This document shows, one piece after another, positions 1 through 64,000 of a DNA stretch of 64,000 bases; positions within the stretch are counted from its first letter, which is position 1; each line of letters opens with the position of its first letter. Source of the stretch: Cyanobacteria bacterium FACHB-63 (GTDB lineage: Bacteria; Cyanobacteriota; Cyanobacteriia; Leptolyngbyales; Leptolyngbyaceae). The position numbers and the translations under genes are program-made. The notes under the pieces are model-generated. The model was not told where the DNA came from. It did no database searches and worked only from the letters and a program-made list of their open reading frames with translations. The stretch covers positions 62,001 to 126,000 of the forward strand of contig JACJNX010000075.1 in the NCBI GenBank assembly GCA_014695255.1, in the 5' to 3' direction.

Positions 1-782
1 ATATCGATTTTGAATTATCCCTGCTGAATTTTCTACATCAGCGCGGTTTACCTGTGGCCTATCCTCTAGAAACAGAGGCGGGCAAACTCTCGATCACTAT
101 TCCTGCGCCAGAGGGCGATCGTTATGCGGCTTTGTTTACGTATGCGCCCGGAGGTGTGCCGATTGGGGATCTGAGCATTCGGCAAGCCACAAGATTGGGT
201 GAGACGCTGGCAAAAGTACATCAAGCAGGGCTAGAGTTTGACTGTGCATTTGATCGTAAGCCCTTGACGCTCGATTATTTGCTCGACGATTCTTGGAGTG
301 AGATTTCGCCTTTTTTGCAGCTTGAGGATCAGGCTTATATCGAAGCGGCGATCGAGCAGATTAAGTTTGTACTGAAGGATTTTCCACGATCGGCACCTTA
401 CTGGGGAATTTGTTGGGGCGATCCGCATAGTGGCAACACGCACTTTAACGAAGCAGATCAGCCGACTCTATTTGATTTTGATCAATGTGGCTTTGGTTGG
501 AGAGCCTTTGAACTGGGCAAGTTTCGTCAAGTTGCGCTGAGTACGGGCATCAGTCGGCGAGTCAGAGAAGCTTTTCTGCAAGGATACCAATCGGTGTCTC
601 CACTCAAAGCGTTTGAGTTTGAAGCGATTTCTGCATTTACACAAACTGCTCACATTTGGATGTGGGCAATTTGCTTAACTTACGCACTTCGCCACAATTA
701 CAGCCGTTTAGACGAACAGTTTTTCCGCAAACGAGTTGAGCAATTGAAGCAACTCAAATCTCCGGATTGGCAAATGTTTTAA
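1..782 (+). CDS. APH-family phosphotransferase (kinase), 5'-truncated by window edge
   Basis: The frame is open from the first complete codon at base 3, so the N-terminus lies outside the window; a GTG at 54 is internal, not a convincing start. The visible 260 residues resemble the C-lobe of the aminoglycoside/choline/homoserine kinase-like fold (APH superfamily, SrkA/RdoA-type). A catalytic-loop equivalent reads WGDPHSGN (about bases 415-438), followed by the metal-binding LFDFDQCGFGW. The usual His of the HGDxHxxN loop is Trp here, while the catalytic Asp and Asn remain, so ATP-dependent phosphorylation is plausible. The substrate cannot be told from sequence; stress-response Ser/Thr kinase or a small-molecule kinase are both possible. 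The gene ends with TAA at 780-782 and converges on glmM. Confidence 0.8.
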   Translation, partial: IDFELSLLNFLHQRGLPVAYPLETEAGKLSITIPAPEGDRYAALFTYAPGGVPIGDLSIRQATRLGETLAKVHQAGLEFDCAFDRKPLTLDYLLDDSWSEISPFLQLEDQAYIEAAIEQIKFVLKDFPRSAPYWGICWGDPHSGNTHFNEADQPTLFDFDQCGFGWRAFELGKFRQVALSTGISRRVREAFLQGYQSVSPLKAFEFEAISAFTQTAHIWMWAICLTYALRHNYSRLDEQFFRKRVEQLKQLKSPDWQMF

Positions 783-795
783 TCAAGCTCTCGCA

Positions 796-831
796 AGCCG
801 TAAGCGATCGAGCTTTACATCACTTACGGCT
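796..831. terminator. Hairpin between convergent genes
   Basis: A perfect 9-bp inverted repeat (AGCCGTAAG at 796-804, CTTACGGCT at 823-831) with an 18-base loop lies between the stop codons of the APH-family gene and glmM. No long T-run follows on either strand, so it is only a candidate bidirectional terminator or mRNA 3' end structure. Confidence 0.4.
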
Positions 832-845
832 ACGGTTACATTCAC

Positions 846-2306
846 CTAGCTTAGATGCTTCTCTACCGTTAGATACCGTTGTACCGTCGAAATCAGTTGC
901 TCTGTCCAGTAGGTTGCGAGTTCTGAATTTTCAGCTTCAACCATCACTCGAATCACAGGTTCAGTCCCGGATGCCCGTACCAGAACACGCCCTTGGTTGC
1001 CCATTGCCGCCTCAGCCTGAGCGATCGCATTCTGTACCGCCTGATTCTTATTCCAGTTCATCCGCAAGGCTCGATCTTCAACTCGTACATTCCGCAGGAG
1101 TTGCGGATAGGTTTTGAAACTGCGATCGACCAGTTCGGAGAGCGAAACGCCTGATTGCACAATCAAATTCGCTAAATGCAGTGCAGTTAATAATCCATCG
1201 CCACTGACGCTATGCTGAGGGCAAAGAATATGTCCAGATTGCTCACCGCCGAGAGCCGCGCCGCATTTCACCATTTCGGCATGAACGTACTGATCGCCTA
1301 CTGCCGCCCGGATCAATCGTCCGCCTAACTTCTCCCAGGCACGTTCAAACCCAAGATTTGACATCACCGTTGCGACGATCGTCGCCCCTGGAAGCTGACC
1401 CGCTGATAAAAGCTGCTGTCCCCACAAGTAGAGAATGTAATCTCCATCCACCGTGCGACCTTGAGAATCAACCGCCAAAACCCGATCGGCATCGCCATCA
1501 AAAGCAAATCCCACATCCGCAGATTGTTCGATCACCGCCGCTTTTAGCAGATTCAAGTGCGTTGAGCCGCAGTTTACATTAATGCGATCGCCGTCCGGAG
1601 TTTCATGCAGCGCCAGCACTTCTGCCCCTAAAGCGCGAAACACATCGGTTGCCGATCGCGTTGCTGCACCCCAAGCTAAATCTAAGACAACGCGCAATCC
1701 TGTTAACGGTTGCTCAGACTCCGCGACTAAAGGGGTTTGAATCGCGTCAATGTAATGGTTAACCAACTCTGGACGATGAAAATGCTGTCCCCACTGCTGG
1801 GAAATCGTCGCAATTTTGCCTTCACCCCGCAATCCAGCTTCGATTTGCTGTTGGAGTTCTAGCGCCAACTTCGAGCCATCGGAATTGAAGAATTTAATCC
1901 CGTTATCTTCGGGCGGATTGTGGCTGGCAGAAATCATCACGCCGCCGATCGCTTCGCTATGATGCGTCAAATGTGCCACTACCGGAGTTGGACACAAGCC
2001 CAAATCCCACACCTCAATTCCAGCAGCAGTCAACCCAGCAGAAAGCGCCATAGCTAGCATATTGCTCGAATTGCGCGAATCCTGACCAATAATTACAGGC
2101 GCACGATTGCCTGCTCCCAACACTTGTCCTGCCCAGTAGCCGACCTGCATTGTGAGCGGCGCAGTCAATAACTCTCCCGCTTTTCCTCGAATCCCATCCG
2201 TTCCAAACAGTGCAGATTCTGGAAGCGGCAGTGCATCCCAGTGATGAATCTGTGGACGAGACGAAAGACGGCTAAGTAACTCAGCCTTGGTTGGTAATGA
2301 CACCAT
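846..2306 (-). CDS. glmM: Phosphoglucosamine mutase GlmM
   Basis: Interconverts glucosamine-6-phosphate and glucosamine-1-phosphate, the step before UDP-GlcNAc formation for peptidoglycan and surface glycans; cytoplasmic. The 486-residue product has all alpha-D-phosphohexomutase landmarks: FGTDGIRG near residues 34-41, the active-site loop ISASHNP with phospho-Ser at about 128, the Mg-binding DGDADR loop near 270, the sugar-binding GGEQSGH loop in the third domain and RASGTEP near the C-terminus. Length is slightly above the usual 445-450 because of an N-terminal extension of about 30 residues. The ATG at 2306 is preceded on its strand by a GAGG-containing stretch. It is transcribed alone, convergent with the upstream kinase. 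Full motif retention makes the call secure. Confidence 0.96.
1021..1028. repeat. HIP1 octamer (representative of a dispersed repeat)
   Basis: GCGATCGC at this position is one example of the highly iterated palindrome found throughout the window, both within and between genes (others at 3482-3489, 5298-5305 and 25738-25745). It is a hallmark of many cyanobacterial chromosomes. Confidence 0.9.
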
Positions 2307-2397
2307 AGGTTGTTCACATCCTCACACAATTGACGTTGTTCGATCGCACACCCCTGTCACTCTAACGTCAGCGCTAAATTTTCTCTAGCCGCTCAGG

Positions 2398-2697
2398 TTA
2401 GACTCCGACTGCATCCAGCAATCGCTGAAATGCCTCCCAACTTATCCCTTGTTCCACATAGCGTGGTGCATTCGGGTTATAGGGACTTTCTAGTCGATCG
2501 ATCGATTGAATCACAGCAGAATCCGGTAACACCGGAACATCTGGATCAAACGAAGTCGGATTCATCAGCGAACTGGAGAATCCCTTAAATATCGCGACTT
2601 GATCCGGCTGACCCTCGATTTCGATCGACACCAACAAGACCTCATTCGGACGCTTAATCGTGTATTGCTCTAAGCGATGCCCAATAGAATGTTTCAT
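2398..2697 (-). CDS. Small conserved cyanobacterial protein of unknown function
   Basis: A 99-residue soluble protein beginning MKHSIGHRLEQY from the ATG at 2697; an in-frame TTG at 2706 would add three residues but sits in the AGG-rich ribosome-binding region. No transmembrane segment or signal peptide is visible. The middle reads like a small beta-rich domain (VLLVSIEIEG, DQVAIFKGFSSSL) followed by a conserved-looking AVIQSIDRLESPYNPNAP stretch and a C-terminal helix. I recognise the type as a short protein shared by cyanobacteria and plastids but cannot name a function. It follows the DUF3177-type membrane gene on the same strand, 22 bases downstream, so the two are probably co-transcribed, and both have a related leader (see the AACAGGTGTT entries). 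Confidence 0.75.
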   Translation of the reverse strand: MKHSIGHRLEQYTIKRPNEVLLVSIEIEGQPDQVAIFKGFSSSLMNPTSFDPDVPVLPDSAVIQSIDRLESPYNPNAPRYVEQGISWEAFQRLLDAVGV

Positions 2698-2711
2698 GAA
2701 CCTCAAAAAAG

Positions 2712-2721
2712 AACAGGTGTT
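2712..2721 (-). promoter_or_regulatory. AACACCTGTT leader element, copy 1
   Basis: Read on the minus strand, AACACCTGTT is followed by a T-run and TTTTTGAG just before the start codon of the 99-residue gene. The same order of elements precedes the next gene upstream (3340-3349). The element overlaps the stop codon of the DUF3177-type gene. Function unknown; a duplicated translation-initiation leader or small operator are both possible. Confidence 0.35.
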
Positions 2722-3325
2722 AATTCTCGATTGCCGTCCGCTTGCGCTTGCCTAATCGGAAGAAAACAAAAAATCCGAGATACAGCACGTAAATCACGAG
2801 TCCGAGGATGCCAAAAAATCCGAGCACAAACGGTCTGACTCCCCCATGAAAATATTCGCGGAACAGGAAAGGCGGATCAAGCCAAACTCGACAAGTACCA
2901 TCATTCAGAATCTGTTGACTGGCAAGCGTGGCACAGCGCAAGATGGGAATCTGTCCGATCGCTCCCAAAACGCAGTACAGCGACACTGCCCAACGCCAAG
3001 ACACAACCGAGAGCTTTAAGGCACTCGGCGGCGAATCGCGGATTTCTTCATTCAAATCCACCCAGTACCATAGACCCAGCGGAATTAAAATCCGCGCCAG
3101 CCAGCCGGAGACAAAGCCGATCGGTAGAACTCCGATTAACAAATACACGGTGATCGCCAGCAAACTAGAGACGCGCCAGTAGATCAACATCAATTTTTGA
3201 ATCGCTTCTGAACGCTGGACGACTGCCCAAATCAGCAACACCAGCGGCAAGATGACAGTAAACAAGACTGCCAATCGGTAATCTGTCCAGACGATTGAAG
3301 ATAACCAGGCGGGGACATCTTGCAT
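2720..3325 (-). CDS. DUF3177-type cyanobacterial membrane protein
   Basis: A 201-residue integral membrane protein with about five hydrophobic segments: roughly residues 16-36 (LAVLFTVILPLVLLIWAVV), 50-75, 77-90, 107-130 and 165-190. A hydrophilic loop around 130-160 contains two Cys (RCATLASQ, DGTCRVWLDPP) and a conserved-looking FREYFHGG motif. The C-terminus is basic (RLGKRKR), suggesting it faces the cytoplasm. Size and layout fit the DUF3177 family, which is restricted to cyanobacteria and has no established function. The ATG at 3325 is used. It is followed closely by the 99-residue gene, suggesting a two-gene operon. Confidence 0.8.
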   Translation of the reverse strand: MQDVPAWLSSIVWTDYRLAVLFTVILPLVLLIWAVVQRSEAIQKLMLIYWRVSSLLAITVYLLIGVLPIGFVSGWLARILIPLGLWYWVDLNEEIRDSPPSALKLSVVSWRWAVSLYCVLGAIGQIPILRCATLASQQILNDGTCRVWLDPPFLFREYFHGGVRPFVLGFFGILGLVIYVLYLGFFVFFRLGKRKRTAIEN

Positions 3326-3339
3326 AGCTCAAAAAGTAA

Positions 3340-3349
3340 AACAGGTGTT
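3340..3349 (-). promoter_or_regulatory. AACACCTGTT leader element, copy 2
   Basis: The same decamer as at 2712-2721, again followed on the minus strand by TTTTTGAG and then, within a few bases, by the ATG (3325) of the DUF3177-type gene. The decamer is a partial dyad (AACA-N2-TGTT). Shared sequence and shared position before two adjacent genes is the only evidence. Confidence 0.35.
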
Positions 3350-3382
3350 TAGCTTCATCAGTATATAAAGGAATCCGGAATT

Positions 3383-5134
3383 TCAGCGTTTTTGACTGTA
3401 CTTTGCCACGGTTTGTGCCAGTGCGGTGAGATCGATCGGCTTTGTCACATAGTCAGTTGCGCCTGCGGCGAGACATTTTTCGCGATCGCCCTTCATCGCC
3501 ATTGCGGTTTGCACGACGATCGGGATGAATTGATAAAGCGTCATCGATCGTAGCTGTTGAGTGAGCGTTAAACCATCGACATCAGGAAGGTGAATATCCA
3601 TCAAAATCAGAGCGGGGATGGATTGTTGCAGCGCTTGCCACATTTCTTCACTGCTTTTTGCCCAAGTGACGGCATATCCGAGTTTGCCGAGATAGGTGAG
3701 GATTAATCGAGCATTAATCGCGTGGTCTTCGACGAGAAGAATAGAGTCGGAGCAGGAAGCAGTGGGGGGAGGCGTACAGGGGACGTTTGCACGGGGGGCA
3801 ACAGCATCAGGGACAGCGCGGGGAAGCGCGATCGTAAAGCGTGAGCCGTGATTCAGTTCCGATTCGACTTGTATCCAACCTCCATGCAGTTCAGCTAGTT
3901 GGCGAGTGAGCGCCAGCCCCAATCCTGTGCCTTCACCGGGCGATGCATTTTGCAGTTGAGTATAGGGACGAAAGAGGGTCTGCTGCTGTTCAGAAGAAAT
4001 CCCAGTTCCGGTATCCCAGACTGTGAATTCGATGAAGTCTGCGACGGCTTTGACTTCCAGCCCGACAGAGCCGCGATCGGTAAATTTCAGCGCGTTCGAG
4101 AGCAGGTTAAACAACATCTGCTTGAGGCGCAGCGGATCAGCAACGATCGCAGTAACTCCGGGCGCAATCGCCAGCTTAAGGAGTAGCCCTTTATCGTTCG
4201 CTTTTTCTTGCACCAGTTTCAGCGCTAGTTTGCAGACTTCGCTGACTTCGATCGGTTCCTGCTGCAAGGTTAATTGATTTGCCTCGATTTTGGACAAATC
4301 AAGAATGTCGTTGATCAGAGCAAGCAAGTGCTGACCGCTGCTAAGAATGATTTTGAGATATTCCTGATGCCGCCCCTTAGAAGGAGTGTAACCCTGCTCT
4401 CGCAGCAAATGCGTAAAGCCAAGAATCGAGCTTAAAGGGGTGCGGATTTCGTGGCTCGTATTCGCCAGAAATTCACTTTTGAGTTTACTGATTTGAGTCA
4501 GTTCCAGATTGTTGGCTGTCAGCGTTTGGCACTTTTGAATGAGTCCCTGGGTGCTTTTAGCATGGTGAACGATCTGAATGGTTTGTGCGATCGCTCGACT
4601 AATACATTGATGCCGGAGCTGCATCAGAGCCGTGTCGATCGGCAGGGGTGCCGCAGGAGAGACAGTGAGCAACCATCCGTAAGTGATTGTACGATCGCAC
4701 AGTTCCCAGGTGCTTTGCCCCTTAAGGGGAGACAAAGACTGTAGGTCTGAGAGCGTTAATTCTTGCCCTAATTCGATGTCAAAACGAGTCATACAACCAG
4801 GGCGATCAGGCGGCATCGTTGAGGCTGCAAGATGCTGAATTTTAAGCTTCCCGATGTCAGCAGGAAGCGCGATCGCGACGAGTTCACCGTTTAGAATTTG
4901 GGCTAATTCGTCGGCTAGCGTTTGCCAGAGCTTTGCTTCGGTGGGCGCATCGTTGAGGCACTCGAACAGGCGAGCATTCAAATCATTGAGAAAGCGTTCG
5001 ACCCAGTACGCAACAGCGAGAGGATTCGCGATGCAGGAATCCGACTGCGTAAAGAGTTGACGCAAAGCGGCGCTAGTCGATTCCTCTCGACTGGTCTGGT
5101 GCAGTTGCAAAGTCATGCAGCTTTCTCGAATCAT
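3383..5134 (-). CDS. Hybrid sensor histidine kinase (GAF-like, HisKA, HATPase, REC)
   Basis: A 583-residue cytoplasmic two-component kinase without membrane segments. Residues about 40-190 form a divergent GAF-like sensory region, followed by a short coiled coil (190-220). The dimerisation/phosphoacceptor domain has NTSHEIRTPLSSILGF with His at about 228; the ATPase domain shows the N-box (LLSNALKFTDRG) and G-boxes (DTGTGIS, GTGLGLAL). A C-terminal receiver starts at about 463 (ILLVEDHAINARL) and contains the phosphoacceptor Asp in LILMDIHLPDVDG and the conserved Lys in VTKPID. The architecture implies intramolecular His-to-Asp phosphotransfer; the signal and the final output partner are not evident. 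The ATG at 5134 is assumed; Met7 is an alternative. Confidence 0.93.
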   Translation of the reverse strand: MIRESCMTLQLHQTSREESTSAALRQLFTQSDSCIANPLAVAYWVERFLNDLNARLFECLNDAPTEAKLWQTLADELAQILNGELVAIALPADIGKLKIQHLAASTMPPDRPGCMTRFDIELGQELTLSDLQSLSPLKGQSTWELCDRTITYGWLLTVSPAAPLPIDTALMQLRHQCISRAIAQTIQIVHHAKSTQGLIQKCQTLTANNLELTQISKLKSEFLANTSHEIRTPLSSILGFTHLLREQGYTPSKGRHQEYLKIILSSGQHLLALINDILDLSKIEANQLTLQQEPIEVSEVCKLALKLVQEKANDKGLLLKLAIAPGVTAIVADPLRLKQMLFNLLSNALKFTDRGSVGLEVKAVADFIEFTVWDTGTGISSEQQQTLFRPYTQLQNASPGEGTGLGLALTRQLAELHGGWIQVESELNHGSRFTIALPRAVPDAVAPRANVPCTPPPTASCSDSILLVEDHAINARLILTYLGKLGYAVTWAKSSEEMWQALQQSIPALILMDIHLPDVDGLTLTQQLRSMTLYQFIPIVVQTAMAMKGDREKCLAAGATDYVTKPIDLTALAQTVAKYSQKR

Positions 5135-5266
5135 TTAGACATTACGGAGATTAAAGTAGAGTCTCTGTGGAATTACTGATCATCCTACCGAGATCTACTT
5201 AGCCCCCAGCTTGATAAGACTCTGAGCTTAATCAAAGCCTTAAGAAGTTGCAGGCAAGTATGAAGC

Positions 5267-6067
5267 TTAGAATTCCCGCCGTGAGAAAATCAGCGACGCG
5301 ATCGCTAAAGTAAAGATGATGTAAAGCAGGGCATATAACGCGCTTCCGAGTAGAGTGGGGGCAGCCGGAATGAGGTTGTAGACTGCTTGGTTTTTCAAAT
5401 CCAACCGCGCTAGATCCGGAAGCACGAGATACAACCCTTGAGTCGCAGTTTCGAGCGCAGGATCTTTGGTCAATCTGCCGAATTGCACCAAGTCTTGGCT
5501 CAGTTGTCCGATCAGGTAAATGCCAAACGTCAGCATCATCGCGAGTAGAGCGCTAGCAAACACGCTAAACAGCAGCGCGATCGCGCTGACCAAAGATAAT
5601 TGCAGCCACAGAAAAGCAGATGACAGCAGAAGATTCGCAAAAGGAAACGGAGTTTTGAAGACAGATAGAATCGCGATCGCGATTACGGTCATCGCTGTCA
5701 TCAACACTGCCAGAACTGCCGATAACCCCAAATGCTTGCCAATAATGAACTCAGCCCGACTCACAGGCTTTGCAATTAGGACAAAAACGGTGCGCTTTTC
5801 GATTTCTTTGTTGACTAATCCTGTACCGATAAAAATTGCCACAATCAATCCGAAAACGGGCATGGCTGCCAGCGCCAAATCAAGCAGAATTTTCGCTTCG
5901 GTTGCCGCTGCCACTTCGGGTAAGAGGCGACCCGCCAGCAACAAGCCCGCACCATAAAGTCCAATCAGATAGAGAACCCGATCGCGAATCACTTCTCGAA
6001 ACACATTTGCGGCGATCGCTTGAATTCGCATAACTGTACCGCCCACGGTCTGCACCGCCTGACTCAT
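5267..6067 (-). CDS. fraE: FraE-like ABC-2 type permease, filament integrity / septal junction locus
   Basis: A 266-residue membrane protein with about six hydrophobic segments and the signature of ABC-2-type permeases (LVNKEIEKRTVFVLIAKPVSR, then IGKHLGL). In Anabaena PCC 7120 the third gene of fraC-fraD-fraE encodes a permease of this type, and loss of fra genes causes filament fragmentation. Here the gene lies downstream of fraC- and fraD-like genes on the same strand and in the same order, which is the main support for the name. The chosen ATG at 6067 has AGGAG eight bases upstream; a TTG at 6073 is weaker. Alone, the protein could be any ABC-2 permease lacking its ATPase, so the assignment rests on synteny. 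Confidence 0.8.
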   Translation of the reverse strand: MSQAVQTVGGTVMRIQAIAANVFREVIRDRVLYLIGLYGAGLLLAGRLLPEVAAATEAKILLDLALAAMPVFGLIVAIFIGTGLVNKEIEKRTVFVLIAKPVSRAEFIIGKHLGLSAVLAVLMTAMTVIAIAILSVFKTPFPFANLLLSSAFLWLQLSLVSAIALLFSVFASALLAMMLTFGIYLIGQLSQDLVQFGRLTKDPALETATQGLYLVLPDLARLDLKNQAVYNLIPAAPTLLGSALYALLYIIFTLAIASLIFSRREF

Positions 6068-6123
6068 CGCCAACTCTCCTGCACAAGAAACTCACTTTCG
6101 GATTCCCCATTTTGCCCGAAGAA

Positions 6124-7167
6124 TTACGATCTGGTTGGCTGAATTTGCTTAGGCGGCGTGATCGAACCACATTGCACGGTTCCTACTTCTTGCACACGAG
6201 CCGGAGCCGTAGCAGGCGGAACCGAGTCCTCGAATCTAAATTCTGGGGTGGGTCTTTCTCGCCGCACCGGAGTAATACGGCAAGTGCGCGTCAGTTCAGA
6301 CCCTGCCTGACGAGAGTTGGGTCTGCGCCAGAGGGCTTGAAGCTTGAGGTCATACGCTGCCGAAGTAACTTCAGCATTCAGCGTCCATAAATCTGGTTGC
6401 GACGATCGCGGCAGTTGCTCTTTGACCTGCTGCCTCAAGCGCGGCACTTGCTGATCGAGGTTGGCAAGCCAGCGTTCGACCTGTCCCCAGGGTTTGCCTT
6501 CGAGTTCGGTGCGGACAGACTGAGCGGCAATGTTAAGCACATCGGCTCCACGAGAGAGCGCTGTATCTCGATCGAAGCGCTGCGGCTGCCAGACAAACCC
6601 ACTGCGCGAGAAATCTTCGCCTTGCAGCGACGGATTATTTGCAATCCAATTTTGAACTTGAAAAGAGAACTGAAACCAGCAGCTAATAATCAGATTGGCT
6701 AAGATCACCAAAATGATGTCTTGACGAGCCGCCTTGCTGGGATTGGTGTAAACGGGGCTTTTAGTTTTGGAATCAGACTTGATGAATTTGGGAGCTGACC
6801 AGATGAGCGATGAAATCGGGGGCCAACTGATCCATGAAGTTTGAGTTGGAATCCTTCCACCTTCGATCGTGCCGAAAAAATACACACAGATGAGCGCTCC
6901 AACAATCCAGGGTCCCAAAAAGAAATTATAAAAAGTCAATTTCTTTTTCACAGGCGGCTCGTAGACAAACCACCACATGCTGAGAATTAAAAATATCCAA
7001 CCAAACGAGGAAATAATCCGTTGAGCAATTTGTGGCGGCGGCGATGTGGTGAGTGCCGCAACAATTGCGCTAAAAATGCTTAAGAATAAGAGCGTTTGCC
7101 AGGATGCCCACTGCGGCAGTGTGACGCGATCGCGAACTTGCTTAAAGACTTGATTCACCCACAGCAT
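6124..7167 (-). CDS. fraD: FraD-like septal junction protein (DUF5357-type)
   Basis: A 347-residue protein with five N-terminal hydrophobic segments (about residues 24-42, 52-68, 80-97 and a helix at 150-168 among them), then a long hydrophilic C-terminal half with a likely coiled-coil region (RWLANLDQQVPRLRQQVKEQL, about 235-255) and a Pro/Arg-rich tail. This matches FraD of Anabaena, a protein of almost the same length whose C-terminal part projects into the periplasm at the septum and forms part of the septal junction plug. It lies 11 bases downstream of the fraC-like gene and 56 bases upstream of fraE, suggesting one operon. Recognition depends on layout plus gene order more than on a short motif. 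Confidence 0.82.
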   Translation of the reverse strand: MLWVNQVFKQVRDRVTLPQWASWQTLLFLSIFSAIVAALTTSPPPQIAQRIISSFGWIFLILSMWWFVYEPPVKKKLTFYNFFLGPWIVGALICVYFFGTIEGGRIPTQTSWISWPPISSLIWSAPKFIKSDSKTKSPVYTNPSKAARQDIILVILANLIISCWFQFSFQVQNWIANNPSLQGEDFSRSGFVWQPQRFDRDTALSRGADVLNIAAQSVRTELEGKPWGQVERWLANLDQQVPRLRQQVKEQLPRSSQPDLWTLNAEVTSAAYDLKLQALWRRPNSRQAGSELTRTCRITPVRRERPTPEFRFEDSVPPATAPARVQEVGTVQCGSITPPKQIQPTRS

Positions 7168-7178
7168 GGCTTCTGCTC

Positions 7179-7712
7179 CTAAAACGCAACGGGCTGTTCA
7201 AAAACTGTCCGAACCAGAATAATCAACGCGATCAGCGCAAAACTTGCTGAGTTCGCCAACAGCACAGCTAATGCTCGACTTGGTACTTCTTGAAAGGCTT
7301 GGCGCTGTGCGTTTTTACCCTGAAACTTTGTACGATCGCGCACTTCCGTCACGCTGGTCGGTTTGTCCTCTAAAATCAAGTCCAGCCATTTTAGACTCTG
7401 AAGTTTAACCACAAACGTCCCTAAAAACGTTAGAAATGCAATCATGACTAACAACGAGTAATTACTAATTTCATCTAGAAAGATGTAGTTCATTAACTGT
7501 TGTTGCCAGGGCTGAGGGAGCCAGCGATCGCTAGAAAAAAACACAAGCCAGCCGACTACCGTAGAGAAAAGGTTCGCGGTTGAGGCATACTGAATGCTGG
7601 ATTTTTTACCAATGCCTAAATAAAATTGCAGCACGATCGATTCGACTGCGATCGCCAACACAATAAAGAAAAGCTGATATAAAATCGCTCTTAATGGCAA
7701 CACATTTAACAT
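7179..7712 (-). CDS. fraC: FraC, filament integrity protein
   Basis: A 177-residue integral membrane protein starting MLNVLPLRAILYQLFF, with three hydrophobic segments (about residues 8-30, 45-60 and 88-105) plus a final C-terminal one (ALAVLLANSASFALIALIILV). The N-terminus and the SIQYASTANLFSTVVGWLVFF stretch agree with cyanobacterial FraC, which localises to intercellular septa and is needed for molecule exchange and filament integrity. It is the first of a fraC-fraD-fraE run. Its presence implies a filamentous lifestyle for the source organism. It does not by itself show heterocyst formation, since non-heterocystous filaments also carry these genes. Confidence 0.85.
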   Translation of the reverse strand: MLNVLPLRAILYQLFFIVLAIAVESIVLQFYLGIGKKSSIQYASTANLFSTVVGWLVFFSSDRWLPQPWQQQLMNYIFLDEISNYSLLVMIAFLTFLGTFVVKLQSLKWLDLILEDKPTSVTEVRDRTKFQGKNAQRQAFQEVPSRALAVLLANSASFALIALIILVRTVFEQPVAF

Positions 7713-7784
7713 AGGCTGATTTGCTAAAATTCACTTCCAGATTGTAAGTGCAGTTGTTCGGGTTTGCATAAAAAATCGTGGAAT

Positions 7785-8420
7785 CTAGAAGCATCGTAAC
7801 GTCTCGGTTCTGTTTTGATGCGTTAACTGCACCCATCCGACCGAAGTCTCGATATGAAACTTTAGGCTAGCAATCCCAGTAGCTTTGTCGCCCACCACTT
7901 CTAGAGTGAGTTCTCCATGATGTCCCGAACTTCCCGGCTCCGAGACGATGTAATTTTGTCCCTTGGTCGGCGCAACGAAATTGACTCGACCCAGACGATC
8001 AACGATCGCACCACACTGTTTAATCGAATTCACTACAGAATCATAGTTCCGAAATTCTTGAACTGCCCATTGTTGACGCACTTCAGGCGATGACATAGTT
8101 CCGGGGAAACGGCTCTGATTGACAAGCAGTGCAATCCCAATAATTGCAATCGGGATTAAGAGCCTTGCGATCGACAAAGCTGGGCTTCTATACCGACGCT
8201 CTTGAGTCAGTCGGTGAAGAATTCCAAACACTTGAACAATCAACAACAAGAGAATCAAAGGTATGAGCAAGTAGACGTAGAGCGCTTCTCCTAGACTCAT
8301 CTCGCGATAGTTCATCAAAGGATTAATCCGCTCCAAGAGCGCCGCGAGAACTGCGATCGTAATCCAACCACTCAACAGTAATCCGGTGATATCAATCAGC
8401 GTTTCAGTTTGACTTCTCAT
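7785..8420 (-). CDS. Membrane protein of unknown function, Coa1-like C-terminal domain
   Basis: A 211-residue protein with three hydrophobic helices (about residues 12-27, 48-66 and 87-101), followed by a soluble domain of about 100 residues. The soluble part starts after the third helix and reads like the small alpha/beta Coa1-like domain: a helix with repeating hydrophobics (YDSVVNSIKQCGAIV), a loop, then GHHGELTLEVVGDKATG and a final strand VGWVQLTHQ. I do not recognise a characterised relative, and the Coa1 comparison is tentative. The gene is 72 bases upstream of fraC on the same strand and divergent from mtnP, so it may lead the fra operon. Confidence 0.7.
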   Translation of the reverse strand: MRSQTETLIDITGLLLSGWITIAVLAALLERINPLMNYREMSLGEALYVYLLIPLILLLLIVQVFGILHRLTQERRYRSPALSIARLLIPIAIIGIALLVNQSRFPGTMSSPEVRQQWAVQEFRNYDSVVNSIKQCGAIVDRLGRVNFVAPTKGQNYIVSEPGSSGHHGELTLEVVGDKATGIASLKFHIETSVGWVQLTHQNRTETLRCF

Positions 8421-8544
8421 GGGCTAGAAGGTTGCTGCTTAAAAGCTTCAGAAGCAAGAACGCTTTATCCGGAGAGACGAGTGAGCAACAATCTTAATGT
8501 TCTGAAGCGCATTAAAATAAGGCAGTTCACATTCCACCCGATTT

Positions 8545-9417
8545 ATGTCTGACATCAAAATTGGCATCATTGGCGGCAGCGGTCTTTACAAAATGGAAGC
8601 GCTCAAAGATGTAGAAGAACGATCGATCAACACTCCCTTCGGCTCTCCGTCTGATGCTTTGATCATTGGCACTTTGGATCAAACTCGTGTTGCTTTTCTG
8701 GCGCGTCACGGACGCAATCATCATTTAATGCCGTCAGAATTGCCGTTCCGCGCCAATATTTACGCAATGAAGAGCTTAGGAGTTGAGTATTTGGTTTCTG
8801 CTTCTGCGGTGGGGTCACTGAAAGCTGAGGCAAAGCCGCTCGATATGGTAATTCCGGATCAGTTTATCGATCGTACCTATCACCGTGTCGGAACCTTTTT
8901 CGGCGATGGCGTAGTGGCTCATGTGGCATTTGGTGATCCAGTCTGTCTAGCATTGGCAAAAGTGTTGGGCGATGCGGTTGAGAGTTTAGATCTCGCGAAT
9001 GTCAATTTGCATCGCGGCGGAACTTACGTCTGTATGGAAGGTCCTGCGTTCTCGACTAAAGCCGAATCGAATTTACATCGCAGTTGGGGCGCGTCGGTCA
9101 TCGGCATGACCAATCTTCCCGAAGCAAAGTTAGCGCGTGAAGCGGAAATTGCCTACGCGACTTTAGCACTGGTAACGGATTACGACTGCTGGCATCCGGA
9201 TCACGATAGCGTCACGGTCGAAATGGTAATCGATAATCTCCAGCGCAATGCCATGAACGCCCAGAAAGTGATTCGTGAAACGGTGCGGCGGTTGAGCGAA
9301 AATCCGCCTGTTTCCGAAGCGCATTCGGCGTTAAAGTATGCCATTTTGACTCCGAAAGATAAGATTCCTGCGGATGCCAAAGAAAAGTTAGGATTGCTGC
9401 TCGACAAATACCTCTAA
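8545..9417 (+). CDS. mtnP: S-methyl-5'-thioadenosine phosphorylase
   Basis: Phosphorolytic cleavage of 5'-methylthioadenosine, the by-product of polyamine synthesis, to adenine and methylthioribose-1-phosphate, feeding methionine salvage. The 290-residue protein starts [15 protein letters not shown], which carries the phosphate-binding GGSGLY loop, followed by FLARHGRNH and the [12 protein letters not shown] stretch typical of MTAP. The purine-binding region is present as [14 protein letters not shown] and [15 protein letters not shown], and TDYDCWH closes the active site. The length equals the usual family size. The ATG at 8545 is well supported. The gene overlaps the next convergent gene by four bases at the stop codons. 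Confidence 0.96.
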
Positions 9418-9812
9418 AGCAGTCCTTCTAGCTGACGGCGAATGCGATCGAGATCCCGATTTGACATTTCAGACTCTTCTTGTTGGGCTTTGTCCTCGGG
9501 ACTCCAATCGGTTTCATCAATATTCCGTTCCGGGGGGGCGAGCAGCAAGCGCTCAAACTCGTTTTGCGGCATGAAATCCTCTGGAATCAGGAATGCCTCA
9601 TATCCTGCATCCTGGCAGAATTCCTCAATTTCTTCCTGCTCAATCTTTTCCACGGTTGGAACCGCAAAATCCTGAGCTTCCAGCATCAAGGCGTAGCGCG
9701 TGGCATCGTCTTCTTGAGCAAACATCAACACGAGATTCTGATCGCCCACACTAATTGTATGGATTCCTGGATTATCAGTGTCGGCGTTGAAGAGTAAGAC
9801 GAAAACTTGCAT
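9414..9812 (-). CDS. DUF3110 cyanobacterial protein
   Basis: A 132-residue acidic soluble protein starting [20 protein letters not shown], diagnostic of the DUF3110 family found in cyanobacteria and plastids. The N-terminal 80 residues look like a ferredoxin-like alpha/beta domain ([18 protein letters not shown]); the C-terminal 50 are charged, probably extended, and end in RRQLEGLL. Function is not established. The stop codon overlaps the mtnP stop codon, so the two transcripts converge with no space for a terminator. The ATG at 9812 is the natural start. Confidence 0.85.
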
Positions 9813-9956
9813 AGATCTAGAGAAATCAATGGGCTAGATTTAAGGGTACTTCACGAAGCTCGCATAAAGATGAATCTTTTTCGGAAATCTCAGGTTCGTT
9901 AGTGTAGCAGTGCAAAATAATACCAAGGCAAAACGACGAAGTGCTGGAGTGGAAAG

Positions 9957-10796
9957 ATGCCAGGAATGCGAAGAGCGGATCGGGGAAGCGTCTCTAATGA
10001 CAATGCAACTGATCATCCCCAGTCTCGAAGACAAGAACCCCTTTCTAGTCATGAACTGAGGCAGCTATTATCTACGGTGCGAGTGCAGCGAGACGAATGG
10101 CAGGAGCTTGCTAGAGTAAAAGAGCAAGAAGTCACACAAACCCATTGCTTATATTTAGAAGAGCAACAGAAGCACCAGACATCAGTGACGCTGTATCAAG
10201 AAGTACAGCAGCAGTATCAAGCAACACTGACGAAGTATGAAGAAGTGCAAACTCAAGCACGTTCTTATCTAATGCAGTATGAGGAAGCCCAAACTCAGGT
10301 TAGATCCTATTTTACGCAGTATGAGGAAGCTCAAAATCAGATTCAATCTTACTCTGTGCTGTATCAAGAGGCTAAAACTCAATTTGAATCTTATCTAACC
10401 CTCTACAAGTCTGAGAAAACGAAAAACGATCAACTCTCGATTCAATTCGAGGAAGTTCAAGCGGAGCGCGATCGCTATCTGACACTCTACAACGAATCCC
10501 AGAATGAGCTTAAGTTTGAGCGCCGCTCAAAGGCAGGAATTAAAGGTTGGGAGACGCGACGTAAGCGGGAGAATGAACGCTTGAAACAGGAGATCGGAGA
10601 GATGACTGTGTTGCTACGCGACTCCTTGGAGCGCAAAGATGAAGCAATTGATAGTTTGTATGTGGTCGCTGAGCGCATGGATCGCATTCAACGATTAGTC
10701 GATTCCGTCGATGAAGATTCAACGACTAACCCTGTGGGCATGATTCAAAAACTACAGCGAATTTGGCAGGCAGTAAAAGAAATTTTGGCAGAGTGA
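9957..10796 (+). CDS. Coiled-coil protein with eight 14-residue tandem repeats
   Basis: A 279-residue hydrophilic protein without membrane segment or signal peptide. After a basic, disordered N-terminus (residues 1-35), residues 77-188 consist of about eight consecutive 14-residue units of consensus LTxYEEAQTQxxSY, two heptads each, so a long parallel coiled coil is expected. A basic break follows (RRSKAGIKGWETRRKRE, about 189-205), then a second helical segment. No family was recognised. The next gene starts eight bases after the stop and is also helical, so the two products may interact. The ATG at 9957 has GGAG in front. Candidates would be a cytoskeleton-like, scaffold or chromosome-associated protein, but nothing in the sequence decides. 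Confidence 0.8.
   Translation: MPGMRRADRGSVSNDNATDHPQSRRQEPLSSHELRQLLSTVRVQRDEWQELARVKEQEVTQTHCLYLEEQQKHQTSVTLYQEVQQQYQATLTKYEEVQTQARSYLMQYEEAQTQVRSYFTQYEEAQNQIQSYSVLYQEAKTQFESYLTLYKSEKTKNDQLSIQFEEVQAERDRYLTLYNESQNELKFERRSKAGIKGWETRRKRENERLKQEIGEMTVLLRDSLERKDEAIDSLYVVAERMDRIQRLVDSVDEDSTTNPVGMIQKLQRIWQAVKEILAE
10185..10520 (+). repeat. Tandem 42-bp coding repeat (eight units)
   Basis: The DNA behind the 14-residue repeats is itself repetitive with a 42-bp period, for example TATGAGGAAGC recurring at one-period spacing around 10278 and 10320. Central units are most alike and outer ones diverged, the pattern expected from internal duplication. Confidence 0.7.
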
Positions 10797-10804
10797 GGCA
10801 GGCA

Positions 10805-11287
10805 ATGAGCGATCGCTCTAGTGCAATTAAAAAGATGGCAAATTCGGGAAACGCTGGCGATCATATTCGCGCGATCGCCGATCAACTGCGCCAAGAGACC
10901 AGTTTGCAAATTAAGGCAACCTCACGAATTTTAGGAGCAGCCGCCCAAATTTCGGAGAATCACGATCGCTTAATTGATCAAGTTGTTGAAATGGTGGAAG
11001 AAGATTTAGAGCGATATACTCAATCCACGACAACAGAACCCCTAACAATCGAACAGCTTCAGCAGCAGTTCAAAACCTTGAAACAGGCAAAATTACATTT
11101 CGGAATCAAGGCAAACGCATGGGCATCGCTGGTTGATAAGCTGAATCAACAAACAACGGCTTCTCACTCTAATCAAGCCTCTGCGCTGCAACGATTAGAC
11201 ACGATCGAGTTTGAGTTACAAACTGTACGCACTGATCTAAGCAAAGCTTTGAAGATATTGACGTTAATTTTAGAGAAGGTTTCGTAA
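10805..11287 (+). CDS. Small helical protein paired with the coiled-coil gene
   Basis: A 160-residue hydrophilic, almost entirely helical protein. The ATG at 10805 (MSDRSSAIKK) is preferred: GAGG lies six bases upstream, overlapping the TGA of the previous gene, whereas an earlier in-frame ATG at 10763 would sit inside that gene. The first half carries NAGDHIRAIADQLRQE and a long amphipathic helix up to VVEMVEEDLERY; the second half has LQQQFKTLKQAKLHFGIKANAW and a C-terminal leucine-rich helix (LSKALKILTLILEKVS). No known domain was recognised. Eight-base spacing indicates co-transcription and likely translational coupling with the 14-residue-repeat protein. Confidence 0.75.
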   Translation: MSDRSSAIKKMANSGNAGDHIRAIADQLRQETSLQIKATSRILGAAAQISENHDRLIDQVVEMVEEDLERYTQSTTTEPLTIEQLQQQFKTLKQAKLHFGIKANAWASLVDKLNQQTTASHSNQASALQRLDTIEFELQTVRTDLSKALKILTLILEKVS

Positions 11288-11325
11288 ACTTCAATCAGCA
11301 AGATTAGTCCAGTATTTGCAGCCTT

Positions 11326-11356
11326 AGAAAAGCGAGTTTTATACCAACGCTTTTCT
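11326..11356. terminator. Hairpin between convergent genes
   Basis: A perfect 9-bp inverted repeat (AGAAAAGCG at 11326-11334, CGCTTTTCT at 11348-11356) with a 13-base loop lies between the helical protein gene and puuE. A T-rich stretch follows on the plus strand. It is placed to end both converging transcripts. Confidence 0.5.
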
Positions 11357-11394
11357 CTGATTTTGCTTTGTAAAATCGCTCTAAATCTAGCTGG

Positions 11395-12315
11395 TCAGAC
11401 CATGGGTTTGTGATGTTCGTGCCAGTGACGCGCAATATCAATGCGCCGACAGAGCCACACTCGATCGTGGCCCTGCACGTAATCCAAAAATCGCGCCAGT
11501 GCTGCTGCCCTTCCGGGTCTGCCGACCAACCGACAGTGCAACCCGACACTCATCATTTTCGGTGCGGTTTCGCCTTCTTCGTACAGCACATCGAACGCAT
11601 CTTGCAAATACGCGAAAAACTGATCGCCCGAATTAAACCCTTGATTCGTGGCAAATCGCATATCGTTATTGTCGAGCGTGTAGGGAATCACTAGATGCGG
11701 CTTGCCGTTGCCTTGAACCCAGTAGGGCAAATCATCCGCGTAGCTGTCTGAATCGTAGAGAAAACCGCCTTCCTCGATCACCAGCTTTTGCGTGTGGGAG
11801 CTATTGCGTCCGGTATACCAGCCAAGTGGACGGCTTCCGGTAACGCGAGTGTGCAGATCGATCGCTCTTTGCAAATGTTCGCGCTCGGCTTCTTCGGAAA
11901 AGTCTTTGTACTCGATCCAGCGATATCCATGACTGGCGATTTCCCAATCGGCCGCTTTCATCGCCGCCACCGCTTCAGGATTTCGCTCTAGTGCCATCGC
12001 CACCCCGTAAACCGTAACGGGAATTCCACGCGACGTAAACATCCGATGCAACCGCCAAAATCCCGCCCGACTGCCGTATTCGTAACACGACTCCATATTC
12101 ATGTGGCGCAATCCCACAAACGGTGCGGCTCCCACAATTTCGGATAAAAATGCTTCTGAAGCAGGGTCGCCATGCAGGATACAGTTTTCGCCGCCTTCTT
12201 CGTAGTTGATCACAAACTGAAGGGCGATGCGGGCTTGGTCTTTCCATTGCGGATGGGGTGGGTGCTGACCATAGCCTACCATGTCTCTCGGATACGAATT
12301 TGTCGTCGCAGTCAT
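11395..12315 (-). CDS. puuE: PuuE-type allantoinase (polysaccharide deacetylase fold)
   Basis: Predicted to hydrolyse allantoin to allantoate in purine-nitrogen salvage. The 306-residue protein has the NodB/CE4 fold but with the hallmarks of the PuuE group: RDMVGYGQHPPHPQW at residues 10-24, VINYEEGGEN near 34-43, YEYGSRAGFWR near 79-89, EIASHGYRWIEY near 126 and GWYTGRNS near 165. Classical CE4 deacetylases have a metal-binding Asp-His-His set; in PuuE the motif is altered and activity does not follow the metal-dependent deacetylase scheme. It starts within the stop codon of the preceding gene (TGATG), so translation of the two is coupled. No other uricolytic gene is in the window, and activity on another cyclic amide cannot be excluded. 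Confidence 0.9.
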   Translation of the reverse strand: MTATTNSYPRDMVGYGQHPPHPQWKDQARIALQFVINYEEGGENCILHGDPASEAFLSEIVGAAPFVGLRHMNMESCYEYGSRAGFWRLHRMFTSRGIPVTVYGVAMALERNPEAVAAMKAADWEIASHGYRWIEYKDFSEEAEREHLQRAIDLHTRVTGSRPLGWYTGRNSSHTQKLVIEEGGFLYDSDSYADDLPYWVQGNGKPHLVIPYTLDNNDMRFATNQGFNSGDQFFAYLQDAFDVLYEEGETAPKMMSVGLHCRLVGRPGRAAALARFLDYVQGHDRVWLCRRIDIARHWHEHHKPMV

Positions 12316-12737
12316 CAGCGGTTAATCGATAAAAGTTGCCGATCGAGAAATATCACAAAATCTCGGATCGTATACAGCATACCAATATCCCAGCGATCGC
12401 TAATCTCAATCTCAAACCAATCGCAAAAATCGTCGTGCAAGTTACACTCCCAATCAAACCAGCACACCAAAGGAAGCTGCAAATCCTCGGTGAGGCGATC
12501 ATCAGGAACGACTTTACTAAACGGCAACCCGGAATAAGACTCCATCTGGTGATAGACAAATGCAGAGATATCTGGGGAAACTTTCAGGGGTTGCCAGAAT
12601 GCCTGATGCCAGTCTTCTAAACTGAGAGCAGAGCGCGATCGCCAATCCTGCTGAATGCGGCGACGAACGCTGAGATCCGGACTGAGATCCGGGTAGGTTC
12701 TGACTGTTAGGACTACGTTCGTGAGTTCGCGCCACAT
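12315..12737 (-). CDS. Acyl-carrier-like small protein of unknown function, coupled to puuE
   Basis: A 140-residue soluble protein. From about residue 55 it follows the helical pattern of acyl-carrier-like domains (DUF1493-like): a first helix (ISAFVYHQMESYSG), a loop PFSKVVPDDRLTEDLQLP in the place where carrier proteins have the phosphopantetheine site, an acidic helix (DDFCDWFEIEI) and a last helix (MLYTIRDFVIFLDRQLL). The Ser of the usual DSL motif is absent, so it should not carry 4'-phosphopantetheine. The N-terminal 50 residues are unique. The stop codon overlaps the puuE start by one base (TGATG). The fold suggestion is an inference from pattern, not a firm homology. Confidence 0.7.
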   Translation of the reverse strand: MWRELTNVVLTVRTYPDLSPDLSVRRRIQQDWRSRSALSLEDWHQAFWQPLKVSPDISAFVYHQMESYSGLPFSKVVPDDRLTEDLQLPLVCWFDWECNLHDDFCDWFEIEISDRWDIGMLYTIRDFVIFLDRQLLSINR

Positions 12738-12950
12738 TTGATTGCTGCCCGATTGCGATCGATGCTCTCAGTATTCCCACTCAGGAATCGTCTGGCACAA
12801 AGATTAGATTTTCAGGAGTTCGCAGGAATGTTAGAAACAAGAACTGATCGAGGTCTTCATATTCGGTAATAATAGATTTAGAATTGTTAAATTTTGTTTT
12901 CATTGCCGTTTAACTTTATCCTGATCGCTCTTGCTGCGTAGGAGTTCTCT

Positions 12951-14117
12951 GTGAAATTCAAACCGCTGATGAAACCCGATGGTGCGCGGGCAGTGTTAAT
13001 TGGATCTGCGATCGCGCTTGCTGTCTCCGGGTTCGGCATTTTCTCATATTCCATCTTTCGCCCCAATCCCAAGTCTTCTGCTCAAACTCCGACGGTGCAG
13101 ACCGACGTTGTAGATGCTGTTAGCGCTCTGGGACGATTGGAGCCAGAAAGCGGCGTGATCCAGATTTCTGCTCCGTCTGCTTCCACGGCGGGCGGATTGG
13201 GCGGGTCGCGGGTCGAACGAGTGCTTGTGAAAGAAGGCGCGATCGTCAAAACCAATCAACCTCTAGCCGTTTTAGATAGCTATCAGACGCTTCTAGCTTC
13301 AGCAATGCAGGCAGAAGCACAGGTTAAAGAAGCGGAGTCACGTCTAGCGCAGGTTAGAGCAGGCGCAAAACAAGGTGATATCAACGCGCAACGAGCGACA
13401 GTTTTGCGCGCTCAAGCTGAATTACCGAAGGCAGAAGCTGAATTTCTCAAAGTGGATGCTGAATATCAGAAAGCGAAGCGCGACTACGATCGTTTTGCTG
13501 CCCTCTACACCCAAGGAGCAGTAAACGAATTAGAAGTGAGTAACCGCAAGCTCGCCCTAGATACTGCCGAAAAACAACGTCAGCAAGCGGCACAAGTGAT
13601 TAAGCAAGCAAAGTTAGGGCTTGAAGGCGCAAGACAGACGTTAAGCAGCGTAGCAGAAGTGCGACCCACGGATATTCAGCAAGCAGAAGCGAATGTGCAG
13701 GTGGCAATGGCAAATTTTCAGCGCTCAAGAGCCGAGCTAGATAAAGCGATCGTGCGTTCCCCGTCGGATGGGCAAGTGCTGAAGATTCACACCGATCCGG
13801 GTGAAGTCGCGGGCAACGATGGTGTCATGGATTTAGGGCGCACCCAACAAATGTATGTTGTGGCGGAAGTGGATGAGAATTACATCAATCGAGTGAAAGT
13901 GGGACAACGCGCCAAAATTACCGGATATGCGCTTCCGGGAGAACTTACGGGAACGGTCGATCGCGTGGGTCTACAAGTTCGGAAGAATGCGGTTCTCAAC
14001 ACTGATCCGGTTGACAAAACCGATACCCGGATAGTTGAAGTCAAAATTCGTCTAGACAATAGCAAACCCGTGGCGGGCTTGACCAATTTGCAGGTTAAAG
14101 TTGCGATTCAGCCCTAG
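12951..14117 (+). CDS. devB: DevB-like membrane fusion protein of ABC exporter
   Basis: The periplasmic adaptor linking an inner-membrane DevCA ABC exporter to an outer-membrane TolC-type channel; in Anabaena DevBCA exports heterocyst glycolipids, and paralogues in other cyanobacteria export other lipids or substrates. The 388-residue protein has an N-terminal membrane anchor (residues 15-36), a first lipoyl half (ALGRLEPESGVIQISAPS, about 52-70), a long alpha-hairpin coiled coil (about 105-260, Ala/Gln/Glu-rich), the second lipoyl half (IVRSPSDGQVLKIHTDPGE, about 264-282) and a beta-barrel domain. The GTG at 12951 has TAGGAG six bases ahead. devC follows after 79 bases. Which lipid is carried cannot be told. 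Confidence 0.9.
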   Translation: MKFKPLMKPDGARAVLIGSAIALAVSGFGIFSYSIFRPNPKSSAQTPTVQTDVVDAVSALGRLEPESGVIQISAPSASTAGGLGGSRVERVLVKEGAIVKTNQPLAVLDSYQTLLASAMQAEAQVKEAESRLAQVRAGAKQGDINAQRATVLRAQAELPKAEAEFLKVDAEYQKAKRDYDRFAALYTQGAVNELEVSNRKLALDTAEKQRQQAAQVIKQAKLGLEGARQTLSSVAEVRPTDIQQAEANVQVAMANFQRSRAELDKAIVRSPSDGQVLKIHTDPGEVAGNDGVMDLGRTQQMYVVAEVDENYINRVKVGQRAKITGYALPGELTGTVDRVGLQVRKNAVLNTDPVDKTDTRIVEVKIRLDNSKPVAGLTNLQVKVAIQP

Positions 14118-14196
14118 AACTGCTGAGTCTGATGCGGGATGGGGGATTGATATACCGCACAAAGCGGATGAATTTTTGAATGTTAATGAGTAACGT

Positions 14197-15432
14197 ATGT
14201 TTTCGATTCCCCTAGCCTGGTTACAACTGAAGCGCGAAAAAGTCCGGCTGTTGGTAGCGCTGGCGGGTATTGGATTTGCAGTCATTTTGATGTTTCTGCA
14301 ATTGGGCTTTCAGGATGCGCTGTTTGAGAGTGCAATCACCCTGCACCAGAATATCGAAGGGGATATCTTTCTCATCAGTCCGCAATCGACTTCCTTGATT
14401 TCTATGAAGAGCTTTCCAGAACGGCGATTGTATCAATCGTTGGGGTTTGCGGGAGTGAAGTCGATTAGCCCGATTTACATTGGATTTGGGATTTGGAAGA
14501 ATCCATTCTGGCCAGGACCTCCTGCGCTGCAAACTCGTAGTATTTTGGTGATTGGCGCGAACCCAGGAGACGATATCTTCGCGATTCCCGGTGTGGCAGA
14601 GAATCGATCGAAGATTCGGTTAACGGATGTGGTGCTGTTTGATAGCGCGTCGCGTCCTGAATTCGGTGCTGTTGCCGAGAAATTTAAGGCGTTGAGTCCT
14701 TCTGATCCTGCGATTCGAACTGAGGTAGAATCGCGCCGCGTCGAAGTTGGCGGATTGTTCCGTTTGGGGGCTTCGTTTGGGGCAGATGGAAACTTAATTA
14801 CGAGCGATCTGAATTTCCAGCGTATTTTTCCCAGTCGCGATCCAGGCTTGATTGATATTGGAGTGATCAAGCTTGAACCGGGAGCAAACTTAGAAGCAAC
14901 GTTAGAGCGGTTTAAGAGTCTCCCTGGTGAGCGCAGAGTTGATCCGAATAAGAAAATTGAGGAGACAAAAGAAGATTTTGTCGTGGGAGATGTGCGCGTG
15001 ATGTCGAAAGCAGCGTTTGTTGCATTCGAGCAGAACTACTGGAAAGACAGCACAGCGATCGGATTCATTTTTACCTTGGGTACAGCGATCGGATTTGTGG
15101 TTGGAACGGTGATTGTTTACCAGATTCTTTATACGGATGTTGCGGATCACTTAGCAGAGTACGCAACGCTGAAGGCAATGGGTTATAAGAATCGCTACTT
15201 ATTATCGGTTGTGTTTCAGGAAGCGTTAATTCTGTCGGTTATGGGATTTATTCCTGGTTATATTCTTTGTGTTGGGCTTTACAATCTCACTCGTAATGCA
15301 ACTGCGCTTCCTTTAGCGATGACGACTTCGCGAGGCATTCTGGTATTGTGCTTAACCATTCTCATGTGTGCAATTTCTGGCACGATCGCCGTTCGCAAAG
15401 TTCAACAAGCTGATCCGGCTGACATTTTTTAA
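14197..15432 (+). CDS. devC: DevC-like ABC exporter permease
   Basis: A 411-residue MacB/FtsX-type permease: one N-terminal transmembrane helix (about 20-40, LLVALAGIGFAVILMFLQLGF), a periplasmic domain of about 240 residues, and three C-terminal helices (about 285-310, 340-360 and 375-395), ending in RKVQQADPADIF, a typical DevC tail. The motif YATLKAMGYKNRYL between the second and third helices is the FtsX-family coupling region contacting the ATPase. Partners are the DevB adaptor upstream and the DevA ATPase starting two bases after its stop codon. Operon structure and family make the role as the membrane part of a tripartite exporter firm; the substrate is unknown. Confidence 0.93.
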   Translation: MFSIPLAWLQLKREKVRLLVALAGIGFAVILMFLQLGFQDALFESAITLHQNIEGDIFLISPQSTSLISMKSFPERRLYQSLGFAGVKSISPIYIGFGIWKNPFWPGPPALQTRSILVIGANPGDDIFAIPGVAENRSKIRLTDVVLFDSASRPEFGAVAEKFKALSPSDPAIRTEVESRRVEVGGLFRLGASFGADGNLITSDLNFQRIFPSRDPGLIDIGVIKLEPGANLEATLERFKSLPGERRVDPNKKIEETKEDFVVGDVRVMSKAAFVAFEQNYWKDSTAIGFIFTLGTAIGFVVGTVIVYQILYTDVADHLAEYATLKAMGYKNRYLLSVVFQEALILSVMGFIPGYILCVGLYNLTRNATALPLAMTTSRGILVLCLTILMCAISGTIAVRKVQQADPADIF

Positions 15433-15434
15433 CT

Positions 15435-16133
15435 ATGGCTAAAGATTTCATCATCGACATTCAAAAAGTGAATCACTATTACGGGACAGGACGATTGCGA
15501 AAGCAGATTTTGTTTGAGGCCACAACCGCTATCGAGCCTGGTGAAGTGGTGATTATGACGGGTCCTTCTGGTTCTGGGAAAACGACGCTGCTGACGTTGA
15601 TTGGAGCATTGCGATCGACGCAAGAAGGCAGCATGAAAGTGCTAGGACAAGAGCTATTAGATGCACCAGAGCGTGAGTTAGTCGAATTGCGGCGCAACAT
15701 TGGCTATATTTTTCAGGCGCACAATTTGCTGAATTCGCTAACGGCTCGTCAAAATGTGCAAATGTCGATCGAACTCCACTCGGATATTCCGCAATCGAGA
15801 GCGCGTGAGATGGCAGAATCGATGTTAGCAGCAGTGGGACTCGGTGAATGGATCAATCAATATCCGCACGACTTATCTGGAGGGCAAAAACAGCGCGTTG
15901 CGATCGCTCGTGCCTTGGTGTGCAATCCGAAAATTGTGCTGGCAGATGAACCGACCGCCGCCCTTGATAAGAAATCTGGTCGCGATGTCGTGGAAATTAT
16001 GCAGAATCTTGCGAAAAAGCAAGGCGCGGCAATTTTGCTGGTCACGCATGATAATCGGATTTTGGATATTGCCGATCGTATTATCAATATGGAAGATGGG
16101 CGATTAAATTCACTAGAGCAATCATCGTCCTAA
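15435..16133 (+). CDS. devA: DevA-like ABC exporter ATPase
   Basis: A 232-residue ABC ATPase of the MacB/LolD group driving the DevBC exporter. Walker A is GPSGSGKTT (about residues 37-45), the Q-loop is IFQAHNLL, the signature is LSGGQKQRVAIARAL, Walker B is IVLADEPTAALD and the H-loop is LLVTHDNRI. Beginning ATG at 15435 is two bases after devC, so translation is probably coupled. Its stop codon (16131-16133) directly abuts the stop codon of the convergent potC-like gene with no space between. All catalytic motifs are intact. Confidence 0.95.
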   Translation: MAKDFIIDIQKVNHYYGTGRLRKQILFEATTAIEPGEVVIMTGPSGSGKTTLLTLIGALRSTQEGSMKVLGQELLDAPERELVELRRNIGYIFQAHNLLNSLTARQNVQMSIELHSDIPQSRAREMAESMLAAVGLGEWINQYPHDLSGGQKQRVAIARALVCNPKIVLADEPTAALDKKSGRDVVEIMQNLAKKQGAAILLVTHDNRILDIADRIINMEDGRLNSLEQSSS

Positions 16134-16928
16134 TCACTGAAACCGCTTTTTTTCACTTTGATAGCGAATGGTTTCAGCAATCAGAGCGACACTAGCTGAT
16201 GCAATCATTAAGACAACGCTCAAAGCATTCATATCGGGTCTAACACTGGTACGCACCCGACTAAAGATTTCCATCGGTATCGTATTCACACCGCCTCCCG
16301 CCGTAAAACTCGCAATCAAAAAGTCATCCATACTTAACACAAACGCTAAAAGACATCCTGAAATGATCGCAGGCGCTAATTGTGGCAGCAATACGAAAGC
16401 TAATGATTGAAGCGGAGATGCACCTAAATCTAAAGCAGCTTCCTCTAAATGGGGATCGAGATTTGTCAATCTTGTAGAAACGACTAGCGCAACATACGCT
16501 AAACAAAACACGACATGAGCCGCAACGATCGTCCACAAGCTCAACGGCACGGCAATCACAGCAAGAAACACTAAAGTTGCAACGGCGATCGCAATATCAG
16601 GAATGATTAAAGGCAAATATACCGCGCCTTGAAAGAGCTTTTTTCCATAAAACTGATAGCGAGAAAGCCCGATCGCCATCAAAGTTCCGATCACCGCTGC
16701 AATTCCCGTTGCCAAACTTGCAACTAATAAGCTGTCTCCCAATGCCGATAAGATACGACTATCTTGGAAAAATTTGACATACCAGGAGAACGTGAACCCT
16801 TTCCACTGAGCGCTATTCGGTGCTGCGTTAAAGCTATAAAATGCTAAAACCGCGATCGGCAAATACATAAAGCCAAACATCAGCACCGTGAATAAGGTTG
16901 AGACTGGAAGCTTAGATTGACTTTGCAT
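16134..16928 (-). CDS. potC: PotC-type polyamine ABC transporter permease
   Basis: A 264-residue inner-membrane permease with six hydrophobic segments and the binding-protein-dependent transport motif EEAALDLGASPLQSLAFVLLPQLAP (EAA loop, about residues 163-187, given here only in part: EAALDLGASPLQSL). The N-terminus (FMYLPIAVLAFYSFNAAP) and the LSMDDFLIASFTAGGG motif are typical of PotC, the second permease of spermidine/putrescine uptake systems. Its start overlaps the end of potB by 17 bases. No potA ATPase or potD binding protein lies in the window, so the full transporter must be completed from elsewhere. Related permeases for other cationic substrates cannot be excluded. Confidence 0.88.
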   Translation of the reverse strand: MQSQSKLPVSTLFTVLMFGFMYLPIAVLAFYSFNAAPNSAQWKGFTFSWYVKFFQDSRILSALGDSLLVASLATGIAAVIGTLMAIGLSRYQFYGKKLFQGAVYLPLIIPDIAIAVATLVFLAVIAVPLSLWTIVAAHVVFCLAYVALVVSTRLTNLDPHLEEAALDLGASPLQSLAFVLLPQLAPAIISGCLLAFVLSMDDFLIASFTAGGGVNTIPMEIFSRVRTSVRPDMNALSVVLMIASASVALIAETIRYQSEKKRFQ

Positions 16929-17793
16929 TTTTATCCCCGTACTTGATTAGAAGTGCGATCGCAAAACTTACCACCAAAATTAAAATCATACTCAGCGCTG
17001 AACCAAAGCCCCAATTTTGCGTTGCGCCAAGGAACTGATCGTAGATCGATCGTGCTGCGGTTCGACTGGCAGTTCCGCCTAATAATTCAGGATTGACAAA
17101 ATCGCCTGATCCGGTGATAAACACTAATAAACTTCCGGCAGCAATTCCTGGTAAACATTGCGGAATCGTCACTTTCCAGAAGGCTTGGAACGGTGTTGCT
17201 CCTAAATCTGCTGCGGCTTCGAGCAGTTGACGATCGAGCTTTTCGAGTGACGCATACAAAATTAACACCATATAAGGTAATAAGCTGTAGATCATCCCAA
17301 TCAAGACTGCGATCGGTTGATACAACAAATCCAGCGCAGGTAAACCAATACTGGTGAGAATGCTATTCAAAACGCCTGTTCTGCGGAGAATACTCACCCA
17401 GGCATACGATCGTAATAGCGAAGATGTCCAGAGCGGCAGCGTAAATCCGAGCAGCAGTAAATTGCGCCAGCGTTTCGGAGAAGAAAGCGCAATCCAATAT
17501 GCCACCGGAAATCCTAGAACCAAGCATCCTAGCGTCGTACCCGAAGCCAGCAGAAACGATCTTCTAATAATCGAAAAGGTTTCCGGCTGGAAAATGCGCC
17601 AGTAGTTATCAAGACCCGACGGAATTACGACATCACCGGGCTTGATGTTGGGCACTAAGCTCAATTGAAAAATGATCAGCGTAGGCACGATCAGCAACAG
17701 CAGCAACCAGAGACTAGCTGGAGCCAGCATGAGTACAGGTTGCAACCATCGAGGTGAGATGCTCGGAGTTTCAGAAACAGAGGGCGCTTTCAT
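16912..17793 (-). CDS. potB: PotB-type polyamine ABC transporter permease
   Basis: A 293-residue permease with six hydrophobic segments, starting MKAPSVSETP at the ATG 17793; an upstream in-frame start at 17847 would add an unlikely hydrophilic tail. The EAA loop is LEAAADLGATPFQAF, and the ITGSGDFVNPELLGG stretch corresponds to the PotB signature before the last helices. Family knowledge: PotB and PotC form the heteromeric channel of the spermidine/putrescine ABC importer, energised by PotA and fed by PotD. Here potB and potC overlap by 17 bases and must be co-translated. The pair is separated from any ATPase gene in this window. Confidence 0.88.
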   Translation of the reverse strand: MKAPSVSETPSISPRWLQPVLMLAPASLWLLLLLIVPTLIIFQLSLVPNIKPGDVVIPSGLDNYWRIFQPETFSIIRRSFLLASGTTLGCLVLGFPVAYWIALSSPKRWRNLLLLGFTLPLWTSSLLRSYAWVSILRRTGVLNSILTSIGLPALDLLYQPIAVLIGMIYSLLPYMVLILYASLEKLDRQLLEAAADLGATPFQAFWKVTIPQCLPGIAAGSLLVFITGSGDFVNPELLGGTASRTAARSIYDQFLGATQNWGFGSALSMILILVVSFAIALLIKYGDKNAKSI

Positions 17794-17876
17794 GGAACAG
17801 TAACGATGAGAATGGCTCTTGTATGAAGAATACCCAGGATTTCTCACGGTGACACGAAATTTGCCCCACGCCTCTC

Positions 17877-18296
17877 CTAATGGCTAGAGCGAGACAGACG
17901 ATCGCGGATTTTTTGCAGCGTATCGGAGGTGCGGACGGGCGATCGAGGCTGTGGCGTTTCGCTATCGGGCCAGAACGGTAGATCTGCGCAAGGACAGTCA
18001 GAGGGAGGCATTCCAAGCGATCGCGTTGGCACAGGCATCGCACAACGGGCACAGGGGCTGATTTCCCAATCCGATGAGAGCAGTTCTCGGATCGTTTGGG
18101 TGGTGCCTTCGATGTAGCAGTCCCCCGACTCTGGAGTGCGCACCAGATCCCAACAGGCTTCAAACTCGTCGCTGTAGCGATCGCCCGCAAGCACAGAGGA
18201 TACCTTGAGCGCTTGCCGTCCGTTGTGAGTCATGAGTCGCTTTCCTAGCTGAAACCAGTAGGCGAGATACTGTCTAACTTGTTGTTCAGTTGCCAT
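17877..18296 (-). CDS. Conserved hypothetical protein with CxxC-CxC cluster
   Basis: A 139-residue soluble protein, start set at the ATG 18296 (MATEQQVRQYLAYWF); an earlier TTG at 18329 would add 11 unconvincing residues. The N-terminal helix and LVRTPESGDCYIEGTTQTI stretch look like an ordered domain, followed by SPCARCAMPVP and then PPSDCPCADLPFWP. The paired CxxC and CxC could bind zinc or an iron-sulphur cluster. The tail is Pro/Ser-rich. I recognise the type as a protein widespread in cyanobacteria without a known role. It lies 83 bases upstream of potB on the same strand. Confidence 0.72.
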   Translation of the reverse strand: MATEQQVRQYLAYWFQLGKRLMTHNGRQALKVSSVLAGDRYSDEFEACWDLVRTPESGDCYIEGTTQTIRELLSSDWEISPCARCAMPVPTRSLGMPPSDCPCADLPFWPDSETPQPRSPVRTSDTLQKIRDRLSRSSH

Positions 18297-18462
18297 AGGT
18301 TGCGCGAAATCAGAATGGGTCACGAGCAATATGCCTCAACTTTAGGACGAGAGGTGAGGCGTGTTCCTCACTCTCATGGCAGGTAGCAGGATAGATTTTA
18401 AAGAGAAACCAAAGTAGTTTCAGCCTAGCGCGTAGGGCTTCTAATGAATATAAATAAAATCT

Positions 18463-20430
18463 TTAGACTTTCAGCGCATCGACCGCAGCTTTTACCAAGC
18501 CATAAAAGGGCGCTTGTGAAACATCGACTTCTTGCATTGCTTGATCTAGTTTTCCAAGGGTTCCAATTCTTTGCCCTTTTTGAATAATTAAGATTTCACC
18601 TTTAGTGTTCTGAATTCTTAACTCTTTGATTCCACTTTGTTCAAGTAAAGTACAGGTGTAGGGTCGATCGCTAAAGATAAACTTGGTTTGCTGCGACGGT
18701 AATCTTGCCCCAACGATTTCGAGTTGGACGGAAACTTCGTGATTCCATTCGTTGGATTTGAGCCGATAGGCGATATCTAGGGTGCTTGGCAACGGGAAAT
18801 ATTCGCCCCACCGCCATGCGATCGCGTTAATTTTCTCGCTGCCTGAACGCAACACAAATTTAATGTGTCCTTTTCCAATGCGGCGTTGCTCATCAATGCA
18901 AACGTTCGGTGTCCAGAAAACTGGATCGGGGTTGTCCATGCCGCAAGGATGCAGGGCATCGAGTTGGGCGTGAAGCGCTAGATCAAGCTGAAAGAGTTCG
19001 GCTTGAGCGTCGATCGTTACTAGCGGTTTAAGATGCTCAGGTTTGAGCGATCGGTGGGCAAAGGTTCTAAGCCTGGCTCGAATGTCGTCTAAACGATCGG
19101 CTGCAAAAGAAAATCCGCCTGCTGCTTTGTGTCCTCCATGTTTGAGCAGCAAGTCTTTGCAGAACTCTAACGCTTCAAACACATTAAATTCTGGAATACT
19201 GCGAGCCGACCCGCGAATATGGGTTTTCGCTTCGTCTTCATACGTTCCGATGAAGACTGGAACACCATAGCGCTCGACTAATCGAGAGGCAACAATTCCG
19301 ATTACGCCATGATGCCAATCGGGTTGCACTAACAATAAAACACGATCGTCTTTTGCATCTAGCGAACTATTCTCATAGGCTTCGATCGCTTCTTTCTCAA
19401 TCTGTTCACATAATTGCTGACGGCGTTTGTTCACCTGTTCACACTGCATTGCTCGTTCTAACGCAACGCCATCATCATCTGTAATCAATAGCTCAATCAC
19501 AATCTCTGGATCAGAAATCCGCCCGATCGCATTGATTCTAGGACCTAATCGAAACCCGATCGCTTCAGGCTTAAGATTTTTGTCATTGCTCAAGCCTGCA
19601 ATCTGGATTAACGCTTGAATGCCCGCTATTTTAGACTTTGGTAATAACTGCAAACCGCGCTTTACCCAGCGACGATTAACCCCGGTCAGGGGAGCTAAAT
19701 CTGCGATCGTGCCGAGTGTAAATAGCTCTAATAGAGAATGCTGCAAGTCTCTGGTCTGTCCAAAGCTCTGAGCTAAACAAACGGCGAGAACATACGCCAC
19801 ACCCACTCCTGCCATGCCGCGATAGGGGGATGTTTCTTCGATTAGCTTTGGATTTAGGATTGCATTTGCATTCGGTAGGATCGGCGGTAAATCGTGGTGA
19901 TCGGTGATGATCACCGTTAAACCGAGTTCTCTGGCACGATCGATGGGGTCATGCGCCGCGATGCCATTATCGACTGTGAGAATGAGTCCGACTCCTTCCT
20001 CGTGAAACTCTTCGATAATGCGGCGATTGATGCCATATCCTTCGCTCATCCGACTGGGAATCGCATAGTCAACTCTTGCACCCAAATACCGCAAAGCTCG
20101 AAGTAACAGTGCAGTGCTGGTCATGCCGTCTGCATCGTAATCGCCGCAAATGGCAATCCGGGTTTTGTTGTTGATTGCATTAATCAAGAGTTCTAAGCTG
20201 ATTGCTAAATCTGGAAAGTCTTCTAGTGGAGAAGGTAGCGATTGGCGTTCTGGATCGAGAAACTCTTGAACAGATTCGAGCGAAGCGAAGCCGCGGTTGA
20301 TCAAAATCTGCGCGAGAAGGGGCGATCGCTGAGTTTCTACGGCAAGCTGTGTCGCACGATCGGGCTGAGCGGGATGAATAAACCAACGTTGATCCGGGAG
20401 GCGCGATCGATCAGACATAGCATCAGACAT
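18463..20430 (-). CDS. recJ: Single-stranded-DNA-specific exonuclease RecJ
   Basis: A 5'-3' exonuclease acting on single-stranded DNA in recombination and mismatch/base-excision repair. The 655-residue protein contains the DHH phosphoesterase motifs: AICGDYDADGMTST (about residues 93-106), LTVDNGIAAHD, ITDHHDLPP (about 175) and the DHHA1 domain with GGHKAAGGFSF (about 440). A C-terminal OB-like part (ARLPSQQTKFIFSDRPYTCTL region) is longer than in E. coli RecJ and ends with a cyanobacterial extension. The ATG at 20430 is used, with Met5 as an alternative. It lies downstream of a GT4 gene on the same strand with a 15-base gap. Confidence 0.95.
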   Translation of the reverse strand: MSDAMSDRSRLPDQRWFIHPAQPDRATQLAVETQRSPLLAQILINRGFASLESVQEFLDPERQSLPSPLEDFPDLAISLELLINAINNKTRIAICGDYDADGMTSTALLLRALRYLGARVDYAIPSRMSEGYGINRRIIEEFHEEGVGLILTVDNGIAAHDPIDRARELGLTVIITDHHDLPPILPNANAILNPKLIEETSPYRGMAGVGVAYVLAVCLAQSFGQTRDLQHSLLELFTLGTIADLAPLTGVNRRWVKRGLQLLPKSKIAGIQALIQIAGLSNDKNLKPEAIGFRLGPRINAIGRISDPEIVIELLITDDDGVALERAMQCEQVNKRRQQLCEQIEKEAIEAYENSSLDAKDDRVLLLVQPDWHHGVIGIVASRLVERYGVPVFIGTYEDEAKTHIRGSARSIPEFNVFEALEFCKDLLLKHGGHKAAGGFSFAADRLDDIRARLRTFAHRSLKPEHLKPLVTIDAQAELFQLDLALHAQLDALHPCGMDNPDPVFWTPNVCIDEQRRIGKGHIKFVLRSGSEKINAIAWRWGEYFPLPSTLDIAYRLKSNEWNHEVSVQLEIVGARLPSQQTKFIFSDRPYTCTLLEQSGIKELRIQNTKGEILIIQKGQRIGTLGKLDQAMQEVDVSQAPFYGLVKAAVDALKV

Positions 20431-20445
20431 AGCCAGAGCGCAAAC

Positions 20446-21621
20446 TTAAAGAGTCGGAAACGATTGTACTCTTGAACGCTGCGATCGCGGATCAAACTGT
20501 ACGGTATTCTTTACGGTTTCAGCAAAGCGCTGAGCGAGTAACGCATTGGTGTATTGGCTTAGAACTGCTTGTCGTCCGGTAGTTGCATAGTGCGATCGCA
20601 GTTCAGGATTCAGAATCAATTCGCTTAACTTTTGAGCAAGCGCGATCGCGTTTCCTTCAGGAAAAACTAATCCTCCTTTGGTTGCGTTGATCAGATGAGG
20701 AATTTCGCCGGAATCTGAGCCGATCACTGGAGTTCCACAGGCGATCGCTTCAATGATCACTCGTCCAAACTGTTCTTTCCAGCTCGATCGCGTTTCAGAA
20801 GGCAACACCAACACATCCAGTGCTGAAAGATAGTTCGGAGTTTCGGTAAACGGAATAAAGCCTAATTTTTGAATCCGATCGCTTAGATTTAACTGTTGTG
20901 CGATCGCATCAAACTCCGTCTCATATTCTCCACTGCCAATCATCACCAATCGCCATGGGAGCGATCGGATCTCGTTCAAAGCAAGGAGTAATGTTTTCAG
21001 TCCTTTTTGTTCAACAATGCGCCCAACATAGCCGATTAACACATCTTGGGCACCCAGTTCAGCTTTCAGCGTGTTCGATCGAGGATAGTAAATCGCTGGA
21101 TCAATTCCAGATGGCATCAATACACTTTGCCCCGTGTATCCCTTTTCTCGCATCACCGCTTCTGCACTGTAAGACCCTGGAAACATCACATCGGTATGCT
21201 TCAGAACCCAGCGTTCCATCTGCCGAAATGGGATCGGATAACGCTTGAGAATGTTTTGCCAGGTAAAAAAACTAATTGGTTTGCGAATGGTGAAATAGTT
21301 TGCTAGATAAACCTGCAACGTTACTAACGCATAAGGCTCCTGATGCAGGTAGATAAAATCAGGATTGAGCTTGCGGAGTAGATTCACAAAGATCGATCGA
21401 TAGCTATGCAGGGGAATACTGCCTGATTTCCAAACCGGAATGCTGATAATCTGCCCGCGAAAATCTTTCCAACGCTCGATTTTGCGCAGAATGCCGTATT
21501 CATCTTTCCAATTTTCAGGCATAACGATCGTGAGTTCCCAGCCGGTTTGCTGCTCAATCTCAGCGTAAAACTGTTGAACCACAGAGACTGTACAAGAATG
21601 ATTCACGATCAAAAGCTTCAT
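20446..21621 (-). CDS. Glycosyltransferase family 4
   Basis: A 391-residue GT-B glycosyltransferase. The N-terminal half starts MKLLIVNHSC with an acceptor-binding Rossmann-like domain; the C-terminal half has the GT4 hallmarks LIGYVGRIVEQKGLKTLL, RLVMIGSGEYE and the donor-binding EX7E-type region FGRVIIEAIACGTPVIGSDSGEIP. The start is the ATG at 21621; a GTG at 21630 is less likely. It is followed by recJ and preceded by a GT2 gene 26 bases upstream on the same strand, so both transferases may act on one cell-surface glycan. Donor and acceptor are not predictable from sequence. Confidence 0.9.
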   Translation of the reverse strand: MKLLIVNHSCTVSVVQQFYAEIEQQTGWELTIVMPENWKDEYGILRKIERWKDFRGQIISIPVWKSGSIPLHSYRSIFVNLLRKLNPDFIYLHQEPYALVTLQVYLANYFTIRKPISFFTWQNILKRYPIPFRQMERWVLKHTDVMFPGSYSAEAVMREKGYTGQSVLMPSGIDPAIYYPRSNTLKAELGAQDVLIGYVGRIVEQKGLKTLLLALNEIRSLPWRLVMIGSGEYETEFDAIAQQLNLSDRIQKLGFIPFTETPNYLSALDVLVLPSETRSSWKEQFGRVIIEAIACGTPVIGSDSGEIPHLINATKGGLVFPEGNAIALAQKLSELILNPELRSHYATTGRQAVLSQYTNALLAQRFAETVKNTVQFDPRSQRSRVQSFPTL

Positions 21622-21647
21622 AGATTGCACCGCAGGACATTAAAGAG

Positions 21648-22577
21648 CTAATCGGCAGGCTGATAAGCAGGAGCTTGCTTGATTTTGTGCCATTTGTAAT
21701 AGGTACTCCACTTTAAAGCACGTCGATCGCGCCAGAGTGCCGGAAGATTCTGCTGAATTTCGCGAACAATCCAACTTGCCCCAAATTCACTTTTGATCTT
21801 GTGCTGACGACAATAAGCCCAATGTTTGTAAACGTAGAGCAGGATTCTCAGGGGAACGCTAAATACCATCATCGCCGCAGGTTCGTTGTAAATCGCAGCA
21901 AAACACTTGTTACGACAGTTGTTTCTCAGCGCAACCAAGTTATTTCGCCCGATCGGGGACTTATAGTGAATCACATAAGCATCCGGTAGATAAACCACAT
22001 AAAAGCCGCGATCGAGCATTCGCTTACAAAATTCGGGTTCCTCATAATACGCAGCGAACATTTCCCGATAGCCGCCTAATTCGAGAAACAAGTCTCGTCG
22101 TAACAAGCTACCGTAGCCGACAAAAGTTGGAGCATAACAACGATACTCGATCTCTAAAGGTTGCCCCGGCAAGAGTTTCCCGGTTTCGTCGCTTTGAGAC
22201 AGCGCGACTGCTCCCACTTCGGGACTAGTCTTCAACACCGTCAAGGCGTTGTAAACACTATCCGCACTCAACAGTTGAGCGTCATCATCGAGATACAGCA
22301 GATAAGGCGCTTTCGCTCGTTCTGCGAGTTCGTTTCGAGTCGCAGGGATACCCTGATTGTTCTCATGCCGAAACACCTGTAATCGATCGAGCAAAATCGG
22401 ATCGATCGCAGGCAGAACCCGGTCGGCGATCGGCGCTTCTGAGGCATCATCAATCAGCAGAATCTCAAACTCAACCTGCTGAAGCAAGGTAAGAGAATTC
22501 AGGCAGCGAATCACATCATCAGGACGATTACGACTGGCAACACAGACGGAGAGCGTTGGAGAGGTAGAATTCATCAT
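21648..22577 (-). CDS. Glycosyltransferase family 2
   Basis: A 309-residue GT-A enzyme: LSVCVASRNRPDDVIRCLNSL near the N-terminus (residues 8-29, shown in part as SVCVASRNRPDDVIRCL), the first Asp in ILLIDDASE, and the metal-binding DXD equivalent LLYLDDDAQL near residue 95. A second conserved region, MFAAYYEEPEFCKRML, corresponds to the catalytic-base EED region. The C-terminus is hydrophobic/basic but has no clear transmembrane helix. It probably transfers a sugar to a surface polysaccharide or lipid-linked intermediate and forms an operon with the GT4 gene downstream. Confidence 0.9.
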   Translation of the reverse strand: MMNSTSPTLSVCVASRNRPDDVIRCLNSLTLLQQVEFEILLIDDASEAPIADRVLPAIDPILLDRLQVFRHENNQGIPATRNELAERAKAPYLLYLDDDAQLLSADSVYNALTVLKTSPEVGAVALSQSDETGKLLPGQPLEIEYRCYAPTFVGYGSLLRRDLFLELGGYREMFAAYYEEPEFCKRMLDRGFYVVYLPDAYVIHYKSPIGRNNLVALRNNCRNKCFAAIYNEPAAMMVFSVPLRILLYVYKHWAYCRQHKIKSEFGASWIVREIQQNLPALWRDRRALKWSTYYKWHKIKQAPAYQPAD

Positions 22578-22749
22578 CAGGCGAATCGCGTCAACTCCTT
22601 AAAATTTGAAGCGGCAGTGGGCATCTGTCATCTGTCGGAAGACAGGACAACTTTCCTATAAACAAAATAAAATTTAACTGCATCAATTGAAAGATACGAT
22701 CGCACAGGTCAAACCGTATACTAAGAAAGCAATTTACAATCGTTTACTC

Positions 22750-23388
22750 TTGGGCATCGATCTTCGCAGCTACGTTTATATTGATCGCTTGCAGTCGCAG
22801 CACGCAGCTTATTTGGGAACCGAGGCGCTAGGATTTCTGCCGCTTCCGGGTGACGCTTCATTATGGATTGAAATCACGCCTGGAATTGAAATCAATCGCA
22901 TCATGGATGTGGCACTGAAAGCGGCGGTTGTGCGTCCGGGGGTGCAGATGGTCGAGCGGTTGTATGGAGTCCTCGAAATTCACGCGAGCAATCAAGGCGA
23001 AGTCAATGCGGCGGGGCGAGCAATTCTGGCGGCGCTGAATGTGCAGAAACAGGATTGTCTGCGACCGCGTGTGATCTCCAGTCAGATCATCCGCAATATT
23101 GATGCTCACCATACGCAACTGATTAACCGAACGCGGCGCGGCAATATGATTTTGGCAGGACAAACGCTGTATGTGTTTGAAGTAGAACCAGCGGCATATG
23201 CCGCTTTAGCTGCAAACGAAGCAGAAAAAGCGGCGTTCATTAATATTCTGCAAATCTCAGCCGTTGGTAGTTTTGGGCGATTGTATCTAGGTGGTGAAGA
23301 GCGTGACATCATCGCCGCATCAAAGGCAGTGATTGAGACGATGGAAAATCTGCCAGGACGAGAACACTACAGCGATCGTAAGGAGTAA
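22750..23388 (+). CDS. ccmP: Carboxysome shell protein CcmP (tandem BMC)
   Basis: CcmP forms stacked pseudohexameric trimers in the beta-carboxysome shell with a gated pore and is thought to pass larger metabolites such as RuBP or 3-PGA. The product has two fused BMC domains: the first around residues 10-105 ([32 protein letters not shown]) and the second around 110-205 ([34 protein letters not shown]). The TTG at 22750 ([11 protein letters not shown]) is chosen because it gives 212 residues, essentially the length of known CcmP; an earlier TTG at 22687 would add 21 residues. The gene is away from any ccmKLMN cluster, as is usual for this satellite gene. It ends within the ribosome-binding site of the next gene. 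Confidence 0.92.
23380..23385 (+). promoter_or_regulatory. Ribosome-binding site AAGGAG for the pentapeptide-repeat gene
   Basis: AAGGAG lies ten bases before the GTG at 23396 and just inside the end of ccmP. The spacing to the ATG at 23405 would be 19 bases, so this site supports the GTG start and coupling to ccmP translation. Confidence 0.6.
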
Positions 23389-23395
23389 AGCGATC

Positions 23396-24160
23396 GTGGC
23401 GGTGATGGCACATTTGATGACGCTGCATAAGGGCGCGGTGATTTGGTCGGACTGGCGATCGCGCTATCCGACGATCGAGCCGGATCTCAGCGACGCGGAT
23501 TTAGACGAGATTGAGTTGCGCGGCGCAAACTTACGAGGAACGAATTTTAGTCGCTCTAGATTGTGCTGGGCGGTACTGAATGAAGCAGAGTTGAGCGCGG
23601 CAAAATTTAATAAAGCAATGCTTCAGAAAACTGAATTTATGCACGCGACATTACAGCACGCCCAATTTGTGGATGCGAACTTAGTCGGAGCCGATTTTCG
23701 TCACGCTAATCTAACGGATGCCAATTTCATCGGAGCAGATCTTAAAGGTGCGAATTTTAACGATGCCGATCTAATTCGAGCGAATTTGATTGGCACAGAG
23801 TTACGGGGCGCGAAATTTAAGCGATCGGATCTCACAGGTGCAGACTTGCGGCGATCGGATCTGAGCAATGCGATTTTGATTCAGGCAAACTTAGCCGAAG
23901 CCAATTTGAGCGATGCGAACTTAGTTGAAGCAGAATTAAGCGGGGCGCATTTTTATCGATCGATCTTCCACAAAGCCAATTTAAAGTTCGCTCACTTTAG
24001 TGGGGCTTACTTATTTGGGGCAGATTTTACTGGCGCTGACTTATCCGGAGCCGACTTATCTTGGGCAAATTTGGGTAAGGCGAATTTTGCCGGGGCAACT
24101 TTAGCGGGCGCAAATTTCAGGGGTGCAAATTTGGCGGGTGCAATTTTGCCTGCTAAATAG
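23396..24160 (+). CDS. Pentapeptide-repeat protein
   Basis: A 254-residue protein of which residues about 35-250 are consecutive A(D/N)LXX pentapeptides (for example GANLRGTNFSRSRL, VGADFRHANLTDANF, SGADLSWANLGKANF). Such repeats fold into a right-handed quadrilateral beta-helix. The N-terminal 30 residues (MTLHKGAVIWSDWRSRYP) are a short non-repeat cap common to cyanobacterial members. No membrane segment is seen. Function is unknown for most of these proteins; some mimic DNA or act as scaffolds. The GTG at 23396 is favoured by an AAGGAG box. Its location directly behind ccmP may reflect only co-transcription. Confidence 0.9.
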   Translation: MAVMAHLMTLHKGAVIWSDWRSRYPTIEPDLSDADLDEIELRGANLRGTNFSRSRLCWAVLNEAELSAAKFNKAMLQKTEFMHATLQHAQFVDANLVGADFRHANLTDANFIGADLKGANFNDADLIRANLIGTELRGAKFKRSDLTGADLRRSDLSNAILIQANLAEANLSDANLVEAELSGAHFYRSIFHKANLKFAHFSGAYLFGADFTGADLSGADLSWANLGKANFAGATLAGANFRGANLAGAILPAK

Positions 24161-24239
24161 TCGATGACACGATCGCCCTGCATCGTCTTTTCCAGGTAAG
24201 CGGGTACTCTGGAGGTTGAAATTCCTTCATCCTTTCCGC

Positions 24240-26462
24240 ATGAAAAACTGGTGGCAGCAAATCCAAGCGAAAATTCAGGTCATTCCAGAGATAAAACCAG
24301 AAGAATCGATTCTCCTGCGAATTCTCACTCAGTCGCTTGTCAGCGTGGGAATTTTGGCGACAGATTTGGCTGCGGAAACTCAGTTGAGCGTGTGGGCAAT
24401 TCCCTTAAGCGCGATCGGAGCCTATTGGAGTTGGCATCGACGACGCAAGAAAAATACTGGATTTAAATTCTTGTTGGCGATCGCAATGACGATCGTGCTG
24501 TTTAGTTTTTTTGGCAAAATGCTCGGCAGCGCTCAGAGCGGAGACAATCGGCTGCTGCTGGCAGAGTTTTTGATTCAGATCCAAGTGTTGCACAGCTTTG
24601 ATTTGCCGCGCCGCAAAGACTTGGGCTATTCGATGATGATTGGGCTAGTGCTGCTGTCGGTGGCAAGTACGCTGAGTCAGACGATGCTGTTTGGCGTAAT
24701 GCTGCTGGCATTTTTGGCGATCGCGCTTCCGGTACTGATGCTCGATTATTGTTCGCGCTTGGGTGTGGATGTGGTCAAGTTAGAGCGCACCAGCTTTAAG
24801 AAAATCAATTTTCGGGTGCTGCCTGCGATTTTTGCGATCGTGCTGGCGTTGGGATTGGTAATTTTTGCGCTGATGCCGCGACTTCCTGGATATCAGTTAC
24901 GGATGTTTCCGGTTAGTTCTCCGGTGAACGTTCAGGAGCGATTTGATAACCGAGTGATTACCAATCCGGGAATGGGTCAGCATCGAGATCCGCGTGTCGG
25001 AATGCGATCGGGGAGCGGAAAAGGCGCAGGACAAAGCCAAGATCCGGATGACCAGTCTTATGCTGGATTTGGCAACAAGATTAGCCAAAATGTGCGGAAA
25101 CCCTTAAAGCCGCGAGTCGTGATGCGGGTGCGATCGCAGATCGAAGGCTTTTGGCGGGTGATGGCGTTCGATCGCTACACGGGGCAAGGTTGGGAGGTAT
25201 CGCGCAACGACAAGACGCAGACGGTGAAACGCTCACCCTGGTCATATCGGTTCTTTCTGCCGACTCCGGTAACGATCGGCAAGCGTCGCGAAGTGGTACA
25301 GACCTACACGATTATTGCCCCAATGCCGAATTTAATTCCGGCGCTTTCAAGGGCGAGAGAAGTCTATTTCCCGACCGATGAAATTGCGATCGACCCCGAA
25401 GCGGGATTACGGGCACCGATCGAGTTGAGCGATGGCATTACTTATACCGTAGTGTCGGATGTGCCGTATCGCGATCGCACGTTGCTGCGGTTGTATTCAT
25501 CCAAAGCGCAGTATCCAAAAGGAAGTCCACATTTACAGATTCCGGCGGGAATTGCTCAGCGCGTCGCCAAAGAAACGAAGCGAATCCTAGCGACCTCTGA
25601 AAAGCCGATCGAGTCCGATTATGAAAAGGCGCTGTATCTGGGGCAGTATTTGAAGCAGCGTTATCAGGTTCGGCAAGACCTTGATTTGCTGAAACCAGGT
25701 GAAGATCTCGTCGAGGCATTTCTGCAAAATCAAGGCGGCGATCGCGATCATTTTTCTACAGCGCTAACGATGATGCTGCGATCAATTGGCATTCCAGCGC
25801 GGTTAGTAGCGGGATATGCGCCCGGAGAATTCAATCCCTTCACGGGACTGTACCTTGTGAAGAATACCGATGCTTACGTGATCACAGAAATCCTCGTGCC
25901 GCGCGTGGGATGGTTCACGATCGACCCGATTCCGGGACACGAACTGATTCCACCTTCGATCGAGGAATATCAGCCCTTTAGTCTGTTGCAGCGCTTTTGG
26001 AACTGGGTCGCGGGATGGCTGCCTCTGCCTGTAACGGCTTGGATCAGCGAAGTGATCCGGATGATTGGGAGCGCGATCGGTTGGTTCCTAGCGCTGTTTA
26101 CTCAAGGATTAGGTGGATTCTTTACCGCATGTCTGCTGATGATAAGCACTTCCTTGCTGGCTTGGCTGTGTGGTCAAGGCTGGAAAAAATGGCGAACTTA
26201 TCAACGGTTGCAGAAGCTTGCACCGATGGAGCGGCTTTATCAGCAAATGCTGTCTCGCCTCGAAGCACAAGGCATTCGTAAATCTTCAGCAGATACACCG
26301 CTAGAATATGCCCGACAAGCGAAAACCATGCGGACTCAAGAGCAAGCGGGTGCGATCGAAGACATTTCCCAAGCCTATGTGAAATGGCGCTACGGGCGAG
26401 AAAAACCTGAAATTGAGGCGCTGCGGCATCAGTTAAAGAGACTAAAACCCCAACGAAAGTAG
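24240..26462 (+). CDS. TgpA-type transglutaminase-like membrane protein, probable loss of catalytic Cys
   Basis: A 740-residue protein with an N-terminal block of about six transmembrane helices (residues 20-225, DUF3488 type), a large extracytoplasmic region, a transglutaminase-like core (about 465-575), one or two C-terminal helices (about 595-640) and a cytoplasmic DUF4129-like tail. The core retains MLRSIGIPARLVAGY and GWFTIDPIPG with the catalytic Asp. The residue expected to be the nucleophilic Cys is Arg502 (GGDRDHFST), encoded by CGC inside a HIP1 octamer, and the His position reads TDAYVITE without His. It may therefore be a structural or binding protein rather than a protease/transglutaminase. 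The ATG at 24240 is chosen over a TTG at 24216. Confidence 0.88.
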   Translation: MKNWWQQIQAKIQVIPEIKPEESILLRILTQSLVSVGILATDLAAETQLSVWAIPLSAIGAYWSWHRRRKKNTGFKFLLAIAMTIVLFSFFGKMLGSAQSGDNRLLLAEFLIQIQVLHSFDLPRRKDLGYSMMIGLVLLSVASTLSQTMLFGVMLLAFLAIALPVLMLDYCSRLGVDVVKLERTSFKKINFRVLPAIFAIVLALGLVIFALMPRLPGYQLRMFPVSSPVNVQERFDNRVITNPGMGQHRDPRVGMRSGSGKGAGQSQDPDDQSYAGFGNKISQNVRKPLKPRVVMRVRSQIEGFWRVMAFDRYTGQGWEVSRNDKTQTVKRSPWSYRFFLPTPVTIGKRREVVQTYTIIAPMPNLIPALSRAREVYFPTDEIAIDPEAGLRAPIELSDGITYTVVSDVPYRDRTLLRLYSSKAQYPKGSPHLQIPAGIAQRVAKETKRILATSEKPIESDYEKALYLGQYLKQRYQVRQDLDLLKPGEDLVEAFLQNQGGDRDHFSTALTMMLRSIGIPARLVAGYAPGEFNPFTGLYLVKNTDAYVITEILVPRVGWFTIDPIPGHELIPPSIEEYQPFSLLQRFWNWVAGWLPLPVTAWISEVIRMIGSAIGWFLALFTQGLGGFFTACLLMISTSLLAWLCGQGWKKWRTYQRLQKLAPMERLYQQMLSRLEAQGIRKSSADTPLEYARQAKTMRTQEQAGAIEDISQAYVKWRYGREKPEIEALRHQLKRLKPQRK

Positions 26463-26666
26463 AAGCTCTACGGTTTGTGTTGCGAATTTGCAAGAGTCTT
26501 GTTTGAACAGTTATTGTCGCAAGCTATTGCTGCCGCCCTATCAAACAGCAACAAGATGGATGTAGCAGGAGGACAGTGATGCTCGAAATATCAGTTGCAT
26601 GAAATCAGAGATTGTTGCGACAGGACAAATCGAATTGGTATAACATCTACAACGGCGGCTAAGGTG

Positions 26667-27548
26667 CTAATTTGTCGGACTGAAACAGGTTTCTTCCTTG
26701 CGGGTTAAACAAAGCTGGTTCTGACCCAGATCAGTTTTCAATCTGACCTGATAGGTTTCGCTTTCCGCAGGCACCGCTTTCGTATAGTTGTTTGATCTGT
26801 CGCACGAAAAGTCACGAGTAAAGGTTCCTGGAGACCAGTTAATCGTCATCGTACTGCCGCTCAACCTGACTTTTCCTTTTCGCGACTGGAAGATTTGTTG
26901 ACTACAGCCACCGCTCATCACGTTCATAATCCCCGTGTACTCAACCGTTCCATTCGGCTGAAATTGGTACGTAAACCGTGAGCCATTTGCACCGACAAAG
27001 GCGCCGCCCTGAGCGTAAGTGCTGCTTCCAGTCCGAGCCCAAGCCCATTTCCCGACGATCGATGAAATGCCCCTAACGCCGCTCGATGAATCACTGAAAT
27101 TGCTTGCAGTATCTTTGGAATTTGCAGCTTCATAAACAGACAAGAGAAGTCTAGCTTCCGCATCATTGGGTAACTTTCGCAATTGCTCAACAAATCCTTT
27201 GTTAAATCCCTGCCGAATTCGGCTTTGTTCTGCTTCAGGTTTCGCAATGGCTTGTTTATAGTTGTTGATGACATCAGCAATGCCTCTCTTAGTCGCTGCT
27301 GGGTCATTGTTAAACTCATTTGATTTTATTGAGTAATATTGATTGCGCTGTTCAGGCGTGAATTGTGCTCCAAATGCCCATTCAAAAAAAGCAATGACTT
27401 GATCAACGTCTGAGCGACTAAGAGCGTTGTTCTGAGCCATTAAGAAAACTTTAGATTCAGCAGCGTGGGCAGCGATGTTGTTTGCTGCTCCGTTGGTCAA
27501 AGCGACCGATAAAACGAACAGAGAAAAGAATTTGAATTTGCTCATCAT
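26667..27548 (-). CDS. Secreted protein of unknown function
   Basis: A 293-residue protein with a clear Sec signal peptide (MMSKFKFFSLFVLSVALTNG, cleavage likely after AAHA at about residue 29). Residues 40-125 are helical (SRSDVDQVIAFFEWAFG, PAATKRGIADVINNYKQA). After a Ser-rich linker, the C-terminal 130 residues form a beta-rich domain beginning SIVGKWAWARTGSS and containing four Cys (GGCSQQIF, FSCDRSN, QLCLTRKEETCF), which resembles small lipocalin-like or stress-domain barrels. No enzyme motif is seen. The start is one of two adjacent ATGs; a GTG further upstream would spoil the signal peptide. A TTCTCCCCGAT box lies 70-91 bases upstream. Confidence 0.8.
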   Translation of the reverse strand: MMSKFKFFSLFVLSVALTNGAANNIAAHAAESKVFLMAQNNALSRSDVDQVIAFFEWAFGAQFTPEQRNQYYSIKSNEFNNDPAATKRGIADVINNYKQAIAKPEAEQSRIRQGFNKGFVEQLRKLPNDAEARLLLSVYEAANSKDTASNFSDSSSGVRGISSIVGKWAWARTGSSTYAQGGAFVGANGSRFTYQFQPNGTVEYTGIMNVMSGGCSQQIFQSRKGKVRLSGSTMTINWSPGTFTRDFSCDRSNNYTKAVPAESETYQVRLKTDLGQNQLCLTRKEETCFSPTN

Positions 27549-27594
27549 TTTGAATGACACTGGTGACGGATAGAAATCGGATGTGCATTTCCGA

Positions 27595-27615
27595 ACTGAT
27601 TTGAATTAAATCAGT
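27595..27615. promoter_or_regulatory. Palindrome ACTGATTT-N5-AAATCAGT
   Basis: A perfect 8-bp inverted repeat with a 5-base AT-rich spacer, about 47-67 bases upstream of the secreted-protein start on the minus strand and adjacent to the TTCTCCCCGAT box. It has the form of a dimeric repressor or activator operator. No T-run follows, so a terminator is less likely. Confidence 0.4.
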
Positions 27616-27617
27616 AA

Positions 27618-27639
27618 ATCGGGGAGAACTGGAGGAACG
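27618..27639 (-). promoter_or_regulatory. Shared upstream box, site C
   Basis: Minus-strand reading contains TTCTCCCCGAT, identical over 11 bases to sites A (34705-34726) and B (36327-36348), preceded by a weaker TCCTCC half. It lies 70-91 bases upstream of the secreted-protein start, almost the same distance as site A from its gene. Direct-repeat halves about 11 bases apart are the pattern used by OmpR/PhoB-type regulators. Confidence 0.4.
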
Positions 27640-27733
27640 ATCGAAGAAGATTTGTTGCATTCTGTAATGTATCTACAAGACGCAGAGCGAACTATCCTAC
27701 AATTTTCAGCATATTTGTCGATGGAATTGCTGG

Positions 27734-27952
27734 ATGCGGGTTTTAGGGGTTGAAGATGATCGAGCGATCGCAGCTTTGGTCGCTCAATCGCTCAAGGAAC
27801 ATCACTATGCAGTAGACATAGATGAAGATGGCGCGATCGACTGGGAGTCGGCTGAAAGTGCCGCCTATGACTTGCATTTGCGATGGTTCAATACCCAACG
27901 GATGGATTTACCGTACAGTCGTTATGTGGCTTCTTTCTGTTTAGAAGATTAG
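27734..27952 (+). pseudogene. Truncated OmpR-type response regulator
   Basis: The first 45 or so residues (MRVLGVEDDRAIAALVAQSL, then KEHHYAVDIDEDG and ESAAYDL) are an unmistakable receiver-domain N-terminus of the RppA/OmpR type, with the acidic EDD cluster. Right after YDL, where the strand carrying the phosphoacceptor Asp (LLLDVMLP in intact relatives) should follow, the sequence turns into HLRWFNTQRMDLPYS and stops after 72 residues. The phosphoacceptor, the rest of the receiver and the DNA-binding domain are missing. It ends five bases before the large hybrid kinase, so it is probably the remnant of a cognate regulator gene. A functional mini-protein is possible but unlikely. Confidence 0.7.
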
Positions 27953-27956
27953 ACTC

Positions 27957-30900
27957 ATGAGTAATCCATCTAATTCAGCTCTGCAACTCCAACCCGAAGA
28001 TTTGATTACCGTTTTAGAATCAGCCGTTGATCCGATTGGAATTGCCGACGCTGAGGGAAGAACCCTTTATGTCAATCCAGCTGCCCGACGAGTGCATGGA
28101 TTTAGAGAAGACGAAGACCTGTTCCAAAAAAGTGTCTTAGACTATCATCCACCCGATGCCGCTAGAGTTTTGATCGAAGAAGCGCTTCCGATCGCTTTGC
28201 AGCACGGCATCTGGATAGGCGAAACGCGCTTGCTCACAGCAGATGGACGAGAGATTCCCACCTCTCAAGTGATCATGACGCACAAAAATCCAGATGGATC
28301 GTTGAAATTTGTCTCCTCAATGACGCGAGACATCACTCAGCAAAAAGCGATCGAAGAACAACTTCGACGCAGTAATGCACTCCTGAAAGCTCAGCAAGAA
28401 GCGTCGATCGATGGCATTTTAGTGGCAGATGAACATCGCAATATTGTGGATTACAATCAGAAATTCTGCGAGATATGGCGACTGCCGCGAATTCTACCTC
28501 CTGGGAACTCGCTCCAGATTGCAGAAATGGTTGCAGATCAAGTTGAAGATCCAGAAGCCTTTTTAGCAAACATCGAAGCGCTTTATCAGAATTTAGATGA
28601 GGTGCTTCACGATGAGATTTTGCTGAAAGATGGGCGAACGATCGAACGCCACAGTAAAGCAGTGAAGTCTTCAACGGGTGAATATTATGGGCACATCTCG
28701 TTTTTTCGGGACATCACCGAGCGAAAGACGGCTGAAGCAGCGCTTCGCCGCAGTGAGGGACGTTATCGTGCGTTTGTTACGGCAACGGCGCAAGCGGTTT
28801 GGATAACGAATGCTCAGGGAGAAGTGATTGAAGATATTCCGCGTTGGTGCGCGCTCACCGGACGCACTGAAGCCAGCGCAAAAGGGTGGGGATGGTTAGA
28901 GAGCATTCATCCCGACGATCGCGCTCCTACCGCACAGGTTTGGCTAGAGGCAGTTAACTCTGGAAAAACCTATGAAGTTGAGCAACGGGTACAAGTAGCA
29001 TCCGGCGAATATCGATTGTTTACAGTGCGAGGTGTCCCAATTTTTGATGCTGATGGCAACATTCGAGAATGGATTGGAACGCAAACTGACATCACAGAAC
29101 GAAAACAAGCCGAAGAAGCTTTGCTGCGTCAAAACACACTGCTGAAAACCCAACAAGATGCCTTGCGTCGCAGTGAGCTAAAATACCGCAATCTATTTGA
29201 AGCCGCTCAAGTTGGCATCTATCGAATTCGCGTAGAAGATGGGCTAATTTTAGAAGCAAACCCGTATGCGATCGCGTCGCTCGGCTACGATTGCGCCGAT
29301 GACGTGGTGGGTAAGAAATACACGATCGATTTCTATGCAGATCTCGCCGATCGAACCGCCATTTTGAATGAAATTCAAAAACATGGCAAAGTCACTAACT
29401 ATGAAATGCAGTTTCGTCATCGCGACGGATCATTTCGCTGGGGAATGTTTACGTTGTCGATCAATGCCGCAGAAAATGTTTTAGAGGCAGTCTTTGCCGA
29501 TATTACACCCCGCAAACAAACCGAAGAAGCGCTACGACGGAGTGAACTGAAATATCGTCATTTGTTCGAGAATTCTCAAGTTGGAATTGGACGCACCCGC
29601 ATCGAAGATGGTCTATTTCTCGATGCCAATCAGCGCTGCGCGGATATTCTGCGGCTTGAATCGGCAAACGACTTGATTGGTAAACGATACACCAGTGAAT
29701 TTCAGGCTAACCCGCAGGCACGACAAATCATGTTAGATGCCCTTCAGCAAGTTGGAGAAGTGCGCGATTTAGAAACGCAATTGCTGCGGGCAGATGGTTC
29801 TACAGGTTGGGGTTTGTTTTCGCTGCGTCCCAGTTTAGACGAAGACTGCTTTGAGTTTGTGATAGTGGATATTAGCGATCGCAAAGCTACCGAAGGATTG
29901 CTACAACGCCGCGCTGAGCTTGATAACTTACTCAGTCAAATCTCGCGACAGTTCATTGACCAAGATGCAGAAACCGCAATTCAAGAAGCTTTAGAATTGA
30001 TTACTCGCCATATTGGGGCAGAGCGCGGTTGTATTTTCGAGTACCGTAACGATCGCATTGAATGTCAATTGCTGTACGAATGGTGTGGTGAAAATATTGC
30101 TCCCTTAACTTCTGAAGCCAGAGGGTCGAGTGTTGCTGATTTTCCGGTGTTACATCAGCAGATTCTTGCGGGAGAAGCTTTATACACGACCAATATCGCG
30201 ATGATTCCTGATTGCCCAGAGCGGCAGTTATTTACTCAACAGTCGATTCAATCTTTAATGGCAGTGCCGATGGTTTATCGGGGGAACGTAACGGGCTTTA
30301 TGGGAGTGGACACGACTTATTTTCAGAAAGCGTGGAGTCAAGAGGATATTCGGAGTCTCAAACTGGCTGGGGAACTGATTGCGATCGGACGAGCCAGATA
30401 CAAAGCAGAAGCCGATTTACGCATTGCCAAAGATGCGGCTGAAGCAGCAAACCTGGCAAAGAGTACATTTCTTGCCAACATGAGCCATGAACTAAGAACC
30501 CCATTAAACGCCATTCTCGGATTTGCTCAATTAATGGAACGCGATGCTGCGCTTTCCGATCGACAACGCAATTCGCTTGCCATTATTAATCGCAGTGGTG
30601 AACACTTGCTGAATCTGATTAACGATGTGTTGGAGATGTCAAAGATTGAAGCTGGACGAACGACTTTGAACGTGGTTTTCTTTGATTTGCATCATCTTTT
30701 GCATACGCTACAGGAAATGTTTCTCATGCGGGCAAAAACAAAGCAGCTCGCGTTGAATTTTACGATCACGCCCGATTTTCCCCAATACATCCAAACCGAC
30801 GAAAACAAGCTGCGCCAAGTGTTGATCAATTTGCTTAGCAATGCGATCAAATTTACTGAGACTGGCAGCATTACGCTAGAAGCATCGGTGCAATCAGAAA

Positions 30901-31817
30901 CAATGCTGCAATTCAAAGTTCAAGATACAGGACAGGGAATTGCCCCCGAAGAATTCGATCAGCTATTTCGCCCATTTATTCAAACGAGTAGCGGTTCCTA
31001 TTTGCGAGAAGGGACTGGGCTTGGACTCACAATTAGTCGGCGATTTGTGCGATTAATGGGGGGTGATATTCGGGTTGAATCGACCGTGGGACAAGGATCA
31101 ACGTTTTCCTTTGAGATTCAAACTGCAACGGCGAATCCTATAGAAGTAGCACCAATGTTGAATTCAAAACGAGTGCTGCAACTCACACCCTATCAAGCGA
31201 ACTGTCGCATTTTAGTCGTAGACGATCGTCCTGAAAATCGAGAGTTCGTTGAGCAATTGCTAACAATGGTGGGATTTGAAACGCGATCAGCAATTAATGG
31301 AAAAGATGCGATCTCACAATGGCAGCAATGGCAGCCGCACTTAATTTTGATGGATATGCGAATGCCTGTAATGGATGGCTATGAAGCAACTCGACAAATT
31401 CGAGCGCTGGAATCGGCACAAACTCGATCGAAGATTTTGGCATTAACGGCGAGTGCTTTTGAAGAGCAACGCGCTTCGATCCTAGCTGCTGGCTGTGATG
31501 ATTTTTTAGCAAAACCATTTCGAGAAGCTCACTTATTTGAGAAATTAGCTGAGCATCTTGGCGTGAACTATCTCTACGAAGAAGAGACAACACCCTCGCT
31601 TGAAACATCGCTTGAGTTAACGCGCGAGATGCTTTATACCATGCCACCTGCTTGGGTTGCTGAACTTCACCAAGCCTCGCTTGCTGTCGATGCTGACCGA
31701 ATCTTGCAATTGATTCAACAAATTCCAAAGACTGAGCAGCGAATCGCGATCGCATTAACCGAGCTAGTTCAACAGTTTTGTTTTGATGAAATTACCGAGC
31801 TTTCGCAGAAATTGTAG
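27957..31817 (+). CDS. Large hybrid sensor histidine kinase (5 PAS, GAF, HisKA, HATPase, REC)
   Basis: A 1286-residue cytoplasmic kinase without membrane helices. Five PAS/PAC units are recognisable, ending in MTRDITQQK (about 125), FFRDITERK (about 255), QTDITERKQ (about 380), FADITPRKQ (about 520) and IVDISDRKA (about 645). A GAF domain follows (about 660-810). The phosphoacceptor is His844 in NMSHELRTPLNAILGF; the ATPase domain has LLSNAIKFTETG, DTGQGIA and GTGLGLTI. A receiver from about 1080 (ILVVDDRPENREF) has its Asp at 1133 (LILMDMRMPVMDG) and Lys in LAKPF. About 85 C-terminal residues add a helical extension that may be a degenerate Hpt-like module. The signal is unknown; PAS/GAF count suggests multiple inputs, possibly redox or light. 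Confidence 0.94.
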   Translation: MSNPSNSALQLQPEDLITVLESAVDPIGIADAEGRTLYVNPAARRVHGFREDEDLFQKSVLDYHPPDAARVLIEEALPIALQHGIWIGETRLLTADGREIPTSQVIMTHKNPDGSLKFVSSMTRDITQQKAIEEQLRRSNALLKAQQEASIDGILVADEHRNIVDYNQKFCEIWRLPRILPPGNSLQIAEMVADQVEDPEAFLANIEALYQNLDEVLHDEILLKDGRTIERHSKAVKSSTGEYYGHISFFRDITERKTAEAALRRSEGRYRAFVTATAQAVWITNAQGEVIEDIPRWCALTGRTEASAKGWGWLESIHPDDRAPTAQVWLEAVNSGKTYEVEQRVQVASGEYRLFTVRGVPIFDADGNIREWIGTQTDITERKQAEEALLRQNTLLKTQQDALRRSELKYRNLFEAAQVGIYRIRVEDGLILEANPYAIASLGYDCADDVVGKKYTIDFYADLADRTAILNEIQKHGKVTNYEMQFRHRDGSFRWGMFTLSINAAENVLEAVFADITPRKQTEEALRRSELKYRHLFENSQVGIGRTRIEDGLFLDANQRCADILRLESANDLIGKRYTSEFQANPQARQIMLDALQQVGEVRDLETQLLRADGSTGWGLFSLRPSLDEDCFEFVIVDISDRKATEGLLQRRAELDNLLSQISRQFIDQDAETAIQEALELITRHIGAERGCIFEYRNDRIECQLLYEWCGENIAPLTSEARGSSVADFPVLHQQILAGEALYTTNIAMIPDCPERQLFTQQSIQSLMAVPMVYRGNVTGFMGVDTTYFQKAWSQEDIRSLKLAGELIAIGRARYKAEADLRIAKDAAEAANLAKSTFLANMSHELRTPLNAILGFAQLMERDAALSDRQRNSLAIINRSGEHLLNLINDVLEMSKIEAGRTTLNVVFFDLHHLLHTLQEMFLMRAKTKQLALNFTITPDFPQYIQTDENKLRQVLINLLSNAIKFTETGSITLEASVQSETMLQFKVQDTGQGIAPEEFDQLFRPFIQTSSGSYLREGTGLGLTISRRFVRLMGGDIRVESTVGQGSTFSFEIQTATANPIEVAPMLNSKRVLQLTPYQANCRILVVDDRPENREFVEQLLTMVGFETRSAINGKDAISQWQQWQPHLILMDMRMPVMDGYEATRQIRALESAQTRSKILALTASAFEEQRASILAAGCDDFLAKPFREAHLFEKLAEHLGVNYLYEEETTPSLETSLELTREMLYTMPPAWVAELHQASLAVDADRILQLIQQIPKTEQRIAIALTELVQQFCFDEITELSQKL

Positions 31818-31838
31818 AGAGTGTGCTTCTATCAAGCT

Positions 31839-33119
31839 CTACCTGAGCCACGTGAACGATCGGACAATCTGAAGCGCTTGATTTGGAGTAATCGTGTTCC
31901 GACACTGAGTGGATGTCTTATTGTAGTAAGACTGCCGAACAATGTCGGCTCCACTAATCCGATAGAACGGACTTATTCCTGCCCAATCGGTGAGTAAATT
32001 TGGCTGTGGCGAGTCGAGCTGCTGTGCTGATGGCGTTTTGAATTCGCCGTTTTGTTGACCAAATAGCAGCGAGGTTTCTCCCAATAACTCGGTCTTGACT
32101 TTCACTTCATACTCGGACGGAACACCACCTACCCCGCCGCCTGTCGCTTCGATCGCAAAGCAACGATCTTGTTGGGCATTGCGATAAACAATGCCATATT
32201 GTGGGCCAAACCGACAAACGCCTTTGTCTGATCGAGGTGCATTGGCAGGACAAGGTTTGACATCAACTTTGCTGACCGTATAGCCCGCTGGAACAGAGGC
32301 TGGAATCGCGATCGCAATTCCCAAAGCTTTGAGTCTAGCTTGCTGAGACGAACTCAAGCCACCTTGAGCCGATGGAGCCTCACCCAGCACAATCCCAACA
32401 TTAGGAGAAAGCTTATCTGACACGATCGCACTTCCGCTAACTATTGTTCCCGGTGTCACTTCTGGAGCCGTTGAAGGATTGCTCGGATAAGTGGAACCCT
32501 CAAACTTTAAGATGTGGTAGCTTGGCTTCGCACCTCCACCTGCAACATATAGAACGATATCTCGCCAGCCGTTTGTTCTCGTGTTGCTAATGACGATCGG
32601 ATTATTGACAAGCGTATGTCGCGAAACAGTTCTGTAGCCGTTTCCGGTTGCTTGCAAAATCAGCATGGGACAGCCACCAGAGCCACAATCAGAAGTAATG
32701 TATACCACAACTTCAGATCGTCTATCGCCATCTAAATCAATGTTGTTATACAGATAGCGAATTTCTCCAGTTGGAAACTCTCGACGGATTGCTGCATTGA
32801 TTCCCTCGCCGGATCGCGTTTCAGACCGTTGATAGGTCAAGGCGCGAAAGCGAATTCCATTCACATTCGGGAGCGGTTCGATCGACTGATCCGAACCTTC
32901 AACCTCTATAGTCCGGTTGTCCTCATTAAATACGGCTTGATCTGGGTTCTGAGCAGCTTCTACAGAAGGATTACTACTCTCGACTGGTAAAGTTTGAGCC
33001 GATCGATCAGCAGAACGGTTATCTTTAGAAAGTTTTGCTGAAACAGTAGAATTTTGACAGGCACTAATGCCTAAACCAAGTGCAACGCTGAATGAGAGAA
33101 GAGCGTGATACAGTTTCAT
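31839..33119 (-). CDS. Putative lipoprotein of unknown function
   Basis: A 426-residue protein with a signal peptide and lipobox (LGLGISACQ, lipidated Cys at about 21), so it should be anchored to a membrane on the periplasmic or outer side. A low-complexity Ser/Asn/Gln-rich linker (22-75) precedes a region with an FG-GAP/VCBS-like Ca-binding motif, NNIDLDGDRRSEVVVYI, and the paired Cys of SDCGSGGCPML. The C-terminal third has several Cys (PCPANAPRSDKGVCRFG, QDRCFAIEA) and ends in a compact domain. No enzyme family was recognised. It lies 18 bases downstream of the methyltransferase gene on the same strand and so may be the third gene of a VOC-methyltransferase-lipoprotein operon. Confidence 0.8.
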   Translation of the reverse strand: MKLYHALLSFSVALGLGISACQNSTVSAKLSKDNRSADRSAQTLPVESSNPSVEAAQNPDQAVFNEDNRTIEVEGSDQSIEPLPNVNGIRFRALTYQRSETRSGEGINAAIRREFPTGEIRYLYNNIDLDGDRRSEVVVYITSDCGSGGCPMLILQATGNGYRTVSRHTLVNNPIVISNTRTNGWRDIVLYVAGGGAKPSYHILKFEGSTYPSNPSTAPEVTPGTIVSGSAIVSDKLSPNVGIVLGEAPSAQGGLSSSQQARLKALGIAIAIPASVPAGYTVSKVDVKPCPANAPRSDKGVCRFGPQYGIVYRNAQQDRCFAIEATGGGVGGVPSEYEVKVKTELLGETSLLFGQQNGEFKTPSAQQLDSPQPNLLTDWAGISPFYRISGADIVRQSYYNKTSTQCRNTITPNQALQIVRSFTWLR

Positions 33120-33137
33120 CGCAAGGTTGAGGAGTGA

Positions 33138-34142
33138 TTAAAGTTTTACAGCTTCAATAATGCTAAGCATTGAGGATGTCGGAATCACTTGCGTCAGTTC
33201 AAACCCGTTGGATCGTAAGAGCGATCGATACTCTGCTTCAGTCCGTTCCCGTCCACCTGTCATCAACAACATGATCACGTCAATGAACTTCGCTGGTGAG
33301 GGTTCATTGTCGGGTGGAAGGATGCTTTCAACCAGCAGCAGTTTGCCGTGACTCGGCATTGCTCGATGACAATTTTTCAAAATGATCGAGGACTTTTGAT
33401 CATCCCAATCGTGAATAATCCATCGCATCATATAAGCATCACCACCCGTGGGCACAGATTCAAAGAAGTTTCCAGCAACAGGTTGAATAGCCTTGTCTAC
33501 ACTAACATTGGCAATGATTTCGGGTAGATCGAACAGAATGCCTTTAAGATGAGGATTCGCTTGCAGAATCGTAGAAATTAAGCTGCCTTGCGCTCCGCCG
33601 ATATCAACGATCGTATTAAACTGAGAAAAGTCATAGCCTGCAACAACCGCTTGTGCGATCGCAGTCCCCATACTCGACATCGACTGCGAGAAGATTTGTC
33701 CATCTTCGGGATGTTGAGCAAAGTGCTGCCAAATCGGTATTCCAGCAGCATGATCAAAGGCAATCTCACCGGTTTTCAGGCTGTGTAGTCCATTGCTCCA
33801 GCCTAAAGAATGGTCATATCCCATCTGCGCCATGACTGCATACCGCATTGAACCAGGGCTATCACTTTGAAGTGTTGCAGCCAACGGAGTCAGCGCAAAA
33901 CATTGATCTGATACTTCGGTAAAGACACCCACACTGGCTAAAGCTCTCAGCAGACGGTATAGCGATCCCGCATCAGTATTCGTCTCGGCGGCAAGTTGAG
34001 CGATCGTTTTCGGCTGATCGTCAAACAAATCGGCAACTCCTAATTTCGCAGCGAGATACAGCGATCGCGCAAGCCAAAAGCCACTGATCAGATTCAGCAT
34101 TGTTTCTTGCGGAGTAACTTCGATTTTTTCCATCGTCAACAT
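33138..34142 (-). CDS. SAM-dependent O-methyltransferase (COMT/hydroxyneurosporene type)
   Basis: A 334-residue methyltransferase of the Methyltransf_2 class. The N-terminal dimerisation/winged-helix domain (GFWLARSLYLAAKLGVADLF, about 18-40, and LYRLLRALASVGVF, about 60-73) is followed by the SAM domain: motif I is TIVDIGGAQGSL (about 182), then ILFDLPEII, MMRWIIHDWDD (about 245) and LLLVESILPP. The WIIHDWDD stretch includes the His typical of catalytic bases in plant COMT-type enzymes. The substrate is probably a small hydroxylated aromatic or polyketide-like compound but cannot be specified. The start ATG at 34142 follows a GGAG/AAGGA region; a GTG at 34154 is an alternative. The gene is 24 bases downstream of a VOC-type gene. 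Confidence 0.9.
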   Translation of the reverse strand: MLTMEKIEVTPQETMLNLISGFWLARSLYLAAKLGVADLFDDQPKTIAQLAAETNTDAGSLYRLLRALASVGVFTEVSDQCFALTPLAATLQSDSPGSMRYAVMAQMGYDHSLGWSNGLHSLKTGEIAFDHAAGIPIWQHFAQHPEDGQIFSQSMSSMGTAIAQAVVAGYDFSQFNTIVDIGGAQGSLISTILQANPHLKGILFDLPEIIANVSVDKAIQPVAGNFFESVPTGGDAYMMRWIIHDWDDQKSSIILKNCHRAMPSHGKLLLVESILPPDNEPSPAKFIDVIMLLMTGGRERTEAEYRSLLRSNGFELTQVIPTSSMLSIIEAVKL

Positions 34143-34166
34143 GATTCCTTTCACTCCAAATAATGT

Positions 34167-34637
34167 TTAAGCTTCAACGAGTTCGGCAGCAGCTTGATTG
34201 AAAAATGCTTCATAGTTCGCAGTAAACTGCAAATAGTCCTTCGCCAGTTCAGGAGTAAGCAATTCGAGCATCCATTGATTCTCTACCCAAAACTCGATGA
34301 CTCTGAAGGGACCACGATCGCAAAGTCTCACAAGCCATCCTTCACGATTTGCAATTTGTCTGATCTGTTCTAAAGAACTGGGAACTGAAATCGCCGCATG
34401 AATCGAAGTAAAGGTTTGAGCAATATGTCCAGAAGAAAATTCAGCTTCTTCTAACCCCGGAGTCAATTGAGTATCTGCCGGATAAAGTTCAATTCCAGTT
34501 CCATACTCATCTTCAACGATCACCATATAACTTCCTGGATGCGGCGGAAAAGGAAAACAACGACCTTGTAACACTTCTGCAAGAACATTTCCAACGTGTA
34601 ACGGCTGATTCACAGCGATCGAAATATGATGCAACAT
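34167..34637 (-). CDS. VOC/glyoxalase-like protein
   Basis: A 156-residue soluble protein starting MLHHISIAVNQPLHVGNVL, the typical opening of vicinal-oxygen-chelate (glyoxalase/dioxygenase-like) proteins, in which the first His would be a metal ligand. The second beta-alpha-beta-beta-beta half includes AQTFTSIHAAISVPSSLEQI and RVIEFWVENQWMLELLTP, where the Glu near the end could complete the metal site. The ATG at 34637 has AGAGG six bases upstream; a longer in-frame reading from 34691 has no support. It is followed by an O-methyltransferase gene on the same strand, suggesting a small metabolic operon. The reaction is unknown. Site A lies 68-89 bases upstream of the start. Confidence 0.78.
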   Translation of the reverse strand: MLHHISIAVNQPLHVGNVLAEVLQGRCFPFPPHPGSYMVIVEDEYGTGIELYPADTQLTPGLEEAEFSSGHIAQTFTSIHAAISVPSSLEQIRQIANREGWLVRLCDRGPFRVIEFWVENQWMLELLTPELAKDYLQFTANYEAFFNQAAAELVEA

Positions 34638-34704
34638 AGTAACCTCTAAGAAAGTTCTGAATCCATCAGCCTTAGTTTGCTGATGTCCCACACTGTAAGC
34701 AACG

Positions 34705-34726
34705 ATCGGGGAGAAGCCGGGGAGAT
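34705..34726 (-). promoter_or_regulatory. Shared upstream box, site A
   Basis: On the minus strand the site is two near-identical 11-base units (TCTCCCCGGCT then TCTCCCCGATC), followed by TTGCT. It is 20/22 identical to site B (36327-36348) including the spacing. It lies 68-89 bases upstream of the VOC gene start and also between that gene and the divergent kinase gene, so it could act on either or both. Confidence 0.45.
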
Positions 34727-34837
34727 GCTCACAAGCTTTGTAACAACATCGAGGAAAAATTTAATTTTGCTGAAACTCCTTTGGCTACTCGCGATCTCGT
34801 CATAAGATCTGGTGAACGTTCCACTGACGGTTTTGTA

Positions 34838-36313
34838 ATGATCGAGTCTAATTTGCCGAAAGCTGACATCTTAGTCATTGACGATACTCCGGAGAATCTC
34901 AATCTGCTCTCAACCATGCTGATCGATCGCGGCTATAAAGTTCGGAGCGTGACGAAGGGTTCAACGGGCATTCGAGGCGCACAGGTGATGCCACCGGACT
35001 TAATCTTGCTCGATGTGAATATGCCACAGATGAATGGATACGAAGTCTGTGAACATCTTAAAGCCGACGATCGCACTCGTGACATTCCGATCATTTTTAT
35101 CAGTGCCTTAGAAGCCGTCAACGACAAAGTAAAAGCGTTTCAAGCAGGCGGCGTAGACTACATCACAAAGCCATTTCAAATCGAAGAAGTGCTTGCCCGC
35201 ATTGAAACACATCTGACATTGCGGCGATTACAAAATCAACTGCGATCGCAAAATGAACAACTCCAGCAAGAAATCCACGAACGACAATACGCAGAGGAAA
35301 AGTTTGCAACCATTTTCCGGCAAAGTCCGAATCCGATCGCAATCGTCACGATTCCTGAGGGTCGCTTTATCGAAGTGAACTCAAGTTTTTTAACCATTAG
35401 CGGCTACTCACTCGATGAAGTGATTGACTGTACGATCGCGCAACTACATCTCGGTCGCGATATTGATGCCTTCATGCGTCGTCTTCAAACTCGCACTGCC
35501 TTTCACAATCTAGAGTTTGAATTGCTGACTCGTTCTCAAACTAAAAAAAACATCTTACTTTCCGTTGATCATGTAGAGCTCAATGGAATCTCTTACGCGC
35601 TGCTGATTGCGAATGACATCACCGAACGTAAACGCCTCGAAAACGAATTCATTTCTTTAGTCAGCCACGAACTTCGGACACCGCTCACCTCAATGATGGG
35701 GTCACTCGATCTTCTCAGTAGCGGACAGTTAGGCAGCCTCACCGAGCAAGGACAACACGTTCTCAATATCGGGGTGAAGAATGCGGAACGCTTAATTCGC
35801 CTCATCAACGACATTCTCGATCTCGAACGGATTCGCTCTGGCAAAATTACGATGAATCTACGATCGTGCAACCTTGCAGATTTAATGACGCAAGCCACCG
35901 AAGAAATGCAAGCAATGGCGAGTTGCTCGAACATTCAACTGATCACAGAGCCGCTCTCATTGTTGCTCACGGTTGATCCCGATCGCATTGTACAGACCTT
36001 AACCAATCTTCTCAGCAATGCAATTAAGTTCTCACAACCAGAAAACAAGGTTTGGATGCAGGCACAGTCTACGATTTCAAGCCTCTGTATTACTGTTCGT
36101 GATCAAGGGCGCGGCATTCCTCCCCATCAGCTTCAAGCCATCTTCGATCGATTTCAGCAGGTCGATGCTTCAGATGCCCGCCAAAAGGGAGGAACTGGAC
36201 TGGGGCTTGCAATCTGTCGCAACATTGTTGAGCAACACGGCGGCAAAATTTGGGTTGAAAGCATCGTCAATCAAGGCAGTACGTTTTATATTGAATTGCC
36301 ACTTAACGATTGA
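34838..36313 (+). CDS. REC-PAS-histidine kinase
   Basis: A 491-residue cytoplasmic kinase with an N-terminal receiver (ILVIDDTPENLNLLSTML, Asp59 in LILLDVNMPQMNG, Lys in YITKPF), a short coiled coil (LQNQLRSQNEQLQQEIHER, about 140-160), a PAS domain (about 165-285, IFRQSPNPIAIV, then ANDITERKR) and a HisKA/HATPase pair. The phosphoacceptor is His277 in SLVSHELRTPLTSMMGS; the ATPase domain carries LLSNAIKFS, DQGRGIP and GTGLGLAI. This order (REC first) is common in cyanobacterial kinases that receive phosphate from an upstream kinase. The ATG at 34838 (MIESNLPKADIL) is chosen over a TTG at 34781. A receiver-only gene follows 76 bases downstream. Confidence 0.93.
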   Translation: MIESNLPKADILVIDDTPENLNLLSTMLIDRGYKVRSVTKGSTGIRGAQVMPPDLILLDVNMPQMNGYEVCEHLKADDRTRDIPIIFISALEAVNDKVKAFQAGGVDYITKPFQIEEVLARIETHLTLRRLQNQLRSQNEQLQQEIHERQYAEEKFATIFRQSPNPIAIVTIPEGRFIEVNSSFLTISGYSLDEVIDCTIAQLHLGRDIDAFMRRLQTRTAFHNLEFELLTRSQTKKNILLSVDHVELNGISYALLIANDITERKRLENEFISLVSHELRTPLTSMMGSLDLLSSGQLGSLTEQGQHVLNIGVKNAERLIRLINDILDLERIRSGKITMNLRSCNLADLMTQATEEMQAMASCSNIQLITEPLSLLLTVDPDRIVQTLTNLLSNAIKFSQPENKVWMQAQSTISSLCITVRDQGRGIPPHQLQAIFDRFQQVDASDARQKGGTGLGLAICRNIVEQHGGKIWVESIVNQGSTFYIELPLND

Positions 36314-36326
36314 GCGATTTAAAAAT

Positions 36327-36348
36327 ATCTCCTCGACTTCTCCCCGAT
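36327..36348 (+). promoter_or_regulatory. Shared upstream box, site B
   Basis: On the plus strand, ATCTCCTCGAC followed by TTCTCCCCGAT, then TTGCT a few bases on. The same sequence with two changes is site A in inverted orientation across the kinase gene. It lies 42-63 bases before the ATG of the receiver-only regulator, the place of an activator site. Confidence 0.45.
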
Positions 36349-36389
36349 TCATTGCTAGCTTGTGAACATTAGATTTCCGAACCGGAGTG

Positions 36390-36770
36390 ATGAACAAGCA
36401 AATTTTGATCGTGGATGACGAAGAAGATGTGAGATCGATCGCCACACTCGGTTTACAAATGGGAGCAGGTTGGACAGTCTTAACTGCAAGTTCGGGTGCA
36501 GAAGGCATTGCGATCGCCACTCAACATCGCCCGGATGCTATCCTGCTTGACCTAATGATGCCAGACATGGATGGTCGCGCAACCCTAAATCACCTCAAGC
36601 AACACCCTGAAACTCAGTCTATCCCTGTCATTCTGATGACGGCAAAAGTGCAAGCTTCAGAGCAACATAATCTTCACGATTTAGACGTTGCAGCCGTCTT
36701 TACCAAACCCTTTCGCCCTCTCACGCTTGCCCAACAGATTGTTGATACGTTAGCTTGGCATTGTGATTGA
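36390..36770 (+). CDS. Receiver-only response regulator (CheY-like)
   Basis: A 126-residue single receiver domain, starting MNKQILIVDDEEDVRSI. The acidic pocket (DDEED at about 9-13), phosphoacceptor Asp54 in ILLDLMMPDMDG, Thr in LMTAKV and Lys in FTKPF are all present, so it should be phosphorylatable. No output domain follows, so it works by protein contact or as a phosphate shuttle, probably with the REC-PAS-kinase encoded just upstream. GGAG lies only a few bases before the GTG-ATG pair; the ATG at 36390 is preferred. An own promoter with the shared box (site B) lies in the 76-base gap. Confidence 0.93.
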   Translation: MNKQILIVDDEEDVRSIATLGLQMGAGWTVLTASSGAEGIAIATQHRPDAILLDLMMPDMDGRATLNHLKQHPETQSIPVILMTAKVQASEQHNLHDLDVAAVFTKPFRPLTLAQQIVDTLAWHCD

Positions 36771-36833
36771 TTAAAGCAAAACTATTCCTTGAAATCGTCT
36801 TGTATATGAGCCGAGTACACGCAAGTTGATATT

Positions 36834-38660
36834 TTATTGATAGCCTGCGGCTTGAATGGCGAACAAATGCGCGTATCGTCCCTCTAACCTTACCAATTGT
36901 TCGTGGCTCCCTTGTTCCACAACTGCCCCTGCTGACATCACAAGAATCCGATCCGCCATTCGGACGGTCGAGAATCGATGTGAAATCAAAATTGCCATCT
37001 GATTCGGGGTCATTTCGCGAAAACGATCGAAGATTTGCACCTCTGATTCTGCATCCATTGCAGAAGTCGGTTCATCTAACACCAAAATATCGGCGCTAAT
37101 TCGCATAAAGGCACGCGAGAGTGCAATTCGCTGCCATTGTCCTCCCGATAGCTCTCGCCCTGTTTTGAACCATCGCCCTAAACGAGTATCAAAGGCTTCG
37201 GGGAGATCTTTGATGAATGAAAGGGCATTGCCCTTGTCGGATGCAACCTTCCAGCGATCGCGATCGTCTAAGTTCAACACATCGCCCACACCCACATTCT
37301 CGCCGACGCTAAATTGATAGCGCATAAAGTTCTGGAAAATTACACCGATTCGACGCTGCAATGCTTCGAGGTTCCAGGCTTGCAGATCTAGTCCATCAAG
37401 TAGAATGCGTCCAGAAGTGGGTGTGTAGAGCCTGGTGAGCAGTTTGATCAGCGTTGTTTTACCCGAACCGTTTTCACCGACGATCGCTAACTTTTCTCCG
37501 GGCTTGAGATGAAACGAAACGCGATCGAGGGCAGGCTTATCGGATTCGGGATAATAGAAGGTGACATCTTCAAACCGCAAGCCGTCACCAGGTGAGATTC
37601 CCTGCGTTGCGCTCCCTTGAGATCGAGGAATGTCTTGACCTAGAAATTCGTAGAGATTCGATAGATACAGCGAGTCTTCGTACATTCCACCAATTGAAGT
37701 CAGAATCGACGCAAACGCACCTTGTCCTTGCCGAAAGACAATCAGGTACATCGTGAGTTCGCCGAGTGAGATGTTGCCTGCGATCGTTTCCCACACAATC
37801 CACACATACGCCCCGTAAAATGCAGCAGAGCTAACTAATCCGAGTAAATAGCTCCAGATGCCCCGACGAACCGTCAAATCCCGGTCTTCAGCATATAATC
37901 GCCCGAAGATAGTTCGATAGCGATCGAGCAACAATTCGCCTAACTGATACAACCGAATTTCCATTGCAGGTGATTCGTTGGCGATCAGCCATTCAAGATA
38001 ATTCTGTTCGCGGGTTTCAGGGGTGCGCCAGCGAAACAACCGAAAGGCTTCTCCTGCAAAGCGCGTCTCCGCAATAAAAGCGGGAACGGCAGCAACCATC
38101 AGCATCACCACTGCCCAAACCGAAAACCCGATTAACAAACCGCCATAAGTAATCAAAATCAGCGAGTCTTGCACAATGCCAAACGTGCGACCCACTAAGC
38201 TAAGGGGACGGCTTGAGGCTTCTCGTCTTGCCCGCGTCATTTTGTCGTAGAACTCTGAATCTTCAAAGTGCGTCAAATTCAGCGTTAACGCCTTTTCTAG
38301 AATCAACTCATTCACTTTCTGACCTAGTAGCACTCTCAGCAGCGATTGCACCAAAACTAAACCCTGCTTACTGCCGGATTGAATCGCGACCATTACCGCC
38401 TCAAAGCCGAGATAGCCCAACGCCACCCAGCGATCGTTCTCCAGTCCCGTTCTTGATGCCAGTACCACCGCATCGACGATCAGCTTACCCGCATAAGCGA
38501 CGACCGCAGGCACAAGCCCCCCGATGAGCGTAAACAGCGCTAGAACGATCGTTAAGCGTCGATTTGTTGTCCAAACTAGCTCGATCGCCCGTCCGCAATA
38601 GCGAAAAATCGATAGAAATTGGGTAGTGCTCCTGATGAAGCGTTGAAGTCGTCTCTGCAT
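36834..38660 (-). CDS. ABC transporter, fused permease-ATPase (exporter type)
   Basis: A 608-residue half-transporter: an N-terminal membrane domain with six helices (about residues 35-320) and a C-terminal ATPase. Walker A is IVGENGSGKTTL (about 393), the Q-loop is IFQNFMRYQFS, the signature is LSGGQWQRIALSRAF, Walker B is ILVLDEPTSAMD and the H-loop is LISHRFSTV. It must dimerise to function. The membrane domain includes LTHFEDSEFYDKMTRARREASS, shared with a group of exporters found near polysaccharide and peptide genes. The substrate is unknown. The gene is divergent from the Wzm-like permease at 38703, with which it shares the 42-base upstream region. Confidence 0.92.
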   Translation of the reverse strand: MQRRLQRFIRSTTQFLSIFRYCGRAIELVWTTNRRLTIVLALFTLIGGLVPAVVAYAGKLIVDAVVLASRTGLENDRWVALGYLGFEAVMVAIQSGSKQGLVLVQSLLRVLLGQKVNELILEKALTLNLTHFEDSEFYDKMTRARREASSRPLSLVGRTFGIVQDSLILITYGGLLIGFSVWAVVMLMVAAVPAFIAETRFAGEAFRLFRWRTPETREQNYLEWLIANESPAMEIRLYQLGELLLDRYRTIFGRLYAEDRDLTVRRGIWSYLLGLVSSAAFYGAYVWIVWETIAGNISLGELTMYLIVFRQGQGAFASILTSIGGMYEDSLYLSNLYEFLGQDIPRSQGSATQGISPGDGLRFEDVTFYYPESDKPALDRVSFHLKPGEKLAIVGENGSGKTTLIKLLTRLYTPTSGRILLDGLDLQAWNLEALQRRIGVIFQNFMRYQFSVGENVGVGDVLNLDDRDRWKVASDKGNALSFIKDLPEAFDTRLGRWFKTGRELSGGQWQRIALSRAFMRISADILVLDEPTSAMDAESEVQIFDRFREMTPNQMAILISHRFSTVRMADRILVMSAGAVVEQGSHEQLVRLEGRYAHLFAIQAAGYQ

Positions 38661-38702
38661 TCTTTTACGATAGCGTTTGATTATGCAGTTGAGGAGGAGA
38701 AA

Positions 38703-39539
38703 ATGCAGCGATCGCCAAAACCTCGATTTGTCATTGAAGCAGGGCGCTCTGAAGAACAGTATTGGCGAGATTTGTGGCAGTATCGAGAGCTATTTTACTT
38801 CCTCGCTTGGCGCGATATTTTGGTGCGGTATAAGCAGACGGCGATCGGGATTGCGTGGGCAATGATTCGCCCGTTTCTGACGATGATCGTGTTTACTGTA
38901 ATTTTTAGCAGTTTAGCCAATCTACCCACTCAAGGCACAGCACCCTATCCCATTTTGGTGTTGTCGGCACTGCTACCCTGGCAGTTTTTTGCAAGTTCAC
39001 TGGCTCAAACTAGCAATAGCCTAGTCAGTAATGCAAACTTAATTTCTAAAATCTACTTCCCTCGATTGATTGTTCCAGCCAGCGCGATCGTGGTAAATTT
39101 CATCGATTTTCTTGTTTCTGGATTGCTGCTGCTTGGATTGATGCTGTGGTATCGCTATGTTCCATCGTGGCGAGTGATTACACTGCCGTTTTTTACAGGC
39201 TTAGCAGCGCTCACCGCTTTTGGTCTTGGGCTGTGGTTTGCAGCGATTTATGTGAAGTTTCGCGATGTGGCGCAAGTGATTCCGTTTGTGATTCAACTGG
39301 GACAGTATGTTTCTCCAGTCGGCTATAGCTCTGATGTTATTCCTGAACAGTGGCGTTTATTGTATTCACTCAATCCGATGGTGGGGGTGATTGATGGCTT
39401 TCGTTGGGCAATGCTGAATGGCGACCAAGCCCTTTATCTGCCAGGATTAATTCTTGCATGGGTCGTTACATTGATATTTGTATGGACGGGAGTTTATTAT
39501 TTTCGTGGAGTTGAGCGGACGTTTGCCGATATTATCTGA
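38703..39539 (+). CDS. Wzm-type ABC-2 polysaccharide export permease, first pair
   Basis: A 278-residue permease with six hydrophobic segments and the family motifs ELFYFLAWRDILVRYKQTA (entry helix), GIAWAMIRPFLTMIVFTVIF and, near the end, YSLNPMVGVIDGFRWAML. It should form the membrane channel that exports lipid-linked polysaccharide together with the following ATPase. The ATG at 38703 has a strong GGAGG-rich site; the frame extends further upstream but would overlap the divergent gene. The ATPase gene begins 16 bases after the stop. The pair resembles Wzm/Wzt (O-antigen or capsule exporters). Confidence 0.9.
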   Translation: MQRSPKPRFVIEAGRSEEQYWRDLWQYRELFYFLAWRDILVRYKQTAIGIAWAMIRPFLTMIVFTVIFSSLANLPTQGTAPYPILVLSALLPWQFFASSLAQTSNSLVSNANLISKIYFPRLIVPASAIVVNFIDFLVSGLLLLGLMLWYRYVPSWRVITLPFFTGLAALTAFGLGLWFAAIYVKFRDVAQVIPFVIQLGQYVSPVGYSSDVIPEQWRLLYSLNPMVGVIDGFRWAMLNGDQALYLPGLILAWVVTLIFVWTGVYYFRGVERTFADII

Positions 39540-39555
39540 GGTGCGATCGCGCAAA

Positions 39556-40803
39556 ATGCCAATGCTGCGGGTTGAAAATTTAGGAAAACGCTATCGAGTC
39601 GCGCATCAATCACCGGGTAATACAATGACGCTGAGAGATGCGATCGTTGATACTGCCCAATCGATTGTGCGGCGAAAGCCAAGAGTGCGATCCGAGGAGT
39701 TTTGGGCGCTCGACCGCGTGTCGTTTACAGTTGATCAAGGAGAGCGTGTTGGTATTATTGGACGCAATGGAGCCGGGAAATCAACGCTATTAAAGATTCT
39801 GAGCCGGATTACAGAACCGACACGCGGCAAAATCGAACTTTGGGGACGGGTCGCAAGTTTACTCGAAGTTGGGACGGGGTTTCACCCAGAGCTAACGGGG
39901 CGCGAAAATATTTATCTCAATGGTGCAATCTTGGGGATGAGTCGATCGGAGATTGCGAGAAAGTTTGATGAGATTGTTGAGTTTGCAGAAGTAGAGCGGT
40001 TTTTAGATACGCCTGTGAAGCGCTATTCTTCTGGAATGTATGTGCGGTTAGCCTTTGCGGTTGCGGCACATTTGGAGCCAGAAATTTTGATTGTGGATGA
40101 GGTTTTGGCGGTTGGGGATGTGCAGTTTCAAAAGAAGTGTTTGAGCAAGATGGAGGATGTTGGAGCATCGGGTCGAACCGTTTTGTTTGTGAGCCACAAT
40201 CTTAGTACCGTTGAGGCGTTGTGTACTCGTGGGATTGTGTTACAAGAAGGCACTCTAGGCTTTGATGGTACAGCACAGGCAGCGGTGCAGTATTATCTTG
40301 ATGCGGCTTATGATTTGGCAAGCTCTACGGCGCTGGGTTTAAGGCGCGATCGTAGCGGGAATGGTAAGGTTCGTGTGTCTCATTTTCGCATTCTGGATCT
40401 GAATGAAGCTGAAGTGAGTGTGATGCAATCCGGCGGAGATTACCTGTTTGAAATTGGCTACCAAAGTACAGTGAATTACCCGTTGCACAATGTTGCCGTA
40501 AGCTTAGATATTTTTGACGATCGTACTAATCGCTTATTGCTATTTCGCAGCAATTTTACGAATGAAAATGTCTCGCTGTTTCCGTCGGGAGGCGCAATCC
40601 GGTGTTGCGTTCGAGATCTGCCTTTAGCCAGCGGTGCTTATCGCTTTTCGATCTTTATCTCTCATGCCAATGCTGAAGTCTTGGATTACATTACGGATGT
40701 TGCACCTTCGATTGTGGAAGGGGGCGATTTTTTTGGAACAGGAAGCGGTGGGTTGCCGAATCACTGCAAAATTTTGAAGCGGGCAGAGTGGTCAACAGTT
40801 TAG
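39556..40803 (+). CDS. Wzt-type ABC ATPase with C-terminal polysaccharide-binding domain, first pair
   Basis: A 415-residue ATPase. Walker A is GRNGAGKSTLLK (about 63), the signature region is YSSGMYVRLAFAVA, Walker B is ILIVDEVLAVGD and the H-loop is FVSHNLST; the LLEVGTGFHPELTGRENIYLNG stretch is characteristic of the Wzt/TagH family. Residues about 265-415 form a beta-sandwich Wzt_C-like domain, which in O-antigen exporters recognises the capped end of the glycan. Export may therefore depend on a terminal modification made by enzymes of the same cluster. The ATG at 39556 is used, with GTG 39541 as an alternative. A GT8-like gene follows after nine bases. Confidence 0.92.
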   Translation: MPMLRVENLGKRYRVAHQSPGNTMTLRDAIVDTAQSIVRRKPRVRSEEFWALDRVSFTVDQGERVGIIGRNGAGKSTLLKILSRITEPTRGKIELWGRVASLLEVGTGFHPELTGRENIYLNGAILGMSRSEIARKFDEIVEFAEVERFLDTPVKRYSSGMYVRLAFAVAAHLEPEILIVDEVLAVGDVQFQKKCLSKMEDVGASGRTVLFVSHNLSTVEALCTRGIVLQEGTLGFDGTAQAAVQYYLDAAYDLASSTALGLRRDRSGNGKVRVSHFRILDLNEAEVSVMQSGGDYLFEIGYQSTVNYPLHNVAVSLDIFDDRTNRLLLFRSNFTNENVSLFPSGGAIRCCVRDLPLASGAYRFSIFISHANAEVLDYITDVAPSIVEGGDFFGTGSGGLPNHCKILKRAEWSTV

Positions 40804-40812
40804 GAATAAGCT

Positions 40813-41601
40813 ATGAGCGATCGCATTCGGGTGTTTATTGGGTCAGGAGAAGCAAGTTTAGTCGAGCGTAAAGTTGCAATCTATTCATTACGAAAGCACA
40901 CGAAGCGCGACTTAGATATTTATGTGTTTAATGGAACGCATAATGCGATCGAGATCAATGATCAAGATCCGATTCCTGCTCCAATGTCGCTCAAGATCAA
41001 GTATCAGAATATTACTGAGTTTAGTCTATATCGCTATTTAATTCCTCAGATTTGTAGCTACCAGGGACGAGCCATTTACATTGATTCTGATACAGTCTGC
41101 TTATCAGATATTAGCGAATTATTTGAAGCGGATTTGGGTGAGAATGATTTTTTAGCAAAACGAGAGGCGGCTGATATATGGGGCTTAAGCATAATGCTTA
41201 TCGATTGTAAAAAATGCCGATTCGATTTAGAAATGTATTGCTCCGAGATCAATCAGAAGCTTTATGGTTATTTCGATTTTAGCCAGATGAATTCTCGATT
41301 TTTACAGTATCATCCGTTTTCGATCGCTGAACTCGATCCAAGGTGGAATCAGTTTGATTCTTACGATGCTGAGACAAAGTTAATTCATTATACAAATCTC
41401 TATACTCAACCTTGGAAAGCCAAGAATCATCCATTTGGTGAGTTGTGGTTTCAGTATTTTAATGAGGCGCTAGAAGCAGGAATTCTAACTGAGAGAGATA
41501 TTGAATTGAGTATTCTCCGTTCTTATGTCCGTCCTGATATTCAGCAAGGGAATTTTTCTAAAAAATCCTTGCGATCGCTGCTTAAAAAATTGCTGCGATG
41601 A
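40813..41601 (+). CDS. Glycosyltransferase, GT8-like
   Basis: A 262-residue GT-A protein. The N-terminus (IRVFIGSGEASLVERKVAIYSL) and the donor-binding AIYIDSDTVCLSDIS motif, with a DXD at about residues 95-97, fit the family-8 type also seen in eukaryote-like and rhizobial proteins. RYLIPQI and LSIMLIDCKKCRF are further conserved positions. The C-terminus includes TKLIHYTNLYTQPW, where the His could bind metal. No membrane anchor is present. The stop overlaps the next start (ATGA), showing translational coupling in a polysaccharide operon. Donor sugar unknown. Confidence 0.85.
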   Translation: MSDRIRVFIGSGEASLVERKVAIYSLRKHTKRDLDIYVFNGTHNAIEINDQDPIPAPMSLKIKYQNITEFSLYRYLIPQICSYQGRAIYIDSDTVCLSDISELFEADLGENDFLAKREAADIWGLSIMLIDCKKCRFDLEMYCSEINQKLYGYFDFSQMNSRFLQYHPFSIAELDPRWNQFDSYDAETKLIHYTNLYTQPWKAKNHPFGELWFQYFNEALEAGILTERDIELSILRSYVRPDIQQGNFSKKSLRSLLKKLLR

Positions 41602-42521
41602 AAATTTCAATCATTATCAATAACTATAATTATCAGGAATATGTGGGAGAAGCGATCGAGAGCGCATTAAACCAAACCCTTCCCGCTAATGAAATTATTG
41701 TCGTAGATGATTTCTCATCGGATCAATCCGTTCAAATTCTGAAGAATAGATTTTCTAGTATTAGCCAAATCAAGCTAGTTCTGAAAAATAAGAATGAAGG
41801 GCAGCTTTCTGCATTTCAAGCTGGATTTTCTGCATCAATCGGAGATATTATTTTCTTCTTAGATGCTGATGATTTGTTTCAAGATACTTATTTAGAAACT
41901 GCTCTAAACTTTTATCAAAATCACCCAGATTGTGATTTTCTGTTTACCAGCGCAGAACTGTTTGGAAGCGAAGCGCGGATTGCAACCTGCTATGATCGTA
42001 CTCGCGATCTCGGTTTCTCAAGAATTAGTACAGCCTACCGGAGAACTTGGATTGGACATCGCACTTCTACGCTTTCAATAAAGCGACAAGTGCTTGATCA
42101 AATTCTACCGATTCCCTATTTAGAAGATTGGAGAATTCGAGCAGATGACTGCTTAGTTTACGGTGCTTCGATCGCGAATGCACATAAGTACTATCTCAAT
42201 GAACCATTAGTAAAGTACCGAGTTCATGGTAACAATGGGCATTATGGAAAATCGAAAACACGATCGCTCGAATATTTTCAGCAATACGAACAGGCAGTCG
42301 ATCGCTTGTTTAATTTTTGGATGACTAAATTCAACTATTCTGAGAACTTAGAGCAGTTAGCTGCAAAAGAATTTCGTTCTATCCCGCATCCAACTCAACA
42401 AGAGTTTGAAGTCTATTTCTCAATTATTCGCTGCGCTCATGCCTCTAAGCTTCGTAAAAGTTTTGTGCTAGTGTTTCTCTATCTCTATTTCTTACGTCAT
42501 CGCAATTCTTCCGAATGTTAA
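41598..42521 (+). CDS. Glycosyltransferase family 2
   Basis: A 307-residue GT-A enzyme beginning MKISIIINNYNYQEYVGEAI, with the first Asp pair in IIVVDDFSSDQS, the metal-binding DXD as FFLDADDLFQ (about residue 92) and a conserved WRIRADDCLVYGAS region where the Asp-Asp pair likely supplies the catalytic base. It is soluble and probably peripheral. The four-base ATGA overlap with the GT8-like gene upstream and seven-base overlap with the gene downstream indicate tight co-translation. It adds one sugar in assembly of the polysaccharide exported by the neighbouring ABC pair; specificity is not visible. Confidence 0.9.
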   Translation: MKISIIINNYNYQEYVGEAIESALNQTLPANEIIVVDDFSSDQSVQILKNRFSSISQIKLVLKNKNEGQLSAFQAGFSASIGDIIFFLDADDLFQDTYLETALNFYQNHPDCDFLFTSAELFGSEARIATCYDRTRDLGFSRISTAYRRTWIGHRTSTLSIKRQVLDQILPIPYLEDWRIRADDCLVYGASIANAHKYYLNEPLVKYRVHGNNGHYGKSKTRSLEYFQQYEQAVDRLFNFWMTKFNYSENLEQLAAKEFRSIPHPTQQEFEVYFSIIRCAHASKLRKSFVLVFLYLYFLRHRNSSEC

Positions 42522-44140
42522 CCCCGAAGGAATTGATTCTGCGCCCTCAGCCTGTTCTGCTCTCGGAATTTGATCTCACACAATCGAATCCATCCCGCAT
42601 GATTGCTTGCCTCAACCCTCCATTTGAAGCAGTTCAGGCAGGACACGCGATCGCGCTTCCCGATGATACCTTTGATGTCCGGCAAATCCTGAAGCAAGTT
42701 CCCTCTCATTTTCAGCCTGATCTTGTTAGCTTATCGGCGCGGGTCATGACTTTTCAACCTCGCGGACTTCATGCCCTCAATTGCCCCACTGCGATGAAGC
42801 TAGGCGACACTTTTCATCTGGGTGATGGTGGATTAAGCCAGATGATTCGGTACTGTCAGAAGCTTAACTGTGACTATCACTGGACATACCAGAGCGCACA
42901 GCATTTGCATTTTTTTGCTGAGGCAGGGCTAAAAAATGTATTTTGGTTGCCAGCGTCGATCGTGCTGAAGTTCTATGTCCCGCCAACTTTTGAAAAGTCT
43001 TATGATGTGATTTTTCGGGGTTCAAAATCAGAGCTACATTGCTACCGAAACTATCTCTTAAATCGGCTTTGTCACACTGGTATTAACATTCAAACAAAAG
43101 ACTATATCCGTTCTTTGCAAGACTATGCAAAATCGCACATTGTAATCAATACAAGCTTAAACGGCGATTTGAATCGGCGAGTGTTTGAAGTGCTAATGGC
43201 GGGAGGGTTTTTGTTGACCGATCGCATTCGTTCTCAAACAGGTTTGTTTGATTTATTGGAGGAAGGCACTCATTTTGAATGCTACGGAGATGAGACTGAG
43301 CTGTTGGAAAAAATCCAGTTTTACCTAGCGCATCCTGAGCAAGCTGCACAAATTGCTACCGCAGGTCATCAGCAATTTCTCAAATATTATTCACCACATA
43401 CCATTCAACAAAAGCTATATTGCTATATCTTCAAAAACCAGATTGAACCCCTTTTTCGGCTACAGCATGATCCTCGATCGCATACATCCTTTAATCTTTA
43501 TACACGCATCAAGCTATACGAAGTCATTCAAGAACTTCATCGCCTCAATACAAGGCTGAATCTTCTGTGCTATCATACCCATCCTGAGATTGCGTCAGAC
43601 CTTGCTGATTTATCGCGAACTCACCTAACTTATATCGTTGAAGCTAAAAACATTGCACCAATCAAAACATCATTTGCCCAGACAGGAATCCTCACACAGC
43701 TTAGCTTACAATCTTCTTTACCTGCTGATTCGAGATTTCAAATTGTCTTACTCAATGGAACTCGATCAATACAATCATTACAACAACACATTCAAGATAC
43801 TCTTCCTTATCTTGATCCTTTAGGGTTCCTAATTGTAGTTAATCCACAGTTAATAGCTATTCAGCAATTAAACCAATCCCTAAAGAAACATGACTACTTT
43901 CCCATTGAGCTATCTGTAAAGCTATTCGATCAACTCTATCCTTTAACACTTGAGAATCACGGGCTGATGTATCAGAAAGTTTTGCCCGCAGGGTATAGTC
44001 AAAATCCCACTCTTATGGCAGATTTAACAGTAAATGAAATCTCCTCAGCGAAAGTGATACAACAACAGTTAAAGCATCTCTCGATCGTTCGCCCTCTTAT
44101 TCGTGCCCTGCGTTCGATTCGTTCTCTGTTGCATCAATAG
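42515..44140 (+). CDS. CgeB-like glycosyltransferase with degenerate methyltransferase-like C-terminal part
   Basis: A 541-residue protein. Residues about 85-330 resemble CgeB/DUF3880-type GT-B proteins: IFRGSKSELHCYRNYLLNRL, INTSLNGDLNRRVFEVLMAGG (positions about 210-230, shown in part as LNRRVFEVLMAGGFLLTD) and GTHFECYGDETELLEKIQFY. After a linker, residues about 395-450 resemble the end of a class-I methyltransferase fold (RFQIVLLNGTRSIQSLQQHI, then YLDPLGFLIVVNP), but the SAM-binding glycine motif is not visible, so this part is probably non-catalytic. The start overlaps the previous stop by seven bases. It probably glycosylates a surface polymer; the C-terminal part may position an acceptor. 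Confidence 0.75.
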   Translation: MLTPKELILRPQPVLLSEFDLTQSNPSRMIACLNPPFEAVQAGHAIALPDDTFDVRQILKQVPSHFQPDLVSLSARVMTFQPRGLHALNCPTAMKLGDTFHLGDGGLSQMIRYCQKLNCDYHWTYQSAQHLHFFAEAGLKNVFWLPASIVLKFYVPPTFEKSYDVIFRGSKSELHCYRNYLLNRLCHTGINIQTKDYIRSLQDYAKSHIVINTSLNGDLNRRVFEVLMAGGFLLTDRIRSQTGLFDLLEEGTHFECYGDETELLEKIQFYLAHPEQAAQIATAGHQQFLKYYSPHTIQQKLYCYIFKNQIEPLFRLQHDPRSHTSFNLYTRIKLYEVIQELHRLNTRLNLLCYHTHPEIASDLADLSRTHLTYIVEAKNIAPIKTSFAQTGILTQLSLQSSLPADSRFQIVLLNGTRSIQSLQQHIQDTLPYLDPLGFLIVVNPQLIAIQQLNQSLKKHDYFPIELSVKLFDQLYPLTLENHGLMYQKVLPAGYSQNPTLMADLTVNEISSAKVIQQQLKHLSIVRPLIRALRSIRSLLHQ

Positions 44141-44144
44141 CATA

Positions 44145-45695
44145 ATGAACACGAAGCCACTTCAATCCTGGAACAGCTTAAACAGTGCGTTTACGGCGTT
44201 AGTGATAATTACTTTAGCGCTTGGAATATTTTTTCGATTTGCATCACTGGCAGAGCGCCCCTACTGGCATGATGAAAGCTATACACTTTTGAGAGCATCG
44301 GGCCATACGATCGCTGAGGTCACTACACAAGCCTTTAATGGGCAACTCATCGATCGTTCAGCACTACTCAAATTCCAGCAAGTTACACCTGAGAAATCCT
44401 GGATCGGTGTGTTCCGCTCTCTAATCGCAGAAGAGCCGCACCGTGCACCTTTATACTATCTGATCTCTCATACCTGGATGGAATGGTTTGGAAGTGGTAC
44501 TGCTGCGATGCGATCGTTGTCTGCTTTAACCAGTTTATTTGTGTTTCCCGCGCTTTATTGGCTCTGTATTGAGTTGTTTACACAGCCGTTTACAGCGTGG
44601 ATCTCCCTTATATTAATAGCGGTATCACCGTTCCATGTCTATTACGCTCAAGAAATCAGAGAATACCCATTGTGGACGGTGACAATCTTAGTGATGTCGG
44701 CGGCATTGGTTCGAGCACTTCGAGTTCGAACCAAAACAGCTTGGAACATTTACAGCTTATCTATTGCTTTGTCCCTCTATAGCTTTATTTTGTCGGTTCC
44801 GTTGGTCATGGGTCAGGCTGTTTATTTCTTTGTATTTCAAAGAAATAAACAGCAGACTCGTAGTTTTCTTAAAGCATTTCTGGTGGGGGTAAGTCTTTCC
44901 CTACCTTTGGTGGTTTCCACACTGGTGTTTCGCTCTCAAGTTGAAAAAACAAGCGCTTGGATGTTTCAATTGACCCCAATTCAAACACTATTCAAACATT
45001 GGATCACAAATCTCCAGTTTGTATTCCTGACAGAAAACTTAGCTGGAAGGCTAAATCTAGTGTTTGCAGGCGCGATCGTAGTCTTAACATTTCTAGCAAT
45101 CAAACGCTTGATTCAAAAGACACCAAAGACAGTTTGGGGCTTCGTTATCTTATTAAGCTTGCCACTGATTCTTAGCATTACTGTTCCTGATCTAGTCTGG
45201 GGCGGACTGAGATCGACTAATAGCCGCTACTTTGTGCCAACCTATTTAGGAATTCAGCTTGCGGTAGCTCATTGGTTTGCAATTCAGATGCAATCCTCGA
45301 ACCGCCTCCGGCAAGTTTACTGGAAGTTTGCAATGGCTGCACTCCTAACTACAGGAGTGCTATCTTGCTCAGCACAAATGATTCAGAATCGCATGAGTGA
45401 AGATAAAGTGATGGCAGGCATGATCAATCAAGCGCAAAATCCGATCGTCGTCAGCAATGAAGTGTCTGAACAAGGTGGAGGTACAATCGGCGACGTTCTA
45501 GCCCTGAGTCACTTAGTGCGCCCCGAAACTCGATTTCAGCTTGTCATTCAGCCCAACGTTCCTTCAATTCCCAATCAATCCAATGTGTATCTATATAAGC
45601 CTTTAACCTATCTCAAACAGAGCCTTCAGCAGTCTTACCAACTACAACCGATTTATAAAGATAAATTGTTCCGCATTCTACCGAATCAAAAATGA
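44145..45695 (+). CDS. GT-C (GT39/PMT-like) membrane glycosyltransferase
   Basis: A 516-residue multi-pass membrane protein with about eleven hydrophobic segments. The first periplasmic loop has ERPYWHDESYTLLRASG (about 35-50), where the acidic pair in HDE is the catalytic and metal-binding site of GT39-type enzymes, followed by EEPHRAPLYYLISHTWM with the conserved PLYY. Such enzymes use polyprenyl-phosphate sugars as donors on the periplasmic face. The ATG at 44145 follows the previous stop by four bases. The DNA at 44817-44853 contains a perfect 16-bp inverted repeat inside the coding frame. The stop overlaps the next start (ATGA). Confidence 0.85.
   Translation: MNTKPLQSWNSLNSAFTALVIITLALGIFFRFASLAERPYWHDESYTLLRASGHTIAEVTTQAFNGQLIDRSALLKFQQVTPEKSWIGVFRSLIAEEPHRAPLYYLISHTWMEWFGSGTAAMRSLSALTSLFVFPALYWLCIELFTQPFTAWISLILIAVSPFHVYYAQEIREYPLWTVTILVMSAALVRALRVRTKTAWNIYSLSIALSLYSFILSVPLVMGQAVYFFVFQRNKQQTRSFLKAFLVGVSLSLPLVVSTLVFRSQVEKTSAWMFQLTPIQTLFKHWITNLQFVFLTENLAGRLNLVFAGAIVVLTFLAIKRLIQKTPKTVWGFVILLSLPLILSITVPDLVWGGLRSTNSRYFVPTYLGIQLAVAHWFAIQMQSSNRLRQVYWKFAMAALLTTGVLSCSAQMIQNRMSEDKVMAGMINQAQNPIVVSNEVSEQGGGTIGDVLALSHLVRPETRFQLVIQPNVPSIPNQSNVYLYKPLTYLKQSLQQSYQLQPIYKDKLFRILPNQK
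44817..44853. repeat. Perfect 16-bp inverted repeat inside a coding region
   Basis: GCTGTTTATTTCTTTG (44817-44832) and its exact complement CAAAGAAATAAACAGC (44838-44853) are separated by TATTT. The hairpin lies within the GT-C gene and encodes part of a transmembrane-helix end plus a basic loop. Such a long perfect stem is not expected by chance in a coding region of this size. Confidence 0.8.
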
Positions 45696-46864
45696 AGCGC
45701 ATTGTTACTTGTCAGGGAAGCATTCAACTCATTGCAGCACTATCCGCACTGTTCTATCGGGATCAATCGCGCCCAGCAAATGTTCAAAACTATCTTGTTA
45801 TCTACGAGCTTTATGCGCCAGAAGAGCAGCATTATCAGTTTGCTGAATTCATTCAACGCATGGCGGAATCTGTATGCAATTGGGAGAAGATTGTTTATCT
45901 TACACCAGAACAACTAAGCGCGATCGGGTATCAGCTAGACTCCACCCCACCCCACCGCATTTACAATAAAGTTCATCAATGGATTGGTTTAGATGATGCA
46001 GACGAACTCTATCTCTGTCGCAATTGGCAGTTCACAAACCAACTATTAAGCAATGCCTATCCTTCTGCAAGTCGAATTTGCTACGGCGATGGTATTGGAC
46101 TGTATTTTTCTGAACATTCTGCTGTAGTGCGTCGTCCTTTCACACCGCCGCCCACTCCGGCTCAGGTCATCGCTTGGACGTGGTGGAAACTACGATCGCT
46201 CTATCATCGAGTTCGCGAACGATTGAAGCTGAAAACTAAGCTGTATTCGATGCCATTTGATATCGGTTATTTTGTGCTACCAAAAATTCTTGGTGAAATG
46301 CCGCCAATGCCGATTGTCCAATTATCACCCTCCAACTTACTCACAGGGTTCGAGCAGTTTACCTCTTTTGTCGATGTGGCTCAGGTAGCAAAAGTACAAA
46401 CGATAATCAAAAGCTCACCTGTTACAGTTCTGCTCACCTCTAATTTTTCAGAAGGAGAGCGCTTGCCTCAAGAACATGAGATTTGTGCTTATCGAGAATT
46501 TCTAACCTCATCTGAAATTCTCCCGAATAGCGTTTTGATCATTAAACCGCACCCCAGAGATGATCTGAACAAGATTTACCGCTTGAAAGAAAGCTTGTCG
46601 AATTTATATCGCGAGATTGTGGTGCTTACTGAGCCAAACCTGTTCTTTTTGCCGTTTGAGGTCTTTTTCCTAAAGGCTCTCCAAAACTTTGAAATTCGTG
46701 TGTTTGCATTTAGCTCAGCTTGTCTCTCTCTAAAACTTCTATTTGATGTTCCTAGCTTTGTTGGTTTTGGAACAGCGCTAACAACCTGCTACTTTGCTCC
46801 AGAATTTGTCACCGCCCGATTAGAACATGAGCAAGTTCTACAAAACGCGATCGCACAGCTTTAG
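45692..46864 (+). CDS. Polysialyltransferase-like (GT38/GT52-type) glycosyltransferase
   Basis: A 390-residue soluble GT-B type protein. Bacterial polysialyltransferases and GT52 enzymes are marked by a short acidic-Gly motif and an HP motif; here these appear as ICYGDGIGLYFSE (about residues 130-142) and VLIIKPHPRDDLNKIYRL (about 275-292), followed by a Ser-rich AFSSACLSLKLLF stretch that corresponds to the third motif. The N-terminus starts MKRIVTCQGSIQLIAALSAL. Overall resemblance is moderate, so the sugar need not be sialic acid. Known homologues transfer nonulosonates from CMP donors or related sugars. The start overlaps the GT-C stop (ATGA). Confidence 0.62.
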   Translation: MKRIVTCQGSIQLIAALSALFYRDQSRPANVQNYLVIYELYAPEEQHYQFAEFIQRMAESVCNWEKIVYLTPEQLSAIGYQLDSTPPHRIYNKVHQWIGLDDADELYLCRNWQFTNQLLSNAYPSASRICYGDGIGLYFSEHSAVVRRPFTPPPTPAQVIAWTWWKLRSLYHRVRERLKLKTKLYSMPFDIGYFVLPKILGEMPPMPIVQLSPSNLLTGFEQFTSFVDVAQVAKVQTIIKSSPVTVLLTSNFSEGERLPQEHEICAYREFLTSSEILPNSVLIIKPHPRDDLNKIYRLKESLSNLYREIVVLTEPNLFFLPFEVFFLKALQNFEIRVFAFSSACLSLKLLFDVPSFVGFGTALTTCYFAPEFVTARLEHEQVLQNAIAQL

Positions 46865-46873
46865 AATCACCCT

Positions 46874-47695
46874 ATGATCAGCATTATTACACCTGTCTAC
46901 AATGGAGAAAAATTTATCGAATCGTGCCTCCATGCTGTGATCTCACAACATTGTAATAACATTGAGCACATTTTAATTGATGGTGGTTCTACAGATAGAA
47001 CAGTAGAGATCATCAAACTCTATGCACAGGATTACCCTCACATTCGCTGGATTTCTGAACCCGATCAAGGTCAGTCCGATGCCATGAATAAAGGAATTAG
47101 ACTCGCGATCGGAGACATCATCGCTTTTTTAAATGTCGATGACTACTATGAACCGAATGTTCTTAGCCCAGTGAATCAACTGTTCAAAACTCTTCCAGAA
47201 CCTAGCTTTGTAGTTGGCAACTGCCGCATCTGGAACGACGAAAACCAGGTGATTGATATCAATAAGCCCGCAAAACTGAGATTGCTCGATCTAGTCGTCG
47301 GGCTGAACGTGAATCCTTACCCTTGTAATCCCTCTGCATACTTTTATCATCGATCGCTGCACGACAAAATTGGCGATTACGCGATCGGTGATCATCACTC
47401 AATGGATCTCGATTTCATTTTGCGCGCAGTTCAAGTTGCTCATGTTCACTACGTGGATCAAATTTGGGGCAACTATCGAAGAATTCGAGGCACCAAAACG
47501 TTTACCGCAATGGAGAATGGATCTACCGATCTACAAGTCCGCCAATTGCTGCGAAAATATCGCCGCTATCTCACCCCCACTGAACGCATCGAGTGGCTCG
47601 GTTGGAGGCTTTGGCACTACTTGACAGTGTTAGGATTGCGATCCCTCAGGGCAGTCCGTAAGCTCCTACGCCTCATTCCATATTATTTTCGATAA
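46874..47695 (+). CDS. Glycosyltransferase family 2
   Basis: A 273-residue GT-A enzyme: MISIITPVYNGEKFIESCL, the first Asp in HILIDGGSTDRT, then the family signature WISEPDQGQSDAMNKGIRLA with DXD as AFLNVDDYY (about residue 90) and HHSMDLDFILR (about 175) as the catalytic-base region. This subtype (SEPDxGxxDAMNKG) is common in cyanobacterial exopolysaccharide clusters. It is the last gene of the first glycan operon; its 3' end overlaps the convergent LuxR-type regulator by 23 bases. Sugar specificity is unknown. Confidence 0.92.
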   Translation: MISIITPVYNGEKFIESCLHAVISQHCNNIEHILIDGGSTDRTVEIIKLYAQDYPHIRWISEPDQGQSDAMNKGIRLAIGDIIAFLNVDDYYEPNVLSPVNQLFKTLPEPSFVVGNCRIWNDENQVIDINKPAKLRLLDLVVGLNVNPYPCNPSAYFYHRSLHDKIGDYAIGDHHSMDLDFILRAVQVAHVHYVDQIWGNYRRIRGTKTFTAMENGSTDLQVRQLLRKYRRYLTPTERIEWLGWRLWHYLTVLGLRSLRAVRKLLRLIPYYFR

Positions 47696-48311
47696 TCCAG
47701 CGCGATAGTTCAGTTCGATTGCTCAGCAGCGTCTTCTTTAACATATGGCTAATGTGACTTTCGATCGTCCGTTTACTTGCATTCAATCGCTGAGCAATCT
47801 CTAAATTCGACAATCCCTGCGCCACCAATCGCGCCACCGTTAATTCTGTACTCGTCAATCTCACGCCATCAGGCACTGCAATTCTAGATTCTGCTCGTTT
47901 GGCTCGACTTTGCTGGATCAATTGCGACGATCGCAGCGCTGATTCAATTTGCGCGTTCAACTCTGCAAGATCAAGCGGTTTGGTCATGTAAGCCATTGCA
48001 CCCGCACTTAATCCACGCACTCGATCGCAGCTTTGATCCCGCGCAGAAATAAAAATAATCGGTATCCAACTAATGTCTGGCGATGCCCGGAGAGTTTCTG
48101 CAAACTCATATCCATCCATTTCGGGCATTCCAACATCCGAGAGAATCAGATCCGGTTTCACGTCGCTTAACTGCTCGATCGCTTGTTTTACCGTCCCGGC
48201 AGTCGTCACGTCATACCCGTGATGTGCTAAATACCCAGTCATCAGCGTGACAAAGTTTAGATCATCATCGACCAATAGGATTGAACTCTTTCTGTCTACT
48301 TGCAAAACCAT
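47673..48311 (-). CDS. Response regulator, receiver plus LuxR-type DNA-binding domain
   Basis: A 212-residue regulator starting at ATG 48311 (MVLQVDRKSSILLVDDD). Its receiver has the acidic DDD cluster, phosphoacceptor Asp59 in LILSDVGMPEMDG, Ser in FISARD and Lys in YMTKPL; the C-terminal helix-turn-helix (about 150-212) has the LuxR/FixJ pattern LTSTELTVARLVAQGLSNLE and RTIESHISHMLKK. A TTG at 48425 would give a 250-residue form, but the extra residues are not domain-like. It should bind DNA when phosphorylated. The long region upstream, with a twin palindrome, may be its own operator. No cognate kinase is adjacent. The 3' end overlaps the convergent GT2 gene by 23 bases. Confidence 0.88.
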   Translation of the reverse strand: MVLQVDRKSSILLVDDDLNFVTLMTGYLAHHGYDVTTAGTVKQAIEQLSDVKPDLILSDVGMPEMDGYEFAETLRASPDISWIPIIFISARDQSCDRVRGLSAGAMAYMTKPLDLAELNAQIESALRSSQLIQQSRAKRAESRIAVPDGVRLTSTELTVARLVAQGLSNLEIAQRLNASKRTIESHISHMLKKTLLSNRTELSRWIIENNME

Positions 48312-48924
48312 ACCCTCTGCTGTTCGTCTCTTTAGCCGAGTTTGACGAAGATTCAATATTCCATCCTCTTCAGGACTAACTAGATTGTCATCCGCATAAA
48401 CATCTGCTCTAAACTCTTCTATCAACCAAGAATTTACGTAGGTGCATTCCCCTAACCTCTGTATTATTACTCAGTGTCGCTCCCCAGAAGAAACTAATTC
48501 TCTCGATCGTTCCCAGTTCATTGCTGATCAAAGTACCACTCCAGCTACGTTTTGCCCCATTTATCAATTGAAATCTCGCCTTCAAGCACTTCCCTGTTCT
48601 CAATCGTAAAAACTAGGATGACACTGACTCAGCACCCGAAAAGATCGGTAGGACAGATTCTCTAATATTGGCAAACGATAGAACGATCGCACCTCGAAAC
48701 CGCACTCCATCTAGCGAATACTAGCTTCTACATTGGAATTTCATACAACTAGCATGAAAATCAAGCCGCACACGTAATTACCGTTTCTTCCTGATATCGG
48801 TAATTACGGTCGTAGTTCTATATAGTTTGAACCTAGAACTTAATCTTGGCTTGATGGAGCGGGCTTCGACGGTCATTTGATCTCAGTCCCTCCGCCGTAA
48901 CCTTCATTTAGACAGGAGGTCGAA
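48312..48924. other. Gene-free divergent promoter region
   Basis: About 610 bases between the LuxR-type regulator (minus) and the small Cys/His protein (plus). Short open frames exist, including one on the minus strand at 48409-48603, but none has a recognisable product or ribosome-binding site, and I treat them as non-coding. The notable content is the twin GTAATTAC palindrome at 48773-48808. A GC-rich GGCTTCGACGG stretch near 48862 does not fit a known RNA. Long leaders of the two divergent genes are the likely reason for the length. Confidence 0.6.
48773..48808. promoter_or_regulatory. 11-bp inverted repeat built of two GTAATTAC palindromes
   Basis: CGTAATTACCG (48773-48783) and CGGTAATTACG (48798-48808) form a perfect inverted repeat with a 14-base spacer. 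Each arm contains the self-complementary octamer GTAATTAC; the octamer centres are 26 bases apart. The arrangement suits two cooperatively bound dimers in a divergent promoter region. There is no T-run for a terminator. Confidence 0.5.
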
Positions 48925-49353
48925 TTGCAGAAGCGGTGTGATCGAAATCGGAAACGCTCTAAACGGCGCAGTCTCTACTGCCCAAAGCATGGATGTTATC
49001 TGCACAGCGTTAGTCAGAAGCATCCAATCTATGCCGATTGTGCAGAACAGTTGCAGCAGCGAGGACTCACTCGCCGCCATGCACTACTCGCAGTTGCGAC
49101 CCGAACGACAGTCATGCTGCAAGGTGAATGGCTAGAAGCCTTTTGGTGCGACGAATGCCAAGCGCGGGAGTGGTATCATGTACGGCGCTTGGAGAACAAT
49201 CAATATGAAGTGTCGATCGCGCCCCCAGAACTATGGCAACAAGCGACAGGCGTAATTCAGCCCCAAGGAAACCCTTCCGTCAGCGAATTCACGCGCAAAA
49301 GTTCTCGCAGGACAACCTATCAAGGTGTAAAAGACTTTAGCTGTATTGGATAA
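48925..49353 (+). CDS. Small cyanobacterial protein with Cys/His zinc-ribbon-like motifs
   Basis: A 142-residue basic protein starting from TTG 48925, supported by AGGAGG ending five bases upstream, the best ribosome-binding site in the window. YCPKHGCYLHSV and, about 50 residues later, WCDECQAREWYHV give paired Cys/His sets able to bind zinc. The stretch between them (QLQQRGLTRRHALLAVATRT) is helical. The C-terminal 40 residues are polar and probably disordered. I recognise it as a recurrent cyanobacterial type but know no function. The combination of basic N-terminus and zinc motif would fit nucleic-acid binding, which is inference only. Confidence 0.78.
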   Translation: MQKRCDRNRKRSKRRSLYCPKHGCYLHSVSQKHPIYADCAEQLQQRGLTRRHALLAVATRTTVMLQGEWLEAFWCDECQAREWYHVRRLENNQYEVSIAPPELWQQATGVIQPQGNPSVSEFTRKSSRRTTYQGVKDFSCIG

Positions 49354-49494
49354 CGCTGGGCTGGAGCTTTATGGGATCTTTGCAATCGCTTCCGCTCGTT
49401 AGAGTTATCTTAACAGCGGGATCAAAACGCATTCCCTCTGTTTCATCATCTATAAGACCCAGCGTGTTGAGTTGCGTAGATTAATTAAGAAGTC

Positions 49495-50397
49495 ATGCAA
49501 AAGAAAAGGCAACGATCGAGATCCGTCAGACCCTCACACCCCATTCATGCATCTCAGCAAGTGGTGGTTTATGGTCCCGATAGCCAGATGCTCAATCCCC
49601 TCCGTCTATTTAGAGCCATGTGGTTCGATCTCTTAGGGTCACGATCTCTTGCATGGCAACTCATGCGGCGTGATATTAGTGCAAAGTATCGTCAATCTGC
49701 TCTCGGTCTATTCTGGGCATTCTTGCCCGCTGTGATTATGGCGGCTGGCTTTAGTCTTGCAAGAGGAAGCGGTGTGATTAATATCGGCAAAACAGATTTG
49801 CCTTACCCCGCTTATATTATGTTCAGCATGACGCTATGGCAAACCTTTGTTGAAGCATTAAATGCACCTGTGCAAGCGGTTGCAAGCGCGAAATCTATGC
49901 TTTGTCGCGTGAATTTCCCGCGTGAAGCATTAATTCTCGCAAAGCTCGGTGAAGTTGGCTTTAACTTTGGCATTAAGCTAATTTTTATTGCTGCGTTGTT
50001 CTTGTGGTTTCGCATTCCCGTGACCTGGACGGCAATTCTGGCTCCTGTTGCGTTGATCCATCTCGTTGCATTAGGCACATCTTTAGGCTTGTTACTGGCT
50101 CCGATCAGCGCTCTGTACCAGGATGTTTCGATGGCACTCACGCTGATCACAGGACTGTGGCTGTTTGTCACACCAGTCGTATATCCCATTCCTCAGACTG
50201 GCGCTTTTGCACAGATTGTGGCGCTCAATCCGGTGACTCCGCTCTTGGTCACAGTTCGAGAGTTAGCGACTACGGGGATTGTGTCGAATCCGATCGGATT
50301 CTGGGTTGCCAGTGCGATCGCGCTGGTTGGCTTACTGTTCGGCTGGATTTTTTATCGGTTAGCACTTCCGTTTGTTGTTGAGAGAGTTAGTTCTTGA
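49495..50397 (+). CDS. Wzm-type ABC-2 polysaccharide export permease, second pair
   Basis: A 300-residue permease with six hydrophobic segments after a 40-residue basic N-terminus (MQKKRQRSRSVRPSHPIHAS). Motifs match ABC-2 polysaccharide permeases: RRDISAKYRQSALGLFWAFLP and the C-terminal ALNPVTPLLVTVRELATTG. It is a paralogue of the permease at 38703 but clearly diverged. The ATPase gene begins five bases after the stop. It probably exports a second glycan distinct from that of the first pair. The ATG at 49495 lies 141 bases after the small Cys/His gene; a separate promoter is likely. Confidence 0.9.
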   Translation: MQKKRQRSRSVRPSHPIHASQQVVVYGPDSQMLNPLRLFRAMWFDLLGSRSLAWQLMRRDISAKYRQSALGLFWAFLPAVIMAAGFSLARGSGVINIGKTDLPYPAYIMFSMTLWQTFVEALNAPVQAVASAKSMLCRVNFPREALILAKLGEVGFNFGIKLIFIAALFLWFRIPVTWTAILAPVALIHLVALGTSLGLLLAPISALYQDVSMALTLITGLWLFVTPVVYPIPQTGAFAQIVALNPVTPLLVTVRELATTGIVSNPIGFWVASAIALVGLLFGWIFYRLALPFVVERVSS

Positions 50398-50402
50398 GAA
50401 TT

Positions 50403-51695
50403 ATGGCTGTCACTCATTCAATCGTTTCTGAATCGATCCCGTCGGCTTCGCAAGAGGTGATTCTCTCGGTCAATGGAGTCTCTAAAAAGTTCTGTCGAGA
50501 CTTGAAGCGATCGCTCTTTTATGGCATTCATGACATTGGCTTAGAATTAGCCGGTCGCCGCCGCTCCCGTACCTCATTGCGGTCTCGTGAATTCTGGGCA
50601 TTACACGATGTCAGCTTTGAGTTGCGGCGCGGAGAAGCACTCGGACTGGTCGGCAAAAACGGCAGCGGCAAGTCTACGCTGCTGCGGATTATTGCAGGTT
50701 TAATCCGACCCGATCAAGGACAGGTCGAGGTTCGCGGTCGCGTTGCTCCGTTGATTGCGCTTGGAGCCGGGTTTAATCCGATCTTGACAGGACGAGAAAA
50801 TATCTACGCCAATATGTCGATCTTAGGTATGAGCAAACCGCAGATCGATCGCGTGTTTGATCAAGTCCTAGAGTTTGCTGAAATTAATGATGCGATCGAT
50901 TCTCCGGTACAAAGCTATAGTTCGGGTATGGCAGCGCGGCTGGGATTTGCCTGCGCGATTCATACCGAACCTGATATTTTGCTAATCGATGAAGTGTTAG
51001 CGGTCGGAGATTTGAGATTTCGCGCCAAATGCTACCGCCGACTCTCAGAACTCCGCGATCGGGGAGTTGCGTTCGTCTTAGTTTCGCATAGTTCAAACTC
51101 GATTTTATCGAAATGCGAGACTGCGGTCTACTTGTCGAAAGGCAATCTGATCATGGCGGGTGATTCATTAGCAGTAACGCGACGCTATGAAAACGATTTG
51201 TTTTTAGAAGGCGCACCGCCTGCCACTGGAGAACTTCAACGTCCGCAGCGATCAACGCACGAAAGTTCTGGATTAGATATTACCGGAGTCTTTTTCCGCG
51301 ATCGCAATGCCGCTAAAATGACAACGCCAATCAGCGGAGAAAAGCTCGATCTTTGTATTCAAGCCGAAGCGCGGCATGCGATTCCTGAAACAAATATGGT
51401 TGTCTCCATTCGAGAGCGAGCCGGAGAAGGAGACAAAGTTTTAGTGCTGAGTACTCTACACGACAAAACTCCGATTCGTATCACGGCTGGAGCGAATGAG
51501 ATTCGAGTTGAATTTCCTTACCTTGGGCTAAAACCTGGCTCTTACTTGTTAGATTTACATCTCTATCAGGGAAACTACATTTTGCTTGATTCGATCAAGG
51601 AATTTAGCTTTGCCGTAGAAGGAACAGGCAGCATGAGCGAATGTTCATTTTATCAGCCTCGACGCTGGACTGCGGTTCAGACCGAGGCGAAATGA
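50403..51695 (+). CDS. Wzt-type ABC ATPase with C-terminal polysaccharide-binding domain, second pair
   Basis: A 430-residue ATPase. Walker A is GKNGSGKSTLLR (about 85), the family stretch LIALGAGFNPILTGRENIYAN follows (shown in part as GAGFNPILTGREN), the signature is YSSGMAARLGFACA, Walker B is ILLIDEVLAVGD and the H-loop is LVSHSSNS. Residues about 290-430 form a Wzt_C-like beta-sandwich with LDLCIQAEARHAIPETNMVV and LKPGSYLLDLHLYQGN. The start at ATG 50403 is preferred to a TTG at 50394 that overlaps the permease stop. Its C-terminal domain differs from that of the first pair, which agrees with a different exported glycan. Confidence 0.92.
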   Translation: MAVTHSIVSESIPSASQEVILSVNGVSKKFCRDLKRSLFYGIHDIGLELAGRRRSRTSLRSREFWALHDVSFELRRGEALGLVGKNGSGKSTLLRIIAGLIRPDQGQVEVRGRVAPLIALGAGFNPILTGRENIYANMSILGMSKPQIDRVFDQVLEFAEINDAIDSPVQSYSSGMAARLGFACAIHTEPDILLIDEVLAVGDLRFRAKCYRRLSELRDRGVAFVLVSHSSNSILSKCETAVYLSKGNLIMAGDSLAVTRRYENDLFLEGAPPATGELQRPQRSTHESSGLDITGVFFRDRNAAKMTTPISGEKLDLCIQAEARHAIPETNMVVSIRERAGEGDKVLVLSTLHDKTPIRITAGANEIRVEFPYLGLKPGSYLLDLHLYQGNYILLDSIKEFSFAVEGTGSMSECSFYQPRRWTAVQTEAK

Positions 51696-51741
51696 AGGTT
51701 CGATCGACAGATAGAAATTTGATGGTTGTTTGGAGGATGTG

Positions 51742-52572
51742 ATGAGATCGTTATTTGATGCGGTAGAAAAGCATGAAGTGTTTAACGAACCCTTTCCGCA
51801 TGTAGTGATTCGCGATGCGTTAGACGAAGAACTTTGTACGCAATTGATCGCTGAATTTCCGACTATTAATACTATTACTCAAAGTCCTCAGTTTGTTAGC
51901 AACGAGCGGTACAGCTACCCAGCCCGCGATGTGTTTGCGAATCCACAGATTAGCGACCTTTGGAAGTCTTTTATTCAGCTTCATACCTCCGATCGCTTTC
52001 TCAAGCAGTTCGGCACTTTGTTTGAAGATCACATCCGTCAGTATCATCCAGAGTTTGAGCAGGTCATCGGCGAGATTCGCGCACTTAAAGCAGGTGTGCG
52101 AAAAATTGATGACTTTTCCAGTGCTGATGTGTTGATGGATGCCCAAATTTGCATTAATGCGCCGGTCACTGAAGTCCCGAAGCCGATCAAGCAAGCTCAC
52201 ATTGATCGTCCGCAAGTTTTATTTGCTGGACTTTACTACTTGCGGCATCCAGACGATCGTTCAACCGGTGGGGATCTCGAAATTTACCGCTTCAAGTCCG
52301 GCAAACCCTACGGTTTTCAAGGTCAATTTATCGACGATCGCTATGTTGAACGGGTGAAGACGGTGAAATACGATCGCAATGTCTTAGTTCTTTTTCTCAA
52401 TTCGATTCATTCTTTACACGGTGTAACGGCTCGATCGATTACGAACTCTCCCCGCTGTTTTGTTAACTTAATCGGAGAAGTAAAGCAGCCTTTATTTAAC
52501 TATCGACTTCATGAAGAACAGACAAATTTAGTGAGTCAGTTTACACGGAAACTGCGGAGATTAGTACCCTAG
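51742..52572 (+). CDS. 2OG-Fe(II) oxygenase (prolyl-4-hydroxylase-like)
   Basis: A 276-residue soluble non-haem iron dioxygenase. The iron triad is visible as His153 and Asp155 in QAHIDRPQ and the distal His226 in SLHGVTAR; the Arg in the next strand (SPRCFVN or TAR) would bind 2-oxoglutarate. The N-terminus FPHVVIRDALDEELCTQLI is typical for such enzymes. The ATG at 51742 has GGAGG five bases upstream. Placed between an ABC glycan exporter and the lectin-hydrolase gene, it may hydroxylate a nucleotide-linked or lipid-linked sugar, but peptide or small-molecule substrates are equally compatible with the fold. Confidence 0.85.
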   Translation: MRSLFDAVEKHEVFNEPFPHVVIRDALDEELCTQLIAEFPTINTITQSPQFVSNERYSYPARDVFANPQISDLWKSFIQLHTSDRFLKQFGTLFEDHIRQYHPEFEQVIGEIRALKAGVRKIDDFSSADVLMDAQICINAPVTEVPKPIKQAHIDRPQVLFAGLYYLRHPDDRSTGGDLEIYRFKSGKPYGFQGQFIDDRYVERVKTVKYDRNVLVLFLNSIHSLHGVTARSITNSPRCFVNLIGEVKQPLFNYRLHEEQTNLVSQFTRKLRRLVP

Positions 52573-52740
52573 GAAAGGCACTAAGATTAATAGTGATTTG
52601 TCGTTCACGGTCTTGGTCGCTTGAGTAAAAGCAGTGGTTCAGCTTTCATTCTCGGAACAGATTGCTCAGATTTGAAGAAAACAGCATCAGGGTGGGTCAT
52701 CATCGCATCAAACTAAGGGCGTGCGTTCGTCTTAGCACCC

Positions 52741-52762
52741 TTAAACCCAATTTAAACCCAAT
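52741..52762 (+). repeat. Tandem 11-bp direct repeat upstream of the lectin-hydrolase gene
   Basis: TTAAACCCAAT occurs twice with no gap (52741-52751 and 52752-52762), 43-64 bases before the ATG at 52805. The exact 11-bp period places both copies on the same face of the helix, as in binding sites of OmpR/PhoB-type activators. Position relative to the start fits a promoter element. Confidence 0.5.
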
Positions 52763-52804
52763 GTTGGTTTGTATCAAACCTTATTCTGTTTCTAAGCACC
52801 TGTC

Positions 52805-54943
52805 ATGTTAATCAACTACAATACTTTCTCAGGCGCGACCGGACTCGCCCTAAATGGCAATGCGTCTTTAAGTGGTGGAGCTTTACAATTAACCCCGGAT
52901 GCCTCGCTGCAACGCGGTAGCGCTTTTTGGAATAAGCCTTTATCACTGAGTGCAAATTCATCGTTCTCTACAAATTTCCAACTTCAAATTACGGGTAGCC
53001 GAGGCACAAATGGTGCAGACGGAATGACCTTTATACTGCAAAATAGCAGCCAAGGCATCGCCGCTCTCGGCGGGGTGGGCGGACAACTCGGTTACGGAAC
53101 GATCGACAAAAGCCTAGCGATTAAATTTGATACTTGGGCAAACACAGGCGAAACGAGCCGTAACTATGTTGGGGTCGTTCTGAACGGGGCTTCGGTTGGC
53201 GGAGTGGTGGGAGCCGAAGCACCCATCGACCTCAATAGCAGCAAAGCTGTAAATGTTTGGATTGATTACGATGGGCAGACTGATAAGCTTGCCGTTTTTA
53301 TTGCAGGCGACACAGCAACCAGTAAGCCCACCAATCCGCTTTTTACCTACACAGTCGATCTGCTTAATCTGCTTGGTACTCAAACTTATGCAGGCTTCAG
53401 TGCAGGCACTGGAGGCGCGGCCAACGCACATCGCATTAATCGGTGGCAGCTAGATACTTCGCTTCCTACCGTACCCAACCCCACCCCTGGAACTTCGGGT
53501 TCGTTTAACTATAACGATTTCTCTACGCTCACTGGAATCAAAACAAACGGGAGTACCTTTCAATCCGGGAACGTCCTGCGATTAACCTCCGACCAACAGC
53601 TTCAAGCGGGAACTGCGTTTACAACAACCCCGATCGATATCTACGGTAATACTTCATTTAGTACAAACTTTAGGTTCCGATTCTCAGGCGCTCTCGGAAC
53701 TAATGGTGGCGATGGCATTACTTTCATGCTACAAAACAATAATGCAGGAGCGAATGCGATCGGCGTGGTAGGGGGTGGATTAGGCTATAACGGCATCACT
53801 GATAGCTTAGCAATCAAGTTTGATACTTGGAAAGGATCAGGAGAGCTGAGCAACAATTATGTTGCGGTATTGACTAACGGCGATGGAACTAAACCGTATG
53901 ACTGGACGGATCAAAACTACGTGACGTACCGCGCTCAAGCGCAAGCACCCTTCGATCTCAATGGGAGCGGTACCATCTTGAACGCTTGGGTTGACTACAA
54001 CGGAACTACGGACAATCTACAGGTCTATCTCTCAAATACCTCGACGAAGCCAACGACAGCCTTAATTAGTACGAAGATACAACTCTCAAATGTTGTAGGA
54101 TCACAAGCATTTGTCGGATTTAGCGGAGCAACGGGTGGAACTACCAGCATTCAAGATGTGTTGAACTGGAGTTTTTCGTCTTCGACTCCTGCTCCTCCTG
54201 CTCCTCAGCCTGGAGTCGCTCGAATTCTGGCGCTTGGAGACTCGATTACACTAGGCGTTACGGCGCGAACAGATGACAAAAATCGAACCGCGATTCCAGG
54301 TGGCTACCGTCGAGTGCTGTGGAATAAATTCGTCGATGCTGGGATTGCTGTCAATTTTGTCGGCAGTGAAACCGATGGAACTTCTACAAATCCAGCATAT
54401 CAATGGAAAAACGGAGGGGATAAAAACGATCAAGGCATGTCAGGCTGGAGAATCGAAAAACTCATTGCCAATGTGGAGAACTATCTCAAGCGAGAGAAGC
54501 CAGACATCATCACGCTGATCATCGGAACGAACAATCTCTTTACAGATACTTCGGGAGCGCAAATGCTCAGCAGGCTTAATACTCTGATTAATAAGATCAC
54601 CGCATTCTCACCGAATACGAAGCTGCTAGTGGGTTCGATCCCACCGGCTTATTCTGATATCGATCGATTCGCGACTCCTGAACGAAGTCAACAACAGATG
54701 CAAATGATCAGAGATTACAATAACGGCATACCCGGACTGGTCAACAATAATCGTGCAGCGGGTAAGAATGTCTACTTTGTCGATATGCGATCGCTAACGC
54801 TGTCTGATCTTGCGCCGCGCAACGATGATAATGGACTGCATCCTTCGATGGCGGGATACGACAAGATTGGTACGCTTTGGTACAATGCGCTGCTCGATCC
54901 GGGTGTCGTTGGAGTCGCTGGAAACACGCTCAAAACCGCGTAG
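52805..54943 (+). CDS. Double L-type lectin domain fused to SGNH/GDSL hydrolase
   Basis: A 712-residue protein with three modules. Two lectin-like beta-sandwiches of about 220 residues (1-220 and 237-465) both show the legume-lectin pattern GTNGADGMTFILQN or GTNGGDGITFMLQN, then SLAIKFDTW, and an AVNVWIDYDG or LNAWVDYNG strand; Asp and Asn of these motifs bind Ca and sugar in L-type lectins. A Pro-rich linker (about 466-475) leads to an SGNH hydrolase: ILALGDSITLG (block I Ser), TLIIGTNNLF (block III Asn) and NGLHPSMAGYD (block V Asp/His). No signal peptide is visible, so secretion by a non-Sec route is likely if it is extracellular. Predicted to bind and deacetylate a glycan. Confidence 0.87.
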   Translation: MLINYNTFSGATGLALNGNASLSGGALQLTPDASLQRGSAFWNKPLSLSANSSFSTNFQLQITGSRGTNGADGMTFILQNSSQGIAALGGVGGQLGYGTIDKSLAIKFDTWANTGETSRNYVGVVLNGASVGGVVGAEAPIDLNSSKAVNVWIDYDGQTDKLAVFIAGDTATSKPTNPLFTYTVDLLNLLGTQTYAGFSAGTGGAANAHRINRWQLDTSLPTVPNPTPGTSGSFNYNDFSTLTGIKTNGSTFQSGNVLRLTSDQQLQAGTAFTTTPIDIYGNTSFSTNFRFRFSGALGTNGGDGITFMLQNNNAGANAIGVVGGGLGYNGITDSLAIKFDTWKGSGELSNNYVAVLTNGDGTKPYDWTDQNYVTYRAQAQAPFDLNGSGTILNAWVDYNGTTDNLQVYLSNTSTKPTTALISTKIQLSNVVGSQAFVGFSGATGGTTSIQDVLNWSFSSSTPAPPAPQPGVARILALGDSITLGVTARTDDKNRTAIPGGYRRVLWNKFVDAGIAVNFVGSETDGTSTNPAYQWKNGGDKNDQGMSGWRIEKLIANVENYLKREKPDIITLIIGTNNLFTDTSGAQMLSRLNTLINKITAFSPNTKLLVGSIPPAYSDIDRFATPERSQQQMQMIRDYNNGIPGLVNNNRAAGKNVYFVDMRSLTLSDLAPRNDDNGLHPSMAGYDKIGTLWYNALLDPGVVGVAGNTLKTA

Positions 54944-54964
54944 CTCTTCGCCTGATTCGATTGA

Positions 54965-54996
54965 CCCTCCAGAGATAAACAATATCTGGAGGGTTT
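54965..54996 (+). terminator. Intrinsic terminator after the lectin-hydrolase gene
   Basis: A perfect GC-rich 9-bp stem (CCCTCCAGA at 54965-54973, TCTGGAGGG at 54985-54993) with an 11-base loop, followed by TTT. It starts 21 bases after the stop codon at 54943. The T-run is short but the stem is strong. Confidence 0.65.
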
Positions 54997-55092
54997 GCGC
55001 GTGGCTAGAAAACCTCAGATTGATCTGATCCTGCCCGAATACCTTGACTCAAGGGATCGATTCAACGGCTCTTTTTATTTTTACTCGACACA

Positions 55093-56049
55093 ATGAAGAT
55101 ACCCCCGCTTAATTCGAGAGTCGAGACAGCGCAGCACACCTCTAACAGTTTTGTTCCTTATGTAATGGCACTGCGCCCGCATCAGTGGACAAAAAATCTC
55201 GTCGTGTTCGCGGCTCCGCTGTTTGCTTTCTCAATCCGATTCGAGACTGCTCTCGCTAGCTTGCTCGCGTTCGCGCTCTTTTGTGGTGTGTCGAGTAGCT
55301 TCTACTTGATTAATGACATCGCCGATGTGAAAGACGATCGCGCTCATCCCGTGAAGTGCAAACGCCCGATCGCATCGGGACTCGTTAAGATTCCGGTCGC
55401 GATCATCATGGCAGTCACGTTGCTCGGTAGTGCTTTGTTTTTTGGATTTTTGCACTCAACCGAGTTGGGTTTGACGATCGTTAGCTATGCTGCTTTGCAG
55501 CTAGCGTACAATCTTCGACTCAAGCGCATGGTGATCCTCGATGTGATTGCGATCGCGCTGGGGTTTGTGTTGCGTGCTTATGCAGGCGCAAACTCAACCC
55601 AGATCAGGTTATCGGTTTGGTTTGTGCTGTGTACAGCGATGCTCGCGTTGTTTTTAGGGATTGAGAAGCGTAAGGCAGAGTTGCGACTGTTACAGCGTAA
55701 AGGTGGAAAAACGCGATCGGTGTTACGCAAGTATTCGATATCGCTATTGACTCGAATGGAAAGTACAGTCGTGACCAGCACGGTTCTGACTTATGCCTTG
55801 TGGAGTGCAGGACCAACCTTAAGCGGGGCTTCAACCCCTTGGATGATCATAACTTTACCGTTTGTGCTGTATGGGGTATTTCGGTATCAACTCTTAAGCG
55901 AAGTGAACGATGACAATCCCGATCAGGTCAAAACTGAGCGACCCGATGAAGTCTTGCTGACTGATCTGCCAATTTTGCTCACCGTACTGGTTTGGGTTGC
56001 AACTATCTTTGTGATTTTACTGCTCAAACACAATGGACTGATTCAATGA
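55093..56049 (+). CDS. UbiA-family prenyltransferase, DPPR-synthase-like
   Basis: A 318-residue integral membrane protein with about eight hydrophobic helices. The first Asp-rich motif is INDIADVKDDRAHPVK (about residues 72-87) and the second lies in LVWDxxx-like MVILDVIAIALG with R and D nearby; LRPHQWTKNLVVFAAPLF at about 27-44 is typical of decaprenyl-phosphate phosphoribosyltransferase (UbiA of mycobacteria). In that pathway the enzyme joins phosphoribosyl pyrophosphate to a polyprenyl phosphate. Neighbours are a HAD phosphatase 26 bases downstream and an SMR-like protein, which would complete the route to polyprenyl-phospho-ribose. Other UbiA substrates (quinones, chlorophyll, haem) are less likely by motif and context. 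Confidence 0.85.
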   Translation: MKIPPLNSRVETAQHTSNSFVPYVMALRPHQWTKNLVVFAAPLFAFSIRFETALASLLAFALFCGVSSSFYLINDIADVKDDRAHPVKCKRPIASGLVKIPVAIIMAVTLLGSALFFGFLHSTELGLTIVSYAALQLAYNLRLKRMVILDVIAIALGFVLRAYAGANSTQIRLSVWFVLCTAMLALFLGIEKRKAELRLLQRKGGKTRSVLRKYSISLLTRMESTVVTSTVLTYALWSAGPTLSGASTPWMIITLPFVLYGVFRYQLLSEVNDDNPDQVKTERPDEVLLTDLPILLTVLVWVATIFVILLLKHNGLIQ

Positions 56050-56075
56050 GCGCGATCGTCAAGAGTTGAAAATCG

Positions 56076-56663
56076 ATGGCAAAACTTAGATTCTGGTTGG
56101 GAGTCATCGCGTGGAAGTTGTTTCATCGCGCCCGATTCTCTAAAAGTCTACTCTCGCTGCCTCACGTTGATGTTTTGGCAGACATCAACTTAAACCTGCT
56201 GCACTGCTATGGAATTCGAGGAGTGATTTTGGATTTAGACAACACAGTCGTGTCAGAAGACGATCGCTATCTTTCGCCAGGGGCAGAAGCTTGGATTGAG
56301 ACTGCAAAACATTCGGCGTTTAAGCTTGTGATCTTGACTAACGGGCATCGCCAAGCTCGGATTCGGTTTTGGTCAAATCGATTGGGAGTTTCAGCGATTC
56401 ATCCAGCCCGAAAGCCTTTTCCGAAAGCTTTTCGTCAAGCCTTGAAGCGGATGGAACTCAAACCGCATCAAGTCGTGGTAATCGGCGATAGTTTTCATAC
56501 CGATAAACTAGGGGCGTGGCTGATCGGATGTTCGATGATTCAAGTGTCCTCGTTGCCGCATCCGAAGCGATCGTGGGAGCGCATGATCGGGCGATTTGTG
56601 CATCGAGCTTATCCGCACGATCGCGCACTTTGGACAGTGAACGATGTTGATATCTCATGCTGA
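56076..56663 (+). CDS. HAD-IIIA (YqeG-type) phosphatase
   Basis: A 195-residue soluble HAD phosphatase. Motif I is GVILDLDNTVVSE (nucleophile Asp at about 52), motif II is VILTNGHRQ, the Lys region is ARKPFPKAFRQAL and motif III/IV is VVVIGDSFHTDKLGA. The type is YqeG, whose plastid members dephosphorylate phosphatidylglycerophosphate. In this operon, between a UbiA-type prenyltransferase and an SMR-like protein, dephosphorylation of polyprenyl-phosphoribose-5-phosphate is an attractive alternative. The tail RSWERMIGRFVHRAYPHDR is basic and could sit at the membrane. The ATG at 56076 is used, 26 bases after the UbiA stop. Confidence 0.82.
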   Translation: MAKLRFWLGVIAWKLFHRARFSKSLLSLPHVDVLADINLNLLHCYGIRGVILDLDNTVVSEDDRYLSPGAEAWIETAKHSAFKLVILTNGHRQARIRFWSNRLGVSAIHPARKPFPKAFRQALKRMELKPHQVVVIGDSFHTDKLGAWLIGCSMIQVSSLPHPKRSWERMIGRFVHRAYPHDRALWTVNDVDISC

Positions 56664-56683
56664 TTTACACGGAATAAATTCAC

Positions 56684-57013
56684 TTGCTATATTTTGCTTT
56701 GATTCTACTGACGGTTGCCCTCAATACTGCTGCCCAACTTCTTCTAAAGCTTGGCTCTGGTCAGACCTTGCTTAATCCTTATCTTTTAGGAGGAGTAGCT
56801 TGCTATGGCTTGAGTACGGTTTGCTATGTGGGCATTCTCGGAAAATTGAATGTTTCATTTGCCTATCCGCTCTTGATTGGATTGAGTGTGATTGCAACGA
56901 CGATCGCCGGAGCTACTTATCTTCATGAAAAGGTTCCGTTTCTGAGCCTGCTCGGAATTGGACTGATGTTAAGTGGTATCGGCGCAATCGCGTTTGGCAA
57001 AGCCCTGAGTTAA
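56684..57013 (+). CDS. SMR/EamA-type small membrane transporter (ArnE/ArnF-like)
   Basis: A 109-residue protein with four hydrophobic helices, the layout of small multidrug-resistance proteins and of the ArnE/ArnF undecaprenyl-phosphoaminoarabinose flippase halves. It starts LYFALILLTVALNTAAQLLL in which the conserved Glu of drug exporters is replaced by Asn, and ends GLMLSGIGAIAFGKALS, which argues for a lipid-sugar role rather than drug efflux. The start appears to be TTG at 56684; no better in-frame start exists. It lies 20 bases after the HAD phosphatase stop. The inferred role is flipping polyprenyl-phosphate sugar to the periplasmic side. Confidence 0.78.
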   Translation: MLYFALILLTVALNTAAQLLLKLGSGQTLLNPYLLGGVACYGLSTVCYVGILGKLNVSFAYPLLIGLSVIATTIAGATYLHEKVPFLSLLGIGLMLSGIGAIAFGKALS

Positions 57014-57038
57014 CCCTCACTTATCGAACAACTTGACT

Positions 57039-57854
57039 ATGAAGTGTGTTTCAGAACTCTACGATCGCTATCCTGAGAGCGATATCTATGTGATTGGTAC
57101 AGGAGCGAGTCTGCGAGTCTTTCCGCTCTCGCTATTAGAAAACAAAATCACAATCGGTCTCAACCAAGCTTGGAAAACCGTTCCGGTTCGCTATAGCATC
57201 ACGATCCACCCCGATCTGAGTGTGCCGGAGTTTCTGCCAGATCAACCCCCCCATCCAGAGATCACTTGGATTACCAAGTACGAAAAAACGAAGAGCCTCG
57301 TTACACCTGAGCAGCTTCGATATGCCGAAGAACACTTCTACTTCTTTGAAATGCTTGGGCGGGTGAACACTCAGCCTCCGAACAAACCCCCAGATACAGG
57401 ACGAGTTCTAGACTGGGTGCGCCGACCGACCGACGACAAACTCTATCTCTGGACTTCGATCGCACAAGCAGGCGTGAATTTAGCGGCGAATTTGGGAGCT
57501 AGAAACATCTTTCTGATTGGCTGTGATAACTGTGCGCTGCTCGGCAACAATCATGCCCATCAGCAACACACGCGCTGGCGAGATGCCTCAGCCGATAGTC
57601 GCTATCAAGAATACTATGAAGGACTCGCAGAGATGCGTCCAGTGTTGCGAGAGCGGGGAGTCAATTTAGTCAGTCTCACACCGTTTATGAGTTTAGAAGC
57701 ACCGGAGCAGGACTTTGAGCGACTCTGTAAAGAACTCGATCAGCCGACGCTGATCGAAAGTGCTGGCGATATTTCTCCCAAATTGGACTACAAGCGGTTC
57801 TATGTAAAGCGATTCAAGCAGATTGCTAGAAAAATGCTTTCAGGTACATCTTGA
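57039..57854 (+). CDS. MptE/DUF115- or GT42-like glycan-associated protein
   Basis: A 271-residue soluble protein. The N-terminus has DIYVIGTGASLRVFPLSLL and KITIGLNQAWKTV, a pattern shared by DUF115/MptE-like proteins and by GT42 sialyltransferases, which both use a Gly-rich loop to bind a nucleotide and a following Asn (GLNxxW). Further along, LYLWTSIAQAGVNLAANLGA and IFLIGCDNCALLGNNHAH are conserved-looking positions; the His cluster NNHAHQQHTRW could be the catalytic region. Enzymes of this group transfer nonulosonates or act near flagellin/glycan genes. The start is ATG 57039 over TTG 57033. Assignment to an exact activity is not possible. Confidence 0.65.
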   Translation: MKCVSELYDRYPESDIYVIGTGASLRVFPLSLLENKITIGLNQAWKTVPVRYSITIHPDLSVPEFLPDQPPHPEITWITKYEKTKSLVTPEQLRYAEEHFYFFEMLGRVNTQPPNKPPDTGRVLDWVRRPTDDKLYLWTSIAQAGVNLAANLGARNIFLIGCDNCALLGNNHAHQQHTRWRDASADSRYQEYYEGLAEMRPVLRERGVNLVSLTPFMSLEAPEQDFERLCKELDQPTLIESAGDISPKLDYKRFYVKRFKQIARKMLSGTS

Positions 57855-57889
57855 CCAGCAGGAAGCTTACCGAATATGAGGTCTTGAAG

Positions 57890-59137
57890 ATGCCTTTTCT
57901 GGCTAAATTTCAACCAAGTCGGGCTGTTCGACTGGATATCATCATTGGAGCTATGCTTGCCGTTTTAATCGGAGTCGGAATTTATCAAGGGCAACTTCTG
58001 CTCGATCCTTCGCTGTTTAAATATCAAGGGCAAGACGTTTGGTTTGATGCCGATGTTCCAAATATTTTTCAACTCATGACCGAACGGCAAAATGCCCGCG
58101 CTCAAAGCCGGACAGAGCGACATCCTTTGCTGTCTTTGGTTCTATTTTTAGCAACATTTACGACTAAAGCTGGGCTACGAACTTCTTCACTGACCGCAAT
58201 GCAACTGGTTAATTCAACGATCGCAGCGCTCTGGGTCGGAACACTATATACCCTGCTGCGGATGATTGCCTGTGTTCGATTAGACTCGATTCTATTTAGT
58301 TTGTTAGGTTCCGTGAGTGCTGCAGCAGTCTTTGGATTAGTCATTCCAGAGAGCTTTCCTTTAGGGTCACTGACCATCATCGCAGCATTAATGCTTGTAA
58401 TGCTGGAACAGTATCAGCCAGTCTCTTCTATCGGATATGTCATAGTTAGCGCGATGACCTTGAGTATCACGATCACAAACTGGATGTTCGGGCTTTTTAG
58501 CACGATCGTATTCCACTCCTGGAAACAAGCTTTGCAAATCACGATCAATGCCTTCTTGCTCGTCCAAGTTCTATGGTTTGCTCAGAAGAAGATTTTTCCA
58601 GGGGCGCGTTTCTTTTTAGATCAGTCGGGTGCTAAGGAAGACGCTGCATTTCCCAGCATTTTCTCCGCTTTCTCAACGCTTCGGTCTTTCTTCGCGCATA
58701 CCTTGGTGATGCCTTCGATCCAGAGCATTGATAGGCTCGAATTGCCTTATCCAGTCATGTCCATTCAGACTTCAGTTGCAGGTTCAGGAAGCGCTGTTGG
58801 CGGTATTGCGCTGGTTTTATGGTTGATCGTTTTGGGGCTTGGCATTTATACACTGTTCACTTTAAAGACCCATTTCAAACTTCGATTGATCCTAGGCATA
58901 ACCTTAATTGCTCAGTTGATACTGCACTTGGCGTTTGGCGCTGAAACCTTTCTATACTCACTCCATTTTGTGCCTTTGTTGATTGTCTGTGCTGCATTAA
59001 CAACATTAACGCGGCTGCGCTTGCTATCCCTGACCCTAACTGGAATTCTGGTGCTAACACTGATGATCAACAATGGTACGCAGTTTAATCGAGCGATCGC
59101 CTTTCTAAAGTCTCCTGATATCTTTCTCACTCGATGA
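57890..59137 (+). CDS. GT-C-like membrane protein, first of a tandem pair
   Basis: A 415-residue protein with about ten hydrophobic segments. The first large loop carries QDVWFDADVPNIFQLM (about 50-65), with an Asp pair in the place of GT-C catalytic motifs, and ERHPLLSLV. Later positions shared with the next gene are TIAALWVGTLYTLLR, the SITITNWMFG segment and FGAETFLYSLH. The start ATG at 57890 has GAGG eight bases upstream; a TTG at 57851 overlaps the preceding stop. It is probably a glycosyltransferase using polyprenyl-phosphate sugars in the periplasm, although no named family was matched with certainty. Confidence 0.78.
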   Translation: MPFLAKFQPSRAVRLDIIIGAMLAVLIGVGIYQGQLLLDPSLFKYQGQDVWFDADVPNIFQLMTERQNARAQSRTERHPLLSLVLFLATFTTKAGLRTSSLTAMQLVNSTIAALWVGTLYTLLRMIACVRLDSILFSLLGSVSAAAVFGLVIPESFPLGSLTIIAALMLVMLEQYQPVSSIGYVIVSAMTLSITITNWMFGLFSTIVFHSWKQALQITINAFLLVQVLWFAQKKIFPGARFFLDQSGAKEDAAFPSIFSAFSTLRSFFAHTLVMPSIQSIDRLELPYPVMSIQTSVAGSGSAVGGIALVLWLIVLGLGIYTLFTLKTHFKLRLILGITLIAQLILHLAFGAETFLYSLHFVPLLIVCAALTTLTRLRLLSLTLTGILVLTLMINNGTQFNRAIAFLKSPDIFLTR

Positions 59138-59144
59138 ATTTTCC

Positions 59145-60482
59145 ATGAAAGTTAGAGCTATGCGGGCAATTTCACCCATTTCAGTTACGACCTATCGTTT
59201 GGATCTAATCATCATCACGCTTTTAGCGGTAATGACTAGCATCATTACCTACACAAGCGGTCAAATGATTGATCCGGTTCTGTTTCAGCCTTTCACAGAA
59301 GATGTCTGGTTTGGATCAGACATTGAGCGAGTGGTCTCAAATATGAGTCGTCGCGGCGCACCGAACTACCGAGCGAAAGTCCACCCATTGTTTACATTGA
59401 TTACTTTTCCGATCGTTAAAGGAGTTCGGCTGATTACAAGAGTGCCTCCGGACACAGCGGTCAATCTGCTGGTGGCAGGAACGACGGCGCTTTGGGTTGG
59501 GTTATTGTATACAACGCTTCGACTGATGGGATGTCGCCGCTTTGATGCGACTGTCTTTAGTGTGCTAGCGCTGTCGAGTGCCGCATTGATTTTTTGGACG
59601 ACGGTTCCAGAGACTTATTTATTCGGATCGCTGAGTTTGCTGGTGTGTTTATTTCTAGTGGCGCTGGCTCAGATCAAAGCGCTGCCGGTATGGAGCTATA
59701 TTTTGATGAGCATTTTCTCGCTCAGCATCACCACGACAAATTGGATGGTTGGAATTGCTGCAACGGTGGTGAATTACTCGCGTAAACGAGCAATCTTCAT
59801 TACGGGAACGGCGCTCGCGATCACGCTGCTGCTGTGGGGCGTACAGAGTCGGATTTTCCGCAGCACGTCTTTTATTGCAGACCTTGGGGAAGAGGCAAAC
59901 TATATCTTTCCAAAGGCATCAGGCGGTCCGATTCGGGTACTTTTGGGCTTTTTCTTTCATCCGATGGTCGTGCCAGCGCTTCAGGTGATTCCCAGCAATC
60001 GACAACAACCTGAATGGCCGCTGCTGAGTGTTCAGCACTCACTTCCGGGTTCGGGAAGTTTAGCAGGAGCAATTGCGGTAGGACTTTGGGCAATTTTGCT
60101 AGGACTCGGCGCGATCGCGTGTTGGACAGAGAAGAAGAACCTGAAATTGCGGCTTGTGGTGGGGGTTGGATTGCTCGGTCAGCTCGTGTTGCATCTAGTT
60201 TACGGCGAAGAAACCTTTCTCTATGCGATTCATCTGATTCCGTTTTTGCTGATTGCTTGTGCGGTGGCAACCTTAACGCGCTGGCGATCGCTGGCGATCG
60301 GGCTAGCGATGCTGCTGATTGTGTTTGCCGGATGGCACAATCATGATCAGTTCTTTCAAGCGACTGAATTTCTGAAAAATCGCGGTCCTTTACGTCAGCA
60401 ATCGCCGGTAGTGCGATCAAGCCTTCCCGCTCCATCTCTGTGGGGTGGGGTCAGTTCTCAGCATCCTGATATTCACTCATGA
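59145..60482 (+). CDS. GT-C-like membrane protein, second of a tandem pair
   Basis: A 445-residue paralogue of the previous gene, starting seven bases after its stop. Shared positions include TEDVWFGSDIERVV, VHPLFTLI, TALWVGLLYTTLRLMGC, the PE-containing TVPETYLFGSLSLL, SITTTNWMVG and YGEETFLYAIHLIPF. About ten hydrophobic segments. The C-terminal 35 residues (NRGPLRQQSPVVRSSLPAP) form a polar tail absent from the first copy. The stop overlaps the next start (ATGA). Tandem duplication followed by divergence suggests that the two add different residues or use different acceptors. Enzyme activity is inferred from topology and the early DxD-like loop only. Confidence 0.78.
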   Translation: MKVRAMRAISPISVTTYRLDLIIITLLAVMTSIITYTSGQMIDPVLFQPFTEDVWFGSDIERVVSNMSRRGAPNYRAKVHPLFTLITFPIVKGVRLITRVPPDTAVNLLVAGTTALWVGLLYTTLRLMGCRRFDATVFSVLALSSAALIFWTTVPETYLFGSLSLLVCLFLVALAQIKALPVWSYILMSIFSLSITTTNWMVGIAATVVNYSRKRAIFITGTALAITLLLWGVQSRIFRSTSFIADLGEEANYIFPKASGGPIRVLLGFFFHPMVVPALQVIPSNRQQPEWPLLSVQHSLPGSGSLAGAIAVGLWAILLGLGAIACWTEKKNLKLRLVVGVGLLGQLVLHLVYGEETFLYAIHLIPFLLIACAVATLTRWRSLAIGLAMLLIVFAGWHNHDQFFQATEFLKNRGPLRQQSPVVRSSLPAPSLWGGVSSQHPDIHS

Positions 60483-61510
60483 CGATGATCGGAAGACTTT
60501 GGAAGCGTGTGCCTGCGTTCAACGATCGGCATTTGATTAAATCTGTGCTATTTCAAAGACTGAGCAAGCTGAAAAAAATCGCCTTACATCGATTACAGTG
60601 GATCATTCGTCCCAAATTCGATTTGGTCTTTGTTAGCTATGAAGGCAATAAAGGATGGATTCTAGACGCAATTTGTAAGGAAATTGACGCTTACTTTCCA
60701 GGAAAAACATACTTTCACTATTCTGGATCGTTTCTACCGCCCGCAAAAGCGTATTTCTTCTCGCATCACTCGCTGTACCCAACGGCGATCGCGACGACTC
60801 CCCAGATTGCCGATGCCAAGACACTGATTTGGTACACGCATCCCAAAGCACTAGAGGTTAGTACGCAAGCCTTGATCGCTGCGCTTAATCAAGCAACGAA
60901 AGTGATTTGTACTTGTTCTCGCTATGAAAAATTGCTGCATTCACAAGGCTTAGATTCGAGCAAGACTACCTTTATCATAGGAGCCGCTGATCCTGAACTA
61001 TTTCGACCGCATATGAGAGCGAATGGTGCAGTTGGGTTTTGCACAGCGTACTATCCGCGCAAAGATCCCGATCGCATTTTGAACATTATTCGGGCGATGC
61101 CACACCGATCGTTTATTTTGCTCGGCAGAAACTGGGATCAATACGAGCAGTATGAAACATTAAAAAGCCTAGCAAATTTGACTTATATCGAAGCTGGTTA
61201 TCAAGACTATCCACTGTATTATGCTCAGATGGACGTGTTTGTTTCAGCATCGAGGTTAGAAGGCGGTCCGATTCCCTTGATCGAAGCGATGATGTGTAAT
61301 GTGTTTCCGGTGGCGAGTGACACTGGATTTAGCACCGATATTATTCGGCACGGCGAAAATGGATTTATTTTTGATGTTGAGGCATCGACCGACACAATTT
61401 GTGCTTACATCGAACAAGCTTTCACAATGGATGTCGATGTTCACACAACCGTAAAGCATCTCAGTTGGAAGAACTTCTCACTTGATGTTCAGAAACTTCT
61501 CAAGGAGTAG
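60479..61510 (+). CDS. Glycosyltransferase (GT4/GT1-type)
   Basis: A 343-residue GT-B enzyme. The C-terminal half is clear: GAVGFCTAYYPRKDPDRIL, SFILLGRNWDQYEQY, then VFVSASRLEGGPIPLIEAMM and NVFPVASDTGFSTDIIRHGENG, with the Glu pair of the GT4 donor site. The N-terminal half has FDLVFVSYEGNKGWILDAI and YFHYSGSF. The start overlaps the previous stop (ATGA). Bases 61190-61499, coding for about 104 residues from EAGYQDYPLYY onward, are exactly repeated at 63691-64000. The stop codon lies in GGAGTAG, part of a 21-bp element also found at 63675-63695. Confidence 0.88.
   Translation: MTMIGRLWKRVPAFNDRHLIKSVLFQRLSKLKKIALHRLQWIIRPKFDLVFVSYEGNKGWILDAICKEIDAYFPGKTYFHYSGSFLPPAKAYFFSHHSLYPTAIATTPQIADAKTLIWYTHPKALEVSTQALIAALNQATKVICTCSRYEKLLHSQGLDSSKTTFIIGAADPELFRPHMRANGAVGFCTAYYPRKDPDRILNIIRAMPHRSFILLGRNWDQYEQYETLKSLANLTYIEAGYQDYPLYYAQMDVFVSASRLEGGPIPLIEAMMCNVFPVASDTGFSTDIIRHGENGFIFDVEASTDTICAYIEQAFTMDVDVHTTVKHLSWKNFSLDVQKLLKE
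61190..61499 (+). repeat. Direct repeat, copy 1 (in GT4-type gene)
   Basis: These 310 bases are identical, base for base, to 63691-64000 (offset 2501). The left border is sharp: base 61189 is C where 63690 is T. The right border cannot be seen because the second copy runs to the window edge. Identity without any silent change means the duplication is very recent or an artefact. Confidence 0.95.
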
Positions 61511-61525
61511 AAAAGGCGACGAAGC
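61505..61525 (+). repeat. 21-bp junction element GAGTAGAAAAGGC-N3-GAAGC, copy 1
   Basis: The element begins in the last codons of the glycosyltransferase gene and includes its TAG stop. A copy with the same 13-base start and GAAGC end (three middle bases differ) lies at 63675-63695, 32 bases after the acyltransferase stop, where it forms the left border of the large direct repeat. Confidence 0.7.
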
Positions 61526-61593
61526 CACTTGTGAAGAATTGGAAAATAAGTAGGTAGGTCGGCAAGATTAAGCTAGAGAGACTAGACATAAGC

Positions 61594-63642
61594 ATGAGAA
61601 GCACTCCATCGATTGACAACAAAATTAATCAGTCCATCCCCAAATCCAATTACCGGCCTGAAATTAACGGTTTGAGAGCGATGGCGGTTGTTGCTGTCAT
61701 TATCAACCACTTCAACAAAAACCTGTTGCCCAGCGGTTATTTGGGTGTGGACATCTTCTTTCTGATTTCTGGGTTTGTGATTATGTCCTCGGTTTCAGGA
61801 CGTTCTAGCAGAAACTTGGGCAACTTTCTAGTGGAGTTTTACATTAGGCGAGTCAAACGATTAGCACCTGCATTGATTTTGTTTGTTCTCGCTCAGAGTT
61901 ATTTGATCTGTCTATTTGATCCGCTCCCACAGGTTTCGCTAACAACTGGGCTGAAATCCTTATTTGGTCTCTCTAATCTTTATCTGCTGGAGCAGTCTAC
62001 TGACTACTTCGCAGACTCCACAACGCTGAATGTCTTTACTCATACCTGGTCGTTGGGGGTAGAACAGCAATTCTATGTTCTGTTCCCGTTTTTGACATGG
62101 TTGACTGGTTTCAGTTGTCAAAGTGCCAAGGGAGCTAGAAATCTGTTTTGGGTAACAGTAGCACTATTGATTGCTTCTCTAATTGGGTTTATTTCTCTCT
62201 ACCCAAGCAATCAATCTGCGGCTTATTTTTCGATGCCCACCCGTCTATGGGAAATGAGTGCGGGTTGCTTGTTATTCTTGGGATTACAGCATTCCAATCG
62301 ATTTATTTGTGTTTTGAAAAATCTGCCGCCTGCAGCAGTGACGATAGCAATCATTGCTGTGCTGTTCACCCCTCTTCAATTTGCCTTGCTCTCTACTGTT
62401 GCAGTAGTCATGCTATCTGCAATCTTGATTGCTTGTTTACGTCCTGAAACCCCTAGCTATAACCTCTTTACCCGTCAGAGCATTGTTTACATCGGTCTGA
62501 TTTCTTATTCTTTGTATCTGTGGCATTGGGGTGTACTGTCACTAAGTCGTTGGACGATCGGCATTCACTGGTGGACGGTTCCCTTCCAGGTTGCCGTGAT
62601 ACTGCTGCTTGCGATCGTTTCGTATCGATATGTTGAAACACCTCTTCGTCAGGCTCAGTGGTCTACTGTGCGCTGGCAAAACCTTGCGTACGGGATAGCA
62701 GTATTGACCATTGCTGCGCTGGTGATTACGGGTTTATCGACGAAGCTTTACAGCAAGTTATTTTTGGATAAGCCAGCCTTTGCATCAAGAATAGCGGCTA
62801 TTTCTCCACGAAATGCCTCATGGAATGAAGCAGCTTGTACTACTGATAGAGCATCATCTCGTGCCATTGGAGTTAACTTTGATCAATGCAATATTTTAGA
62901 ATCAGGGCGATCGCAACTTGGTAAAAAGCATTTATTTTGGTATGGTGACTCCTATGCTGGGCAACTCTCACTCGTCCTCAGCGTCATCTCTAATGAGGCA
63001 CAACTCCCGATTAACCTATTTACTGCCCTTGGTTGTCCAGCGTCTCAATTTGCGTCTACTGCTGGAGAGACAGAAAAGGGGTATTGTTCAGGGGTGTTTA
63101 GAAAATATCTTGCATACTTTTTAAGGAAGAGCAAGGCAGGGGATGTGCTCGTTTTGAATAACGCGTTCCACTATTGGAAACCAGAAGATTTCTTGGTCGA
63201 TCCAGAGGGTGGTTGGAACTTTCGGGATGGAACAACGACTTTCAAGCGTTATGTTCAAGAAATTACTCAGCTCAGTGATGAACTTAAGCAGAAGGGGCGC
63301 AGGCTAGCTTTAGTTTCAGACATTCCAGTACTTTACAGAAATCCCAGTATTTGCTCATACTGGTTTGCACAAATAAATAACGAGTGTACGTCAGAAGAGC
63401 TAATCAACATCAAAGCAAATGAATATAGGCGAAGTGTTTCAAACACAATCCAAAGTAATCATCACTTCAATCAGAAGGGGGGATTTTTAGATATTTACAC
63501 ACCAATTAGAGGTCTACTTTCATACGCGCCAGATAACTACACTGAAATCTACAGAGATAAGGCACACTTGAGTAAAACAGGTGCACTTCGCCTAAAAAAC
63601 AGCATTCTTGCTTTCCTTCGTCAAAACCAGCTATTGAGCTAG
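61594..63642 (+). CDS. Acyltransferase 3 (OafA/YrhL-type) with SGNH domain
   Basis: A 682-residue membrane O-acyltransferase that probably acetylates a surface glycan at the periplasmic face. The N-terminal 360 residues hold about ten helices and the family motifs YRPEINGLRAMAVVAVIINH (catalytic His at about 40), YLGVDIFFLISGFVI and the RRVKRLAPAL basic stretch. The C-terminal part from about 420 is an SGNH-like domain: LFWYGDSYAGQLSLVL (block I Ser), then LNNAFHYW and the terminal DKAHLSKTGALRL (block V Asp/His). In such fusions the membrane part passes an acyl group to the SGNH domain, which modifies the sugar. It is flanked on both sides by the 21-bp element. Confidence 0.92.
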   Translation: MRSTPSIDNKINQSIPKSNYRPEINGLRAMAVVAVIINHFNKNLLPSGYLGVDIFFLISGFVIMSSVSGRSSRNLGNFLVEFYIRRVKRLAPALILFVLAQSYLICLFDPLPQVSLTTGLKSLFGLSNLYLLEQSTDYFADSTTLNVFTHTWSLGVEQQFYVLFPFLTWLTGFSCQSAKGARNLFWVTVALLIASLIGFISLYPSNQSAAYFSMPTRLWEMSAGCLLFLGLQHSNRFICVLKNLPPAAVTIAIIAVLFTPLQFALLSTVAVVMLSAILIACLRPETPSYNLFTRQSIVYIGLISYSLYLWHWGVLSLSRWTIGIHWWTVPFQVAVILLLAIVSYRYVETPLRQAQWSTVRWQNLAYGIAVLTIAALVITGLSTKLYSKLFLDKPAFASRIAAISPRNASWNEAACTTDRASSRAIGVNFDQCNILESGRSQLGKKHLFWYGDSYAGQLSLVLSVISNEAQLPINLFTALGCPASQFASTAGETEKGYCSGVFRKYLAYFLRKSKAGDVLVLNNAFHYWKPEDFLVDPEGGWNFRDGTTTFKRYVQEITQLSDELKQKGRRLALVSDIPVLYRNPSICSYWFAQINNECTSEELINIKANEYRRSVSNTIQSNHHFNQKGGFLDIYTPIRGLLSYAPDNYTEIYRDKAHLSKTGALRLKNSILAFLRQNQLLS

Positions 63643-63674
63643 ACGCTCTAAGCTCTCGACTTTATCTATTCGGT

Positions 63675-63695
63675 GAGTAGAAAAGGCAGTGAAGC
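63675..63695 (+). repeat. 21-bp junction element GAGTAGAAAAGGC-N3-GAAGC, copy 2
   Basis: Copy of the element at 61505-61525. Its last five bases (GAAGC) are also the first five bases of the 310-base direct repeat, so the duplication junction falls inside a short shared sequence. Confidence 0.7.
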
Positions 63696-64000
63696 TGGTT
63701 ATCAAGACTATCCACTGTATTATGCTCAGATGGACGTGTTTGTTTCAGCATCGAGGTTAGAAGGCGGTCCGATTCCCTTGATCGAAGCGATGATGTGTAA
63801 TGTGTTTCCGGTGGCGAGTGACACTGGATTTAGCACCGATATTATTCGGCACGGCGAAAATGGATTTATTTTTGATGTTGAGGCATCGACCGACACAATT
63901 TGTGCTTACATCGAACAAGCTTTCACAATGGATGTCGATGTTCACACAACCGTAAAGCATCTCAGTTGGAAGAACTTCTCACTTGATGTTCAGAAACTTC
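63691..64000 (+). repeat. Direct repeat, copy 2 (reaches window edge)
   Basis: Exactly identical to 61190-61499. The unit between the two starts is 2501 bases and contains the end of the glycosyltransferase plus the whole acyltransferase gene. More copies could follow beyond the window. Confidence 0.95.

Follow-up and report, generated by a model that had tools for sequence, protein, structure and literature searches.

A cyanobacterial protein with two L-type lectin domains and a CE3-like SGNH domain, and its kinship with RTX esterases

The closest published analogue of the protein described here that we met in open-licence full texts is BcsZ (576 aa) from the bcsII operon of Komagataeibacter xylinus, which is described, in the portion of the source consulted, as a lectin-like fold followed by a C-terminal SGNH domain, encoded among polysaccharide genes together with an acyltransferase (PMC9318390). 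The protein analysed here has the same order of parts and lies in a comparable cluster, and the lectin/SGNH build thus has published precedent. The likeness is one of described build, and BcsZ differs in having one lectin-like stretch, in belonging to a cellulose operon and in having its catalytic Asp in the usual place (Asp550, His553; PMC9318390, same portion). Among solved structures, the hydrolase is closest in sequence to two CE3 enzymes (CtCes3-1, PDB 2vpt; TcAE206, PDB 5b5s), with which it shares an SGNH/GDSL_2 domain and the signature residues Ser, Asn and His. In CE3 the block V Asp stands three residues before the His, whereas in our protein it stands four before; the two lectin domains and the glycan-biosynthesis setting also set the protein, whose esterase activity is predicted from sequence, apart from CE3.

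Other described systems bear on export. RTX proteins carry a secretion signal in their last ~60 residues, and RTX lipases are described as cysteine-free (both from part of PMC3034196). Cyanobacterial RTX proteins, for example L147 11130–14327 of genome G220 and L049 9033–10967 of genome G002, have an SGNH domain homologous to ours and no Sec signal by eye; they carry repeats before and after this domain plus a C-terminal tail motif, all of which our protein is without. HesF of Anabaena sp. PCC 7120 is described in an excerpt of PMC4390845 as an exoprotein without a recognised signal that needs the TolC-like HgdD; as a cyanobacterial exoprotein of this sort it is a precedent for export alone. 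The architecture, which a first, sequence-only reading of this DNA had called unusual, is so only in part, since lectin-SGNH proteins with RTX repeats occur in another cyanobacterium and Komagataeibacter is described as having a lectin-like/SGNH fusion (PMC9318390, in part). The protein is an RTX-free member of a cyanobacterial SGNH protein class rather than a one-off fusion.

The reading that we favour, at a probability of about 45%, is that of an exported carbohydrate esterase that edits the cell's own acylated glycan and descends from RTX proteins with loss of their tail. The esterase would leave the cell by some route, its two N-terminal L-type lectin domains would hold it on the polysaccharide of the surrounding ABC-transporter cluster, and its CE3-like SGNH domain would remove O-acetyl or other small acyl groups, namely those added by the cluster's own O-acyltransferase. 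Its ancestor would be an RTX esterase belonging to the type I secretion class, the genus having lost both the RTX blocks and the C-terminal secretion tail. That a lectin-carrying esterase is tied to a capsule/EPS-type cluster of a cyanobacterium, with O-acyltransferases nearby, suggests that the cell edits the acylation of its own matrix. Related genomes that hold this enzyme either with an RTX secretion module or without it would amount to a natural experiment, by which the exit route of signal-less cyanobacterial exoproteins becomes directly testable.

Domain build and catalytic residues

The gene lies in the window, by which we mean the whole stretch of 64,000 nucleotides that was analysed, from a genome of 7.23 Mb (G000). 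The gene and the parts of its product are as follows.

52805–54943, + strand: lectin-lectin-SGNH gene (712 aa, no cysteine; open reading frame, coordinates and ATG all checked)
52805–53470, + strand: L-type lectin domain 1, residues 1–222, starting at the first residue of the protein (Pfam, model and PDB matches)
53492–54187, + strand: L-type lectin domain 2, residues ~230–461 (Pfam and sequence comparison only)
54188–54211, + strand: Pro-rich linker from lectin domain 2 to the SGNH domain
54212–54895, + strand: SGNH/GDSL hydrolase domain, CE3-like (the Pfam stretch is residues 476–686)
54242–54244, + strand: Ser480, expected nucleophile, in block I GDSIT (signature alignment)
54530–54532, + strand: Asn576, expected oxyanion residue, in block III GTNN (signature alignment)
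54827–54841, + strand: block V DNGLH with His679 and Asp675, the Asp four residues before the His (usually three)
54896–54940, + strand: C-terminal tail of 15 residues, ending at GNTL plus three (domain end taken from a low-confidence model)

Pfam gives the order lectin, lectin, SGNH hydrolase, which bears out the composition proposed in the sequence-only reading; an NCBIfam search of the 712-aa protein returned no match. PF00139 matches in two stretches (E 1.8e-74) and PF18483 also matches (2.8e-50); these two PF00139 stretches are the only ones in the whole genome, and the two domains are 46% identical to each other. Among solved structures the best sequence matches are 2vpt for the hydrolase part and 7elv for a lectin domain. 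A full-length model built from three sequences had a mean pLDDT of 41.8. Domain 1, modelled from nine natural lectin sequences, reached pLDDT 85.7 and pTM 0.88, and matched legume lectins with a best Foldseek E of 1.9e-17. Its superposition on the pea-type lectin 5t7p (VIA-align Z 27.8 over 205 residues) upholds by structure the lectin-likeness of this domain, and its fold is shared with pea lectin 2bqp (Z 27.4) and with 7elv from Methanocaldococcus jannaschii (Foldseek E 5.9e-16).

Domain 1 keeps D72, D109 and N113. Metal-binding L-type lectins have a Glu at the metal site, whereas both domains of the window protein have Lys there (K107 and K338), and domain 2 also has Gly (G344) for the loop Asn. 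Given these replacements, sugar binding by the lectin domains is not assured, a point against the exported-esterase reading. Other L-type lectin open reading frames were seen in genomes of the same family (L050, L051, L052, L053 and L058), in several of which the lectin lies close to the N-terminus or follows an N-terminal stretch of another kind, with no signal peptide by eye.

The hydrolase domain matches PF13472 (GDSL_2) at E 7.1e-17, with 62.9 bits against a cut-off of 32.9, over residues 476–686. All five congeneric proteins retain the signature Ser, Asn and His. All five also have the block V Asp at His-4 (DNGLH in four, DSGVH in one) and lack the usual DxxH spacing; this displacement by one residue counts against the exported-esterase reading. 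The block V His of the two lectin-lectin proteins of G220 has no Asp within four residues. Taken at face value, the altered block V in the genus and the missing Asp in G220 would fit a protein in which the esterase has degenerated and which now acts mainly as a lectin, with a structural or adhesive role in the matrix. We regard this as quite improbable. The three signature residues are retained 5/5, CE2 esterases are described in part of PMC9487903 as making do with a Ser-His dyad without that Asp, and the same DNGLH spacing recurs in the RTX relatives L152 and L165. In addition, dN/dS is ~0.1 across the gene: the window copy gave 0.115 against G006, 0.111 against G001, 0.096 against G003 and 0.141 against G005, the last two ratios being rough because dS exceeds 2. 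The gene thus stays under purifying selection.

Glycan-export neighbourhood and O-acyltransferase genes

The exported-esterase reading ties the enzyme to the cluster in which its gene stands, whose relevant members are listed here.

49495–50397, + strand: ABC-2 permease, Wzm-like (PF01061)
50394–51695, + strand: ABC ATPase (PF00005) with a Wzt_C-like C-terminal domain (Wzt_C at 28.9 bits, just under the cut-off of 30.4)
51730–52572, + strand: 2OG-Fe(II)-oxygenase-like protein (sub-threshold, 21.9 versus 27 bits)
55093–56049, + strand: UbiA-family protein, decaprenyl-phosphate phosphoribosyltransferase-like (NCBIfam NF008978 above cut-off), a conserved downstream neighbour
61594–63642, + strand: fusion of acyltransferase-3 (AT3) and SGNH domains, the probable O-acyltransferase of the cluster

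The placement of the gene after an ABC exporter and an oxygenase, claimed at first from the letters, was recovered by Pfam for the permease and the ATPase, with the oxygenase match falling below its cut-off. G006 and G001 share with the window the gene order permease, ATPase, oxygenase-like, lectin-SGNH, UbiA, HAD. The ABC exporter pair adjoins the esterase in all three genomes whose contigs reach upstream (G000, G006 and G001), and in G003 the downstream neighbourhood is kept as far as the contig end. Because the gene keeps its place in a biosynthesis cluster, a competitor's glycan, the other target that had been suggested and one for which no indication emerged, was set aside.

The UbiA-family gene suggests a polyprenyl-linked pentose donor in the cluster. 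About 8–10 kb to the right of the window there are kdsB-, kdsA- and kdsC-like genes (L138 7785–10271), and the product of the cluster may be a KDO-containing glycan. Group 2 capsules contain KDO. Within this ABC-exporter cluster, 45692–46864 matches the alpha-2,8-polysialyltransferase family (PF07388, 4.9e-14).

An O-acyltransferase gene stands in or near the cluster in four of the five esterase genomes, the contig of G003 ending too early to tell. The AT3-SGNH fusion was found in two of the eight genus genomes, G000 and G001 (94%), with a weak partial match in G005, while G006 has a stand-alone AT3 ~10 kb downstream. Between its esterase and UbiA genes, G005 has, at L048 12480–14924, an MBOAT gene and a small gene, SGNH-like by eye with no Pfam match, which together resemble an AlgI/AlgJ pair by eye. 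In a related cluster of G002, 5 kb separate an MBOAT gene from the gene for a PA14-RTX-SGNH-RTX esterase. Since an MBOAT gene occurs somewhere in all eight genus genomes, the presence of an acyltransferase is not special as such. The syntenic cluster of G007 has exporter genes and no esterase, which weighs against the exported-esterase reading; in the 34 kb covered there, phmmer searches with five AT3, MBOAT and AlgJ-like queries gave no homologue.

Neighbours of this kind raise the question of whether the SGNH domain instead helps to add acyl groups, working together with the membrane O-acyltransferase of the cluster in the manner of PatB and AlgX/AlgJ and of the proposed BcsX/BcsZ and WssF. 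SGNH partners are described as working with MBOAT and AT3 proteins (PMC9558356, in part), in G005 the esterase gene stands right next to an MBOAT gene, and the lectin-like/SGNH protein of Komagataeibacter belongs to an operon thought, in the portion of PMC9318390 consulted, to acylate cellulose, a precedent that makes this role a serious rival. We nevertheless consider an acyl-adding role rather unlikely: among solved structures a CE3 acetylesterase comes closest, a separate SGNH-like gene (by eye, no Pfam match) already follows the MBOAT gene in G005, and the AT3 protein of the window carries an SGNH domain of its own.

Kinship with RTX esterases and location of the protein

A search for the full-length protein in 58 genomes, eight of them from the genus, found it in four of those eight: the window genome G000, G006 (89% identical), G001 (85%) and G003 (73%). 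G005 has a fifth copy, 54% identical and cut by a contig end, and orthologues occur in Phormidium tanganyikae FI6-MK23 (84%, best segment) and Pseudanabaenaceae cyanobacterium LEGE 13415 (72%). Thirty-five plasmid records had a match to the query, none of them covering >80% of it. For the SGNH domain, 388 genomes of the class gave 71 matches in 50 genomes at E ≤1e-15, of which 23 have open frames no longer than 325 aa and so consist of little more than the SGNH domain. A first comparison took 36 of the 71, picked by score, neighbourhood and available stretches, a choice that favours multi-domain proteins; L041 and L042 (duplicates of G001 and G003) and L062 (SGNH match <50 bits) were left out. 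A second tree added 11 matches, 10 of them short frames, bringing the number compared to 47 of 71.

At least one RTX motif is present in 26 of the 36 proteins compared first, and in 26 of the 47 of the wider set. The motif-free proteins among the 36 are varied. L154 has no RTX motif by pattern, yet its C-terminus looks secretion-like by eye; L057 and L161 show a Sec-like stretch ahead of the SGNH domain by eye; and L151 runs off its contig. The remainder are the five genus proteins and L061, which belongs to the same family, so that RTX-free members without a visible signal extend beyond the genus. None of the five genus proteins contains a GGxGxD motif of the RTX nonapeptide repeats (the G005 copy being cut N-terminally by its contig end), and none has the C-terminal secretion tail motif, which 21 of the 36 SGNH proteins carry. 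In many relatives the SGNH domain continues into a DTL-x-S-IENV-x-GS stretch and then into RTX repeats, whereas the genus proteins end, at this very point, 2 to 14 residues beyond GNTL. In G220, from another family, two lectin-lectin-SGNH proteins have their SGNH domain flanked on both sides by RTX repeats and carry the tail motif; a third protein has one lectin. In the L147 11130–14327 protein of this genome, RTX repeats occupy the position of our Pro-rich linker.

In the tree of 36 SGNH domains the five genus proteins group together (support 100/100), next to three of the four G220 proteins (89/75) and inside RTX-bearing branches (85/79 and 80/91). In the tree of 47 they fall in a 12-row clade with seven RTX proteins (SH-aLRT 96), the exact sister being unsettled, and seven of the ten short frames group elsewhere; both roots are midpoints only. 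Judged from these domain sequences, the genus proteins share descent with the RTX esterases, and because they nest among RTX proteins, the RTX blocks and secretion tail were probably lost in the genus rather than originally absent. The RTX motif is not a stable trait of the family, with eight changes on the tree of 47; this, like the 23 short frames, tells against the exported-esterase reading.

The start of the protein is well defined. An in-frame stop lies 3–4 codons before the ATG in all four full-length orthologues (G000, G006, G001 and G003), which rules out an upstream start that would add a signal peptide, and inspection of residues 1–20 found no basic residue and no strongly hydrophobic run. 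Two further claims of the first reading, that the protein has no Sec signal and that its first codons already belong to the lectin fold, therefore hold, lectin domain 1 beginning at the protein start. At the other end, the last ~60 residues fall mostly inside the SGNH domain. As for type I secretion, the host genome has three HlyD-family proteins above cut-off, one of whose genes adjoins that of an HlyB-like ATPase (615.8 bits, below the family cut-off of 725.6); the RTX repeat family gave 12 matches in it.

That no known export signal was found in the protein is a point against the exported-esterase reading and one in favour of a cytoplasmic enzyme which, without the RTX tail, would stay inside and trim or proofread the glycan before Wzm/Wzt-like export. 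The ABC exporter pair adjoining the gene in 3/3 genomes that reach that far (G000, G006 and G001) is consistent with this, as is the description, in an excerpt of PMC4390846, of ABC-pathway glycan as being finished inside the cell. By contrast, the description of AT3-SGNH enzymes places their action on the extracytoplasmic side (PMC9558356, in part), which would leave little acyl to remove inside, and the composition of the protein looks extracellular. Its Ser+Thr+Asn+Gly content of 39.5% is the highest among the window open reading frames tabulated, and cysteine, absent from all five genus proteins, occurs in 0 of 361 variable columns of the esterase versus 33 of 1048 in eight neighbour genes, aligned over three to five genomes each (Fisher P 7e-5), or 18 of 588 in the five neighbours judged soluble (P 3e-4). 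On this balance we hold a cytoplasmic location to be unlikely.

The absence of cysteine hints at a location outside the cytosol, and it is from this absence that we infer continued export. It is a hint only, because alignment columns are not independent events and because all 36 SGNH domains are without cysteine, so that the ancestor was probably cysteine-free; the cysteine count may mirror ancestry more than present location. RTX-esterase kinship, the lack of cysteine and the O-acyltransferase genes in or near the cluster together make an own-glycan deacetylase the best reading. The secreted deacetylase first suggested from the sequence thus survives, by way of these indirect indications. It is doubtful, though conceivable, that RTX repeats and type I tail were shed in one genus while export persisted by a second route reading neither signal; such a route would perhaps be guided by the lectin domains and their bound glycan.

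Flanking DNA and regulation

Two short elements flank the gene.

52741–52762, + strand: 11-bp unit, twice in tandem (duplication confirmed in the window)
54965–54993, + strand: 3' hairpin, a possible terminator with a weak T tract (a 66-nt stretch folds at -24.9 kcal/mol)

The sequence-only reading had seen in these a tandem repeat of the gene's own and a clear terminator, and had taken the gene to be probably regulated alone. The repeat exists, but it is duplicated in one of the four genomes aligned and not in G006, G001 or G003; it was accordingly rejected as a regulatory element and is probably not regulatory. A promoter scan gave five sites versus 3.5 expected and is hence uninformative. 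The hairpin is likewise present, but its T run is short, a similar one was seen by eye in one of the three other genomes aligned, and it is not among the seven sites (3.1 expected) of a terminator scan. Separate regulation draws no support from the repeat and is possible from the intergenic gaps of 232 bp and 149 bp that flank the esterase gene. A stretch at 52660–52693, ~110–145 bp ahead of the ATG, whose conservation seems to extend to the divergent G003, is a better candidate regulatory element than the 11-bp repeat.
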